DNA of 64,000 nucleotides from Russula earlei (Eukaryota > Basidiomycota > Agaricomycetes > Russulales > Russulaceae). The stretch spans positions 1-64,000 of the forward strand of contig JAGFNK010000016.1 of the NCBI GenBank assembly GCA_025769875.1. Direction: 5' to 3'. Positions 1 through 64,000 of the stretch are shown in pieces; positions within the stretch are counted from its first letter, which is position 1, and every line of letters begins with the position of its first letter. The notes under the pieces are model-generated. The model did no database searches and was not told the DNA's origin. It saw nothing but the letters and a program-made list of their open reading frames with translations. The translations under genes and the position numbers were made by a program.

Positions 1-268
1 GAAGCATTAAGTGCTTCCCTAGTAGCAATCTCGGTATCATAAGTACTTTCCTAATCAAGGAAGCGATGTATGTGGCAGTACAGGAACATCTGGGACAGAA
101 GCAATGCTACTCATTGCTTCTTTAGTACATCTTCAGAAAGATATGATCAACACATTCTGAACGCTATATTAATGGACATAAACGGTCAAGATCTGACGCA
201 CGCATGATGCAAACAGTGCAGTCCATGGTTCAGGTGTTCCGGCATCTTCCGGACCCCAAACCACTTGG
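1..268. other. Unassigned left edge, possible coding relic
   Basis: No recognised family. The + strand frame starting at base 3 is open to the end of this stretch except for one TAG and one TGA, both of which are one C-to-T change from a sense codon. That matches the decay seen in the elements of this window, so a degraded coding fragment is possible. The composition is not low complexity. A TA-element arm begins abruptly at about 269. Confidence 0.25.
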
Positions 269-2245
269 TAACAACTTGGTGGAGCTTGAATTCCACCCAG
301 ATTGGCACAGAAAACCCCCTCAAATGTGCAGGATGAATATCTCCCTCAAAACACCTTCAATTGAAACCTATTGTCCCTGAATTGCCTGAATGAGGGCTAG
401 GCAGCCCCATTGTTTTCATGAGATTTGAGTGAGAATTGGTGGAGCTGGACTCAAGCCACCTCCACATGTGTATTAGATAAATTACAACTCAAAATCATGG
501 TCTATATCTATTATTTTGCCCTCATGTTGTACCCATGGGCTGTCTTGAGGCAAACCCCATGGTGTTTTTTGCCTGGAGCACCAAAGAGGAGGAGCACCTA
601 GCAGGAACACGAGAATGTGTTTGTTCATTCAACTGCACTCAGGTTGACACAGATGATAAGAGAACAACAGGGCAACTTTATTCAAGATGGTAGCATATAC
701 AGGTGGGAACTAAGGCTAAGGGACAGGAAAAGCACAAAAGACAGGCATATAAAAGGAAATCTAGACATGAGAAGGGGACCAAAGCTGGACAATGCAAGGT
801 ATCGAGTTGTGGTCTCCAGTGGCTGTGGTAGTGGTGTGTGGCAACTTGTGAAGGATGGCCAAGGCCAGGTGTGGTGATGAGGGGTGTGGTTGAGTCATGA
901 TGCAAGGGGGAGATGATGCAAAGGAGAGGCTGGAGGGGGGATAGGGAGAGTGCTGGTGGGTGGTTGCTTGGGCACTGATGGTGCTGCCAAATGCAATTGT
1001 GGGTGGGGCGATTGGAGAGATTGGATGGCAGATGTGAGGTAGAGGAGCAAGGGGGTGTGGATGTAGAAAGGGAGAGGGAAGATGGCAGCAGGCTGGGAAA
1101 TGGACGCATAGGTGGTGTGCAGATCTCTGACTAACAAAATGAGAGACTAGTAAAAGGGGAGAAAAAGCATACTGAAATGTACAGTAGCAATGGCAACGAA
1201 GATGGTGGCATGGTATGGGTGTCAAGACACGTACTGCTGATCACTAAGGACTCAGGAGCAGGTGGGCAAGGGTCGGAACAGATGGTATGCAGCGTAAATG
1301 GCGTTGAACAGGAGGACGAGCCAAACGACTAGAAGATACCAGATGGGGACTGGTATGTGTTGCAGGAGGCAGAGGCGAAGAGTAGAGGCCAGTGCAGCAA
1401 GGGGTTTTAAACAAGGCAGTTGTTGAAGAGTACCTTGAGGATGAGGGAGGACGATAGACTGAGCGGTCACAGGGGAGTACCCAGGAAGATGAGAGTATCA
1501 CAAATGGACAGTCTGATGACTGCCATGCTTCATTGGGGTTTATATACAGTGTACAGGGTCGATTACAAAGAACTGGAACTATTCTAAACCCTTTGGTACC
1601 ACCCAATAGGACTACAGAGGCATAAACTCGCTTGTGTCAAGTTTCAGGCTTACTGAGCGCATTACTGATCATTGTGGAGTGATGACATCATTATTATGTC
1701 ACTGTGGAGCGCTTAGTGAGCTTATGAGGTCACTGTGGAGTCGCTCAGTCAGCCATGATGTCATTGGAGCCTTTATGATGTCAGATGAGTTATGCAACAG
1801 TTTCTAAGAGTTTGTGCTGCTGTTTCAGGTCCTTGGTGGCTGGGTGACCATGTGGCTGCCACGCGATGATTACCCGATTAGGAAACGGGTGCCTGGTCGT
1901 GTTATAGTGCCTTTGCAATAGTGATATCTTGCACTGCAGGAGGGATAGCCCAGAAAATGGAAGGGAGTTGGTAATGCAATGTGAGAGAGGTCTCTCTTGA
2001 GTGAAATAGGACCATCTATGGCCAGGACCTGGCCTTGGTTTGTAGCAATGGGGCTCTTTGGTGGTGCATTGGGACTTGTCAGTGCATGGTGAAGGCAGGA
2101 GCATTGAGGGCAAGGGCGTGCAGTGGTTGATGGGGGCAAGGTGGCATGCTGGTGGCAATGATGATGATGTGAGGATGAAGAGGAGAGGGCATGAAAGGAA
2201 TACACACATATGTACTCTTGTAAGCAATTTGTGGCAAATGAATGC
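269..2245. mobile_element. Truncated long-TIR TA element, X type (copy 1)
   Basis: The stretch 269-560 matches the terminal arm found complete at 33966, 44523, 53785 and their inverted partners, but the outermost 20 or so bases are missing. From about 575 onward it follows the inner part of the X-type arm (compare 54262-55000 and the reverse of 56100-56900), after skipping about 160 bp. The match fades at about 2245, so the second arm is lost. A solo LTR-D sits inside at 1220-2047. CpG sites of the younger copies appear here as TG or CA, making this the most decayed copy. The many ORFs read across it are low-complexity shadows. Confidence 0.7.
1220..2047 (-). mobile_element. Solo LTR, family D
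   Basis: An 828 bp block begins TGTCAAGACA and ends GTAGCA where other copies end GTAACA. It is flanked by the 5 bp duplication ATGGG (1215-1219 and 2048-2052). It matches the two LTRs of Gypsy-D (30276-31103 and 42916-43743) over its full length. The TATA box and probable transcript start read on the minus strand. It splits the TA-element arm. No internal retrotransposon sequence adjoins it, so it is a solo LTR left by LTR-LTR recombination. Confidence 0.9.
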
Positions 2246-3429
2246 AAATACCAATGCTGAGCAAGTTGGTGGCACATATGCATACACTTGTTTTTTTTTG
2301 AGTTGCTTCCTTGCTGCCACACATCACTTGGACACTGTACATCACTTCTCACACCCACCTCGCTTTCACCTAGCCCATTCTCTTGCTCTTGAGGTTGAAC
2401 ATGCCATATACCAACATTGTCAAGTTCATCATTTGGTGTGTTCCACTCATGGTCACTTTATGGGTGAGTTTTCTGTCTTTCAGTCACAATTTAAGACTGA
2501 TTCACTTACCAGTGAGTCCATGGCACAATCTTGGTGCAGGATGAGCACCATGATGCCACAACCAGGCAAGCTCAATACCTCAAGTTCAAGCTTTCATTTG
2601 GGCAGCATGCTGACCATTTGGGTGGGAAGGTGAATGAGGGTCATTGACTGCAAGGTGGTCTTTCTGAGGAACCTGGGGAGGATGCAAACTGACACAATGC
2701 ATATAACCAGTCAAATAAAAAGAGTTAGGTCATTGCTAGAAAAATACTTCCCTTGTGTGATATATTACCCCATCAAAAGACTGCACCTCAGGCTCTCTGT
2801 CAGTCTGTCAGAGGGCATACAATGACTGAACAATGGAGTTTGTGGTTCAGCTGGCTTATTCCTGTCAGCACACAAATGAGGGGAATGTCCCATCTGACAA
2901 CAAAAAAGGGCATTAGATGGCAAAGGGGCATGCTCAGGTGTCCATGCACATGGGCGCACTGAGGCCACAGGACCTAGGGCCACCCCAACAGCCTCATGCA
3001 ATTGACTTGGCATTGGGCAAAGATGCAGAAAAAAAGAAAAGAGTGAGATGCACAGGACACAAACTGATGGTACCAGCTACCCTGTGACATGCTAAAGACT
3101 TCTGTCACAGGCTATAGGGATGTTGAGGGCAATACATCAGCTACATCCCAGGCACATGTACAACAGGGATGGCCAGCAGCAAGGAGAGGGAGGAAAGGAA
3201 GAGATCTGCTTACTCTTAAAGGGGAGGATGGCAAAAGAGTGGCCTTGCTTTCAGCATGGCAAGGCTTCCAGATAGGACCCAGTACCTTCATAATCATGAC
3301 TGCTCAAAGAGGTATTCACTAGGGATCAGCCTGCTCTTGAAAGGGGAGATGGTGAAAGAGTCGACTGCCTTGACAATAGTGTCCATATATCCAAGTCTAG
3401 TATAGAAAAGTGTGAGTATATTCTTAAAA
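2246..3429. other. Unassigned CpG-poor stretch
   Basis: I recognise no domain or repeat here. The stretch has almost no CG dinucleotides, like the SAM-like ORF beside it, which marks it as part of the oldest layer. Short ORFs exist on both strands but none has a family signature. It may hold the upstream part of the SAM-like gene (minus strand), but no exon can be defended. Confidence 0.4.
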
Positions 3430-3840
3430 TCAAGCCTTCTTATTTTTCTCCAAAGCTGATGCATCCTCCACTGCAAAGTGCAAAATCTGTGAGGCTGTCC
3501 CAAATTCCATGCCACTAACATCTGCCAGCTCACTGTGAGTGAGTGGTACAATGTCTTCAATTGTATGAAGTTTGTGGGTTTCTACAAGGATGTCAGCATA
3601 CTGTGAGAAATCTTCACCATATTTATTTTGGAAAGGGTGCTCCTCAATAAAACAGAGCCACTCTCTCAGGTCAGGGTAGGCAATGTTCTTATTGGATGCA
3701 GTGCACTTTGACTGGGGTGGTGAAGACCCAGGGTAAGGAGTAGAGGGAGTGATGTTTTCAGAGTGAGGTAAGCAATGGGAGTTTGAACCATTAACATTGT
3801 TGGCAAAGGCACCCCCCAGCATCATCATCATCATTTGCAC
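3430..3840 (-). CDS. SAM-like domain protein, fragment
   Basis: A 136-codon ORF starts with a run of methionines and ends TGA at 3430. The first 50 residues are Ser/Pro/Asn rich. Residues of about 55-125 form a compact helical region beginning YPDLREWLCF, with a SGMEFGTASQI motif near the end. This resembles the SAM-like C-terminal module I know from uncharacterised Agaricomycete proteins; the role is unknown. The ORF is probably the C-terminal exon of a longer protein, because its start lies only 13 bp from an LTR-G1 insertion. It contains no CG dinucleotide, so it has been under the same decay as its surroundings although it stays open. A host gene relic or a transposon accessory ORF are both possible. 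Confidence 0.45.
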   Translation of the reverse strand: MQMMMMMLGGAFANNVNGSNSHCLPHSENITPSTPYPGSSPPQSKCTASNKNIAYPDLREWLCFIEEHPFQNKYGEDFSQYADILVETHKLHTIEDIVPLTHSELADVSGMEFGTASQILHFAVEDASALEKNKKA

Positions 3841-3853
3841 CCATTGGGGTGGA

Positions 3854-3972
3854 TGTCACAGAACTGGGACTTCAGATCAGACTGGCAACCAGCAGGTTTA
3901 CCACCATGTTCCAGCATGTTCTCATCTTGATCACCTCGCCATTCCCTTAAGGATACTATTTGATATAGTAGC
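3854..3972 (+). mobile_element. LTR-G1, 5' fragment
   Basis: The sequence starts TGTCAC and follows the first 120 bp or so of the G1 LTR up to the motif CTATTTGATATAGTA, where LTR-A begins. The rest of this LTR is missing. Together with the lack of a target duplication around LTR-A at 3973-4935, this points to a deletion by recombination. Confidence 0.75.
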
Positions 3973-4935
3973 TGTCATGAACCATTTCCTGGAGAGGGTC
4001 CTTGAAGGACCCTTCCTTATGAGAGGAAACCTGGCCTCTATGGTGTCACCCTGTTCACACAGACAAAAGGGGTGAGTAGAGGTGTCCACAATATCATATG
4101 TGCATTGTCGCACAAGCAATTCTCGGCACAATCAACATACAGCAAGCCCCACTTAATGGCAACCCTTTTAACAATAAAGGACAGTATTATAGCCTCCCTA
4201 AGGACCCTTTAGGACGACTATAAGTGCTCTACAATAGGCACTAATGCAATACTACAGACCCTACAACGTGTTATTAGACTAACTCTAATAACTATAGAAC
4301 AAACTATACGGCAATACTAAGGACCTTAATAGAAGTATTAGGGTCAACTCTAAGGACCCTAATAGAACTATATAAGGGGGCTTATAGACAACTGTATTCC
4401 CTGAACTAAACTACAAGTCCTCAGATGACCAGCCCTAAACTAACTAACAGCAAATGAATCAGGTGCTTCACACGTGTACTAAAGCAGAGTACACATGAAC
4501 AGTAAAGGCTCTTACTCATCAAGGGAAGCCTTCTTACTCAGCAGCTTGCTGAGCATGACTGAGCATGCACAGTAAGCATACTCTGACTTCTTACTCATCA
4601 TTCCATTGTGCTTGATAACAAGGTTATGACTTGTTCCCTATTTAGCAGTTCCCTTGTAGTATATAAGTGCTCAATAAAGTAGTGGACAGTCTTCAGACTG
4701 TCCATTTGATTTGCGGCACTCAATTACCAAGCATACTCTTTTGTGACCACCCTATCTAGTACATGCTGGCCCTTACTTTCTGTGATCATCTCTCACATCC
4801 AGTACCAGTCCCTCTCTGGTACTTGCTACTCATTTGGACTGTTCTCTCTGCCAACTTTGTCCTCAAACTCAGTCAACTTGTCTCTGAGCTCCTATCTCAC
4901 TCTTGAACTGGATTGTTCAACAGTGAGTCCTGACA
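3973..4935 (+). mobile_element. LTR, family A (recombinant, no TSD)
   Basis: A 963 bp block starts TGTCATGAACC and ends TCCTGACA, full length compared with the copies at 20203 and 50202. A TATA box, then GGACAGTCTTCAGACTGTCC, marks the probable transcript start near 4690. Its flanks are GTAGC on the left and CATGT on the right, so there is no target duplication. The left flank is an LTR-G1 piece and the right flank a gag piece of another chromovirus. I infer that two LTR-A copies recombined and removed what lay between them. Confidence 0.85.
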
Positions 4936-5022
4936 CATGTCTGATTCATCATCAGCAACATGGACTTGAGTTGTCACCAACTGGGGGCAGTGTCACTGAG
5001 AAATCTGTTCACATGCAAGATG

Positions 5023-5517
5023 TGTCACAAGTACCGGTACCTCAGACTGGACCGGCAACTGGACAAGCCTACCCGGACAAGCCTCACAATTCTCGTGCGT
5101 TCTCATGACTCATCTGCCTCACATGTACCACCACCTTCCAGCGTGTTCCAGTTCGATTGTCTTGTTGTTACTTCATGTCTACTATTTGATATAGGTAGTA
5201 TCTGTCTATATAAACCTGTCAAGTAGAGGAGAACAAGCTCTAAGCTTGTTCTCCTGAGAAATATCACTGGATTTCAAACTTCAGGACTTGTAGGCTTGCA
5301 AGACATCAAGCAACTGTCTGAAACTCTCTCTACACTCATAAGTCTTCTCAACGCGAAGACTTACTCGTGACTTCCCCTCTCCGCAGAACGTATCTGCCTT
5401 GGCAATATTGTCTCCGAGACCCCCAAAATCTGTGAAGACTTAGTGTCTCACTCGACTTGCTGCGCTCGTCTCGCATGTGAACCAATTTGTCAGCAACACC
5501 GCCCCCAGTTGGTGACA
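5023..5517 (+). mobile_element. Solo LTR-G1 nested in LTR-G1
   Basis: The 495 bp sequence starts TGTCACAAGTACC and ends GGTGACA, flanked by AGATG on both sides (5018-5022, 5518-5522). It lies in opposite orientation inside an older copy of its own family. It keeps more CpG sites than the host LTR, in line with a later arrival. Confidence 0.93.
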
Positions 5518-5588
5518 AGATGTGTGCACTGAGTTGAGTGAGAACAATAGGTTCTTGCAAGATTTGGGGATCTCAGTGACAGCAATGC

Positions 5589-6416
5589 TGTTACAAACTA
5601 AGGCCAAGACCTGGCCATATATTGTCCTATTCTACTCAAGAGAAACCTCCCTCGCTTTGCATCACTGACACACTTCCATTTCTTGGGCTATCTCTCCTGC
5701 AGTGCAAGATATCGCTATTGCAAAGGCACTATAACATGACCAGGCACCTTTTTCCTAAACTGGTAATCATCGCGTGGCAGCCACATGGTCACTCAGCAAC
5801 CAAGAACCTCAAACAGCTGCACCAACTCTTAGAAACTGTTGCATAACTCATCTAATGTCATCAAGGCTCCAATGACATCATGGCTGACTGAGCGACTCCA
5901 CAGTGACCTCATAGGCTCACTAAGCACTCCACAGTGACATAATAAGCATGTCATCACTCCACAGTGAACAGTAATGCGCTCAGTAAGCCTGAAACCTGAC
6001 ACAAGCAAGTTTATGCCTCTGTAGTCCTATTGGGTGGTACCAAGGAGTCTAGAATAGTTCCTGTCCTTTGTAATTGACCCTGTACACAGTATATAAGCCC
6101 CAATGTAGCATGGCAGTCATCAGACTGTCCATTTGTGATACTCTCATCTTCCTGGGTACTCCCCTGTGACTGCTCAGTCTAAAGTCCTCCCTCGTCTTCA
6201 AGGTACTCTTCAATGACCGCCTTGTTTAAAGCCCCTTGCTGCACTGGCCTCTACTCTTCACCTCTGCCTTCTGCAACACATACCAGTCCCCATCTGATAT
6301 CTTCTAGTCATTTGGCTCATCCTCCTGTTCAATGCCATTTACACCGTGTACCATCTGTTCCGACCCTTGCCCACCTGCTCCTGAGTCCTTAGTTATCAGC
6401 AGTACATGTCTTGACA
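5589..6416 (+). mobile_element. Solo LTR, family D
   Basis: An 828 bp block starts TGTTACAAACT and ends TCTTGACA, with duplication AATGC (5584-5588, 6417-6421). Its TATA box (TATATAAGCCCC) and transcript start read on the plus strand. It is inserted in the older LTR-G1 at 4972-6798. Confidence 0.92.
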
Positions 6417-6798
6417 AATGCCAAGGTGATTGTTTACCACAGAAAGAGGAGAGAGACAATAAGTCTTTGTGTTCAAAGACTTAGAGGATTGAGGAGGCCT
6501 TCAAGATGATTGCTTGATTGCTTGCAAGCCTACAAGTTCTGAAGCAAGATCCAGTGATATTTCACAGGAGAACAAGCTTAGAGCTTGTTCTCTTCAACTG
6601 AAGGGTTAATATACAAGAGGACTACTATATCAAATAGTATCCTTAAGGGAATGGCAAGGCAATTGAGACAAGAGCATGCTGGAACATGGTGGTAAACACA
6701 AGTTATAAGACAAGTCACTAATCATGAGTCAAACACGAGTCTTGTCCAGGTAGGCTAGCCCAGTTGCTGGTCTGATCCAAACTACCAGTTCTGTGACA

Positions 6799-8216
6799 TG
6801 AGTCATGGTCTGGGGTTCTTGTTCCATCAGATCTGCAGGTGCAGGGGTCAGTGCTTGAGTCAATACTGTAGACAGTGGGACTAGTTCTCCAGATGCAATT
6901 AATGCATTCATGTCTAATGTTACACCATTTTCCTTTTACGTTTACCGCTTACCTTTTTGCTATGGACTGCTTGCTTTTGTACGTCCCTTTACTTACTAGT
7001 CTCATGATCTCTTATGTCTCGTGATCCCTTCTGTGTTATCATGTGATCCATACACGTCCAGGTAACACTGGATTGCTGTTACTTTCCCTTTGTTTGGTTC
7101 TCTTTCCATTTATATTCACTTCTTAGTTTCGACTGTGCAATGCTGCGCACCTACTGTGCAGCACAGCTACTTGGTTCTGACTCATTCATGGCCTCCTTCC
7201 TATGACTCATACTTATTATGACTCCTACTATACTAGTAGCACAGTCAAAGCGCAGCTATTGCTGCCCTTCTCCTGTATATATAAGCTCAGTACTTTATGA
7301 CCAAAGCCCTAAGCTTGGTCTCTTGTAGAATCCAACCTACTCTTGTCCAACATATTCTCCTGCAACCCACTTCACTCTCACAAACTTAAACCACAACCAC
7401 CTCTCCATTTCATCTACTCTCAACACACCATCCACCATCTACTCTTCGCCTTTCCCTTCCTTCCCTAAGAGTCTCTCTTCACTCCCCTGAGAAGAGCTCT
7501 CCTCCTTTAAAACCTACCTTCCTCTACTCTCTCTGCATTGTTCAAGGTCCCCAACGGACTTGAACGCATATAGCTAGTGGAACCAGCCCTAGTCTATCCC
7601 ATTATAAACTTACCCTAGCTTCTCAACGGACCGAGTCGTACTAGGAAGGGTCTATTGGCCATAACCTGTTTAGCATAAAACACTTCGACCGCTGCAGGAA
7701 TCCTTACTCATTATACATGGGAACCAGCCCATTTCTTGAACACCTCTCTATCATCAACTTGTTTTCCGCTTGTGAACTGACATGGCTAGTTACCGTGACA
7801 TCTAATCCCTCTAGAGGATCAAAATTCAGTTCAAGGCTCATTTATGCAACATGTACTGTGGCAAAGTAATCTTCACATCACTTGATCTCAAACCAACCCC
7901 ATAAAGGGCTCCTAAGCCAATCTTAGCTTTTCTGTAGGGGGCAAAGAACCTGGTCCAGGGAGTGCTGTCTACTCCCAGTTGGAGAAAAAGTGTGTTTCTC
8001 CTGAATTGTTCTGGGACCAAAGCAATGTCAAGGTCCAGAGCCAGTTTGAATGGCAGTTTGAGCAGGGCTAGTCCTTGGATGGAGGGTTTTCCCTGTCCCT
8101 TGTATCTCCAGTCTCTGGCCATTGAGTTCATGTTGAGGGAGAAATCAGTTTATTCTGGGGTGGATGTGTGTAGATGCATTTGGGGTTGGGGGTTCAAAGA
8201 GGTAAGCTTGTTCTAA
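6799..8216 (-). pseudogene. gag: gag remnant of a G1-like chromovirus
   Basis: Two minus-strand pieces are homologous to G1 gag. The piece 7801-8216 holds the N-terminus; its ORF 7838-8131 reads MNSMARDWRYKGQGKP, against MTSMARDWRFKGQGKP in G1, followed by the conserved PWTR and YRKAK motifs. The piece 6799-6917 holds the later MEQEPQT segment. LTR-B (6918-7800) separates them with a TCTAA duplication. A further 36 bp of the same element remain at 4936-4971, beyond the solo LTR-G1. The element reads from its 5' LTR at 9896 leftwards and is lost beyond 4935. The piece shows that Gag residues 1-90 are the best conserved part of this family. Confidence 0.8.
6918..7800 (+). mobile_element. Solo LTR, family B
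   Basis: An 883 bp block starts TGTTACACC and ends ACCGTGACA, with duplication TCTAA (6913-6917, 7801-7805). A TATA box (TATATATAAGC) precedes the probable start CCCTAAGCTTGGTCTC by about 30 bp. This is the only complete LTR-B here. Reverse-oriented and damaged copies lie at 30096-30275 plus 43744-43851, and at 57537-57993. No internal domain of family B is identifiable in the window. Confidence 0.9.
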
Positions 8217-8459
8217 TGTCACCAACTGGGGGCAGTGTCACTGATAAATTGTTTCAGGCTTGAGATGAGTGCAGAGAGTCAAGCAAGGCAACAAGTTTCT
8301 TGCAAAGATCAGGGTTCTCAGAGGTGTAATTGCCTGTGCAATCATATTCCATGAAGAGGAGAAGATGCAGATAAGTCTTCATGTCCAGAAGACTTATGAC
8401 TTTAGGGAGTCTCAGACAAAGTGCTTGATGTCTTACAAGTGTACAAGGTCCTGAAGCTA

Positions 8460-9639
8460 CAGTGACCCAAAAAACTGTTCAAATGTTTTGTACATTTTCA
8501 TTGTATTAACCATATCTAGAGAACCACTGCAGCTGATAACATGTTAGTGGGCTTGTTTTAAAGCTCTACATCATAGCTTTGTAATACAATACTATATATA
8601 CTATGAACATAATTATGTAAGAAGATATAAGGTATTTCTTCCAGTGTATCCATTTGAACAGTTTTTTTGCCTTGGTATCTAAATAGGGTATATGCCAAAC
8701 ATCAGTAGTTTGTGTATCCTCCATTTGCTTTGAACACCTCTTCCACCCTCCTAGGCATACATTCTATCAAATTCTGCACAACAGTATGATCAATGGCCTC
8801 CCATTCCAGCTGTGTGCACTCCCAAAGTTCATTGATTCCCTTAGGGGGTGTTGGATAAGCTGCAAGCTTCTTTTTGAGATGAGCCCAAAGATGCTCAATA
8901 GGATTGAGGTCTGGGGATTGAGCTGGCCAGTCCATGACCTGAATTCTGTGGTCTTGGAACCAAGATGTGGCAAGCCTGCTCTTGTGGATAGAGGCATTGT
9001 CCTGTTGAAAGAGGGTATCTTTGCATTTCTTTAGCAACCTGAGGAGCAGTATCTGCTTCTCCAGAGCTAAGAAGGTGTGTGGCAAAGCAGATGTCAAGGT
9101 CAGAGAGCTTGGAAGGACAACCTCCAGAGGACTTTGGAAGGTCAGGAAGGTATTTCTGGAAAATGTTGGTGATTGAACCAATGCTTCTGTGTGCTGCCTT
9201 GGCAATGTTACTAACTGAATGGTTGGCCTGGAGAAGGGAGATGATGTAGTTGACTTCATGAGGAAGAAGAGACTTCATGATGTTGTTGGTGAAGAAGAAG
9301 CAGCTTTTTTGGCTTATTTGCACATGGTTTGAATTTATTATTGGTCACATGACCTCCATGTTCAATTTTAGCCCTCTGGGGAAAGAATATGAATCTCAAT
9401 CTGAGAAATAATGAATTCACTAACCAAGGCCAAAAAACTGTTCAAATGGGTACACCAGCAAACATACCTTATATCTTATTAAATAATTATGCTTATGCTG
9501 TATAAAGTATACCATTACACAGCTATGATGTAGAGCTTGAAAACAAACCTAGTTACATATTATTATCTGCAGTGGTTCTCTAGATATGGTTAATACAATG
9601 AAAATGTACAAAACATTTGAACAGTTTTTTGGGTCACTG
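8460..9639 (-). mobile_element. Tc1-like transposon, 1,180 bp
   Basis: The ends are inverted repeats starting CAGTGACCCAAAAAACTG, flanked by TA on both sides (8458-8459, 9640-9641). Each inverted arm is about 210 bp long. Each also carries a second copy of the 17 bp motif AAAAAACTGTTCAAATG at its inner end, in opposite orientation to the outer copy. The element holds a damaged transposase on the minus strand. It is inserted in an LTR-G1 and so is younger than that LTR. Confidence 0.92.
8702..9278 (-). pseudogene. Tc1-like DD34E transposase, internally deleted
   Basis: The N-terminal part starts MKSLLPHEVNYI at 9278 and contains the paired helix-turn-helix DNA-binding region (SVSNIAKAAHRSIGSI, then the GCPSKLS linker). 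The C-terminal part carries the second Asp in FQQDNASIHKS, and 34 residues later the Glu in NPIEHLW, the DD34E spacing of Tc1. The part with the first catalytic Asp is missing, and the two halves are in different frames, so the enzyme is dead. A full Tc1 transposase is about 340 residues; about 190-200 codons remain. The ORF ends TAG at 8702. The copy could only move if a transposase were supplied from elsewhere. Confidence 0.88.
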
Positions 9640-10021
9640 TATAACCAGTGATATTTCACAGGAGAACAAGCTTAGGGCTAGTTCTCCATGTCAGACAAGT
9701 TTATATACATGTGAGATACTATATCAAATAGTATCCTTGAGGTAAAGACAAGGTGATCAGGGGTTGGCAATGAGGAAGAGTCATTGTGTACACAAGTCAG
9801 GTAAAATGAGTCATAAGAAATGAGTCAGAACATGAGTCATGTCCAGGTGGGCTAACTCAGTTGCCAGTCTGGTCTGAAGTACTGGTTCTTGTGACAGTTC
9901 ATATCAACAGCACTTTTGATATACCCTTATGCTCAATCCCATGATCTTTCATATGATCTTGAGTTGTTCTTCTGGGTTCTTCTTGATATCGTCATGAAAT
10001 GCCAACATTCTGTTGTGAAAT

Positions 10022-10545
10022 TGTTAGGATTCTCATGTTCTTGTCTGCTTACCTATGCTTTGGTGACTCATCTCTGCTTATTCATCTCTGCTTAGTGATT
10101 GCTTAGTGATTCGCTTACTCATTGATCAGTAATTGCTTACTCACAGATTACTGATAGATGACAGATACTAGAAAAGAATGACTCACATGTGAGTCATCTC
10201 TGACACTTTCGAAATGCACTCTATGTTTTTGGATACTACTGGTTCTTAGCTATGTGCACCCCAAGTTTTGTACAAATCGGATCAGTAGTTATGGAGATAT
10301 CGTATAAATAGTCTGTGGTACCAAGAAGTCGAGCCTTATGCTCGACTTACTCTCTTACAAGAAACAATCATGTTGTCAACACTCTAAAACAAGCTATAGT
10401 GATAGCTCTAAGTGAAAGAGGCCCCTCTCTTCTCTTACATCTATTCTTCCTGAGATAACATCAAAGGATTCAAAGTCTAGTGCTTGAACTAAATCAAGCA
10501 ACTCTTTCACTAAGAGTCGGTAAGAAGATCAGTCAGATCTTAACA
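10022..10545 (+). mobile_element. Solo LTR, family C
   Basis: A 524 bp block starts TGTTAGGATTC and ends ATCTTAACA, with duplication GAAAT (10017-10021, 10546-10550). A TATA box (TATAAATAG) precedes a short hairpin, GTCGAG..CTCGAC, at the probable transcript start. Two further copies lie at 41456 and 58633. No internal element of this family is in the window. Confidence 0.92.
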
Positions 10546-11070
10546 GAAATGCAACTACAGATAGAGGGATCTCAAGAGGAGGTGCTTAGTCATTGCCACC
10601 CTTTTGGGTCCAACTTGTGGGTTCAACACTATGTGACCCAACCTGGAAACCTCAGAGGAGGGGGTTGACATGCACTCACAGGATTCCCTATATCCTGGTG
10701 CGATTAAGAAAATGGCCAGACTGGGGGTTGAACCCAGGACCTCCTGGATATATACCAGGTGCTCCAACCACTGAGCTACCTAGCCTTGGGTACAGTGAAG
10801 TGGATTAATCTATATGACAGATTGTATATCCAACACATTCTGTGATCAGGGACCATTCACAAGATATGCAACATGTATCTGATGGATACAGAGACATGCA
10901 TTGTCATGGTGTTGTATGGTGGCATGCATGCTTGCCTGTGCTGTGAGAGGTTGTTGTTTGCCCAAGGGGATGGTTAGACTTGTGGTTGAAAAAAAGGGGA
11001 ATGGACAAAAGAGAGAAGGGTGTGAGAAGGGAGAGCTGAGAAGATGACACAAGTGGGGGAACAGAATACA
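10546..11070. other. Unassigned spacer holding a tRNA-like sequence
   Basis: Apart from the tRNA-like cloverleaf at 10713-10785, nothing here matches another part of the window. The last 5 bases (ATACA) are the target duplication of element G1. The region downstream of the cloverleaf on the minus strand could be a SINE body, but no second copy exists here to test that. Confidence 0.4.
10713..10785 (-). tRNA. tRNA-like cloverleaf (non-canonical Ile-UAU or SINE head)
   Basis: The minus strand folds into a full cloverleaf. The acceptor stem GGCTAGG pairs with TCTGGCC with two wobble pairs. The D-arm is GCTC..GAGC, the anticodon stem CCTGG/CCAGG, the T-arm CTGGG TTCAACC CCCAG, and the discriminator base A. 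Internal promoter boxes A (TAGCTCAGTGGTTGG) and B (GGTTCAACCCC) are present and a TTTTC terminator follows directly. The anticodon loop is TATATAT, so position 33 is A where U is nearly universal; the nominal anticodon is UAU. A decayed tRNA gene or the head of a tRNA-derived SINE are both possible. Confidence 0.5.
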
Positions 11071-11568
11071 TGTCACAAGAACCAGTACATCGGACCAGAC
11101 CGGCAACCGGATAAGCCTACCCGGACATGTCTCAAGTTTCCCACGTGTTTTATGACTCCTTTTTGTTAGCCTTGCATGTACCAGACGTTTCCTGCGTGTT
11201 CCAGTTCAATTGCCTCGTCTCCACCTCATGAATACTATTTGATATAGTATCTAATGTGTATATAAGACTGCTATCTGATGAGGACAAGCTCTAAGCTTGT
11301 TCTCCTGTGAAATATCACTGGATTTCGAACTTCAGGACTTGTAGGCTTGCAAGACATCAAGCATCTCGTCTGAAACCCTTGCTACTCATAAGTCTTCTCA
11401 AACGCGAAGACTTATTCGTAGTTCCCCTCTTCTGCGGAACATATTTGCCTTGGCAGTATCATCTCCGAGATCCCCAAAACTCGTGAAGACTTAGTGTCTC
11501 ACTTGACTCGCTGCACTCGTCTCGCGCATGAACTAATTTGTCAGCGACACCACCCCCAGTTGGTGACA
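11071..11568 (+). repeat. 5' LTR of Gypsy-G1
   Basis: It starts TGTCACAAGAACC and ends GTTGGTGACA, so it has TG..CA ends with a longer TGTCAC/GTGACA inverted repeat. It contains the promoter. Compared with the 3' LTR it has more TG and CA where that copy keeps CG. Confidence 0.96.
11259..11303 (+). promoter_or_regulatory. G1 LTR core promoter and transcript 5' end
   Basis: A TATATAAG box lies at 11259-11266. About 30 bp downstream is TAAGCTTGTTCT (11292-11303), which is the exact reverse complement of the primer-binding site at 11571-11582. The distance from the TATA box fits this sequence being the first bases of the genomic RNA. That is inferred from spacing and not measured. Confidence 0.75.
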
Positions 11569-11570
11569 TT

Positions 11571-11582
11571 AGAACAAGCTTA
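11571..11582 (+). other. G1 self-priming primer-binding site
   Basis: AGAACAAGCTTA begins two bases after the 5' LTR. It is perfectly complementary over 12 bases to the predicted RNA 5' end at 11292-11303. No tRNA 3' end (TGG start) fits here. This is the arrangement described for Tf1 and the Tf1/sushi group, where the RNA primes its own reverse transcription. Confidence 0.85.
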
Positions 11583-11648
11583 CCCTCGAACCCTTGACCC
11601 CGAACGCATACACACGCATCCACCCCCGAATACAACGATTTTGAGAAA

Positions 11649-13340
11649 ATGACTTCCATGGCCAGAGACTGGAGGTTCAAAGGACAAGGAAAACCTACAG
11701 AAGAAGGACTAAAGAAACTCAAATGTCCCTTCAAACTGAACCCGGACCTCAACGACACATTCGTTCCTGATGCCTTCAGAGAAAATGCTCATTTCCTCAG
11801 AGTAGGAATAGACAGTGTACCCTGGACCAGGTACTATGCTTATTACAGGAAGGCCAAAGTAGGCCTTGGAACCCTCTACGGCGTATGGTTCGAAATCCGA
11901 TGCCGCAAAGACTACTTCGAGGCCTACCGCGTTGCACGCCCGGCTCTTGGACTGACCTTTGACCCTCTCAAGGGTCTTGATATGGAACAGCTCATCAAAT
12001 CAGGAGAACCAATTCCAAACTCGAAGAACCCGTCCTGCGCGCCAACCCCCGGACCTGCACCCGCCAAACCTATGGAACAAGAACCCCAGACCACGACACA
12101 ACTTTTCGTCGCAGCCAACGAACCAGAAGAACCACCCATGCAGATACCTCAACAACTCGCGTTGTCCGGAACAGCGCAGGCGTACCCACGACTATCCTTG
12201 TTCCAAGGTTTCAAAGGACGCGAAAGACAACCTCCAAGCCCAGACCCCGATGACTACGGCACATATGCCATGTATGACCACGACGCACGCCCCTCTGACA
12301 ACGGTAAACTTGAAGGCGTCCCACCCAAGGCCTTCAACAGCGATCGCGCGCGCACCCACGCATTCCTCACCGCATTTCGACGCTTCATGAGGATGAATTT
12401 TGACAGCAAAATTGCTCAAAATCCTATTAAGAAATGTGCTTATTTCTTATCATTAATGGAAGGACCTCGCATCGACGGTTGGGTCGAAGCTATGGACGAA
12501 TGGCTTGAAAAGGTCATGCTCGATCCAGAGGAAATTCCCTTTGGCCTCACTGCTTGGCAAGCCATGGAGCAGCAATTCAAACGAGCATTTACCGACTATG
12601 CCAAATGCGAGCGCGCACAAGACCAGTTACAAGAACTCAAAATGAAGGACAATAACTTGGACGAATATATAGCTAACTTTGAACTATTAGCTCGACGAGG
12701 ATCTCTACATACAGATGACCCAATGGTCATGCGTCTATTTGCGTGTGGCCTCCCCAAACCATTGGTAGAAGCAATCATCAGTCAAGAAGACCCGACCACT
12801 TTCCAAGAATGGATGTCCGGCGCCCAGAAGCAACATCGCATCTGGATGCGCAAACATGCAGTCCTCACTGACCACGCCAACACCCACAACAGAAACACCA
12901 ACACCAATCGCCCCTGGGCCCGCCTCTTGAATTGGGGTGCACGCGGCAACACCACCAACAACGCTACCGCACCACGCGCATGCCTTCCACTGCGCGACCC
13001 AAACGCGATGGACACAAGCGCGGGCGCAGCACGCAAAGCGATCACCGAAGCTGACAAGGAAAAACATCGCGCCAAAGGGAGATGTTTTCACTGCTCAAAA
13101 CAAGGACACCTCGCTAGAGACTGCCCCACAAAACCCAAACGCGAACCGACACGCACACGCGCAGCAGAAGTGACCACCACCACATCCGAATCCTCCGTTG
13201 TCGAAATCATTGAAGAAAGTGCAACAGCCAAAGTCGCAAAGGCTGCCAAAGCCCTTTCTAAAGAAGAAAGAGAGGAATTCATTAGGATGTTGAATGGAGA
13301 GACTGATGACGATGAAGAAAAGGATTTTTCGGATGCCTGA
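11649..13340 (+). CDS. gag: Gag of Gypsy-G1
   Basis: The 563-residue ORF is intact from ATG at 11649 to TGA at 13338. The N-terminal 100 residues (MARDWRFKGQGKP, PWTRYYAYYRKAK) are shared with the remnant at 7838-8131. A proline-rich linker follows. The capsid-like retrotransposon Gag helical region runs from about residue 220 to 390, with a CLDEYIANFELLARRG-like segment. One CCHC zinc knuckle, CFHCSKQGHLARDC, sits near residue 479, and the tail is acidic. Gag packages the RNA into cytoplasmic particles. Pol lies in the -1 frame and its frame is already open before the gag stop, which suggests a -1 frameshift, though no classic slippery heptamer is visible. Gag is the only G1 gene without a stop or frameshift. 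Confidence 0.93.
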   Translation: MTSMARDWRFKGQGKPTEEGLKKLKCPFKLNPDLNDTFVPDAFRENAHFLRVGIDSVPWTRYYAYYRKAKVGLGTLYGVWFEIRCRKDYFEAYRVARPALGLTFDPLKGLDMEQLIKSGEPIPNSKNPSCAPTPGPAPAKPMEQEPQTTTQLFVAANEPEEPPMQIPQQLALSGTAQAYPRLSLFQGFKGRERQPPSPDPDDYGTYAMYDHDARPSDNGKLEGVPPKAFNSDRARTHAFLTAFRRFMRMNFDSKIAQNPIKKCAYFLSLMEGPRIDGWVEAMDEWLEKVMLDPEEIPFGLTAWQAMEQQFKRAFTDYAKCERAQDQLQELKMKDNNLDEYIANFELLARRGSLHTDDPMVMRLFACGLPKPLVEAIISQEDPTTFQEWMSGAQKQHRIWMRKHAVLTDHANTHNRNTNTNRPWARLLNWGARGNTTNNATAPRACLPLRDPNAMDTSAGAARKAITEADKEKHRAKGRCFHCSKQGHLARDCPTKPKREPTRTRAAEVTTTTSESSVVEIIEESATAKVAKAAKALSKEEREEFIRMLNGETDDDEEKDFSDA

Positions 13341-13345
13341 GCATA

Positions 13346-14638
13346 TTGGCGATCGCTTGGGCCTTAGGTACCAATGTACATAAAATTACAAAAAGAAAGT
13401 CAATGCAGGTCAATTTGACTATGTACGTTGGAACCTCAAAAGCCGAAAAGAAAACCACATTAATCGATAGCGGAGCAACTGAATGCTTCATATCCCCCAA
13501 ATTAACCAAACAACTCCAATTGAAAACACGAAAATTGTTAACACCTAGAGTGGTGAAAAACGTTGACAACACTCCTAATCGCCTAGGAAAGGTCACTCAA
13601 GCGGTAGACTTGGAGTTAAAACTACTGGGACAAAAAAGCAAACACCAATTCCTTGTAGCAGACATCGGACAAGACGATCTGATTTTGGGATACCCCTTCC
13701 TCGAATCAACGAATCCCAAGATCAACTGGACCAATGGAACATTGATGGGAAGAATAACCTTGTCCGGAGATGAAGGAACACCAGAATGGATAAAGAATAT
13801 CGCACAATGGGAAGAAGGCGATGAACTCTGGGTGCAAACACAACTACGAAAAACTACAATTGCCCAACAATTAGCGGAATCCCAAGTACAATCAAAACAA
13901 CTGACCTGGCAACAAATAGTCCCTCTCCAATATCATGCTTATGGCCAAGTCTTTGAAGAACAAAAATCGGAAAGATTCCCTGGACCAAGAAAATGGGATC
14001 ATGCTATCGATCTTAAACCCAATGCCCCTACGACAATCAATTGCAGAGTATACCCCCTCTCACCCAAGGAGAAGGAAGAACAAGGAAAATTTCTTGAACA
14101 AAACCTACGATTAAAGCAAATCAGAAGATCCAACTCACCATATGCAAGTGGCTTCTTTTTGATCAAAAAGAAGGACGGCAAATTTCAACCAGTACAAGAC
14201 TATAGAAACCTGAATATATGGACCATACCCAACGTCTACCCACTCCCCTTAATCCCAGAATTGATACATGCCCTAGCAGGCAAAGAACTTTTTACTAAAT
14301 TCGATATCAGATGGGGCTACAACAACATCAGGATTAAAGAAGGAGACGAATGGAAAGCAGCCTTCAAAACCAGCGACGGACTATTTGAACCAACGGTAAT
14401 GTTCTTCGGATTGACTAACTCCCCAGCAACCTTCCAGACAATGATGGACGACATCTTTCAAGAAGAACTTGCTCAAGGATGGCTGAAGATTTATATGGAC
14501 GACATCATCATCGCCACAGAAAATGATGAAGAAAAACATAAATCTAAAGTTAACCACATCCTGTCAAAATTGAAACAACACGATCTATATCTTAAACCAG
14601 AAAATGCCAATTCCACAAAAGAAAAGTCAAATACCTAG
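13346..14638 (+). pseudogene. pol: Pol part 1: protease and reverse transcriptase of G1
   Basis: The frame opens before gag ends. The protease active site LIDSGATE is intact near residue 40. The reverse transcriptase has the expected blocks: VQDYRNLN, FDIRWGYNNIRIKEGDE, FGLTNSPATFQ and the catalytic YMDDIIIATE. The frame then breaks at about 14600-14604, in the AAAA run after KPE; one A appears lost, so the reading falls into the wrong frame and stops at 14638. The rest of the polymerase continues in the next frame. With RNase H and integrase it makes the polyprotein that copies and integrates the element. Confidence 0.93.
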
Positions 14639-15357
14639 GAGTAATCATTGGTGAAGGAAAAATCACCATGGACCCAGTAAAAGTCAAAGGAATTGGAGAC
14701 TGGCCTACACCAAAAACATTAAAAGAAGTTCGGAGCTTCCTCGGGTTCTGCAACTTCTACCGCAATTTCATCCCGAATTTCTCAATTAAAGCCAGACCAC
14801 TCAACGACTTAACAAACAAGAGTAAACAATGGGAATGGACACCCAAAGAGCAACAAGCATTCCAATCACTAAAAGATACATGCGTATCCTACCCAGTTCT
14901 TCAAACTCCAGATTGGACCAAACAATTCATCCTTGACACCGATGCATCAGGATTTGCCATAGGAGCAGTTATTTCCCAAGAATATGAAGATGGACTCCAT
15001 CCTATAGCATTCTATTCAAGAACACTACTAGACGTGGAAAGAAATTACGATGCACACGATAAAGAACTAGCTGCTGTCATTTTTGGCCTAAAAAGTGGTC
15101 GACCATTCTTCCTGGGTGCAGAAAAGCCTGTCCGGATAAGGACAGACCACAAGAATCTTACATACTTTAAAGAACCACAGAAACTAACAGGACGGCAAGC
15201 AAGATGGATGCAATATATGCAAGATTTTAACTTAATTATGGAACACATCCCAGGACACACCAATACAATTGCTGATACACTTTCTCGTCGCAAAGACCTT
15301 AACAAGGGGGTAGAAGAACAAAAAACCATCCTCCTCCCACCTGAAATATTCACATGA
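14604..15357 (+). pseudogene. pol: Pol part 2: RT connection and RNase H of G1
   Basis: After the frameshift the family motifs resume: YLGVIIGEGKITMDP, then GDWPTPKTLKEVRSFLGFCN and YRNFIPNFS. RNase H follows with all four acidic catalytic residues visible in DTDASGFAIG, DKELAAV, RTDHKNL and NTIADTLSR. The stop at 15355-15357 is TGA between two conserved segments in the same frame, and a CGA-to-TGA change would explain it. Confidence 0.92.
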
Positions 15358-16266
15358 AAAATCTATCTACCCAACAAACTAGACAAACAACGAGAAATCC
15401 TACGGCAATTTCATGATGCCCCACCCGCAGGACACCCCGGAATAGCCAACACATGGGACCTAGTCAAACAACACTACGAAGGACCCAGACTACGACAATT
15501 GGTAGAACAATGCGTAAAAGGCTGTGCCAAGTGCCAAGAATCCAAAACCAATTTACCAAGAAAGAAAGCCACAACCTTCCCACTCGACACACACGTCGAA
15601 CAAGGCCCCTTTCAATACGTATCGATGGACCTCATCACTGATTTACCAAGATCAGAAGGATTCGACAGCATCCTCACCATTGTCAATCAAGGATGTTCTA
15701 AAGCGACTAAATTCATCCCTTGTAACAAAATGATCAACGGAACAGGTGTCGCACACGAATATCTGAAACACCTCGTACCTTGGTTTGGTGTCCCTAAAAG
15801 AATCATATCTGACAGAGACCCCCGATTTGCATCAAACTTCTCTAGAGCATTATGTAAAAGCTTAGGCATCAAACAAAATGTGTCCACTGCATTTCACCCT
15901 CAAACCGATGGACAAACCAAAAGAATGAATGCCTGGCTAGAACAATACTTGAGACCCTGGACCGCAACCCATCCACACTCCTGGGCAAAAATGCTTCCCA
16001 TTGCAGAATATGCACATAACTCATGGAAACATGAAACATCACGACGATCACCACATGAACTCCTCATGGGATTTAAACCTCAAATTGACATAAATCTCGA
16101 AGACAACAACGTTCCCGCCTCAACCAATCGACTCAAAGTACTAGAACAATCTAGACACGATGCACAACAACTTCTAGAACGAAAACAACAACCCTCCAGA
16201 CCTGATAACCTGGAAATGAAAGAAGGAACCCTCGTATGGTTAGAAGGCAAAAACCTCAAGACATGA
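15358..16266 (+). pseudogene. pol: Pol part 3: integrase of G1, catalytic Glu lost
   Basis: The same frame continues past the TGA. The HHCC zinc-binding region is visible in HDAPPAGHPG and CVKGCAKC. The core has the first Asp in SMDLITD and the second in SDRDPRF. Thirty-five residues after the second Asp, where the catalytic Glu is expected, the sequence reads QTDGQTKRMN, with Lys (AAA, 15919-15921) in place of Glu. One G-to-A change explains it, and the opposite strand would have been a TCG-to-TTG change. The frame then meets a second TGA at 16264-16266. Confidence 0.92.
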
Positions 16267-16848
16267 GGAAACCGCAAGCTGACCCCAAAACGTTATGGAC
16301 CCTTTCCCATCGTAAAGAAGATTTCCAAAGTCACTTACCAACTCCAACTTCCACCATCCATGAAAATACACAACGTCTTCCATGTCAATCTACTTCTACC
16401 ATATATAGAAACGGAAGAATACGGCACGCCATTTACACGACCTCCTCCGATCATTGATAACGAAGAAGAATATGAGGTCGAGGCCATTCTAGATGCCAGA
16501 AGGTTTGGACGAACACGTAAACTTCAGTATCTCGTACACTGGAAAGGTTACCCATCATCAGATGACTCATGGGTCGACCACCATGACCTCAACGCCCCCA
16601 GACTCCTCAAGGAATTCTACTCCTGCTACGGCTGGATGACCCAATGTATAAAAAGACTACCAATCCCAATCAACACTCCCCATCACTCCATTCTCCTCAC
16701 TCCAACATGTCCTCCAACGCTAACTCACCCACCACCTCTTCCGCTACTCTCGTCCCTACTCCTCCACACTCCCCAACTCTTATCCCCCTACCAATCTCTA
16801 GAGAACCATCTCCATCCATGGCTGCAACTATCAACGCTCGACTCTTAA
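16267..16848 (+). pseudogene. pol: Pol part 4: integrase C-terminus and chromodomain of G1
   Basis: Past the second TGA the frame gives the LTPKRYGPFPI and HNVFHVNLLLPY segments typical of chromovirus integrases. A chromodomain follows at about 16480-16640 (YEVEAILDAR, LQYLVHWKGY, SWVDHHDL). Chromodomains of this kind are thought to steer integration toward marked chromatin. The two usual aromatic cage positions, the Y of YEVE and the W of VHWKGY, are present. The last 60 codons are proline-rich and overlap ORF3 in another frame. Confidence 0.92.
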
Positions 16849-17963
16849 TACGACATGCAGCACAACATGCAGCAATGATAGCGCAAGCCCAAGAACTTTG
16901 GCACGAAGAAACTCTGCCCACCATACTACGAGCCTTCGGCAATCGCTCCCCCACCAGAGGAACTGACTCCTCAATTGCCCATAGCCCATCCTATCACGTT
17001 CGTTCCCCCTCTCCTGACCCCATCCCAATTCCTCCTCGACTCGACACACCCATCCCCCAACAACCAATTAATTTGGTACTCCTTAACGAAAACTTTGTCC
17101 CAATACCCCCAAGAAACAATGACACTCCCCCACCAGCTTACATAGCACCTATAGCTCCGGGAACAGACACTACGGCTGAACTGCGTGAACTGGGAGACGG
17201 CTGGATGGAAGGAACTCTAGGACTTGATGTGCTGATCCCTGACCCTGGCAACGAAGACGATACCATTCCCCCGTGATTCGTTCTGCCCGATCTGGTCAAT
17301 GGGTTCCCTTCCATCACCGCAACATACGGTCCCGGATGTCCTACTCACCGAGTCTCGATTTGAGCTCGTGCTGACCCCTATCCTTGTCCCCTCCTCACTA
17401 CAAAAGACGCCTTCGTGTTCCAAGAAGGGCTCAGACACACCAAGGCCGTCAACGAAGCCCTCACCTTCGAGCAAGACTTGTCCCTTGAAGCCGAAGTCCT
17501 TCGATATCGATTCGCCATAAAGAAAGCACGACAGATGGCCAATCAACTCATGATGGCTAGAGGACGTCACCACGACATGCTGTGGGAAATTCGGGACAGC
17601 GAGGTCAAATTGGCCAGAGCTAACGCCAAAACCCGACTCAAACCCAGAATCCTATTCCAATCCATGCCGCAACTAACCGAACAGGAACACAAAGATGCCA
17701 AAGAAGCGATCATGGATCCTTGGTATCAATTCTCCCCCCGTACTACCGACAAATGCTCCTGGTGTCTTGATGGAGGACACGACACCATCGATTGTCCCAA
17801 AATCACTACCTGCATTCTCTGCAATCGCCACGGACACAAGGCAGATCTTTGCAGAACCCCACATCGATGCTGTAAAATGTCCAAAATATGTTGAGTTTGT
17901 CAAGACCAACTCCACTACCATACCCATCACTGCATCTCTAACGTCCACCCCTACACAGGTTAG
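16644..17963 (+). pseudogene. ORF3 of G1: zinc-knuckle protein in the env position
   Basis: One frame (start MYKKTTNPNQ, or MSSNANS 20 codons later) runs to TAG at 17961, 439 codons, broken only by TGA at 17274, about 17361 and about 17892. Each TGA is one transition from CGA. The first 150 codons are Pro/Ser rich. Next comes a helical, charged stretch that could form a coiled coil (FEQDLSLEAEVLRYRF). Last are two perfect C-x2-C-x4-H-x4-C knuckles (CSWCLDGGHDTIDC, CILCNRHGHKADLC) and a third, looser one after the last TGA. The ORF overlaps the end of pol. No signal peptide or membrane segment is seen, so it is not an envelope protein. A nucleic-acid chaperone or second Gag-like role is an inference. 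Confidence 0.8.
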
Positions 17964-17967
17964 ACCT

Positions 17968-17981
17968 TAACAAGGGGGTAA
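17968..17981 (+). other. G1 polypurine tract
   Basis: The purine-rich AACAAGGGGGTAA lies directly before the 3' LTR at 17982, the place where plus-strand DNA synthesis is primed in LTR elements. Confidence 0.75.
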
Positions 17982-18479
17982 TGTCACAAGAACCGGTACA
18001 TCGGACTGGACCGGCAACCGGATAAGCCTACCCGGACATGTCTCAAGTTTCCCATGTGTTTTATGACTCCTTTTTGTTAGCCTCGCATGTACCAGACGTT
18101 TCCTGCGTGTTCCAGTTCGATCGCCTCGCCTCCACCTCATGAATACTATTTGATATAGTATCTAATGTGTATATAAGACTGCTATCTGACGAGGACAAGC
18201 TCTAAGCTTGTTCTCCTGTGAAATATCACTGGATTTCGAACTTCAGGACTTGTAGGCTTGCAAGACATCAAGCATCTCATCTGAAACCCTTGCTACTCAT
18301 AAGTCTTCTCAAATGCGAAGACTTATTCGTAGTTCCCCTCTTCCGCGGAACATATTTGCCTTGGCAGTATCGTCTCCGAGATCCCCGAAACTCGTGAAGA
18401 CTTAGTGTCTCACTCGACTCGCTGCGCTCGTCTCGCACATGAACTAATTTGTCAGCAACACCGCCCCCAGCTGGTGACA
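17982..18479 (+). repeat. 3' LTR of Gypsy-G1
   Basis: It has the same 498 bp length as the 5' LTR, starts TGTCACAAGAACC and ends GCTGGTGACA, and is followed by the second copy of ATACA. It is the more CG-rich of the pair. Confidence 0.96.
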
Positions 18480-18996
18480 ATACAGGCAGCAGAGGCTGGG
18501 AGGTGAAAATTGTGGTGCAGTGGTGGTTTGTGAACAACATGCAGGCAAGGACAGACACAGAGTGATGCTACCCAGGAGACAACAGTAACAGGCAATGGAG
18601 CAACAACAGGGTGATGGTGATAGACTGGTGGCTAGGGTTGACTGTGGGACAGGGTGGATGGGGCAAAGATGCAGGTGATGGGCAAGAACAACAAGCAGCA
18701 CAGTGGTGGCAACTAGTGGTATTGGGCCTAGGGCAGCAGACAAAGTGAAGATTGCAGTGGTGGTGGTTGGTGGGACAGGGCTTGAGGCAATGGACAACAC
18801 TAAGATGTTGACAGGTGGAAGTGCAGCCCTGGGGTAACAGGGCACAAGGCCAGGGTCAGAGACAGCAATAGTTTGGTAGCTGACAAGGTTGCAACGGTGG
18901 CAGCAACATGGTACAGAAGTGGTGGCAGCAATGTGTGAGGCCAAGACCTTGGTGGCCAAGCTTGAGACTATGGGACAATGAATGACAATGAGTCAC
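18480..18996. repeat. Degenerate low-complexity sequence (RNN/NNY type)
   Basis: A purine-rich plus strand with short TGG/CAG/GCA-like words gives a stop-poor Ser/Thr/Ala/Pro frame on the minus strand (18444-18959). It resembles the sequences at 29588-30095 and 57994-58632, and the GC-rich interior of the TA elements, but with almost no CG. It is probably one side of an old block later split by the hAT element. Confidence 0.5.
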
Positions 18997-20202
18997 TAAG
19001 GTGTGACTCGGGTACGGGTGACACCATGACAATTTGGTCACAGGTAGGCACGGGTACGGGTATGGTTTTAAATTTGTCACACCTGTGCAACACTGCACCC
19101 TTATCAGCCAGGTTTACAGGTATTGAAAGCACTATTCAAGAGTCTCCTGCCACAGGGTGACAGCTTGCACAGGCTCAGGACCAGCCCAAATGGAAGCGAT
19201 TGTTGATCACAATCGTGAGAAAACTGGTGAGCGCAACTCGGACTCAGCGGCCGCCTCCCTTTACGTGAAGACGGCACTTAGTGCCATGTTTGCAAAGTCA
19301 TATGACATGGGTCAGAAGGGTCAGTTCATCGAGATCTGGCTGGATCATATAAAGGTGAGCAAATTATCTTCAACATCTCACTTGTTGCTCATGCCTCACA
19401 ATTTGGGGTCAAAGTCCTCAGCAAAGTCATCATGCTCTTCACAGCAGACTTCAGCATCGACCTTTTCCTTTGCCAGTGCAGTCAAGTCGAGCACCAAGGC
19501 ACTCCAGCGTGGAGTCAAACGTAGCATCACAAATGGCTTGAAGGCAATCACCCAGCCTCTCAAGCACGCAAAGCATGTGGCATCCAATGCCACCTCCACA
19601 CCCGTCAAAAGCAAACAAGAAGCGGAGCAAGCACTGATGATGGATGATCATATGAGTATCAGCAGCAACAGTGCAACCGGTGATGCTATTGAGATTGAAT
19701 CAGATAATGAGGAGCTTGAAAAAGACCTCCGTATGTCGTTTCATTATCATTTTTTACCTCTTTTGCTTACTTGGACACTAGAAGACGCAAAGAAGTCATG
19801 GCGGTCCCCCATCTACATGTTTTTCAAGCCCAACATCTCTATTCAAATTCACAAAAACCGTGTCTCCCACTTCTTCACCTGTTTGTCAAAACATTGCAAG
19901 ACAGGCTCGAAAGGCATTCGGCGCTATCAAGATAAGGGCAACAAATCTTCAACTGCGAATCTCAAGCACCACGCCATCCGATGCTTTGGTGAGGATGTGG
20001 TGAATGCAGCTATGAAGGGCGAGGCTGCTAGTGAAGGCCGCACTGGCAACATATTTGCAGCATTTGCCCACCAAGGACAGCAGCCTGTCACGTACTCACA
20101 TTGAGCACACATGAACACAGAATTTCGGTAAGTAGTACTTATTATCAGCTAAATGCTCTATTCTAAACACGTTGAACAGCACGCACATTGCAAAATGGGT
20201 GG

Positions 20203-21166
20203 TGTCATGAATCATTCTCCGGAGAGGGCCTTTGAAGGACCCTTCCTCATAAGAGGAAACCCAGCCTCTATGGTGTCACCCTGTTCACTTGAGCAAAAGG
20301 GGTGAGTAGAGGTGTCCACAATATCGCGCGTGCATTGTCGCGCGAGCAATTCTCGGCACAATCGACATACAGCAAGCCCCACTTAGAGGCAACCCTTTTA
20401 GCAATAAAAGACAATACTAGGACCTTCCTAAGGACCCTTTATGATGACTATAAGTGCTCTACAATAGGCACTAACATAGTATCAAAGACCCTGCAACGCA
20501 TTATTAGACTAACTCTAATAACTATAAAACAAACTATAAGGCAATACTAGGGACCTTAATAGAAACATTAGGGTCGACTTTAAGGACCCTAATAGAACTA
20601 TATAAGGGGCCTTATAGAATAACACTACTCCCCGAACCAGACTACAAGTCCTCAAATGACCAGCCCTAAACTAACTAACAGGAAATGAATCAGGTGTTTG
20701 CACGTGTACTAAAACAGTGAACACGTGGACAAGGAAGGCTCTTACTCATCAAGAGAAGCCTTCTTACTCAGCAGCTTACCGAGCATGACTGAGCATGCTC
20801 AGTAAGCGTACTCCAACTTCTTACTCATCACTCTATTGTGCTTGATAACAAGGTTATGACTTGTTCCATAATTAGCAGTTCTCTTGTATTATATAAGTGT
20901 TCAATAAGGTAGCGGACAGTCCTCAGACTGTCCATTTGTTTACGGCACTCCCCATCCCTGGGATACTCCTTTAAGGACTGTCCCCTTGTGACTATCCTGG
21001 CCTCTTCTCTGCATGACTGCTTGACTCTCACAGAAACAGTGCCTCTCTGGTATTTGTTACTACTCTGGACTCTACTCCTTGCCCACACTGTCTTGGACGT
21101 CTATCGACTCATCTTCAAGCTTATCCCTCGCTCTTGAACTGGATAGTTCAACAGTGAGTCTTGACA
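20203..21166 (+). mobile_element. Solo LTR-A inside the hAT transposase
   Basis: A 964 bp block starts TGTCATGAATC and ends TCTTGACA, with duplication GGTGG (20198-20202, 21167-21171). Precise removal joins the transposase exon (..THIAKWVAECN..) in frame, which confirms the borders. Confidence 0.95.
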
Positions 21167-21763
21167 GGTGGCAGAATGCAACCGTCCTCTGCAAATTGTC
21201 TCTGATCCTGAGCTCATCGATATTTTCAAGACCAGGCACCCCAACCGTAAAGTTCCATGTCCAAACATGGTTCAACGTGATGTTAAGGCTGCATACATCA
21301 AGTGCCATGAACAGATAAGCAAACTACTGTGAGAACACCCAGGTCGCATTCACTTTGCGACTGATTGTTGGACTTCAACCAACCACTGCGCGTTTGTTGC
21401 CTGGACTGTACACCTTGAGCATCAAGGTGCCATGCTAGCTTTCTTACTCAATATCATTGAGGTTCCGGAATCTCATATGGGTACAGCTTTGGCAAAGGCC
21501 TTTCAGAAGATGCTCGAAACATTTGGACTCCAAGATCGTATTCTGGCCATAAACGCTGACAATGGATCTGTGAACGACAAGCAGACCAAAGCTCTCACAA
21601 CGATGGAGAACTCTTTTGATGGACAAAACTGCGTCCGCTGTTTCAATCACACTCTGCATCTCTCGGCCAAAGCCCTCCTCAGCCCATTCAACGCTGCATT
21701 AGCTGGCATATCCGATAACAATGATGACGTTGGTGAAGATGGTGCACTCGATGAAGAGGACAA

Positions 21764-21816
21764 GGATGAAGACGAAGATGAGGATGAGGATGAGGATGAG
21801 GATGAAGATGAAGATG
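21764..21816 (+). repeat. Acidic hexanucleotide run (GATGAR)n
   Basis: Imperfect repeats of GATGAG/GATGAA encode an Asp/Glu run in the hAT transposase, in the variable insertion domain. Such acidic loops are common there and length variation is likely tolerated. Confidence 0.85.
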
Positions 21817-23377
21817 GATCGGATGTACCAGATGAGGATAATGATGATGATGGTATTGATGAACTTGAGAACCTAGACAAGGAGAAGAAGGAAGAGATCA
21901 TGGAAACTACAGCTACTGTTCGTCAAATCGTGACAAAGGTATGTACTATCTTAGTTGTTCCCCAGGACTCGGAGTAACCACTGATCTTGATTCAATAGCT
22001 TCGTCGTCTGTCATTTGCTATCATTCACTCAACAACTATCACTCTCCCGAAGTGGCACAAGTGTTGCAAGGAGCTCGGACTCAAGCCGCGCCTCATGCCA
22101 CGTGATGTTGTGACATGCTGGAATTCGACATACTACATCCTTCATTTTGCAACAAAATATCGTGAGGTTATTGATGCAATGACAGCCAACAAGGTCCTCA
22201 AGCTTCAGAAGTATGAGCTTGATGATGAAGAGTGGGTTATCATTGAAGATCTTGTCTTGGTACTACGGGTAAGTCATATTTTTACTTAAATTGAATTAAT
22301 TCCTAATATCTCCCCAAAGCAATTCAAGAACATGACTATCTTCTTTTCACAAGACTCCGCGGGAGTTGCTGCCGTCATTCCCGCAATGGATCGGCTTACC
22401 AGCCATCTCAACCCAAAGACAGGGAAAGAGTTCCCAGCTGCTCTCATTGAAGCCATGAAGCTTGCACGCAAGAAAATGAACCATTACTACTCCCTCACCG
22501 ACGATTCTATTGCATACTGCATCGCTATGGTTCTACACCCTGGCATGAAACTCAAATAATATTTTTGCAACCAGAATTGGGAAGGTGAATGGATTGAGGT
22601 GGCGGAGAACCTTGTTTATGATGAATACGCAAAGTATGAGAAGCCTACCACTGATGACCTGGACCGAGACTCAGCCCAAATGAAAGAAGCATACACATCA
22701 TTTGGTAATCTCTCTGTCACTACCCAACTCCACCGGAACAAGGTCCAGGCCTACTTGAGCCTCCCTGTCGAAAATGTCAAAGATCCACTGAAGTGGTGGT
22801 ACAACGACCATTTCGTATATCCAAGCCTTCATTGTATGGCTTTGGATTATCTCAGTATCCCTGCCACCTCGACAGCTGTTGAATGGGTTTTTTCACAAGG
22901 CCACACCTTCTCCCATTCACGTGCAACAATCTCTCATTGAGTTCAATTTGAGCTTTTCTCTGCTTTGGTTCCTGGGCCCATTGCGGTCTCCTTGTGTTTG
23001 ATGATGTGTTGGCTGCAGTGTCATCAAAAAAGAACATTTTGCTTGATTAGTTATACTACGTACTTCTTTTATTTTACTAGCTAGTGATACATACGTGAAA
23101 CCTGTGGTTTTTTCTTACATACCGTGGTTATTATAGAACCTGTCAAGACTCACTGTTGAACTATCCAGTTCAAGAGCGAGGGATAAGCTCGAAGACGAGT
23201 CGATAGACATCCAAGACCGCGTGGGCAAGGAGTAGAGTCCAGAGTAGTAACAAATACCAGAGAGGTATTGTTACTGTGAGAGTAGAGCAGTCACACAGGG
23301 AAGAGGCCAGGATAGTCACAAGGGGATGGTCCTTAAAGGAGTATCCCAGGGATGGAGAGTGCTGTAAACAAATGGAC

Positions 23378-24204
23378 TGTCAAGACACGTACTGCTGATC
23401 ACTAAGGACTCAGGAGCAGGTGGGCAAGGGTCGGAACAGATGGTACGCGGCGAAGGCGGCGTTGAACAGGAGGACGAGCCAAGCGACGAGGAGGTACCAG
23501 ATGGGGACTGGTAGGTGTTGCAAGAGGCAGAGGCGAAGACTGGAGGCCAGTGCAGCGAGGGGCTTTAGACAAGGTGGTCGTTGAAGAGTACCTTGGAGGC
23601 GAGGGAAGTCTTTAAACTGAGCGGTCACAGGGGAGTACCCAGGAGTATGAGAGTATCACAAATGGACAGTCTGACGACTGCCATGCTTCATTGGGGCTTA
23701 TATACAGTGTACAGGGTCGATTACAAAGCACTAGGACTATTCTAGACTCTTTGGTACCATCCAATAGGACTACAGAGGCATAAACTTGCTTGTGTCAAGT
23801 TTCAGGCTTACTGAGCGCATTACTGATCATTGTGGAGCGATGACATCATTATGATGTCACTGTGGGGCGCTTAGTGAGCCTATGAGGTCACTGTGGAGTT
23901 GCTCAGTCAGCTATGATGTCATTGGAGCCTTGATGATGTCAGATGATTTATGCAACAGTTTCTAAGAGTTTGTGCCGCTGTTTCGGGTCCATGGTGGCTG
24001 GGTGGCCATGTGGCTGCCACGCGATGATTACCCGATTAGGAAACGGGTGCCTGGTCGTGTTATAGTGCCTTTGCAATAGCGATATCTTGTACCACAGGAA
24101 GGATAGCCCAGAAAATGAAGGGAGTCGGCAATGTAAAGTGAGAGAGGTCTTTCTTGAGTAAAATAGGACAATCCTCGGCCAGGACTTGGCCTTGGTTCGT
24201 AACA
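23378..24204 (-). mobile_element. Solo LTR-D inside LTR-A
   Basis: An 827 bp block starts TGTCAAGACAC and ends TTCGTAACA, with duplication TGGAC (23373-23377, 24205-24209). The insertion point is exactly in the LTR-A word TGGACAGTCTGAGG, which is also the self-priming sequence of family D. Confidence 0.93.
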
Positions 24205-24315
24205 TGGACAGTCTGAGGACTGTCCGCTACTTTATTGAGCGCTTATATACTACAAGAGAACTGCTAAATAGGGAACAAGTCATAACCTTATTATCAACCA
24301 CAATAGAGTGATGAG

Positions 24316-24561
24316 TGTTGGAGCTATAGAATAAGAGCTCAGTCTTGTGTGTAAAAGACTGTATTCAGGTTAGTGTGCTAACCTATAGAATAAGAGCTAT
24401 GTACAGTATTAGCTTTAAAGGAGTGTAAAGAAATTGTAGTACTGACCTCAGTCTTGTGTGTAAAAGACTGAGGGAAAACGAACGATAACTAAATTCGAAT
24501 TATTTACACGTACGGTCTGGATTGTCCGTTCGCGCAGCACTTAGCGGCTGCACGTCCAACA
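24316..24561 (-). repeat. 3' LTR of Copia-E
   Basis: This 246 bp LTR differs from its partner at 28584-28829 at three sites, each a CG in one copy and TG or CA in the other. Confidence 0.93.
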
Positions 24562-24574
24562 CGCCCCCTCAGCC

Positions 24575-26435
24575 TGGGTGGCGCGCGTTCTCTCCCATTT
24601 CCATCGCGAGACCTTTGTGCTTCTCGCAGCTGGGACCCTTTTTCAATACATTGGCTACTGGCTCTTCTGATGGAGTGTAGGCAAGATTGGTCCCCTGCAA
24701 GTCAACATTCTGCTGCAAGATAATGGTGTCACACCTCGGTGTGTTCTGGTGCAGTCATGGAACTCGGGGTTCCTGGTAATGGCGATGGTCGGCTGGTTGT
24801 CGACATGAACATGAGGGATTGTGAGGAGATGGGTCTTTTGGCCCAATCCAGTGAGTGGTTGCCTCGGCCTGGCGGCTTCTTCGGCGGCGCGTGCGCCCAC
24901 AGTGTGCTCTGCCTCAGTGCTCAAGGGTGCAACTGGGGCTTGCTTCTTTTGGCTCCAGTTTATGGCCCCACCTGTCAACATGAAGATGAAGTCCAGAATG
25001 GGCTTTGCTGGTCCAATCGGGGTCGACGTGTCTGACCGAGATCGGCTGGATGCCGGAGTCGCGCTGGAAGGTCGGGCGGTGGTCGTTCGTACCTCGGGTG
25101 TACTGGGTCGTGCGGTCGCGCATGCATTGGTGGTTATTCCCTGGGCACGCTTTCAAGAAGGTCTCGTCCATCAGTTCTCCGTTTAGGCGGGTGGACTTGT
25201 TGTCCATCTGATGGACTGCTAGACTCCTTTCTGCGGCAAGGGCCAGGGTGCAAGGGAGTGCCTGTATTCTGGTGGCACGATTTCGTCAGGGTCGTTGTCC
25301 TCGACTTAGGTGAGTCCCTGCGTGATGACGTGGGCCTTCCATTTTTGGTTTTTGTGGTTTGACCCCCTCTTTATTAGGAAGGTCTCTTCGCTTCCCCGCT
25401 GCATCTCCGTTCTGCGGACACGGCACACTTTTGAGGACGCTAGTGTTTTCGGACATGCGTTTCTCGTTGTTGCACGCCTTTGCCCGTTCGGTAGAATCTG
25501 CATGGGTTGTCACCTCAGCATAGGACTTGGGGTTAATGGCTACATTTTTGTGTGCCGCGTTTCCCTGCTCGGTATGTTTCATTCGGTGCTCATGCGGGAT
25601 GGGGGAATGGCGAGCGTCCTTGTCATGGACGGGTGTGCGAGTGGCGCGTTTTGGGCGCATTTCAGGTTGTGAGGAAGCTTGGTCCTCAGGTGCGTTGTTA
25701 TCGCGTTGCAGCTGTGTGTCTTGCGGTTTGGCATGCGATGCCTTTTCCGCTTCTCCTTCATTCGGCTCCTCCACTTCGTCGCCTTGGTCGGGTGTGAGCG
25801 CGCGTGTGATGCACTTTGGTGGTCCCGTGGCGGATTGCGCAGGTGAGTCTTCTGCCTTGTGAATTGTGAGCTGACTTTGTGGTGTTTCAGGCTGAGCGGG
25901 CAGGGCTTTGCCTGCTCGGACGCCTTGCGGTTTGGCGTGCGGCGCCTGCTCCGCGTTGTCAACCTGTTTCAGGCTGAGTGGGCAGGACCCTGCCTGCTCC
26001 GACGCCTTGCGGCTTCGCGTGCGGCGGCTGTTCCGCATTGTCCACCGGTTCCGCCACCCCCTCAAATTGATTACCATTTCCCAATTTTTGGCTCTATCAG
26101 CTGTTCCGTCGTATTCGAGGATTACGCGTTCGATGCATGACATGGGGCCCCCTTCGTTGGATATGATGGTGCGGGGTGTGATGGTGCTAGGGGTGGGGCA
26201 ATGGGCAGGCTTGGCTGCCTGTTGCGTGTGCTTTGCATGGCCTGGGAACGCGTGCACCAGTGACCTTTGGGTCAGCATGGTGGGTCTCTTCTCCGGGGCG
26301 TGTGCAGATGCGCGCGTTCCGAGGACGTGCAGCTGAGAGGGGTCAGGGTTGTCCCTGCTCCATGCCTCTTCGAGCGTCAAGTCGTCCAAGGCACGCGTGG
26401 ACGGTTTTGTGTCTGTACACGTCGCCCGGACCCTA
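24575..26435 (-). pseudogene. pol: Copia-E pol remnants (integrase tail, RT, RNase H)
   Basis: Read on the minus strand, 26458-25286 is an open 390-codon stretch. It starts near the HVLGTRASAHAPEKR segment (the copia VFGSxAxAHxP motif after integrase) and runs through the low-complexity linker before RT. About 25207-25100 holds an RT piece, QMDNKSTRLNGEL, where the family has MDVKSAYLNGEL. Then DYRLTF-like and GYLF-like segments and an RNase H part (GGAINWSQKKQAPVAPLSTEAE) follow at 24980-24655. The integrase core and the RT YVDD region are absent, so this copy cannot move alone. Confidence 0.8.
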
Positions 26436-28514
26436 TTAAGAGGTGTCCTGGGTCGCACGTTTTGCGACTTTGATGTGTTGTGGCATACCTGGGGTGTTAA
26501 TTTGATGCATGCATCCCCTTTCAGCTAGGGATGTTTGTGCTTCTCGCCCGGTGTGATCGCCCCCTCCATCTAATCGGAGGGTCTTCAAGCATTGGCCAGT
26601 TGTGGGCTCAACGTGCGCGGTGTGCGGTTGGAGGTATTGGGGCGCTTCCGATTTGCGCTTCAGCCCGCCGGCGTGTTCCCGCGGTTCCGTTTTTGCCCAG
26701 TCAGAAAACTGGGGTGTTCTAGTGGGTGGTTTCCCACATGTGTCTGAGAGGTCCCGGTCTAACGCGGTGTCAGCGCGCGTTTCCGGTGTCTTCAGGGTCT
26801 CGCTTGTTTCTATGCCTTTGACCATTTCTTTTTGTAGCATTTGTGTTGCATGGTCGGAAGCTGAGTGTCTGACACGTTGGTGCCAAGTGTCGAGGGAGGC
26901 CTTGGAGGCCATTGTGCGTGCGGTAAGGGCAGCTTCAAATTTGTGGCTGCCTTCCGCGAGGGATTGGTCTAGCGTCGCTGTGCGCGCTGACTCGGGTTTG
27001 GCTGTTTGCATGGCCATGATGTACAAGCTTTCATGTAATGTTCCCTCACATATCAATTGGTTCTTGTTGTATATTCCACATGTCTCTCCCTGGAATTGCA
27101 CTGCCACCCCACGTTGGACGAAATGGGAGACCGATAAGAGGTTCCCTTTGAGGTCCAGGATGTACAGGATGTCGCGGAGTAATGCGATACTCCGCGCACC
27201 GTTTGCGTGCATCCGGACTTGTATTTGCCTGGTTCCGGTGGCGGTTATGGCACTATTGTTGCCTAAGGCAACTAGAATGGGTGATGCGAGTGGGGTGAGG
27301 TGTATGAACCAATCACGATGGGATGTCATGATGCGCGAGGTTCTAGAGTTGAGGAGCCAGCTGTCTCTGAGATCAGCGGCTCGTAGCTGCTCCTGAGTCG
27401 TGGCCACGCGGATCGGCTCATCTTCGACTGCCAGATGTAATGAGATGCTGTTATCAGATGTGGGGATGTATGCGATGGCAGCGCTGGCTGGTAGCTGAGC
27501 TGCGGGCGTCGCTACGATGTGCACGCTTGTGCCGGTCCCAGTGGTCGTGGGCGTCGCTGCGTTGTGCGCACCTGTGCCAGTCATTGCGGGCGTGGGCGTC
27601 GCTGCGATGTGCGCGCTTGTGCCGGTCCCAGTGGTCGTGGGCGTCGCTGCGTTGTGCGCACCCGTGCCAGTCCTAGCTGCTGCTGCTTTGTCCTCCGGTT
27701 TTCCGTGAATTTTCCAGCATTTGTGTGTATTGTGCTCCCTGCGTCTGCAGTGAGTGCACTTCGGTGTGCGTTTCTCGTTCTGCGCCTCCCGGTCCTTTCC
27801 CATTTGGGCCGCCTTTGCATGGTGAGGTGTGGCCGTGTCATTGGTCAATCGGATCCAACGCTCCTCGTGGAGGATGCGGTCCGTGACGTGCTCGGCTGTT
27901 AGATGGCTGGGCGGCGTCGAGTGAAGAGTGGCCTTGAGTTTGGCCATCTTTTCTGGTAGCGCGAGAATTAGCATCCAGATGAGGACTTTCTCGTCTATTG
28001 GGTAACCAAATTTCTCGAGGGTTCGGGCTGCGTGTAGCTGTCGTAATATCTGGGGAGCCATGGGTTCCATTTCGGTGAATGTAGCCCAGTATAGGTCTGT
28101 CAGTAGGTGTGCGACGCGTTGCTCGCCCTTCCTGGCAAAGTGCTTTTCAAGTGTGTCCCAAGTGTTTTTGGCTCCAGCAATGCCTAGGGCAGTGTCGAGA
28201 GCGTGCCCTTTTAACGTGAGTAAAATGTGGGAGTGCGCTTCACGATCTTTCTGCTCCCAGTCGGCGAAGCCGCTCGGGTCATTGCTGAGGTCCGGTTTTG
28301 AGTATGTCTGTTTTAAGATTTCCATTAAGCCGTTTACTTTGAATACTGCCTCTATTTCGGCTTTCCATTGTGTGTACGCGACCGTGCCACCTTCGAAGAG
28401 TGGTCCGTCGTAACCGTGTTGGCCGCCCATGTAAGTTTTTCCCGCGGCTCCTACGGTGGGAGCGTGGCTGCCTCTCGAGGGCGCGACGTTTGCGGTTGCT
28501 GTGGGGGCGCTCAT
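26436..28514 (-). CDS. gag: Copia-E Gag-protease ORF, protease inactive
   Basis: A 692-codon ORF starts at 28514, about 70 bp inside the 5' LTR. The Gag part has the UBN2/gag_pre features YDGPLFEGGTVAYTQW and WDTLEKHF, then a zinc knuckle, CTHCRRREHNTHKC. Thr/Ala-rich 30-residue repeats follow. The protease site reads WLLNSRTSRIMTSHRDW where the family has LLDSGASRHMTS; the catalytic Asp is Asn, so the protease is dead. A GAG-pre-integrase piece (DTWHQRVRHSASDH) comes next, then unrelated-looking tail residues where the integrase should begin. The long open frame despite the lost Asp suggests recent decay. It is encoded on the strand opposite to the hAT gene. Confidence 0.88.
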   Translation of the reverse strand: MSAPTATANVAPSRGSHAPTVGAAGKTYMGGQHGYDGPLFEGGTVAYTQWKAEIEAVFKVNGLMEILKQTYSKPDLSNDPSGFADWEQKDREAHSHILLTLKGHALDTALGIAGAKNTWDTLEKHFARKGEQRVAHLLTDLYWATFTEMEPMAPQILRQLHAARTLEKFGYPIDEKVLIWMLILALPEKMAKLKATLHSTPPSHLTAEHVTDRILHEERWIRLTNDTATPHHAKAAQMGKDREAQNEKRTPKCTHCRRREHNTHKCWKIHGKPEDKAAAARTGTGAHNAATPTTTGTGTSAHIAATPTPAMTGTGAHNAATPTTTGTGTSVHIVATPAAQLPASAAIAYIPTSDNSISLHLAVEDEPIRVATTQEQLRAADLRDSWLLNSRTSRIMTSHRDWFIHLTPLASPILVALGNNSAITATGTRQIQVRMHANGARSIALLRDILYILDLKGNLLSVSHFVQRGVAVQFQGETCGIYNKNQLICEGTLHESLYIMAMQTAKPESARTATLDQSLAEGSHKFEAALTARTMASKASLDTWHQRVRHSASDHATQMLQKEMVKGIETSETLKTPETRADTALDRDLSDTCGKPPTRTPQFSDWAKTEPREHAGGLKRKSEAPQYLQPHTAHVEPTTGQCLKTLRLDGGGDHTGREAQTSLAERGCMHQINTPGMPQHIKVAKRATQDTS
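27506..27685 (-). repeat. Two 90 bp tandem units in Copia-E gag
   Basis: The word GCGTCGCTGCGATGTGC recurs with a 90 bp period (27506 and 27596). A half-unit similarity of 45 bp is also visible (27551). It encodes a Gly/Thr/Ala/His repeat after the zinc knuckle. Whole-codon units keep the frame. Confidence 0.88.
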
Positions 28515-28583
28515 GGTGTTTCGTTACGCGATTTGGAAGCTGGTGGGAGTTCGTGATGTCAGGGACGACCAGGTCTCATAATC

Positions 28584-28829
28584 TGTTGGAGCTATAGAAT
28601 AAGAGCTCAGTCTTGTGTGTAAAAGACTGTATTCAGGTTAGTGTGCTAACCTATAGAATAAGAGCTATGTACAGTATTAGCTTTAAAGGAGTGTAAAGAA
28701 ATTGTAGTACTGACCTCAGTCTTGTGTGTAAAAGACTGAGGGAAAACGAACGATAACTAAATTCGAATTATTTACACGTACAGTCCGGATTGTCCGTTCG
28801 CGCGGCACTTAGCGGCTGCACGTCCAACA
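28584..28829 (-). repeat. 5' LTR of Copia-E
   Basis: This is the upstream LTR for the minus-strand element, 246 bp, TG..CA ends, followed by the ATGAG duplication. It keeps the CG at the three variable sites more often than its partner. Confidence 0.93.
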
Positions 28830-29586
28830 ATGAGTAAGAAGTCGGAGTGCACTTACTGAGCATGCTCAGTCATGCTCAGTAAGCTGCTGAGTAAGAAGGC
28901 CTCTCTTGATGAGTAAGAGCCTTCATTGTCCACGTGTTCACTTGTTTTAGTGCACGTGCGAGCATCTGATTCATTTCCTGTTAGTTAGTTTAGGGCTGGT
29001 CATTTGAGGACTTGTAGTTTGGTTAGGGAACAGTGTTATCTTATAAGGCCCTGATATAGTTCTATTAGGGTCCTTAGAGTCAACCCTAATACTTCTACTA
29101 AGGTCCTTAGTATTGCCTTATAGTTTGTTCTATAGTTATTAGAGTTGGTCTAATAACGCGTTGTAGGGCCTTTGATACTAGGTTAGTGCCTATTGTAGAG
29201 CTCCTAGGATCGTTCCAAAGGGTCCTTAGGAAGGCCTTAATACTGTCTTTTGTTGCTAGAAGGGTTGCCTTTAAGTGGGGCTTGCTGTATGTCAATTGTG
29301 CCGAGAATCGCTCGCGCAACAATGCGCGCGCGATATTGTGGACACCTCTACTCACCCCTTTTGCTCGTGTGAACATGGTGACACCATAGAGGCTAGGTTT
29401 CCTCCTATAAGGAAGGGTCCTTCAAGGGCCCTCTCCGGAGAATGGTTCATGACAGAACCCGTACCAGTAACAGTGAACCCGAGCAATGTATGGTGAAACT
29501 GTACCCTTTATCTGTAAGGGTATGGTGTTCATGGGTACGGGTAGGGGTTCAGGAAAATTTACCCGGGGGTTACCTGTTTCACACCT

Positions 29587-30109
29587 TAGTTACCATGACA
29601 TGCTGCCTTGCTGGCCTCACCTGCCCCAGCTGTCTCAGTTCTGCATACTGCCATCTCCATCCAGTTGGCTACCACTGCACCCTCTATCATCATCCCTGCT
29701 CCATCCACTTCCATTGTCACCCCCACTCTGTCCATCTCTGCCATTGCCCCAGCTCCATTTGCTGCCACCTTCTTGGTCTCACTCCCAGCCTTCATCTCAG
29801 CACCTGCTACATTAGTTTCAAAATTGCATGACACCAGCACTGCTGCACTGTTGCAGTGCTGGTGTCATGCAATTCTGAAACTAATGTAGCAGGTGCTGAG
29901 ATGAAGGCTGGGAGTGAGACCAAGAAGGTGGCAGCAAATGGAGCTGGGGCAATGGCAGAGATGGACAGAGTGGGGGTGACAATGGAAGTGGATGGAGCAG
30001 GGATGATGATAGAGGGTGCAGTGGTAGCCAACTGGATGGAGATGGCAGTATGCAGAACTGAGACAGCTGGGGCAGGTGAGGCCAGCAAGGCAGCATGTCA
30101 TGGTAACTA
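29587..30109. repeat. Near-perfect 523 bp palindrome
   Basis: Bases 29587-29843 are the reverse complement of 29853-30109 with one mismatch that I can find, around a 9-base centre. The arms give identical 84-residue translations on opposite strands except for one residue. The content is the RNN/NNY low-complexity sequence. The left arm begins exactly at the hAT end, and the right arm ends 14 bp inside an LTR-B. The arms therefore include a 14 bp LTR-B end on both sides. Confidence 0.92.
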
Positions 30110-30275
30110 GCCATGTCAGTTCTCAAGCCTGAAGACAAGTTCAATAATAGAGATGTGTTCAAAGAATGGGCTGGTTCCCATTGTAAAGAATAAGGATCCC
30201 TGCAGCAGTCAAAGTGTTTTATGCTAAACAGGTTATGGTCAATAGACCCTTCCTAGTACAACTCGGTCCATTGAG

Positions 30276-31103
30276 TGTCAAGACATGTACTGCTGATCAC
30301 TAAGGACTCAGGAGCAGGTGGGCAAGGGTCAGAACAGATGGTACGTGGCATAAATGGCGTTGAACAGGAGGATGAGCCAAACAACTAGGAGATACCAGAT
30401 GGGGACTGGTACATGTTGCAGAAGGCAGAGGTGAAGAGTAGAGGCCAGTGCAGCGAGGGACTTTAAACAAGGCGGTCATTGAAGAGTACCTTGAAGACAA
30501 GGGAGGACTTTAGACTGAGCAGTCACAGGGGAGTACCCAGGAAGATGAGAGTATCACAAATGGACAGTCTGACGACTGCCATGCTTCATTGGGGCTTATA
30601 TACAGTGTACAGGGTCAATTACAAAGAACTGGAACTATTCTAGACCCTTTGGTACCATCCAATAGGACTACAGAGGCATAAACTTGCTTGTGTCAAGTTT
30701 CAGGCTTACTGAGCGCATTACTGATCATTGTGGAGTGATGACATCATTATGATGTCACTGTGGAGCGCTTAGTGAGCCTATGAGGTCACTGTGGAGTTGC
30801 TCAGTCAGCCATGATGTCATTGGAGCCTTGATGACATCAGATGAGTTATGCAACAGTTTCTAAGAGTTGGTGCCACTGTTTCGGGTTCTTGCTGGCTGGG
30901 TGACCATGTGGTTGCCACGCGATGATTACCCGATTAGGAAACAGGTGCCTGGTCATGTTATAGTGCCTTTGAAATAGTGATATCTTCCACCGCAGGAGGG
31001 GTAGCCCAAGAAATGGAAGGGAGTTGACAATGCAAAGTGAGAGAGGTCTCTCTTGAATGAAACAGGATAATATACGGCCAGGACCTGGCCTTGGTTCATA
31101 ACA
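30276..31103 (-). repeat. 3' LTR of Gypsy-D
   Basis: The 828 bp LTR starts TGTCAAGACATG on the plus strand and ends TTCATAACA. It contains TGGACAGTCT (30561-30570) about 30 bp from the minus-strand TATA box. Confidence 0.95.
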
Positions 31104-31117
31104 TTCATCCCCTCTTT
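31104..31117 (-). other. Gypsy-D polypurine tract
   Basis: The minus strand reads AAAGAGGGGATGAA directly before the 3' LTR. This is the expected plus-strand primer site. Confidence 0.7.
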
Positions 31118-31389
31118 ATAGACTTGTTGCTCCTGCAACAGTAGGGACTTGTTTCTTTGGAAGGTGGAGTAGTTTGCATATGAAAAGTCAAAGTCTGTTC
31201 GTTCATGGGGAGTTCTCTTGTGTTCTATGGATTGTTTTGGGGATAGCTGTGGTCAATTGGGTGCATGTGATTGCAGGGGTTCTCTGAAAAGTTCTTTGGT
31301 AACAAGGATAAAGATAGTTGTCAATGAAGGTCATGATGAGAGTTATTGTTTTAGGGGTTACTCCTGGTGGGAATCATTTTAAGCACCTT

Positions 31390-31736
31390 CGGATATTTCT
31401 GATGGAAGTCTTTGACAAGTAATTGTGCTCTTGATAGGTTAGATGCTGGTTCCCAAGTATTTTCTGCAGCAGTGTACCCTTTCCATTTAACTAGGTATTG
31501 GATCCCTTTGCAGTTTGGGGAGAGTCGAGAGTTTAAGATCTGTTCTACTTCATATTGTTCTTCTCCTTCGACTAGTACCAGTGGCGGGTTTGAGAAGTTA
31601 GGACTGTGTGGGCAATGGTTTCTTTGTATGGTTTAATCAGGGAGTGGTGAAAAACTGGGTGTATCTTCCAGGACCTTGGTAGCTCGAGGTGAACATTTAC
31701 TGGATAGGCAGTGATGACTTTGAATGGTCCATAGCA
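31390..31736 (-). pseudogene. pol: Gypsy-D integrase C-terminus and chromodomain
   Basis: On the minus strand, after a TGA at about 31736, the YGPFKV and HPVFHHSLIKPY integrase tail appears. A chromodomain follows at about 31570-31400 (EEQYEVEQILNSR, IQYLVKWKGY, NTWEPASNL). The aromatic positions Y, W and W/Y are kept. The frame closes soon after. Confidence 0.85.
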
Positions 31737-32802
31737 TCAAGGGGCTAGTTTTGCTTTTGGGTGAGTGGTTTGTAGATTTGTGGCTTCCAACCATACTTGA
31801 TCCCCTTCTTTTAAACGAAATGTGGAGGATTGAGGTCCTGATTGTTTCATGATCTCAGTTGCTTGGTTTAGGGAGGCAGCTACTTCTTCTCTGAGCTGGT
31901 TTAGTCTCGTTAGTCTTTCTTGGATTGAAGGGAACTTTGATGTAAAGGCAAGGGGTGGAGCAAATGTTGGGTTAAAGCCATACCAGACCTTGAAAGGGGG
32001 TTTGTTCGTAGCACTGTGTTGTCTGGCATTATGTGCAAACTCCATAAAGGGAATTAGTTCTGCCCAATTGTCTGCTCGGTGGTTGCAAAAATATTCATAG
32101 GTATTGTTCTCATTCTTGGTTAACTTGTTCTGTTTCTCCATCCATTTGTGGGTGATATGCCATGCTCAATGATACTTTGACATTTAATTTCTTCCACAGT
32201 TCTTGAGTAACTTTTGCTGCGAATTGAGGGCCTCTGTCTGATATTATTTGTGTTGGGAGGCCTATTCTTCTCCAGACGTTCATGATTAGTGTTGCTGTTT
32301 CGTCTGCTGTGATTGTCTTGTGGCAAGGGGTAATGATTATTGCTTTGCTGAATCGATCTACCACGACTAGGAGGCTGTCAAAGCCTTGTGAAACTTGTAG
32401 GTACGTGATAAAGTCCATGGTAATGCTTTTCCATACTTCTCCAGCTGTTGTAATTCGTACGAGGGGTGTTTGTGTCTTTGGGCAGTTCTTTGTGTTTTGG
32501 CAAATTGCACAACCATCTATGTAACTTTTGACATAGGTTAGCATTCCTGGCCACCAATAGTTTCAGCTGATTAGTTTGTAGGTTTTCCATTGACCAGGAT
32601 GCCCAGTGGCAAGGGAGTTGTGATGTAGTTTCAGAATTTTCTTTCGTAGCGTGTCATTGTTTGGGATATAAACTTTTCCTTTGAATAATATTAGTCCATC
32701 TTCAAGGTTCCAGTCCTGTAAGCCTTTGGATAATCATCTTGGTCCACTCTTTATAATGACTGCTAACGCATTAGATACCTCTGGGTCATAGTCTTTGCTA
32801 GA
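31737..32802 (-). pseudogene. pol: Gypsy-D integrase
   Basis: Starting from the zinc-binding end, LHHNSLATGHPG and DGCAICQ give the HHCC set. The core has the first Asp in TMDFITYL, the second in SDRGPQF, and the Glu in GETEQVNQE at the family spacing, so the DDE triad is complete here, unlike in G1. Several TGA stops (for example between LIS and NYWWPG) interrupt the frame where Arg is expected. Confidence 0.88.
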
Positions 32803-33429
32803 TCATAGTTGTTGTCGAAGTTCTTGGTCACTGATTGGTTCTGTAGCATAGGTGCATGTTGCTCTAATTTTAAAATATTTGTCATCAAGGAGCACCTTTC
32901 CATTGTTTTTGTTTTGTATCCCCTCTTTAAAGTCTGGCCACCTGGACAGACCGTCTGCTTTGTTCATAGTTACTGGGTGATGGGTGATAGTGAAGTCAAA
33001 ATTGCTCAGAAGGAGTGCCCATTGGGCTTGTTGTCGCGTGAGTTTTTGTTTTGTCATGAAGTATGTCAAGTTATTGTGGTCCATCCATAGATCAATGGGA
33101 TATGTAGTGCCTTCAAGGTAGTGTCAGAAGTGCCAGAGGGCTGAGATGATGGCAATGAGTTCTTTATCATAGATCATGTGATCTCGTTGTGCAGGGTCCA
33201 AAGATTTCGAAAAATAGGCTATTGGGTGATATCTGTTAAATTCATCAGGTTGTTCCAAGATTGCGCCGACTGCAAAGTGGTTTGCATCGCAGATGAGTCG
33301 AAAGGGTTTAGTATGATCAGGTAACATGAGGACTGGGGCTGTTGTGAATGCCTGGATTAATTTTCTAAATGCTTGTTCTTCATCATCTTCCCATTTAAAG
33401 GGGTGTTCTTTCTTTGTTAGATTAAACAA
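32803..33429 (-). pseudogene. pol: Gypsy-D RNase H
   Basis: The piece 33429-33124 has FRLICDANHFAVGAIL and YDKELIAIISALWHF; a TGA then precedes WMDHNNLTYF and NKADGLSRW (33084-32803). The acidic catalytic residues D, E, D, D are all visible across the two ORFs. The upstream LFNLTKKEHPFKW segment is the usual RT-RNase H connection. Confidence 0.88.
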
Positions 33430-33462
33430 GGGTCATGCCATTCGTGAATATTGGTGGATAAA

Positions 33463-33965
33463 TCATCGATAGAAGCTGCAAAATCTGAGAAATGCTTGTA
33501 CTTCTGTAATGTTGGTCGGAGTAGGCCACTTTGTAATGCCTATTAACTTGTCTTGGTCCATGGATATTCGTCCTTGGGAGATATTGATGCCTAGGTAACT
33601 AATGGAGGTTTGTCGAAAAGCACATTTCTCTGGTTTCAAGTATAAGTCATGGTCTTGAAGTGTCTTTAGGACCTTGTGTGTCCAGTCATCTAGTTTGTTC
33701 AAGGTTTGCGCCATGATTAGTATATCATCTAGATAAACAACCACTCATTCGGTGGCAATGTATTTTGCTAGGATGGTGTTCATAAAGCGTCAGAAAGTGG
33801 CTGGGGTGTTGCAGAGACCAAATGTCATTATCAAAGGTTTGAAGAGTCCTAATGGTGTCTTGAATGCTGAAAGGTGTTCATCACCCTCTCTTAGGTGGAT
33901 ATTGTTGTATCCCCATTGTACATCAAACTTGGTAAAGTATTGGGCTCCTTGGAGTTTGTCAATTA
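33463..33965 (-). pseudogene. pol: Gypsy-D reverse transcriptase, second half
   Basis: It resumes at the TA-element border with IDKLQGAQYFTKFD, then FDVQWGYNNIHLREGDE and FGLCNTPATF. After two TGA codons comes VVVYLDDILIMAQ, so the catalytic YxDD is present. The thumb and connection follow (LGINISQGRISMD, ITKWPTPTNITEVQAF). It joins perfectly to the first half at 37204 once the TA element is removed. Confidence 0.92.
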
Positions 33966-34479
33966 TTGCCGTTTTCAGCGCACTTGGTGGAGCTTGAATT
34001 CCACCCAAATCGGTGCAGAAACCCCCTCAAACATGCGGGATAAATATCTCCCTCAAAACAGCTTCAATTCATATGAAAATTATTGTCCCTAAATCGCCTG
34101 AATGAGGGCTAGGCAGCCCCATTGTTTTCATGAGATTTGAGTGAGAATTGGTGGAGCTGGACTCAAGCCACCTCCACATGTGTATTAGATGAATTACAAC
34201 TCAAAATCATGGTCTATATCTATTATGTTTTCCTCATATTGTACCCATGGGCTGTCTTGAGGCAGCCCCATAGTGTTTTTGACTCAAGTGTTGTGGTGTG
34301 CAACGTTATTTCCAGTGCGATTGGAATCGCAGCCAGCCACTCATCACCCCTCTCGCCTCTCGATTCTGACCATCCTTCTTGTTTTTCACAGACAGAGAGG
34401 AGTGGGTTGCAAAGAGGGGTCCTATTCTGAACTCTTTCTACTACAGAGTAGCTAGGGTGTTTTTATATACAGGAGTCGT

Positions 34480-35414
34480 CTCCATTGCAGGTGGTGGCAG
34501 CAGGCGTGGACGAGGAGCAAAGGCGTAGGCGGTGAGCGTGAGTTCGTAGATAGAGACGTAGGTGGCGAGGACTCGAGAAAGAGGATGCGTGGGGTGGCTT
34601 GTGTGGGGGTGGGATCTGTCGTCTTGTGGTGGCAGTGGTGGGGTCATCTCCACTGCAGGTGTTGGCAGCAGACGTGGGCGAGAGCGCGCGAACGGATGGG
34701 GAGGCGATGTGGGAGGCGGCGTGCGGTGTGCTGTTGGCGTTGGCGATTGCTTCTCCTGTGGCGGCTTCTGCTCCTGTTGTGGTGTGTCGTAGCTAAGTTC
34801 GTGGCCGAGGCCTTCTTGGTCTTCTGGGGTGGTGCTGGTGGCGAGGGGTTGTGACGGTGTGGCGGTGCTGGTGTCGCGCTGAAACTACTAAAGCGGCGGC
34901 TGTGACTGAGAAGACTGAGGCTGAGACTGAGAAGGTGGCGGCGGACTGAGCTGGTGCGATGGTGGAGGCGGACGGGGCGGAGGCGACGACTGAGGGCAAT
35001 GCAGGGGCGACGGTGGTTGTGGCTGACAAGGGCATGGCGGCGGTGGCTTGTGAGACAGTGGTGGAGGCGGCGGCATGTGGCGCTAAGACGTCGGTGGCTG
35101 AGGCTGAGGCTACGGCGGTGGCTGACGAGACTAAGGCGGCTGGCAAGGCTAAGAGCAGCGGTGGTGGCAGTTGACTGATCTGAAGCTGGGGCGACGGAGA
35201 CGGCTGGCAAAACTAGGGGCGCGGTGGCAGCGGCTGAGACAGAGAAGGCTGAGGCTGAGGGCAGGGTGGAGATGGCGGCGGCTGGCGATGCTGGTGCTAT
35301 GACGGACTGGGCTGAACTGACGAGTACGGGCGAGGCTAAGACGGAGACTGATGCGAAGTCGGCGGCTGGCACGACTGAGGCTACTGTGGCGACAGACAAG
35401 GCGACGGATGAGAC
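34480..35414 (+). repeat. GC-rich codon-periodic (RNN/NNY) block, TA element
   Basis: For about 900 bp nearly every plus-strand triplet in one frame begins with A or G (GCG GAG GCG, GCT GAG ACT). That gives stop-poor Ala/Glu/Thr/Lys frames on one strand and Ser/Ala/Pro/Val/Thr frames on the other. No exact tandem unit is seen. Neither frame looks like a known protein. A related block lies at 45400-46990. Confidence 0.6.
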
Positions 35415-35556
35415 AGTGCGTAAAGAGTCGTGTGGCTTATTCATCAACCGTCCACCTGTCCACTCCTACTCCAGGACAACGACAGGGCGTTCTTCCCTTC
35501 CCAGAGCTGCTCACCATACCTTGCTCTACCCCTCCATTTCAACCCCCTAAACCCTC

Positions 35557-36549
35557 ATGGGCTCGAAGCAACATGCTTCAAAATGCCGGCCTGCACCGAC
35601 ACGTACTACTGGCCAAAGGAAGGCTGCCCGAAAAAAAACTGGTGGAAATGAAAGTGACAGCTCAGGCACTCCCACTCAACCAAAGCGATCACAACCATGA
35701 GCTCAGGCTTCCAAGACATCCCTTCCTGCTATTGGTGAGGATGGGGAGGAAGAGTCCTATGCCTATGTAAATGCAGAAGCCTGGGAACTCACTACAGCAC
35801 AAACGCACGGACCACAAGACATGCAAAATTGTCACAAAGGCGCATGGCCTCGATGTCGACTCACCCACACAGCTATATGGCTGGCCACGAATCGCTTACA
35901 AGAGCACATATGTGCGTATTCCTTTCGTGCCATCTCCTCTTTGTCCTCACATCATCATCATCGTCGCCGCCAGCACGCCACCCTCGCCCCCATCAACCGC
36001 CGCATGCCCTCGCCCTCAATGCCCCCGCCTTCACCATGCACCGACGAGTCCCAACGCACAGCCGAAGAGCCCCATACCACGCCGCCATCTTCGTTGCCAT
36101 CGGACGGTGTTGCTACTGTACATTTCGGTATGCTTTTCTCCCCTTTTTTACTAGACTCTCATTTTGTTAGTCAGAGATCTGCACACCGCCTGTGCGTCCA
36201 TTTCCCAGCCTGCCGCCGTCTTCCCTCTCCCTTTCTACTTCCACGCCCCCTCGCTCCTCTACCTCGCATCTGCCATCCAAGTTCTCCAATCGTCCCACCC
36301 GCAATTGCATTTCGGCAGTGCCATCAGCACCCAAGCGACCACCCACCAGCACTCTCCCTATCCCCCCTCCAGCCTCTCCTTTGCATCATCTCCCCCTCCT
36401 TGCGTTGCGACTCGACCACACCCCTCGTCACCACACCTCACCTGGCCTCGGCCATCCTTCACAAATCGCCACATGCCACTACCACAGTCGCTGGAGACCA
36501 CGACTCGATACCTCGTGTTGTCCAGCTTCGGTCCCCTTCTCACGTCTAG
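35557..36549 (+). pseudogene. Candidate accessory ORF of the X-type TA element
   Basis: A start ATG at 35557 opens a Lys/Arg-rich N-terminus (GQRKAARKKTGG, SSGTPTQPKRSQP) followed by an acidic segment (EDGEEESYAYVNAEAWE). A TGA at about 35698 stands where the copy at 55745 has CGA. That other copy has an extra A in a run of nine and so shifts frame. The second half is Pro/Ser/His rich low-complexity sequence in the arm. A polyadenylation-like AATAAA follows near 36629. Basic-then-acidic order suggests a nuclear DNA-binding protein, but no family is recognised and the downstream frame is uncertain. Confidence 0.35.
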
Positions 36550-37203
36550 ATTTCATTTCATATGCCTGTCTTTTGTGCTTTTCCTGTCCCTTAGCCTTAG
36601 TTCTAACCTGTATCTGCTACCATGTTGAATAAAGTTGCCCTGTTGTTCCCTTATCATCTGTGTGAACCTGAGTGCAGTCGAATGAACAAACGCGTTCTCG
36701 TGTTCCCGCTAGGTGCTCCTCCTCTTTGGAGCTTCAGTCTTATGAAGTCATTCTGCATTCTTGGACACACTTCACCGCCCCATGGGCTCAGGTGTGCACT
36801 TCCTTGGGGGGCTCCTTCCCGGCACACGACCGTGCTACTGTCACACGATATGAGGGAAACGACGTTGCACACCACAATGCTTGAGTCAAAAACACTATGG
36901 GGCTGCCTCAAGACAGCCCATGGGTACAACATGAGGGAAACATAATAGATATAGACCATGATTTTGAGTTGTAATTCATCTAATACACATGTGGAGGTGG
37001 CTTGAGTCCAGCTCCACCAATTCTCACTCAAATCTCATGAAAACAATGGGGCTGCCTAGCCCTCATTCAGGCGATTCAGGGACAATAAGTTTTATGTGAA
37101 TTGAAGCTGTTTTGAGGGAGATATTTGCCCCGCACATTTGAGAGGGTTTTCTGCACTGATTTGGGTGGAATTCAAACTCCGCCAAGTGCGCTGAAAACGG
37201 CAA

Positions 37204-38368
37204 TAATTCAGGAATCAAAGGTAGTGGATATGTGTCTTTGACAGTTGCTGTGTTCAGGGCTCTGTAGTCCTGTACTGGTTGTAGATTTCCTCCTTTCTTT
37301 TCTACAAAGAAGAATGGACTGGAAATAGCTGCTTTTGATGGTTGGATAGTGCCTCTTTTCAAGTGTTCATCTAAGTATTCTTTTAGGGCTTGTAGTTCTT
37401 TGGGAGTAAGTCGATAGATACCATAATCATGTTGGGCAATCCCTGGTTTCAGATTGATTGCATGGTCCCATGGTTGGTGAGCAGGAAGGCATTGGGAAGC
37501 TTGTTAATTGAAAACCTTTCGCCATTTCAAGAATTGGGCAGGGATAAGTTCGTCTAATGTCTTGGGGGGTGTTTCTGCATGGGCTAGCTTGGTAGCTGTG
37601 GTGGATTTGGCTCTTATGCTAATTATTACTGGTCTAAATGCATTGTAGATTTGTTCATCAACACATGGGTTCAATAGTCCTTCAGTATCTGGGAAGATTA
37701 GTGCAGCAACATTTGGAAACTCAGGTTCTTCTTCTTCAGGGAAAGTAAGCGCTTGTATTTGGTAATTCTGCATTCCAGATGTAGATGCAATGGTTATGCT
37801 TTGGGTGTGTGGTAAGGCAGGTTCGTGGGCATTTCCTCAGTGTGATTGTATCATTTGCCCAATCGATATCTGGGTTGTGGTGTCATAGCCAATCTGTTCC
37901 TAAGATGATGTCATGATCTCCAATGTTAGTGACAAGGAATTCTGCTTGTTCATCATGAGTAGTGCCTGTGTGCACTTGTATGCGAAGTCTTTGGATGGTG
38001 CTAAAGCATATTAGTCCATTGGCATTTTGTGTTCCATCTACATTTTGTGCTGGCAAGGGTTTGGTCATAGTTTGGAGGTGCAGGTGGTGTCTTTGTGCAA
38101 ATCGTTCATGGATTATCATTCCTTCTGCTCCACTGTCAAGCAGGGCTCTTGCACCGATTTCTTTGCCGCTTGTCTTCCCCACTAAGGTAACTTTCAAGGC
38201 AATGGATGGGGAGCGAATATTCTTGGTAAAAACTTTGGGGTAATTGATTTCTCTTTGTATCATACTGATTTGGACCGCGTCCCTTCTCGGTGCAGAAGGG
38301 GGTCCAATTAAAAATTCATAGGAGCAGATCTTGGGCAGAGGATTGAGTCCACAAGCGTTTCTCTCCAA
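37204..38368 (-). pseudogene. pol: Gypsy-D protease and reverse transcriptase, first half
   Basis: The frame starts in the -1 position relative to gag and overlaps it by about 60 bp, as in G1. The protease active site ALLDSGAEGM lies at about 38130 and its flap-end motif IILGTDWL at 37890. A TGA follows at 37883. The RT N-terminus comes next: LKRGTIQPSKAAISSPFFF, VEKKGG and VQDYRALN, ending at PLPLIPEL where the TA element interrupts. A TAA at about 37504 replaces an expected Gln codon. Confidence 0.9.
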
Positions 38369-39821
38369 GTTGTCAATGATGCAACAGGAACCAGTTCTTC
38401 TAGCACAGGTTCGATGTTTTCATCTTGGATGGTTGTAGCTCTGACTGTTTGGGGGCGAGATCCTCATTGTTGGCATCCCTGGGCTGCTTTCTTTGCTCTA
38501 CATTGGTTTGCCATATGGTTCTTCTTTCCACAGTAATAACAGAGGTTGTTCTTGCGTTGAAACTCTTTCTCTGCATCTATGAGGGGTTTTCTTTCACTTC
38601 TGGATTCCCAGGGTCATTCATTAGGTTCTCCTTGGTACAAGTTAATTTCCAATGGGTTGTCTGATCCTTGAGTGTTTAATCCTCGGGCACACACAGAGCA
38701 TCCTCCTTGAAAAGCTGTGGAATTGTATAGGTGAAAAAGGTTGTCAAATTCTCTTGCTGCTTTGACAAGGGCTGCAAGTGTAGTTGGTGTTGGCGTGATT
38801 CCCAATATTTTCTGATGTAAGGCTGGGTTAATGTTCTTTCTGAATGCGTACATCTTTGTCCTTTCATCCATGGTAGCTCATGATGCATGGTGTGACCATT
38901 TCTGATACCATTCATTAAATGGTAGTTTCCCTTAATAATAGGTGTGCATGGTGTTAGCAGAGGCCAGTTCTGCTTCTGCAGGGATAAAATGATCAGCAAA
39001 GGCTTTCTTGAAGTCGTCCCATGATCCATAGTCTGCTACTGTATGAGCCATAGCTTTAATGGTTTGTTCTCTAGCCCATGCTCCAGCGGGTGTTCCTACT
39101 TTAAAGTGGGTTAGTGCAGTGGCAACTTTCTTGCTTTCATCTGTGAAGGAGTAGCCATTGATATAGTAATAATTGGCTAAAGCTGCCCAAAAGGCCTCTG
39201 CATTATCAGCCTTTCCATCAAAGGGTTCTGGTGCAGTCCTGACAAGGTGTGGATTGCTTGACATGGTGGGGTTCTGAGTTGTTGCAGCTGTAACAATAGG
39301 TGGGGCAGAGCCTTGTAATTGGGTTCTAGTTGGAGTGAGCGTTCGAGGGATTGCTTGTGGTGCATTGCTAACTGTATGAGGAGTGGGTTGTTGAGTATTT
39401 TGTCAGGTGGAGGGTCCTGGAGTAGCGCTTCGAGTGCTTGGTGCAGTTCCTAGGATGGCAGTGACTTCTTGGGTTGTTTTGGCAGTAAAATCAACTTCTC
39501 GGTTATTGTAGTAAACCCAATATCTTCTAGAACAGCTCCACTTGACTGGTTTGTCTAGAAAGAGGCCTGTACAGTTATAGGGATTGAAGTCTTGAACATT
39601 TTCTGCTCCTGGGGCTGCTGCTTTAAGTTGAGCAGTGGTGACTTCGTTGTTGTCGTCTTCATACTGTAGAACCAAGTGTCTGAAAGATATCCGTGATTGA
39701 TGACAGGTGTTCCTGCAAATTTTCCTCAGTAACAGTGGTCTTGGGTGTCATAGCTGAGGTTTTCAAACAAAAGTGGAATTAGATTTTCTTTGTCGTCAGT
39801 AATGTCCCTTCTAGTACTCAT
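38308..39821 (-). pseudogene. gag: Gag of Gypsy-D
   Basis: A start MSTRRDITDDKENL at 39821 fits, with a TGA and a frameshift near 39690, after which one frame runs from 39675 to TAA at 38308. It carries the capsid-like Gag region (FDGKADNAEAFWAALANYY, DYGSWDDFKKAFADHF, MDERTKMYAFRKNI) and a zinc knuckle, CYYCGKKNHMANQC, near 38520. Four stops break it: TGA at about 39400, TAA at about 38932, then TGA near 38880, 38614 and 38465, all one C-to-T change from Arg or Gln codons. The gene differs in sequence from G1 Gag. Confidence 0.85.
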
Positions 39822-39975
39822 AAGTTTAGACGACGGTTATAGTCCAATGACCGTTGTTCCAAGGATATGCAATGGTGTAGGCTGGTTTTAGTCAAATGGA
39901 GTTGGGTCTTCCTTGGTGCTTTCTTAAGTGGATTCAGGAGTATTCTTCAGTGATGCTACTTTGGGTCAAGACTAC

Positions 39976-40380
39976 TCAGGTTTTCCACAAGTATCCTTCA
40001 AATTCTGCTGGTGAGATAACAAAATCATTTATCTCTCTGGTGGGATGTTGATACACTACAAAGTGTGTCGTTCTAAGATGCCAAGCCTCCATACAATAGT
40101 TCTTGAATTCAAGTAGTTCCCTCTTTGAACGCATAGGTAGGTTTAGGGCTAAGAAAGATTGTTCTGGTAGATAGGTGTGAAGTTCAGTATTTCTAATGTT
40201 GATACTATCAGGTGATTCAACAAATGGCAATGCAAAGGGTTGGGAAGGTACGACAGGTGTAGGAATACGACTGGTAAACAGGGGTACATAGGTGTCAGGG
40301 GGAGTAGGAGGTAATGGTCTTTCAACAAGGAATCCTCTTGCGTTGGGAACTGTTTCTCTAGAGGGAGCTTGCTGAGGCAT
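39976..40380 (-). CDS. Leader ORF P3 of Gypsy-D, unknown
   Basis: A 134-codon ORF starts MPQQAPSRETVPNARGF. It has a proline-rich first half (PLPPTPPDTYVPLF) and a compact second half (MRSKRELLEFKNYCMEAW, VVYQHPTREINDF). I recognise no family. It lies between gag and the more upstream leader reading frames on the same strand, so it may be the C-terminal part of a protein whose N-terminus is P2. It has no stop, although the frame on either side is damaged. Confidence 0.45.
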   Translation of the reverse strand: MPQQAPSRETVPNARGFLVERPLPPTPPDTYVPLFTSRIPTPVVPSQPFALPFVESPDSINIRNTELHTYLPEQSFLALNLPMRSKRELLEFKNYCMEAWHLRTTHFVVYQHPTREINDFVISPAEFEGYLWKT

Positions 40381-40599
40381 TGCACGTCTTCTGTGTCAAG
40401 GAGCCAGAATTACTGAAATGGGAGGTGGTAATCACCTGGTGTCCACAAGGTAATTCCATTAGGAGTGGGAGGTGTGTCTGGTCAATAGTTGTACAGGCAA
40501 TACTCTGTTTTGCAGTTACACCTTGGTGTCCACGGGTTTGACTCAGTGTTTTCTGTGCTGGTTGGGATGGTGGTTTGAATCGGTGTGAGGGGTCAAGGA

Positions 40600-41320
40600 G
40601 CAAGACTGGAAACTTCTAGAATTGCTGGGACTGAGTAGTATGTAGGAGGAACAGTATATGAGGCATCTGGGCTAGTAATTGCCCAAGGTTGGTTGTAATC
40701 TGCATCATATAACCAAGAGTTAGTTTCCCAATCAAAAGTGTTGTGTATTCTGGGCACATAAGCAAGTTGGATGTAAGATTGGTTTTCCCTTTGTATCCTA
40801 TTGAGGCGTAGGTGGTAGAACTGGACAGTAAGGCGATAGTAACTGATCTATGTCCAGGCTAGGTAAAACAGGCAATACCCCGTCCTTAGTGAATGAATGA
40901 TGAGATGGTGGTGTGGTTGGATGATCCTGGTCCAAAGGTTCAAATCACTAGAGCATAGGGATTGATAATTGACTGGTTGTCCTTGGATGTTCCTTGCTTG
41001 AGCAAGTTGCCAGTATAGTAATTGTTGTCGTGCTGGTGGTAGGAGTCAACTAAGGGTTTCAAGATATAACACATGTTTGTCGTGGCTTAGAAGTTGTCCA
41101 AATGGTAAGACTTCAAGGAATTCTTGACAATAAGGTGGGGGAAGTCTTTGTGGGGTGGTTCTATTCCTGGTATGTTGTGTAGGTTTGTTAGGGTGTTAAT
41201 AGGGAATGCAGTGGAGGCCCAGGTTCAATAGTGATTTAGACTTAGGACGTGCCTAGTGATAGCGTCTTCTTCTTCATCTTCTTCTAAGGCGTATTCTCGA
41301 GGCACTTTAGTTAAGGCAAA
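40600..41320 (-). pseudogene. Leader reading frame P2 of Gypsy-D, degraded
   Basis: On the minus strand a protein-like frame can be followed through at least two stops. It is rich in Tyr, Trp and Pro (IHNTFDWETNSWLYDADY, DASYTVPPTYYSVPAI) and preceded by an acidic piece (REYALEEDEEEDAITRH). It resembles no family I know. Its compositional likeness to P1 and P3 suggests one group of leader proteins. Exact ends cannot be fixed. Confidence 0.35.
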
Positions 41321-41374
41321 GAAGAAAGTTTTATTCAATCTTTATTGAAGCATTACAAGGGTGGTTCTTACTTT

Positions 41375-42869
41375 TTAAGAACTGTGCGCAAGATCTATGG
41401 TTTCGAGGTAGTACCTTTCAATTAATTCAAGAGGGTTAGGGGGAATATGAGGCATTGTTAGGATTCTCGTGTTCTCCGACTGTCACCTGTTTCGCTGACT
41501 CATCTGTGATCACTCATATGTCTGCTTATTTATCTGGCTTAGTGATTGTTTACTGATTGCTTACTAATCCTGCTTGGCTTAGTGATTGCTTACTGATCCT
41601 GATCAGTAATAGCTTACTCACTGCTTATTGATTCATGACAGATACTAGGAAAGAATGACTCATGCGTGAGTCATTTCTAACATTCTTGAATTGCGCTCTC
41701 TGTATTTGGATACTACTGGTTCTTAGCTATGTGCATCCCGAGTTTCGTACGAATCGGATCAGTAGATATCGAGATATTGTATAAATAGTCTGTGGTACCA
41801 AGACGTCGAGCCTTATGCTCGACTTACACTTTTCAACAAGATAATCATCTTGTCTATCAATCTAAACAAAACTATAGTGCAAACTCTAAGTGAAAGAGGC
41901 CCCTCTCTTTTCTACATCCAATCTTCCTGAGATAATATCAAAGGATTCGAAGTCTAGTGCTTGAACTATATCAAGCAACTCTTTCACTAAAGAGTCGGTA
42001 CTAAGATCTGTCCGATCTTAACAGGCATGAAGCGAAAGTGGAGTAGCTGCGGGTTGAAATGGATGGTGTCAATGGTATAAGTCGAGTAGTGATGCAAGGA
42101 GACATAGTTATTGTTCTCCTCGAAATGTAAGTAACCATAAGCAAAAGTGAGGCGTCCATCCAAGAAGTCGTGTACGATAGATAAGCAAAATGAGCCTTCA
42201 TAAGCAGGGTGGTAAATAGCAGGCAGGTAAGAAGTTTCCTAAACAATGAAGTATTAAAGATGTATGCTGATGCATCCGAGGAAAGTCAGCATCCAGGGCG
42301 TATATCCCAACGTTGGAACAGATGCTGAAGGGGGTTAAGTTGTACTTGGTGGCAAGGGCAGCATTGGAAGGTTCCACAGCAAAAGTGTGGACGATGCATG
42401 CATGAAAGGCGGTTGTGTAGGTGTCTGTGAAGATGCGACAACTCAACTGGTCTGTAGTAGGGATGCGTCCCAGGTAGTCTTGATGATTCAAGTCATGGAG
42501 GGGACGCCACTGCTCACAGGAACGATTGGTGGTGGGAAGGACAAAGTATTGATGAGGGTGGAAGCAGAATGCTGTGCAAGGGGGACGATCAAGGAAGCCT
42601 TCAGGCAAGGGAGGACGGTCTGCTTGCTGCTGTTTGTTCTGCACCAGAGGGGGAGTGCCAATAGGGACAAAGTCGCCTGGAATAGGCTGGGCGATGACAG
42701 GAGACGATGGGGGAGCCGTTGGGGAGTACAAGATGCTGAGGGGTGAAGATGTGTCGACTGGATTGAGGTCTTCAGTGAGGAGACGAAGGGCGGTACGTGG
42801 AGTGGGCTGAAGAGGAGAAGGGAGACATAGGGAAGTGTTAACAAGAGTGGGGGAGTTGGGAGTGGACAC
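41375..42869 (-). pseudogene. Leader ORF P1 of Gypsy-D, split by LTR-C
   Basis: It starts MSTPNSPTLVNTSL at 42869, only 47 bp inside the 5' LTR. A proline-rich N-terminus is followed by a folded-looking part (HPHQYFVLPTTNRSCEQW, LDADFPRMHQHTSLI). A frameshift lies near 42240. The next frame continues (VHDFLDGRLTFAYGYLHFEE) across the LTR-C insertion, and ends LERYYLETIDLAHSS-like at 41375. Two AATAAA signals follow within 50 bp on this strand, which is odd inside a retrotransposon leader. About 310 codons without the LTR. Function unknown; a captured gene is possible. Confidence 0.45.
41456..42023 (+). mobile_element. Solo LTR-C inside Gypsy-D
   Basis: A 568 bp block starts TGTTAGGATTC and ends ATCTTAACA, with duplication GGCAT (41451-41455, 42024-42028). 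Removing it restores the P1 frame (..FRFMPHIPPNP..). It is more CG-rich than the other two LTR-C copies. Confidence 0.94.
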
Positions 42870-42903
42870 TTGAGCATTGGCTGGTCAATACAGGAATGGT
42901 GAA

Positions 42904-42913
42904 AGACTGTCCA
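42904..42913 (-). other. Gypsy-D self-priming primer-binding site
   Basis: On the minus strand TGGACAGTCT begins two bases after the 5' LTR. It is complementary to AGACTGTCCA at the predicted transcript start in the LTR (43201-43210), about 30 bp downstream of the minus-strand TATA box at 43237-43243. The two-base spacing equals that in G1. Confidence 0.75.
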
Positions 42914-42915
42914 GA

Positions 42916-43743
42916 TGTCAAGATATGTACTGCTGATCACTAAGGACTCAGGAGCAGGTGGGCAAGGGTCAAAACAGACAGTACATCATGTAAATGGCGT
43001 TGAACAGGAGGACGAGCCAAACAACTAGGAGATACCAGATGGGGACTGGTACATGTTGCAGAAGGCAGAGGTGAAGAGTAGAGGCCAGTGCAGCGAGGGA
43101 CTTTAAACAAGGCGGTCATTGAAGAGTACCTTGAAGACAAGGGAGGACTTCAGACTGAGCAGTCACAGGGGAGTACCCAAGAAGATGAGAGTATCACAAA
43201 TGGACAGTCTGATGACTGCCATGTTTCATTGGGGCTTATATACAGTGCACAGGGTCAATTACAAAGAACTGGAACTATTCTAGACCCTTTGGTACCATCC
43301 AATAGGACTACAGAGGCATAAACTTGCTTGTGTCAAGTTTCAGGCTTACTGAGTGCATTACTGATCATTGTGGAGTGATGACATCATTATGATGTCACTG
43401 TGGAGCGCTTAGTGAGCCTATGAGGTCACTGTGGAGTTGCTCAGTTAGCCATGATGTCATTGGAGCCTTGAGGACATCAGATGAGTTATGCAACAGTTTC
43501 TAAGAGTTGGTGCCACTGTTTCGGGTTCTTGCTGGCTGGGTGACCATGTGGTTGCCACGCGATGATTACCCGATTAGGAAATGGGTGCCTGGTCATGTTA
43601 TAGTGCCTTTGCAATAGGGATATCTTGCACAGCAGGAGGGGTAGCCCAAGAAATGGAAGGGAGTTGACAATGCAAAGTGAGAGAGGTCTCTCTTGAATGA
43701 AACAGGATAATATACAGCCAGGACCTGGACTTGGTTTGTAACA
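42916..43743 (-). repeat. 5' LTR of Gypsy-D
   Basis: The 828 bp LTR, starting TGTCAAGATATG and ending TTTGTAACA on the plus strand, is followed by the second TTGAG. It is the promoter LTR for the minus-strand genes. Confidence 0.95.
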
Positions 43744-43851
43744 TTGAGAAGCTAGGGTAAGTTGTATTGAGATAGACTAGGGCTGGTTCCACTAGCTATA
43801 TGCAGTCAAGTCTGTCTTAGACCTTAAACATGCAAGAGAGAGTAGAGGAAG

Positions 43852-44283
43852 TGTCAAGACTCACTGTTGAACTATCCAGTTCAAGAGTGAGGAGTAAGCT
43901 CAAAGATGAGTCGATAGACATCCAAGACGGTGTGGGCAAGAAGTAGAGTCCAAAGCAGTACCAAATACCAAAGAGGTATAGTTACTGGTAGAGTCAAGCA
44001 GGTACATAGGGAAGAAGCCACAATGGTCACAAGGGGACGGTCCTTAAAGGAGTATCCCAGGGATGGAGAGTGCCGTAAACAAATGGACAGTCTGAGGACT
44101 GTCCGCTACTTTATTGAGCGCTTATATACTACAAGAGAACTGATAAATAGGGAACAAGTCATAACCTTGTTATCAAGCACAATAGAGTGATGAGTAAGAA
44201 GTCAGAGTATGCATACTGAGCATGCTCAGTCATGCTCAGTAAGCTGCTGAGTAAGAAGGCTTCACTTGATGAGTAAGAGCCTT
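43852..44283 (-). mobile_element. LTR-A, truncated
   Basis: It starts TGTCAAGACTCACTG inside LTR-B and follows the family to GAGTAAGAGCC, where it stops abruptly; the last 530 bp or so are missing. The following 237 bp (44284-44520) are unassigned AT-rich sequence, starting AGGCCCCTTTTACCAACCG, which might be the end of another DNA transposon. Confidence 0.85.
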
Positions 44284-44522
44284 TAGGCCCCTTTTACCAA
44301 CCGAGAATTCTTGAATCTTGAACTTGAACTTGGATTTCAGGATTTTCTGGGAGTGACAGGAATGACAGGTGTGATGTAAGTGACATAATAAACTAATGTG
44401 AGTCCATTTCAAATATGAGTTATTTTCCGGTGTGATTTGCTGGGTTTACATGTGATATGTAAAATATTTTTTTAACCCTTCCTTCCACTCCTTCCAAGTG
44501 GGGTATTGCAAGCATGTCATTA

Positions 44523-47419
44523 TTGCCGTTTTCAGCGCACTTGGCGGAGCTTGAATTCCACCCAAATCGGTGCAGAAACCCCCTCAAACATGCGGGATGA
44601 ATATCTCCCTCAAAACAGCTTCAATTCATATGAAAATTATTGTCCCTGAATCGCCTGAATGAGGGCTAGGCAGCCCCATTGTTTTCATGAGATTTGAGTG
44701 AGAATTGGTGGAGCTGGACTCAAGCCACCTCCACATGTGTATTAGATGAATTACAACTCAAAATCATGGTCTATATCTATTATTTTTCCCTCATGTTGTA
44801 CCCATGGGCTGTCTTGAGGCAGCCCCATAGTGTTTTTGACTCAAGTGTTGTGGTGTGCAACGTTGTTTCCAGTGCGATTGGAGTCGCGGTCAGCCACTCA
44901 TCACCCCTCTCGCCTCTCGATTCTGACCATCCTTCTTGTTTTTCACAGACAGAGAGGAGTGGGTTGCAAAGAGGGGTCCTATTCTGAACTCTTTCTACTA
45001 CAGAGTAGCTAGGGTGTTTTTATATACAGGAGAGAGGTACTAGAGATGAATGGCATGAAAATGAATCAAGACTGGTTGAGATGGTTGAGGCGGTCGTGAA
45101 AGGCTTGAGACGCGAACGCGTCTAGTGTGCCAAGGTGTGCATGGGCGCGTGATCGGTGGCGAGGGCTGGGTGATGCGATCGAGGTCTTGATGTCGCACGC
45201 AAGATGGCTTGTGGTGTGTGGTCGGTGGACTGCCTGGAACAAGAGGGAGGTGGCAAGGGATGAAAGGGAGCTGAGGTGTCAGTCTCATGTCGTGTCGTGT
45301 CGCGTTTTCGCATGTGATTTCGAGGCCAGCCATAATCTTCCTTACACCTCCCAGGGGCTTGAAACTTTGACCGTCCTCGGTCAAGCGTCTGAATGCGAGT
45401 GTTTTGAGCCTTTCACGTCTGAATTGAGGCGGCGGTCGCGGTTGCTTGTGCTGCAGAAGACGCGAAGGCGGCGATCGGCGATGGCGATGACGGAAGAGGC
45501 GAGGGCGATGGGAAACAGAGGCGATGGAGATGAGGGCGGCGGTGACGAGATGGCGGCTGCGTGGTGGTGGTGTTGTCTTGTGGCGGTGGCGGCGTGGTCG
45601 TCTCCATTGCAGGTGGTGGCAGCAGGCGTGGACGAGGAGCGAAGGCGTAGGCGGTGAGTGTGAGTTCGTAGATAGAGACGTAGGTGGCAAGGACTCGAGA
45701 AAGAGGATGCGTGGGGCGGCTTGCGCGGGGGTGGGATCTGTCGTCTTGCCGCGGCGGTGGCGGGGTCGTCTCCACTGCAGGTGTCGGCAGCAGACGTGGG
45801 TGAGAGCGCGTGAACAGATGGGGAGGCGATGTGGGAGGCGGCATGCGGTGTGCTGTTGGCGTCCACGACTGCTTCTCCTGCGGCGGCGGCTTCTGCTCCT
45901 GTTGTGGCGTGTTGTGGCTAAGTTCGTGGCCGAGGCCTTCTTGGTCTTCTGGGGTGGTGCTGGTGGCGAGGGGTTGCGACGGTGCGGCGGTGCTGGTGTC
46001 GCGCGAAACTACTAAAGCGGCGGCTGAGACTGAGAAGACTGAGGCTGAGACTGAGAAGGTGGCGGCGGACTGAGCCGGTGCGACGGTGGAGGCGGACGGG
46101 GCGGAGGCGACAACTGAGGGTGACGCAGGGGCGATGGCGGCGGTGGCTGACAAGGGCGTGGCGGCGGTGGCTTGTGAGACGGTGGTGGAGACGGCGGCGT
46201 GTGGCGCTAAGACGTCGGTGGCTGAGGCTGAGGCTACGGTGGCGGCTGACGAGACTAAGGCGGCTGGCAAGGCTAAGAGCGCGGTGGCGGCGGTTCACTG
46301 ATCTGAAGCTGGGGCAATGGAGACGGCTGGCAAAACTAGGGGCACGGTGGCGGCGGCTGAGACTGAGAAGGCTGAGGCTGAGGGCAGGGTGGAGACGGCG
46401 GCGGCTGGCGATGCTGGTGCTATGACGGACTGGGCTGAACTGACAGAGTACGGGCGAGGCTAAGACGGAGACTGATGCGAAGTCGGCGGCTGGCACGACT
46501 GAGGCTACTGTGGCAACGGACGAGGCGACGGATGAGACTGAGGGCGACGAGACGACTGAGGGCGCGGGAGCGGATGAGACGAAGGCGGGGGTGGCAGACG
46601 AGGCTGCGAGGGCTGAAGTGGTGGGCGGCGCTAAAACGTCGGTGGGTGAGGTTGAGATGGTGGTTGTGCATGGAGCTGAGACAGTGGCCATAGCAGGCGA
46701 CACTGAGGGCACGGGAGCTGGTTGGGCTAAGACGGGGACAGTGGCGATAGGCGATGTCACGGCTGAGGCTACGGCGGCGGGGACAGACGAGGTGGCGACA
46801 ATGGCGAATGCGGGCGATGCTGGGACGGCGAGGGCAGGTGGAGCCGAGGCGATGATGGCTGGCGAGTCGAGGATGGTGGCGGTGAACGAGGTGACGGGAA
46901 CGGCGGACGAGGTGGGAACCGCAGGGACGATGGGCAAGGCAGGCGAGGCGGAGGCGATGGTGCACGATGTAGGGATGGAGGCTGGAGCAGGCATGGGTGC
47001 AGGGTATGTGTATGGTCAGAATGGAGAGGTAAGAGGGGCAATGAGTGGCTGGCCGTCACTCCAATCACACTGAAAACAATGTTGCACACCACAACACTTG
47101 AGTCAAAAAAACTATGGGGCTGCCTCAAGACAGCCCATGGGTACAACATGAGGGAAAAATAATAGATATAGACCATGATTTTGAGTTGTAATTCATCTAA
47201 TACACATGTGGAGGTGGCTTGAGTCCAGCTCCACCAATTCTCACTCAAATCTCATGAAAGCAATGGGGCTGCCTAGCCCTCATTCAGGCGATTCAGGGAC
47301 AATAAGTTTCATATGAATTGAAGCTGTTTTGAGGGAGATATTCATCCCGCATGTTTGAGGGGGTTTCTGCGCCGATTTGGGTGGAATTCAAGCTCCGCCA
47401 AGTGCGCTGAAAACGGCAA
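44523..47419. mobile_element. Long-TIR TA element, Y type
   Basis: A 2,897 bp element with TTGCCGTTTTCAGCGCAC ends and TA on both sides (44521-44522, 47420-47421). Inverted arms of about 400 bp hold the same inner words (CACTCATC, TTCTGACCAT). The interior has a truncated LTR-H-like segment (about 44935-45345) and then the GC-rich codon-periodic block. No transposase is visible, so it depends on another element. Confidence 0.92.
45400..46990 (+). repeat. GC-rich codon-periodic (RNN/NNY) block, TA element Y
   Basis: For about 1.5 kb the triplets in one plus-strand frame start almost always with G or A. The minus strand gives long Ser/Ala/Thr/Pro/Val frames (358 codons at 45918-46994), the plus strand Ala/Glu/Thr/Gly frames. 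The words GCTGAGGCTGAG and GAGACTAAGGCG recur without a fixed period. CG content is very high. Old, CG-free relatives lie at 18480-18996 and 57994-58632. Whether the minus frame was ever a mucin-like protein is open. Confidence 0.6.
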
Positions 47420-47495
47420 TAAGGCAGAATATGTGTCACCAATGTGTGGGTGCACATCTTTGTGCAAATTTTGTATGTGCAGCTCTGGTGAAAAT

Positions 47496-47879
47496 TGTTG
47501 AACCGGAACCCAAACGGATCAAAGAAGGCGAAGACCTTCATACAAGGTTCAAGATCCACTCATAGATGTTACGTGTTAGACAGAACTTTAGTATATGCGC
47601 TTATGGCAATAGGGTTATGCATGCTACGCTATCTATCACAAGATGCAGCCTTATGCTGCATCTAGAACGTTTCCACATCACGCATCACTGAGTGCGCGAT
47701 ATAGTGGACACCTGTAGTCACCTCTTTTGGACTTAGGAACAGCCCTGGGTCATAGAGGTATAGGTACTATACATGTAGACAAGTATACACATTGCTCTAC
47801 ACCCAATATCACTTGAGCATTAGCACAACCTCTAAGGTGGGTTGCTTGGCCTGTTAGCTGCGCTCTATGCTGTGCAACA
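47496..47879 (+). repeat. 5' LTR of Copia-1 (LTR-F)
   Basis: A 384 bp LTR starts TGTTGAACCGG and ends CTGTGCAACA. A reverse solo copy lies at 61169-61554, which fixes the borders. The five bases before it are AAAAT. Confidence 0.9.
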
Positions 47880-47891
47880 GGTCATGGGCCC
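47880..47891 (+). other. Copia-1 primer-binding site, half-tRNA-Met type
   Basis: GGTCATGGGCCC follows the LTR directly. It is complementary to GGGCCCATGACC, a plausible anticodon arm with a CAU anticodon. Copia and Ty5 elements prime from a cut tRNA-Met at this arm, so the match fits, but the host tRNA is not known. Confidence 0.55.
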
Positions 47892-48047
47892 TGCAAGCCA
47901 TGTGCCTTCATCAGCTGCAACAATGGCGAAGCATCCCTGAAGCCTGCATGCTGCGGCAAGCTAGTCTACCCTAAGGGGAGACTATGTCGGCTTGTTTGAA
48001 TACAATACTCTTACTGATGACCTCTAAGCCCCTTTCTAACAGCTACT

Positions 48048-48578
48048 ATGTCGTCATCTCAACCCTCTGCCCCTGTTGTCCCCATCCTTGATGGTGCGAA
48101 CTATGGTATTTGGTCAAAGACTATGAAAGCCTACCTCATGTCCATTGGACTGTGGGGTTATTGCAATGACACATTTGATTCTGCCAATCGTCCCTGCACT
48201 TCCTCAGGTGCCTCTTCCTGAAGAGATTGCTGCCCAGACTGTCGCTTTGGCAGCTGTGAAAGAATGGAACAAAGGGAATGATATGGCAGTTGGCCACATG
48301 GTCCTTAGATCGAGCATCGCGATCCAGCAGGATCTTATGACCCTAGATAACACCAAGACTATCTGGAATCGCCTTGAAACCCTTTATGGTACGGCGACTA
48401 CAGTTACTATCTACAAGGACTTCAAAGAAGCCATCTCCATTCGCATTAACCCGGGCCAACACCCTGGCCCACAAATGGATCGCATACACGCTGTGTTCCA
48501 GTGTCTCACCACCTCCTCCCTTCACATCCCTGACACCTTGCAGGCACTCATCATGCTTGCTGCCATTCCCCAGAAATA
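48048..48578 (+). pseudogene. gag: Copia-1 Gag, N-terminal part
   Basis: It starts MSSSQPSAPVVPIL, then DGANYGIWSKTMKAYL, the usual Copia Gag beginning. A frameshift near 48195 moves to the frame at 48145 (LPEEIAAQTVALAAVKEW, MTLDNTKTIWNRLETLYG), which is the UBN2/gag helical domain. A second small deletion at about 48576 ends it at a TAA. Confidence 0.88.
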
Positions 48579-50201
48579 ATGCTTGTCCACATTGTTACTC
48601 AGAACTATGAACTGGCCGACCTTAACGCTAAGGATGTCCGAGAGGCTATCGTCTCTCAATATCAAACTGAGATTAATCGCGGAACAGGCAAGAAGCACAA
48701 TGCGCAGAAGCTCTCAGCTGTCAAGCGCAAGCATGGTGACCCCTCCTTCTCCAATCAGCAGCAGGGCAATAAGCCCAAGCGCGATGAAGATAAGAACAAG
48801 CGCGAGCGTGGTAAGCGCAGCAGCAAAGGCAAAGGGAAAGGAAAGGAGAAGGCTGATCACAGCCATGGTCCCAGACACTCACACATTGTGGATGTTGCCG
48901 CACTCCCACTCCCGACCATTACCACTATCACCCATCTGGGTCCTTCGGGGATCCAACAATGTACCGTCCCAACTGCGACTGACCCTCGCAAATGCACTCA
49001 CAGCCCTTACAAGGCCTTAAACAAAGTGCTTGATCTTGCTGATGATCTTGGGGTAACCCCCACTATACAGACAGTCAAGACCCTCAAGCAGTGGATCTCG
49101 ACTCAATCCGCTGCCTCGTCAAATGCAGTCAAATTACTGTCGCCCATCCCAGAGCCTATGGACCAGGACAATGGTGACTTCGCGCAAACAAATACATCGG
49201 ATTTAGTCGACATATATGACGGTATCCCAGAAGGTGCTGCCACCCCTGAGCGTGCTCTGACTCCGTCGGATGAACCGCTTGATTGGGGCAGCGACCACAA
49301 AGATAACAAAGCGTGCGTGCGCCTCCCTCTCTCCTTTCACTTGCTAAAGAACCTTTTAGCATCTCCCCAGCCCCCAAGTGGGCTAGATATGTCTAATAAG
49401 TGTTCACTTGTATCGCACAATGTACAAATTAGTGCAGGAAGTAGCTCCCTGCATAGTGAATGTAACACCAATTGTTCGAGATGTAGAGGAAAGCACGACT
49501 TGAGTAAAATGGGATCCTTATGGCTCCTAGACTCTGGCACGTCAGCACACTTCACCTTTGAAATAAAAGATTTTATAGAGTATACGCTGGCTTTGCTGCA
49601 TGAAAGATCCCCTGTTAAAACTGCTGATAACACAATCTATGTAGAAGGCAAAGGGGCTGTGTTGCTTCAGCACACTGTCAACTCTAAAATAGTTGTCACA
49701 TGCATTTCTCCTGTCCTCTATATTCCGAAAATAAACACTCGGATATTATCTATGGGGGAGTTTTTACAACAAGGGATGCATGCACTAGGGAATAGTAAAC
49801 ATATTTCCCTACGAGAGGACGGACATATAATCCTGTCCTCTTACCCCTTATTCCCAGGTCAAACCACGTATTGGTTAGATGCCTCGATTGAAAGCACGCA
49901 AGCACATTCACTTATCTACGTGGTAGATTATGATGTCATTCACCAACGCCTTGGCCACCCATCTAAGGATGTCATAACACGTGCAAAGACACATACCAAG
50001 GGTCTCCCTGAAGACCTGAAAATCCCTCAGGAACAGCTGGTATGTCCTGGCTGCACACAAGGCAAGATGCCTGCATCTGCACACCCCCCTTCAGAAACTC
50101 ATGCTTCTGCACCGTTTGAGCGTGTCCACTTGGACCTAAAGAGTTTCCCTGTGAAGTCATATCATAAGTCCATAATGGCCATCAAGCAATTTCTTGCTAT
50201 G
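48579..50201 (+). pseudogene. pol: Copia-1 Gag tail, protease and GAG-pre-integrase
   Basis: Open from 48579. It begins with the last Gag helix (NYELADLNAKDVREAIVSQY) and a Lys/Arg-rich nucleocapsid-like stretch with no clear CCHC. The protease active site LWLLDSGTSAHFT lies at about 49525, with catalytic Asp kept. The GAG-pre-integrase zinc region follows (HQRLGHPSKDV, CPGCTQGK), then the first integrase Asp in RVHLDLKSF. About 20 residues seem deleted after SYHK. The frame runs into the LTR-A insertion at 50202. Confidence 0.88.
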
Positions 50202-51164
50202 TGTCAAAACTCACTGTTGAACTATCCAGTTCAAGAGCGAGGGATAAGCTCGAAGACGAGTCGATAGACGTCCAAGATGGCATGGGCAAGAAGTAAAGTC
50301 CAGAGTAGTAACAGATACCAGAGAGGCACTGTTACCGTGAGAGTAGAGCAATCACACAGAGAAGAGGCCAGGATAGACACAAGGGGATGGTCCTTAAAGG
50401 AGTATCCCAGGAATGGAGAGTGCCGTAAACAAATGGACAGTCTGAGGACTGTCCACTACTTTATTGAGCGCTTATATACTACAAGCGAATTGCTAAATAG
50501 AGAACAAGTCATAACCTTGTTATCAAGCACAATAGAGTGCTGAGTAAGAAGTCGGAGTGCGCTTACTGAGCATGCTCAGTCATGCTCAGTAAGCTGCTGA
50601 GTAAGAAGGCTTTTTCCGGATGAGTAAGAGTTTTCATTGTCCACGTGTTTGCTGTTCTAGTGCATGTGTGAGCACCTGATTCATTTCCTGTTAGTTAGTT
50701 TAGGGCCGGTCATCTGAGGACTTGGAGTTTGGTTAGGGGATAGTGTTATCTTGTAAGGCCCTTATATAGCTCTATTAGGGTCCTTAGAGTCGACCCTAAT
50801 ACTTCTATTAAGGTCCTTAGTATTGCCTTATAGTTCCTTCTATAGTTATTAGAGTTGGTCTAATAACGCGTTGTAGAGTCTTTGATACTAGGTTAGTACC
50901 CATTGTAGAGCACCTAGAGTCGTCCTAAAGGGTCTCTAGAAGGGCCCTAATACTGTCCTTTATTGTTAGAAGGGTTGCCATTAAGTGGGGCTTGCTGTAT
51001 GTCAATTGTGCCGAGAATCGCTCGCGCAACAATGCACGCGCGATATTGTGGACACCTCTACTCACCCCTTTTGCTCGTGTGAACAGGGTGACCTCATAGA
51101 GGCTGGGTTTCCTCCTATAAGGAAGGGTCCTTCAAGGGCCCTCTCCGGAGAATGGTTCATGACA
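50202..51164 (-). mobile_element. Solo LTR-A inside Copia-1 integrase
   Basis: A 963 bp block starts TGTCAAAACTCAC and ends GTTCATGACA, with duplication CTATG (50197-50201, 51165-51169). Removal rejoins the integrase (..IKQFLAM, VKNQYKAGIREW..). Confidence 0.95.
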
Positions 51165-52294
51165 CTATGGTCAAGAACCAATATAAAGCAGGAATTAGAG
51201 AGTGGATGTCCGATGCTGGTGGAGAGTACAAGTCCGAGGCCTTTGATAACGTCCTGAAGGACAAAGGAATTAAAATCCTACAAAGCGCCCCATACACTCC
51301 ACAACAGAATGGATGCGCAGAGTGCTTTATGTGCACTGTAATGGACAAAGCTCAGGCAATGCACCTTGAAGCTTGTCTACCTCCCTCCTGGTGGGAATTT
51401 GCAGTGAATCATGGGACACACTGTTACAATAGGACACCTGCCAGATGCCTTCAATGGCGTACACCCTATGAAGTCCTAAAGAATGAGGTCCCTGATATCT
51501 CACACGTCAGAGTATTTGGTTGTGGTGCATATGTGCACATACCAGAAAAGTGTCGAGTCAATAAGCTTTCACCTAAAAGCAAGCTAATGATCTACCTTGG
51601 TCATACTGAGGGGATCAAAGCCTCACTCTTCATGAGGCTCCCAAATAACACGCTTTACACAAATGCTACCACCCTGTACAATGAGACCCTGTACCCCAAA
51701 TGCGACAAAGCGCGCACTAAAGGTACCACGTGGATTAATGAACCGCATGAGGAACTACCGCAACAACCTGTCAAAGACACCATTCCTGGTGTTGACAACC
51801 CATTCCCTACAATCAAAAGTGAGGACAATGAGCAGCCTATACAGGCGCCAGAAGAAGAGGAACGTGAGGAAACGCCCGTCCTTCCTACACCGTCCCCTCC
51901 TCCTGTTGAAGAACCTGTACCTCTTCGAAGGTCTCAGCGGTTGAGGAAAGTACCTACCCATCCTGGCAATGTCTATGGTGAACGCAGACACCCCACAGAA
52001 GTGGAAAAAGATGTTCAGCGCACATGCACATGGAGAACAATGACAGAAAACCAACCTGGTAGCTCCAGCGAGGATAGTACGTCAGGATCGGCCACACCAG
52101 GCCCTTACCCTCCTGTCATCCTTGATGATCAACCACCGCAAGCCTCTGAGGATGAGGTAGAAGACATTCTATGTCTTGCAAGGGAAGGGGGAGTCAAATT
52201 TCTGAACTATCTGCTCGCCCAAGCAGTTCCACTAAGTTCAGAAGCACCTGATACTGCAAAGATTCGCGAATGGACCTTTAGGGACGTTCTGTGA
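51165..52294 (+). pseudogene. pol: Copia-1 integrase C-terminal part and linker
   Basis: The second Asp lies in EWMSDAGGEYKS and the Glu in QQNGCAECFM, completing the DDE triad. The GKxxH-like HVRVFGCGAYVHIP segment follows, then a Pro/Glu-rich linker (EEEREETPVLPTPSPPP) and LRRSQRLRKV. It ends at TGA 52292-52294, followed in the same frame by MPSELQKEWKDAC, so the stop is premature. Confidence 0.9.
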
Positions 52295-53046
52295 ATGCCA
52301 AGTGAACTCCAAAAGGAGTGGAAAGATGCTTGTCGCGAGGAGTTGGAATCCCTCCGCAGACGCAAAGTCTTCAAACTAGTTGATCCTCCCAAGGATTGCA
52401 AAATAATCAAAAATAGATGGGTATTCAACCTTAAGTCTGATGGTCGTAAAAAAGCCAGACTAGTCGCCAAAGGCTTCTCCCAAGTAGAAGGCATTGACTA
52501 TGACGAAATATTCTCACCCATGGTATGGTTTGAGACAGTCCACCTGATGATTGCGCTTGCAGCACTCAAAAACTGGCACATCAGTGGACTAGATGTCAAG
52601 ACTGCCTTTCTCTATGGTGAGCTCGATGAAGAGCTCTATATGGAGCAGCCCAAGGGCTTCAAAATAAAAGGCCAAGAGCGTAAAGTCATGCACCTTAAAC
52701 GTGCAATATATGGACTCAAGCAAGCGGCATTTGCATGGTGGAAAGCCCTTGACAAGTCCATGGCCTCACTCGGCCTTATTCGCCTTATGTCTGACTCTGG
52801 TCTCTTTGTTAGTAAAGACAAGAGCATCATAGCCATCGTCTATGTTGATGATGTGCTCTTCTTTGGAGCAGACAAAAAACAAATCAATAAAACTAAGGAG
52901 CGCTTTATGAAGCTCTGGGAATGTTGAGATCTGGGCGATGCCCAAGAATTTCTACGCATGCGCATCATACGCAAGTCTGGCCAAATGCATCTGGACCAGA
53001 CTGAATATCTCAGGAAAGTGCTGCAGCCTTTTGACTTGCTTAATGC
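52295..53046 (+). pseudogene. pol: Copia-1 reverse transcriptase
   Basis: All the Copia RT blocks are visible: CKIIKNRWVFNLK, ARLVAKGFSQVEGIDY, LDVKTAFLYGELDEELYMEQP, IYGLKQAAFAWW and the catalytic YVDDVLFFG. TGA at 52925-52927 interrupts between KLWEC and DLGDAQEFL. It continues to 53046, where LTR-H is inserted. Confidence 0.92.
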
Positions 53047-53584
53047 TGTAGCAAGTCCGGGGACACGTGAGTGAGATCGTAAGGCTGACTGGTCCAAGGA
53101 AAGAGAGAGGAGAGGGGGAGAGAGTAGAGCAAGTGGTCCACATGACTGGTGATGCTTCTTGTTTTTTTCGCAGGCAGAGAAGAGTGGGTTGCAAGGAGGG
53201 GTCTTATTCTCCACTGTCTCTACTACAGAGTAGCTAGGATGTTTATATACAAGAAAGGAGGTACTAGAGATGAAAGGCATGAAAGAGAGAGAAGGTCATG
53301 AAAGAGAATTGAGGCTGGGTGAGGCAGTTGAGGCCTTGATGAAAGACTTGGGATGCAAACGCATCTAGTGCGCAGAGGCATGGCATGCACGTGTAGTCGG
53401 TGGCGAGGGCTGGGTGATGCGATCAAGGTCTTGATGTCGCATGTGAGGTGGCTTGTGGTGTGTGGTCGGTGGACGGCCTGGAACTAGAGGGAGGTGGTAA
53501 GGGATAGGAGGAGGTGTCACTGTCAGGTTGTGTTGTGTCACCTTTCTGCACGTGATTCTGTGGCCAGCCAGAATCCTCCTTACA
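53047..53584. mobile_element. Solo LTR, family H
   Basis: The 538 bp block starts TGTAGCAAGTCC and ends CTCCTTACA, giving TGTA..TACA ends. Its flanks are ATGC on both sides (53043-53046, 53585-53588), or AATGC if the last A is shared. Removing it joins the Copia-1 frame ([13 protein letters not shown]). The part from 53155 onward also occurs inside TA elements Y and the chimera. Transcript direction is unclear because TATA-like words occur on both strands. Confidence 0.8.
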
Positions 53585-53784
53585 ATGCAAACCCTGCTCC
53601 TACTCTGCTACCAGAGGGCTATCACCCCTCTCCCAACACTTCCACTGCTGACCCAGCCTTGCGGTCAAAATTCCAGCAAGTTATAGGATCACTCCTATAC
53701 ATAATGCTCGGAACGCGTCCAGACATAGCCTTTGTGGTCACTAAGTTGTCGCAACATGCTGCCAATCCCTCAGAGGACCATTGA
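53585..53784 (+). pseudogene. pol: Copia-1 RT-RNase H junction fragment
   Basis: [15 protein letters not shown] is followed by [20 protein letters not shown] and [21 protein letters not shown], the conserved segment before Copia RNase H. It is cut off by TA element X. Confidence 0.9.
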
Positions 53785-56700
53785 TTGCCGTTTTCAGCGC
53801 ACTTGGCGGAGGTTGAATTCCACCCAAATCGGCACAGAAAACCCTCTCAAACGTGCGGGGCGAATATCTCCCTCAAAACAGCTTCAATTCACATAAAACT
53901 TATTGTCCCTGAATCGCCTGAATGAGGGCTAGGCAGCCCCATTGTTTTCATGAGATTTGAGTGAGAATTGGTGGAGCTGGACTCAAGCCACCTCCACATG
54001 TGTATTAGATGAATTACAACTCAAAATCAGGGTCTATATCTGTTATTTTTCCCTCATGTTGTACCCATGGGCTGTCTTGAGGCAGCCCCATAGTGTTTTT
54101 GACTCAAGCATTGTGGTGTGCAATGTCGTTTCCCTCATATCGTGTGACAGTAGCACAGTCGTGTGCCAGGACGGAACCCCCCCAGGAAGTGCACACCTGA
54201 GCCCATGGGGCAGTGAAGTGTGTCCAAGAATGCAGAATGACTTCATAAGACTAAGCTCCAAAGAGGAGGAGCACCTAGCGGGAACGCAAGAACGCGTTTG
54301 TTCATTCGACTGCACTCAGGTTCACACAGATGATAAGGGAACAACAGGGCAACTTTATTCAACATGGTAGCAGATACAGGTTAGAACTAAGGCTAAGGGA
54401 CAGGAAAAGCACAAAAGACAGGCATATGAAAGGAAATCTAGACGTGAGAAGGGGACCGAAGCTGGACGACGCGAGGTATCGAGTCATGGTCTCCAGTGGC
54501 TGTGGTAGTGGCATGTGGCGATTTGTGAAGGATGGCTGAGGCCAGGTGTGGTGATGAGGGGTGTGGTCAAGTTGCAATGTGAGGAGGGGGAGACGATGCA
54601 AAGGAGAGGCTGGAGGGGGGATAGGGAGAGTGCTGGTGGGTGGTCGCTTGGGCACTGATGGCGCTGCCAAACGCGATTGCGGGTGGGACAATTGGAGAAC
54701 TTGGATGGCAGATGCGAGGTAGAGGAGCGAGGGGGCGTGGAAGTAGAAAGGGAGAGGGAAGATGGCGGCAGGCTGGGAAATGGACGCATAGGCGGCGTGC
54801 AGATCTCTGACTAACAAAATGAGAGTCTAGTAAAAAAGGGGAGAAAAGCATACCGAAATGTACAGTAGCAACACCGTCCGATGGCAACGAAGACGGCAGC
54901 GTGGTACGGGGCTCTTCAGCTGTGCATTGGGACTCGTCGGTGCATGGTGAAGGCGGGGGCGTTGAGGGCAAGGGCGTGCGGCGGTTGATGGGGGCAAGGG
55001 TGCCACAAAAACCGCCTGCTCTGCGGTATAGGTCGTGCCAAAGGTATACCGATACTGAAGGCACAAGTCCTCGTTGCGCTCTAGTGCATTTTTGCTCAGC
55101 TGGGCAAGTCAGTGCACTTGAGTTCACACTCAAGGTGAAATGACTTACCTTCTTCATCGTGAAGCCACTCCTTCTCAGGGTACGCCATATAGTCGTCAAT
55201 GACACCTCAACGCCAGTCCTTTCTCTTAAAATATCTCTCAGCTCGTCAAGACAGGCATCCGGAGTATGGACGATGGTGCCTTGAAGAAACTAGCCAATAT
55301 GCGCCACAGAACGAACTAGAGAATGTGGGGAACTCACTTGTACTTCCTGCATTGTAAGGATTCTATTTGCTGGTTGGAGTAGACTGTTTGGGCGATTGGC
55401 TGTTCCACGAGATCTGAAATTGGCCACAATGCGCTCTATAGTACAACGAGGAACTCCAGTGTGATGGGTGATATCCTCAAGGGTCAATCTTGAAGACATG
55501 TGTAAGATAATCCAGCGTGCATCATCAGACAATGCCCAGCCACGTGGCATATGTTTAGTTGAGTGTGCGATGAAAAGCGTGATGTAAAGAAAGCGTAAAG
55601 CGAGTGCGTAAAGAGTTGTGTGGCTTATTCATCAACTGTCCACCTGTCCACTCCTACTCCAGGACAACGACAGGGCGTTCTTCCCTTCCCAGAGCTGCTC
55701 ACCATACCTTGCTCTACCCCTCCATTTCAACCCCCTAAATCCTCATGGGCTTGAAGCAATGTGCTTCAAAACGCCGGCCTGCACCGACACATACTACTGG
55801 CCAAAGGAAGGCTGCCCGAAAAAAAAACTGGTGGAAATGAAAGTGACAGCTCAGGCACTCCCACTCGACCAAAGCGATCACAACCACGAGCTCAGGCTTC
55901 CAAGACATCCCTTCCTGCTATTGATGAGGATGGGGAGGAAGAGTCCTATGCCTATGTAAATGCAGAAGCCTGGGAACTCACCACAGCACAAACGCATGGA
56001 CCACAAGACATGCAAAATTGTTGCAAAGGTGCACGGCCTTGATGTCAACTCACCCACACAGCTATATGGCTGGCCGTGAATTGCTTACAAGAGTACATAT
56101 GTGCGTCTTCCTTTTGTGCCATCTCCTCTTCGTCCTCACATCATCATCATCGTCGCCACCAGCACGCCACCCTCGCCCCCATCAACTGCCGCACGCCCTC
56201 GCCCTCAATGCCCCCGCCTTCACCATGCACCGACGAGTCCCAACGCACAGCCGAAGAGCCCCGTACCACGCCGCTGTCTTCGTTGCCATCGGACGGTGTT
56301 GCTACTGTACATTTCGGTATGCTTTTCTCCCCTTTTTTACTAGACTCTCATTTTGTTAGTCAGAGATCTGCACACCGCCTATGCATCCATTTCCCACCCT
56401 GCCGCCGTCTTCCCTCTCCCTTTCTACTTCCATGCCCCCTCGCTCCTCTACCTCGCATCTGCCATCCAAGTTCTCCAATTGTCCCACCCGCAATCGCGTT
56501 TGGCAGTGCCATCAGTGCCCAAGCAACCACCCACCAGCACTCTCCCTATCCCCCCTCCAGCCTCTCCTTTGCATCGTCTCCCCCTCCTCGCATTGCAACT
56601 CGACCACACCCCTCATCACCACACCTGGCCTCAGCCATCCTTCACAAATCGCCACATGCCACTACCACAGCCGCTGGAGACCACGACTCGATACCTCACG

Positions 56701-57385
56701 TCGTCCAGCTTCGGTCCCCTTCTCACGTCTAGATTTCCTTTCATATGCCTGTCTTTTGTGCTTTTCCTGTCCCTTAGCCTTAGTTCTAACCTGTATCTGC
56801 TACCATGTTGAATAAAGTTGCCCTGTTGTTCCCTTATCATCTGTGTGAACCTGAGTGCAGTCGAATGAACAAACGCGTTCTAGCGTTCCCGCTAGGTGCT
56901 CCTCCTCTTTGGAGCTTAGTCTTATGAAGTCATTCTACATTCTTGGACACACTTCACCGCCCCATGGGCTCAGGTGTGCACTTCCTGGGGGGGTTCCTTC
57001 CTGGCACACGACTGTGCTACTGTCACATGATATGAGGGAAACGACGTTGCACACCACAATGCTTGAGTCAAAAACACTATGGGGCTGCCTCAAGACAGCC
57101 CATGGGTACAACATGAGGGAAAAATAACAGATATAGACCCTGATTTTGAGTTGTAATTCATCTAATACACATGTGGAGGTGGCTTGAGTCCAGCTCCACC
57201 AATTCTCACTCAAATCTCATGAAAACAATGGGGCTGCCTAGCCCTCATTCAGGCGATTCAGGGACAATAAGTTTTATGTGAATTGAAGCTGTTTTGAGGG
57301 AGATATTTGCCCCGCACGTTTGAGAGGGTTTTCTGCGCTGATTTGGGTGGAATTCAAACTCCGCCAAGTGCGCTGAAAACGGCAA
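53785..57385. mobile_element. Long-TIR TA element, X type, with transposase piece
   Basis: A 3,601 bp element with ends TTGCCGTTTTCAGCGCAC and its inverse. The inverted arms are about 1.2 kb each (53785-55003 and about 56165-57385), the longest here. The 1.16 kb centre holds the N-terminal half of a Tc1/mariner-type transposase on the minus strand and a basic ORF on the plus strand. The flanks do not match: GA and Copia-1 sequence on the left, TA and unrelated sequence on the right. I infer recombination between two copies. Confidence 0.9.
55003..55550 (-). pseudogene. Tc1/mariner-type (DDE_3) transposase, N-terminal half
   Basis: Starts MPRGWALSDDARWIIL at 55550. Two introns with GT..AG borders, 55290-55337 (48 bp) and 55100-55148 (49 bp), join the exons. 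The helix-turn-helix is LTLEDITHHTGVPRCTIERI. The winged part is LDELRDILRERTGVEVSLTT, then RTLRRSGFTMKK. The third exon has ALERNEDLCLQY and ends YTAEQAVFV, exactly before the first catalytic Asp (family: VFVDE), where the element arm starts. So the whole catalytic domain is missing. The protein could at most bind DNA. The start lies about 195 bp from the plus-strand ORF at 55745, which suggests a shared promoter. Confidence 0.85.
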
Positions 57386-57536
57386 TAATACCATCATAGA
57401 AGCTTTGAAAAAGGGTGTGCAACCCTTGAATGATCTGATGGCATGGTTCTTGGACAAGATCATGGATAAAGTCCAGGTGAAATGCTATTTTGTGCAGGAG
57501 GGATGCCTTTCCATCACTGCCCTGGACAACACTGTA

Positions 57537-57993
57537 TGTCATGGTAACTAGCCATGTCAGTTCTCAACAAGAATAGGTTGGATTCTACAAGAGACCAAGC
57601 TTAGGGCTTCGGTCACAAAGTACTGAGCTTTATATACAGGAGAAGCACAGCAATAGCTGCGCTTTGACTGTGCTACTAGTATAGTAGGAGTCATAATAAG
57701 TAGGAGTCATAGAAATGAAGCCATGAATGAGTCAGAACCAAATAACTGTGCTGTGCAGTAAGTGCACAGCATTGCACAGTCAAAACTAGAAAGTGAATAT
57801 AAATGGGAAGAGAACCAAACAAAGGGAAAGTAACAGCAATCCAGTGTTACCTGGATGTGTATAGATCATATGATAATGCAGAAGCGATCACAAGACATAA
57901 GAGATCACGAGACCAGTAAGTAAAGGGACATATGAAAGCAAGCAGTCCATAGCAAAAGGTAAGAAGTAAACATAAAAGGAAAGTGTTGTAACA
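57537..57993 (-). mobile_element. LTR-B, internally deleted
   Basis: It starts TGTCATGGTAACTAGCC and ends GTTGTAACA, both LTR-B ends in reverse orientation. About 426 bp in the middle are missing compared with 6918-7800 (break after GTTCTCAA). Left flank CTGTA and right flank CAGCA differ; CAGCA equals the left flank of the LTR-B at 30096. The 151 bp before it (57386-57536) are unassigned but open in one frame (IIEALKKGVQPLNDLMAW). Confidence 0.8.
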
Positions 57994-58632
57994 CAGCATG
58001 TGTGGCTAAGACTGTGGTTCTCTGAACAGAGGCAATGGGTGAGGTGGCAATGATGGGTGCAGGGGTGACAGTGTGTGATGCAGGGATGATAATGGTGGGG
58101 GCGACAGAGATGGGTGGTGAAGCTGAGAGTACTGTGGCAGGCAATACTGAGACTTTTGGAGTGGTGGCAGAGCACAAGATGGGAGCAGCAGAGGCAATGG
58201 AGACAGCTAGCAGAACTGAGACTGGGACTGATGCTGAGATGACCAAGGTGGGTGGTGCTGGAATGCTGACAGACAAGGCTGAGGTGATGGGGGTGGCAGG
58301 GTGCAAGAAAAAAGCAGTAGGGGTGATGGCTAGCAAGACTGTGGGCAAGGTGGTGGTGGCTGACTGAGCTGGGCCTGATGTGGCAGGCAGTGCTAAGATG
58401 TTGGTGGGTGAGGCTGAGGCTATGGATGTGGCAGAGTGTGAGATGGGAGCTGCATGGGCGACAGAGGCTGTGGGTGACAAGGGCACAGCAGCAGCGGCTG
58501 GTGAGACTGTGGTGGAGGTGGTGGTGTGTAATGCTAAGATGTTGAAGGCTGAGGTTGAGGTTATGGAGGTGGTAGGGCAACAAGACAGTAGTCGTAGGGG
58601 TGACAGAGGCAGCTGGAAAAACTGGGGGCACA
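57994..58632 (+). repeat. CG-poor codon-periodic (RNN/NNY) block
   Basis: The plus strand has the same G/A-first triplet pattern as 45400-46990 and can be matched to it (words like GACAAGGGC, GAGACTGTGGTGGAGG), but CG has become TG or CA. Long Ser/Thr/Ala/Pro frames are open on the minus strand (58633-57905). Confidence 0.55.
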
Positions 58633-59153
58633 TGTTAAGATCTGCTTGATCTTATTACTGACTCTTTGTGAAAGAGTTGCTTGATATAGTTCAAGCACTA
58701 GACTTTGAATCCTTTGATATTATCTCAGGAAGAATAAGTGTAAGAGATGAGAAGGGCCTCTTTCACTAAGAGCAATGACTTTGGTAGAGAGTTTTGACAA
58801 GATAGTTATTTCTTGTAAAAGAGTAAGTTGAGCATAAGGCTTGACTCTTGATACATCCGAGTATTTATACAATATCTCACTAATGGCTGATCCAATTCAT
58901 ATGAAACTTGGGGAGCACATAGCTGAGAACCAGTAGTATCCAAAAATGCAAAATGCAATTCGAAAGCGTCAGAAATGACTCACGCATAAGTCATCTTTCC
59001 TTAGTATCTGTTATCAATCAGTAAGCAATGAGTAAATGATCAGTCAGCAAGCCAGTAAGCAATCACTAAGCAAATCACTAAGCAACAGTAAGCAGAAATG
59101 AGTAGCCAAGCATAGGTGAACAAGCAGACAGGAACACAAACTGAATCCTAACA
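58633..59153 (-). mobile_element. Solo LTR-C
   Basis: A 521 bp block starts TGTTAAGATCTG and ends ATCCTAACA, with duplication GCACA (58628-58632, 59154-59158). The TATA box and hairpin read on the minus strand. Interrupts the codon-periodic block. Confidence 0.93.
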
Positions 59154-59260
59154 GCACAGTGGTGGTGGCTGAGACTGAGATGGCTGGGGCTAAAGGCATG
59201 GCTGGAGACAGATGAGATGAAGACAGGGCTGGTGAGGCAGATGAAACTGAGGCAGTGGCT

Positions 59261-59855
59261 GTTACAGCATCATGGCCGTTGGAGCATTAGCTCAGGGTTC
59301 AGTGGGGCCAAGTCCCTCTGACTTGGTTCAAGGTTCAATGGGGCCAGCTCAAGGAGACCGGATCAAGGGTTTAGCGTCTCAAGGTTGAGTCAGACTGATG
59401 ACTCAGCCTGCAGACAGAGTCAATCTTCTGGTTTCACAGAAGAGGAGGACAATGAGAGAGAGGCAGAGGAGGAAGAGGAACACAAGGGTTCCTTGAGGTG
59501 TGCTCAGGTCAAGCAGAATGTAAGCCAGCACAAGCAAGTTGTGATTGAGAGAGTATACAGGGTGAGGGATGTGACAGGAAATGGGACAAAGCTAAGCTTG
59601 GGACATTTCCCCAGCTTCTACAGGTGCTTAAATACTGTATCTAGTGAGGCTGTACAGTACCATATGTGGAACAATAGATAAAATGGTAAGCCAATGGCAA
59701 AAGAGGATCAATCAACAGATGAAACATGGGAAAATAAGGTGACAGCTGTCAATCAATATCAAGGGATGAAATGGTAACCAAGGGGAAGGGGGTGACAGAA
59801 GAGAACAATAGTGGAAGCGGTTAGTGACAAGTTGATAAGGGGGTAGATCATGACA
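59261..59855. mobile_element. Candidate solo LTR, family J
   Basis: A 595 bp block starts TGTTACAGCATC and ends ATCATGACA. Flanks are GTGGC and GCGGC, one transition apart. The first 330 bp or so recur at 59942. Both copies sit in codon-periodic sequence. No internal element is known here, so the LTR call rests on the ends and the near-duplication. Confidence 0.5.
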
Positions 59856-59941
59856 GCGGCTGAGACTGAGATGACTGGGGCTGAAATGGCAATGGTGGAT
59901 GAGACTATGGTGACAGCTACTGGAGCTGGGATGGCAGTGGA

Positions 59942-60280
59942 TGTTACAGTGTTGCAGCCATTTGAGCATTAGCTCAGGGTTCAGTGGGGCCAAGTCCCTG
60001 GACTTGGTTCAGTGGTTCAATGGGGCCGGCTCAAAGAGACCAGTTCAGCAATTTAGCATCTCAAGACTAAGTCAAACTATGACTAGTCTGCAGACAGAGT
60101 TGATCTTCTGGTTACTTCATAGAAGAGAAGGACAATGAGAGAGAGGCAGAGGAGGAAGAGGAACACAAGGGTTCCTTGTGGAGAGCTGAAGTCAAGCAGA
60201 GTGTAGGCCAGTACAACAAGTTGTGATTGAGAGAGGATACAAGGCAGGGATTGCAACAGGGAATAAGACAAAAGCACTGA
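59942..60280. repeat. Second, partial copy of family J
   Basis: Starts TGTTACAGTGTTG and follows 59261 onward with many transitions (shared words GAGCATTAGCTCAGGG, GAGAGAGGCAGAGGAGG). Similarity ends near GCACTGACA. No target duplication. Confidence 0.5.
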
Positions 60281-60789
60281 CAAAACTGGTGCAATGGTGG
60301 GAGAGGCTGATATGGTGGTGGGCGAGATGGCAACAGACTGTGCCCCTGCCTGCAGCAGCTTGTGCTTGTTGAGCATAGTGTAATCAACACTGCAGAGGCT
60401 GGGGGAGAAGGGCAAGGATTCAACAGGTCATGCACACATGTATGGTGTGGCAGAGGATGTATCTGGTGATCCCACTGGTCCCAAGCCTGTGTGATGATCA
60501 GCTTGAGCAAGGCAAGCTCCTCATTTGTCATGGACAGGGTGTGAAGGATGTGCTCCTTGAGCAGTGGTGCACACAAAGATGATGAGAGCAGCAACATTGA
60601 CACAAACATCTGTCCACCATTATGGCCCAGCAGGAATGGCTGAGATATGATCAACATGGTACCCATTACAAATTGTTTGTCTCTGTTTGTATATCATGTG
60701 GTTGCATCACAACCTGCTGGGTGGTGCTGCCTGGCTGTTTCCTCACAGTGCCCAAATTCCTCCTTTCATATGCCTGCCCAATTTGTGAT
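60281..60789. other. Unassigned CG-poor stretch
   Basis: Part is codon-periodic low-complexity sequence. The minus strand has an open stretch (60112-60666) with one non-repetitive piece near 60600-60500 (LLKEHILHTLSMTNEELALL). I cannot assign it. It may be 5' sequence of the Goodbye-domain gene on the plus strand or an unrelated relic. Confidence 0.3.
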
Positions 60790-61600
60790 ATGAGTGGTCT
60801 GTCTCTAGCCAATCATTTTTGTTCACTCTTTGAGGCCACACTGAGTGGCTATGAGAAGCAGACAGGGACCAAATTGGTTGACCATCCTCTCTTTAAGAGA
60901 CTCATGACATGCTGTACCATTGAATCTATCACTGCTGCTCTCCAAGAACAAGTGCAGGCCTTCTGCAAGTTCAGAGGAGATGACAGCAAGCTCATGAAGT
61001 CACTCAATGGTATGGTCCATGTGCTCCATTTGCTTTCTGACAGCACTCTTCTTGGAGAGGCTATTGGCATAGTAAGCCCAAGGGTGCTCATGGGAACACA
61101 TAGTCCTTGATGCTGACACAGCCATTCCCACCCACAAGAGCAGTGTTTGCTAGCTTTGCAATTCTACTTGTTGCGCAGCATAGAGCACAGCTAACAGGCC
61201 AAGCAACCCACCTTAGAGGTTGTGCTTAATGCTCAAGTGATATTGGGGTGTAGAGCGATATGTATACTCGTCTACATGTATGGTATTTATACCTCTATGA
61301 CCCAGGGCTGTTCCTAAGTCCAAAAGAGGTGACTACAGGTGTCCACTATATCGTGCATTCAGTGACGCGTGATGTGGAAACGTTCTAGACGCAGCATAAG
61401 GCTGCATCTTGTGATAGATAGCGTAGTATGCGTAACCCTATTGCCATAAGCGCATATACTAAAGTTCTGTCTAACACGTAACATCTATAAGCGGATCTTG
61501 AACCTTGTATGAAGGTCTTCGCCTTCTTTGATCCGTTCGGGTTCCGGTTCAACACTACTTGGCATGAGTTACTTTCTTGGCTATCACACCTATCATGATG
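60790..61600 (+). pseudogene. Goodbye-domain (fungal STAND/NLR-like) gene relic
   Basis: Exon 1 (60790-61071) starts MSGLSLANHFCSLFEA and gives YEKQTGTKLVDHPLFKRL, ITAALQEQVQAFCKFRGDD and MKSLNGMVHVLHLLSDSTLL, the pattern of the Goodbye domain at the N-terminus of fungal STAND receptors. An intron with GT..AG borders at 61072-61121 (50 bp) leads to exon 2 (PFPPTRAVFASFAILL), the next conserved segment. LTR-F interrupts this exon at 61169. After it only a few codons fit before the frame fails, so the NACHT or NB-ARC and repeat domains are absent. These receptors act in fungal non-self recognition and cell death control. The gene has no CG from 60790 to 61168. Confidence 0.75.
61169..61554 (-). 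mobile_element. Solo LTR-F inside the Goodbye-domain relic
   Basis: A 386 bp block starts TGTTGCGCAGC and ends CGGTTCAACA, with duplication CTACT (61164-61168, 61555-61559). It matches the Copia-1 5' LTR in reverse. It holds about 17 CG dinucleotides while the gene around it has none. Confidence 0.93.
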
Positions 61601-63697
61601 GACAGGAATGGATAAGTCCAGTCCACTAAAACTCAACTCAGTGATCAATAAAGGTGATATATATTGACCACTGAATTGACTCAGCTCAGATTACAAATTA
61701 TTTTAAAACAATTGATTGATTTGTTGCCCTCTCCTCATGGATTGCATTATTGTAAATATGTCAACCCAAACAATTAGAAATTAGTCGAATGCTGAAGAGA
61801 GGGCAGCTCAGTTTCCAAATTATGTAACCTAAGATGCAACATGAGTCACCCCAAATCACCAGTGGGATTATATACACTTAATTTGCCTGATCAATTTAGC
61901 CTTAGCAGACTCAGATAAACTTAACACAATGGCATATGTTAATATATGGATTTATATTATTGAATAAATCAAGACATAAAGTGTGTCTGAAAATAGGACA
62001 CCAAATTTTAAATAAGAATGGTCTACTCATTACATGGCAATAATTGGCCAATGGGGATCAATTCCCCCAATGACAGAGACAGACCACACAGATCAAACTC
62101 AATGCATTATGCATATAATGCATATGTGTCTCATATGTCAAGTAGTATTCTGACCTCTCAGGCTGCAGAGGTCATTTTGAAATGAAGATCTGAGCTTTAC
62201 AATTTGTTACAATTTTACTCAAGCCAAATAATGTAGTTAGCATTCTTATAATTGAATCTTGTTTGTATTTTCCCACTAAGAACCAAGTCTGTGTTGAAGG
62301 CAACTGGCTGTGGATGTCTAATGCCCTCATTGCAAATAACTCAAAAGGAATTGTGTCAGAACTCACTGTTAAACAATCCAGTTCAAGAGCAAGGTAAGAG
62401 CTGGGAATGTTGATCCACATGTCAAGACCACTCATGAGAAGCTTTGTTCTTCTGAATGGGTCTTGAATCTCATAAAATAAAACCTGGAATTCAAACATTG
62501 GCCCAAAGGTGATGGCAGCCTATCCAAGAACATCCTTGGTCATGATCCAATGGGGAGCAGAGACTGCCACAAGTGCAAGGCTCAAAATAGCAGTGTAGCA
62601 AAGGGACATCAAATATTCAACAAAATGCATATAGGACAATATCCACCCTCTAGATCTTCATTTTCCAGGTGTAGCTCATTGGCTCTCTTGCAAGGCTGTC
62701 CAGGGTAATTCTTTAGTATGTCATCACACAGTGTCCTGCTGTAAGGCAGCATCCCATTCCAGCCCTGCATCATTGCTCTTGACTCTCTTTCATTGCATAC
62801 TGGTTCCACCTCTGCCACTCAGCCAGCTCTCAACCCTCTTTCATTGCATCACCTTGCCACAACCACTAAGATGTGCTCTACTGCCTTTCACCATCATCAC
62901 CACAGTTGGATGCAAGGGCTCTGTGACCTGATGACATGTGATTTTCTTCATCATTGCTTCATGGACCCCTTGTATGCTACTCCTCAGTTTCTGTCTCACT
63001 ATGAATTTGGACTCTCTAGTTACTTGGCCTCTGACTCCATTTGTTCCCTTTGACTCACTTGTTACTGATCAGTTTCATTTACCTGAGTCAACTGTACTGT
63101 TTCAGATTTGTACTTACACCTTGTTTCCTAGCATCATTGCTCTGGCTCATCTTGTTTCACATCCATGTCTCACACTCCCAACTTGTGTCTTTCTGTCTCC
63201 TCAATCCCCCAATATCCCCCTCTCTCATAGTTCACATCTCATATATAAACATGCTAGTTATACCTCAGAAGAAGAGACCTGTTTTGTCCCTTCTTCTGTG
63301 TGTGTTTCCATGAACTCAGCAAACCACCACCTGCTGCATCTCTCAAAGTTCTCAACTCACCTTCAACCCACAACTCCTTTATCTTCACCTCTTGCCTTCT
63401 GGTCTTTCCCATCTTGCCTGCTCACCTTTTGCTCTAGTGCTTGGTAACTTTCTTGCTCCTCTTCCACTCTCTCTCTCCTCTTCTTGGTCTCAGCAGCATC
63501 ACAATCTCATATGCATGTCCCCAGACTCACTACACCACATACTCAGAATGTATCTTTACTACATTGTAGCTAGCTCAACTTGGGGGGTATATCAGATGAT
63601 TGTATTCAGCCTTCTAAGGTTCACGTGTAGCTAGGTATCTGGGCTTAGACTTTCTTGTTGTAGTTTGAATTCATATGAACAGGTTGCACATCCAATT
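61601..63697. other. Unassigned, mostly CG-free sequence
   Basis: The part to about 62200 is AT-rich with no convincing ORF. A 41 bp LTR-A fragment lies at 62357-62397. The part 62720-63600 is pyrimidine-rich on the plus strand, with a TATATAAAC word near 63240 and Ser/Leu/His-rich open frames; it may be a decayed LTR, but no second copy is present. No domain is recognised. Confidence 0.4.
62357..62397 (-). repeat. LTR-A end fragment
   Basis: TGTCAGAACTCACTGTTAAA and the next 20 bases match the end of LTR-A (for example 23141-23180). Nothing more of the family follows, so it is a short relic. Confidence 0.7.
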
Positions 63698-64000
63698 TGT
63701 CATGAACCATTTCCTGGAGAGGGCCCTTGGAGGACCCTTCCTTATTAGAGGAAACCCAGCCACTATGATGCCACCCTGTTCACATGAGCAAAAGGGGTGA
63801 GTAGAGGTGTCCACAATATCACACACACATTGTCACACACAATTGATTCTAGGCACAATTGACATACAACAAGCCCTACTTAGTGGCAACCCTTCTAGCA
63901 ATATAAGACAGTATTATAGGCTTCTTAAAGACCCTTTAGGACAACCCAAAGTGCTCTACAAAAGACACTAATGAAGATACTATAGGCCCTATAACACATT
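63698..64000 (+). mobile_element. LTR-A, cut by the window end
   Basis: It starts TGTCATGAACCATTTCC and follows the first 300 bp of the family (compare 3973 and 20203). Most CG sites of other copies read TG or CA here. The right end lies outside the window. Confidence 0.9.

Follow-up and report, generated by a model that had tools for sequence, protein, structure and literature searches.

A third gene of a Russula earlei chromovirus resembles Pol C-terminal tails of other families and may encode a detached integrase partner

Introduction

A decayed Ty3/gypsy chromovirus in the genome of Russula earlei, here called G1, carries an open reading frame (ORF3) between pol and the 3' LTR. What does this frame encode? 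Env-like ORFs of Ty3/gypsy elements lie 3' of pol, and a third gene in an LTR retroelement is commonly taken to be env or a regulator. A first reading of the window (the whole 64,000-nt stretch of R. earlei contig that was analyzed) was made from the letters alone and is called the sequence-only reading below. It described a third frame with zinc knuckles and proposed a second nucleic-acid-binding structural or regulatory protein. We find that ORF3 is a genuine third gene that has evolved under purifying selection and that related modules occur as fused C-terminal tails of Pol in other chromovirus families. These fusions suggest that ORF3 belongs with the integrase end of Pol.

Results and Discussion

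Anatomy of the element

The G1 copy in the window is bounded by LTRs and by a 5-bp target duplication, and its two LTRs are 95.8% identical over 502 aligned nt (Table 1). Its assignment to the chromoviruses rests on the LTRs; on Pfam matches to gag, protease, reverse transcriptase (RT), SH3, and chromodomain; and on the kin of the integrase frame. The knuckle that the sequence-only reading had noted in Gag is present. Elsewhere in the window, an extra partial copy of the G1 LTR (5350-5518; 83% and 86% identical to its two LTR stretches) is perhaps a solo-LTR remnant, and an inverted repeat (53784-57386) has 1,219-nt arms that are 98% complementary, separated by a spacer of 1,165 nt. Frames at 8702-9274 (minus strand) and 21333-21977 (plus strand) presumably encode transposases of the Tc1/mariner and hAT types, respectively, the latter followed by a long acidic run.

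Table 1. Features of the G1 element in the window
Feature	Position	Strand	Basis or remark
Target duplication ATACA, 5' copy	11066-11070		Directly before 5' LTR
5' LTR, TGTCAC...GTGACA, 498 nt	11071..11568	+	Ends read from sequence
gag frame	11598..13340	+	Retrotrans_gag match (Pfam) and one CCHC knuckle
Gag CCHC knuckle	13083-13124	+	Within the gag frame
pol	13316..16620	+	Split into several frames in the window copy
Protease and RT part of pol	13316-14638	+	Pfam
Middle part of pol, presumably the RNase H region	14596-15357	+
Part of pol taken to be integrase	15358-16266	+	Kin (129 further genome matches)
SH3 and chromodomain part of pol	16267-16620	+	Pfam
Chromodomain, C-terminus of integrase	16471..16620	+	PF00385, E = 1.6e-12, residues 69-118 of frame 16267
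ORF3	16707..17963	+	Common ATG to common TAG, 418 codons; three TGA codons inside in the window copy
PPxY motif (PPAY)	17130..17141	+	Lies in the part of ORF3 that is Pro-rich and varies most
Charged, presumably helical segment	17427..17741	+	ORF3 residues 241-345; pN/pS 0.088; helices in a low-confidence model
Zinc knuckle 1, CX2CX4HX4C	17754..17795	+	Motif and copy alignment
Zinc knuckle 2, CX2CX4HX4C	17811..17852	+	First half of the composite module common with other families
Third Cys/His site (C-x5-C-x7-H-x5-C in other copies)	17871..17933	+	Second half of the composite module; G1b, G2, and G3 have a counterpart
Stretch between ORF3 stop and 3' LTR	17964..17981	+	Read from sequence; holds a purine run that we take to resemble a polypurine tract
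3' LTR, 498 nt	17982..18479	+	LTR comparison
Target duplication ATACA, 3' copy	18480-18484		Directly after 3' LTR

Limits of ORF3

The genome (66.6 Mb, 1,374 contigs) was searched for ORF3, and 30 copies were compared, namely, the window and 29 others, taken from the loci of the 30 best among 40 scored matches (309 candidates at first look). In the window, the frame 16644-17963 is broken only by three TGA codons, as first described. The third ORF is real, and its start lies downstream of the one first proposed: ATG 16707 is present in all 27 rows of the junction alignment and ATG 16644 in 13 of the 27, which makes ORF3 418 codons long and not 439. The final TAG is common to 29 of 30 copies, the one miss being the end of the alignment. 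Most of the sampled copies are interrupted, while five have 394 to 418 open codons from the common ATG, and four of these reach the final stop. Because 65 of the 70 in-frame stops in all copies are TGA at CpG-bearing codon sites, we attribute them to CpG decay; they reflect ageing of the copies and not the gene.

ORF3 has evolved under purifying selection

Pooled over all pairs of the 30 copies, pN/pS of ORF3 was 0.145, close to the 0.151 obtained for the SH3-chromodomain part of pol (118 codons, 27 copies). The same DNA read in the two shifted frames gave 1.32 and 1.66. Values differed along the protein: 0.194 for residues 1 to 40, 0.159 for 41 to 84, 0.279 for 85 to 165, 0.106 for 166 to 240, and 0.186 for 385 to 418, with the lowest in the charged segment (Table 1) and the knuckles (0.092). 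After masking of CpG columns, codon positions 1, 2, and 3 diverged by 0.038, 0.021, and 0.225. The median pairwise dN/dS was 0.109 (435 pairs). In the one locus read of a sister subfamily, G1b, ORF3 is open from end to end, and 311 of 414 aligned residues are identical to those of G1 (pN 0.163; pS 0.684, which is near saturation).

The sequence-only reading had ascribed the conserved knuckle spacing to selection, a view that depended on related elements carrying ORF3 and on purifying selection at its Cys/His residues. Both hold. The eight knuckle ligands (C350, C353, H358, C363, C369, C372, H377, and C382) are present in 30 of 30 copies when scored at window-aligned codons with frameshifted copies counted. 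Of 2,244 integrase candidates, 130 were scored, and ORF3 was found downstream of at least 87 of them. It lies within 3 kb in 65 of these 87 (at 437 to 449 nt in 55) and, by coordinates, within 4.5 kb in the other 22. The ORF3 candidates scored were the best 40 of 309, 101 of 662, and 150 of 399, and the 43 other integrase copies may carry ORF3.

In the protein database, the only relative of ORF3 was one R. earlei gene model, which covers the N-terminal half of ORF3 and not the knuckles. The G3 tail described below had no relative there at E values up to 1; transposon proteins may be underrepresented in this database. Scans of IMG/VR with ORF3, and of IMG/VR and GTDB with the integrase, returned no relative.

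Features of the predicted protein

The start of ORF3 is Pro/Ser-rich, in keeping with the proline-rich start first described, and its N-terminus is rich in Pro, Ser, and Thr. A PPxY motif is intact in 29 of 30 copies and is lost in the last to a stop at the Tyr position; it also occurs in the R. earlei protein, and G1b has PPIY. Such a motif may recruit a WW-domain ligase. The middle was originally described as charged and helical, and its helices are backed solely by an AlphaFold2 model of an open 176-aa piece with a mean pLDDT of 42.5, too poor to use.

The two knuckles that had been called perfect are indeed CX2CX4HX4C. The third, described as a looser CCHC knuckle, owes that appearance to a private substitution in the window; what is conserved there is a Cys/His site that is not of the CCHC type. 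Its residues C389, C395, H403, H405, H407, and C409 are present in all 30 copies, and H392 is present in 29, with the window as the exception. This second type of zinc site was covered by none of the 38 PDB matches listed for the module profile and had no Pfam match above the cut-off. Two Pfam candidates were set aside as below the cut-off, SLATT_4 in ORF3 and Cys_Knot_tox over the second zinc site (best E = 0.067).

Fused Pol tails in two other families

Family G2 was reached from a weak CCHC match next to another element, and weak relatives of G2 led to family G3. In G2 (read in one 2.5-kb piece), an 833-aa frame takes in, in this order, integrase, the chromodomain, and a 499-residue extension that holds the module; it is part of a longer frame of 1,726 aa, and in another copy the frame reaches 1,833 aa. 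In G3 (read in one piece plus six module-sized pieces), the integrase-chromodomain frame likewise continues, into a 566-residue extension with the module. The G3 junction was crossed by all 150 scored matches (1,287 candidates), which ran from query residues 1 to 15 to residues 145 to 155, and five copies have frames of 1,683 to 1,693 aa, consistent with a whole tail. For the G2 junction, 38 of about 150 rows listed cover at least residues 9 to 143 of the 155-residue query, 17 of them without a stop in the match; the remaining rows are fragments or chromodomains from other families. In the nine rows of G1-type pol whose match has no stop, the frame is 1,104 to 1,117 aa long and thus shorter by about the length of a tail.

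Another chromodomain family (G000:C133, C243, C25, C406, and C110) matched the G2 query at its chromodomain end alone. Its open frames of 1,576 to 1,673 aa may hold a Pol tail of another kind, or Gag fused to Pol.

ORF3 and the fused tails share a composite zinc module

ORF3 and the G2 and G3 tails have in common the composite module CX2CX4HX4C-x2-PH-x2-C-x5-C-x(5-7)-H-x(5-8)-C. G1 and its sister G1b have one extra knuckle ahead of it; this knuckle 1 is absent from G2 and G3, and a strict PPxY is absent from G2. The pattern C..C....H....C..PH..C.....C is present in 29 of 30 G1 loci and, within the window and loci L031 to L099, occurs only in G1, G1b, G2, and G3 sequences. Alignment of ten module sequences gave ten invariant columns, nine of them within the module (C, C, G, H, C, P, H, C, C). 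In the 30 best zf-CCHC loci, none of the 30 knuckles had a second site beside it.

Likeness extends beyond the zinc ligands. The G1/G1b profile aligned with that of G2 and G3 at an hhalign probability of 89% (E = 2.2e-6) over 246 colinear columns (155 to 404), reaching outside the zinc module; against G3 alone the probability was 41% (E = 2.8e-4) over 104 columns, the knuckles not among them. G2 and G3 matched each other by tblastn (E = 1e-13). G1 and G2 matched in the SPSYHVR-PSP region (E = 2.3e-9) and in the zinc region (E = 2.7e-4), values that come from a two-sequence comparison without composition correction or a low-complexity filter. With the G1/G1b profile, the score of G2 was reached by 0 of 1,000 shuffles, and for G3 the full-length score was reached by 51 of 1,000 and the best-domain score by 4 of 1,000. 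Judged by sequence, these comparisons show that ORF3 is kin to the fused Pol tails, well for G2 and for G2 and G3 together and weakly for G3 alone. ORF3 thus has the zinc module of the Pol C-terminal extensions and a likeness to them outside it that is weak for G3 alone; in-frame fusion to Pol is absent from G1 and from the single G1b locus read. Since ORF3 is separate there, after a pol stop, we name it the detached form.

Integrase identity between the families is nearly even, at 41 to 51%, and does not single out the closest families or the older arrangement. The free form may have split off from a fused one, or the fused tails may have arisen by fusion, and the module may have one origin or several.

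Junction with pol and translation

An overlap of ORF3 with the end of pol, reported in the sequence-only reading, is private to the window copy, where it arises because the pol tail is frameshifted and has no stop there. In 24 of 26 other copies, the pol TAA lies 52 to 56 nt upstream of the ORF3 ATG (55 nt in 17), and pol stops earlier in the remaining 2; three of the 30 copies, in which the region is missing, were left out of this count. The corresponding gap at the G1b locus is 61 nt. Relative to pol, ORF3 occurs in each of the three possible frames (21, 5, and 2 of 28 sequences). Because programmed frameshifting or readthrough needs a fixed frame and the frame varies, separate initiation is the better reading. 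Thus, ORF3 is most likely translated from a start of its own beyond the pol stop, either by reinitiation or from its own mRNA. Against this, pol and ORF3 share a frame in two sampled G1 copies, where nothing but a stop separates them. In one G1b-type copy, integrase lies in a frame of 1,547 aa, with one TGA in its match, and ORF3 in a frame of 709 aa, possibly a fusion. Readthrough or an occasional pol-ORF3 fusion may therefore occur in some copies.

A possible function of ORF3

We lean, with modest confidence, toward the reading that ORF3, a genuine chromovirus gene, is a detached form of the C-terminal tail of Pol (integrase) and that its product acts in trans as a partner of integrase/Pol. 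The protein would begin with a Pro/Ser-rich arm carrying PPxY, continue through a conserved middle and a segment that is probably helical, and end in a zinc region composed of a CCHC knuckle and a second, noncanonical Cys/His site. Translated by its own initiation past the pol stop, it would join the particle or the integration complex, bind element RNA or cDNA there, and do in trans the job that the fused tail would do in cis. Nucleic-acid binding is predicted from the knuckles; CCHC knuckles bind RNA or cDNA, as is established for nucleocapsid. Because the module is fused to Pol in G2 and G3, ORF3 is expected to work with integrase/Pol. More tentatively, and as something possible rather than probable, basidiomycete chromoviruses would possess an unrecognized integrase-tail module with a two-site zinc domain. 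One lineage would translate this module independently, acting in trans on the integration complex, which would give separate control of the catalytic integrase and its nucleic-acid- or target-binding partner.

ORF3 could also be a second, Gag-like structural protein that coats or packages RNA and helps particle assembly, with an action unrelated to integrase; we consider this unlikely, while giving it real weight. The order of its parts, a Pro-rich arm with a late-domain-like PPxY, then helices, then tandem CCHC knuckles, resembles that of retroviral Gag. The two best PDB matches of the module profile were retroviral nucleocapsid 1u6p (E = 3.2e-4) and, level with it, a terminal uridylyltransferase; the nucleocapsid match covers the first knuckle only. 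Like nucleocapsid, ORF3 has tandem CX2CX4HX4C knuckles, in 30 of 30 copies; unlike nucleocapsid, it is not part of Gag, its knuckles are followed by the second Cys/His site, and a Pfam search of ORF3 found no Gag or capsid domain. A duplicate of Gag was rejected since the Gag of G1 itself is similar at one knuckle only (hhalign probability of 1%, 17 knuckle columns). Moreover, the tail of Pol, where the related module sits in G2 and G3, is an odd site for a structural protein needed in excess.

Less probable still is a regulatory or RNA-export factor that would handle unspliced element RNA in the nucleus. The accessory position of ORF3 and its motifs, which are of an RNA-binding type, would suit such a role. 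CERV of the Caenorhabditis elegans element Cer1, a non-env accessory protein, proves that an LTR retrotransposon can encode such a factor (PMC10309623). Its likeness to ORF3 is one of description, and CERV arises from a spliced mRNA (PMC10309623). In G2 and G3, fusion to Pol would bind a regulator to the amounts of Pol and to particles. Hence, a trans-acting integrase/Pol partner is favored over a second Gag and over a nuclear regulator. Of the function first proposed, nucleic-acid binding fits the motifs; as for a structural or regulatory role, ORF3 appears to be a detached Pol C-terminal extension and is unlike the element's own Gag.

The last two explanations were rejected as scarcely credible. 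An env-like gene would explain the position between pol and the 3' LTR, but ORF3 has zinc knuckles and kinship to Pol tails and, as first noted, no membrane segment, the highest 19-residue Kyte-Doolittle means in two full-length open copies being 0.65 (G1) and 0.84 (G1b). An accidental open stretch or functionless passenger host fragment would account for the three stops in the window and the many interrupted copies, but it is contradicted by purifying selection in this frame and not in the shifted ones, by the common stop and ligands, and by the five largely open copies.

Relation to described elements

A figure legend in PMC2864245 names, for fungal Gypsy elements, an additional ORF ("add. 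ORF") with no known function, and the same source describes a C-terminal dUTPase in the Pol of such an element in a basidiomycete. Shared with ORF3 and the fused tails are extra coding beyond gag-pol and an extra C-terminal domain of Pol; the domain is a dUTPase there, and here it is a zinc module, which forms a Pol tail in some families and a free ORF in others. The env-like ORFs of Ty3/gypsy elements, also mentioned in PMC2864245, share the location 3' of pol, whereas ORF3 has zinc knuckles in place of a hydrophobic segment. A literature search by title or the start of the abstract, with subscription journals mostly outside its range, found nothing closer to the module than PMC2864245. The Pol-tail fusions open the "additional ORFs" of fungal elements to testing, and they let a single module be compared in its natural cis and trans settings. 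The composite zinc module may prove to be a new family.

A fourth chromovirus family

The 30 best chromodomain loci (L031 to L060, of 150 scored) belong to one family, the fourth in this comparison, and a module joined to pol was not found in these 30 loci. Four of them have foreign pieces of ORF3 or of a tail 1.08 to 1.11 kb past pol, from G1b in L034, G3 in L050 and L059, and G2 in L060. Because this distance is nearly constant, we read the pieces as neighbors that the fourth family invaded and not as part of it, which suggests that this family inserted into the ORF3 or tail regions of other chromoviruses. Close behind the fourth-family pol, a putative 134-aa frame is present in L031, L040, L052, and L060, four of the six copies translated.
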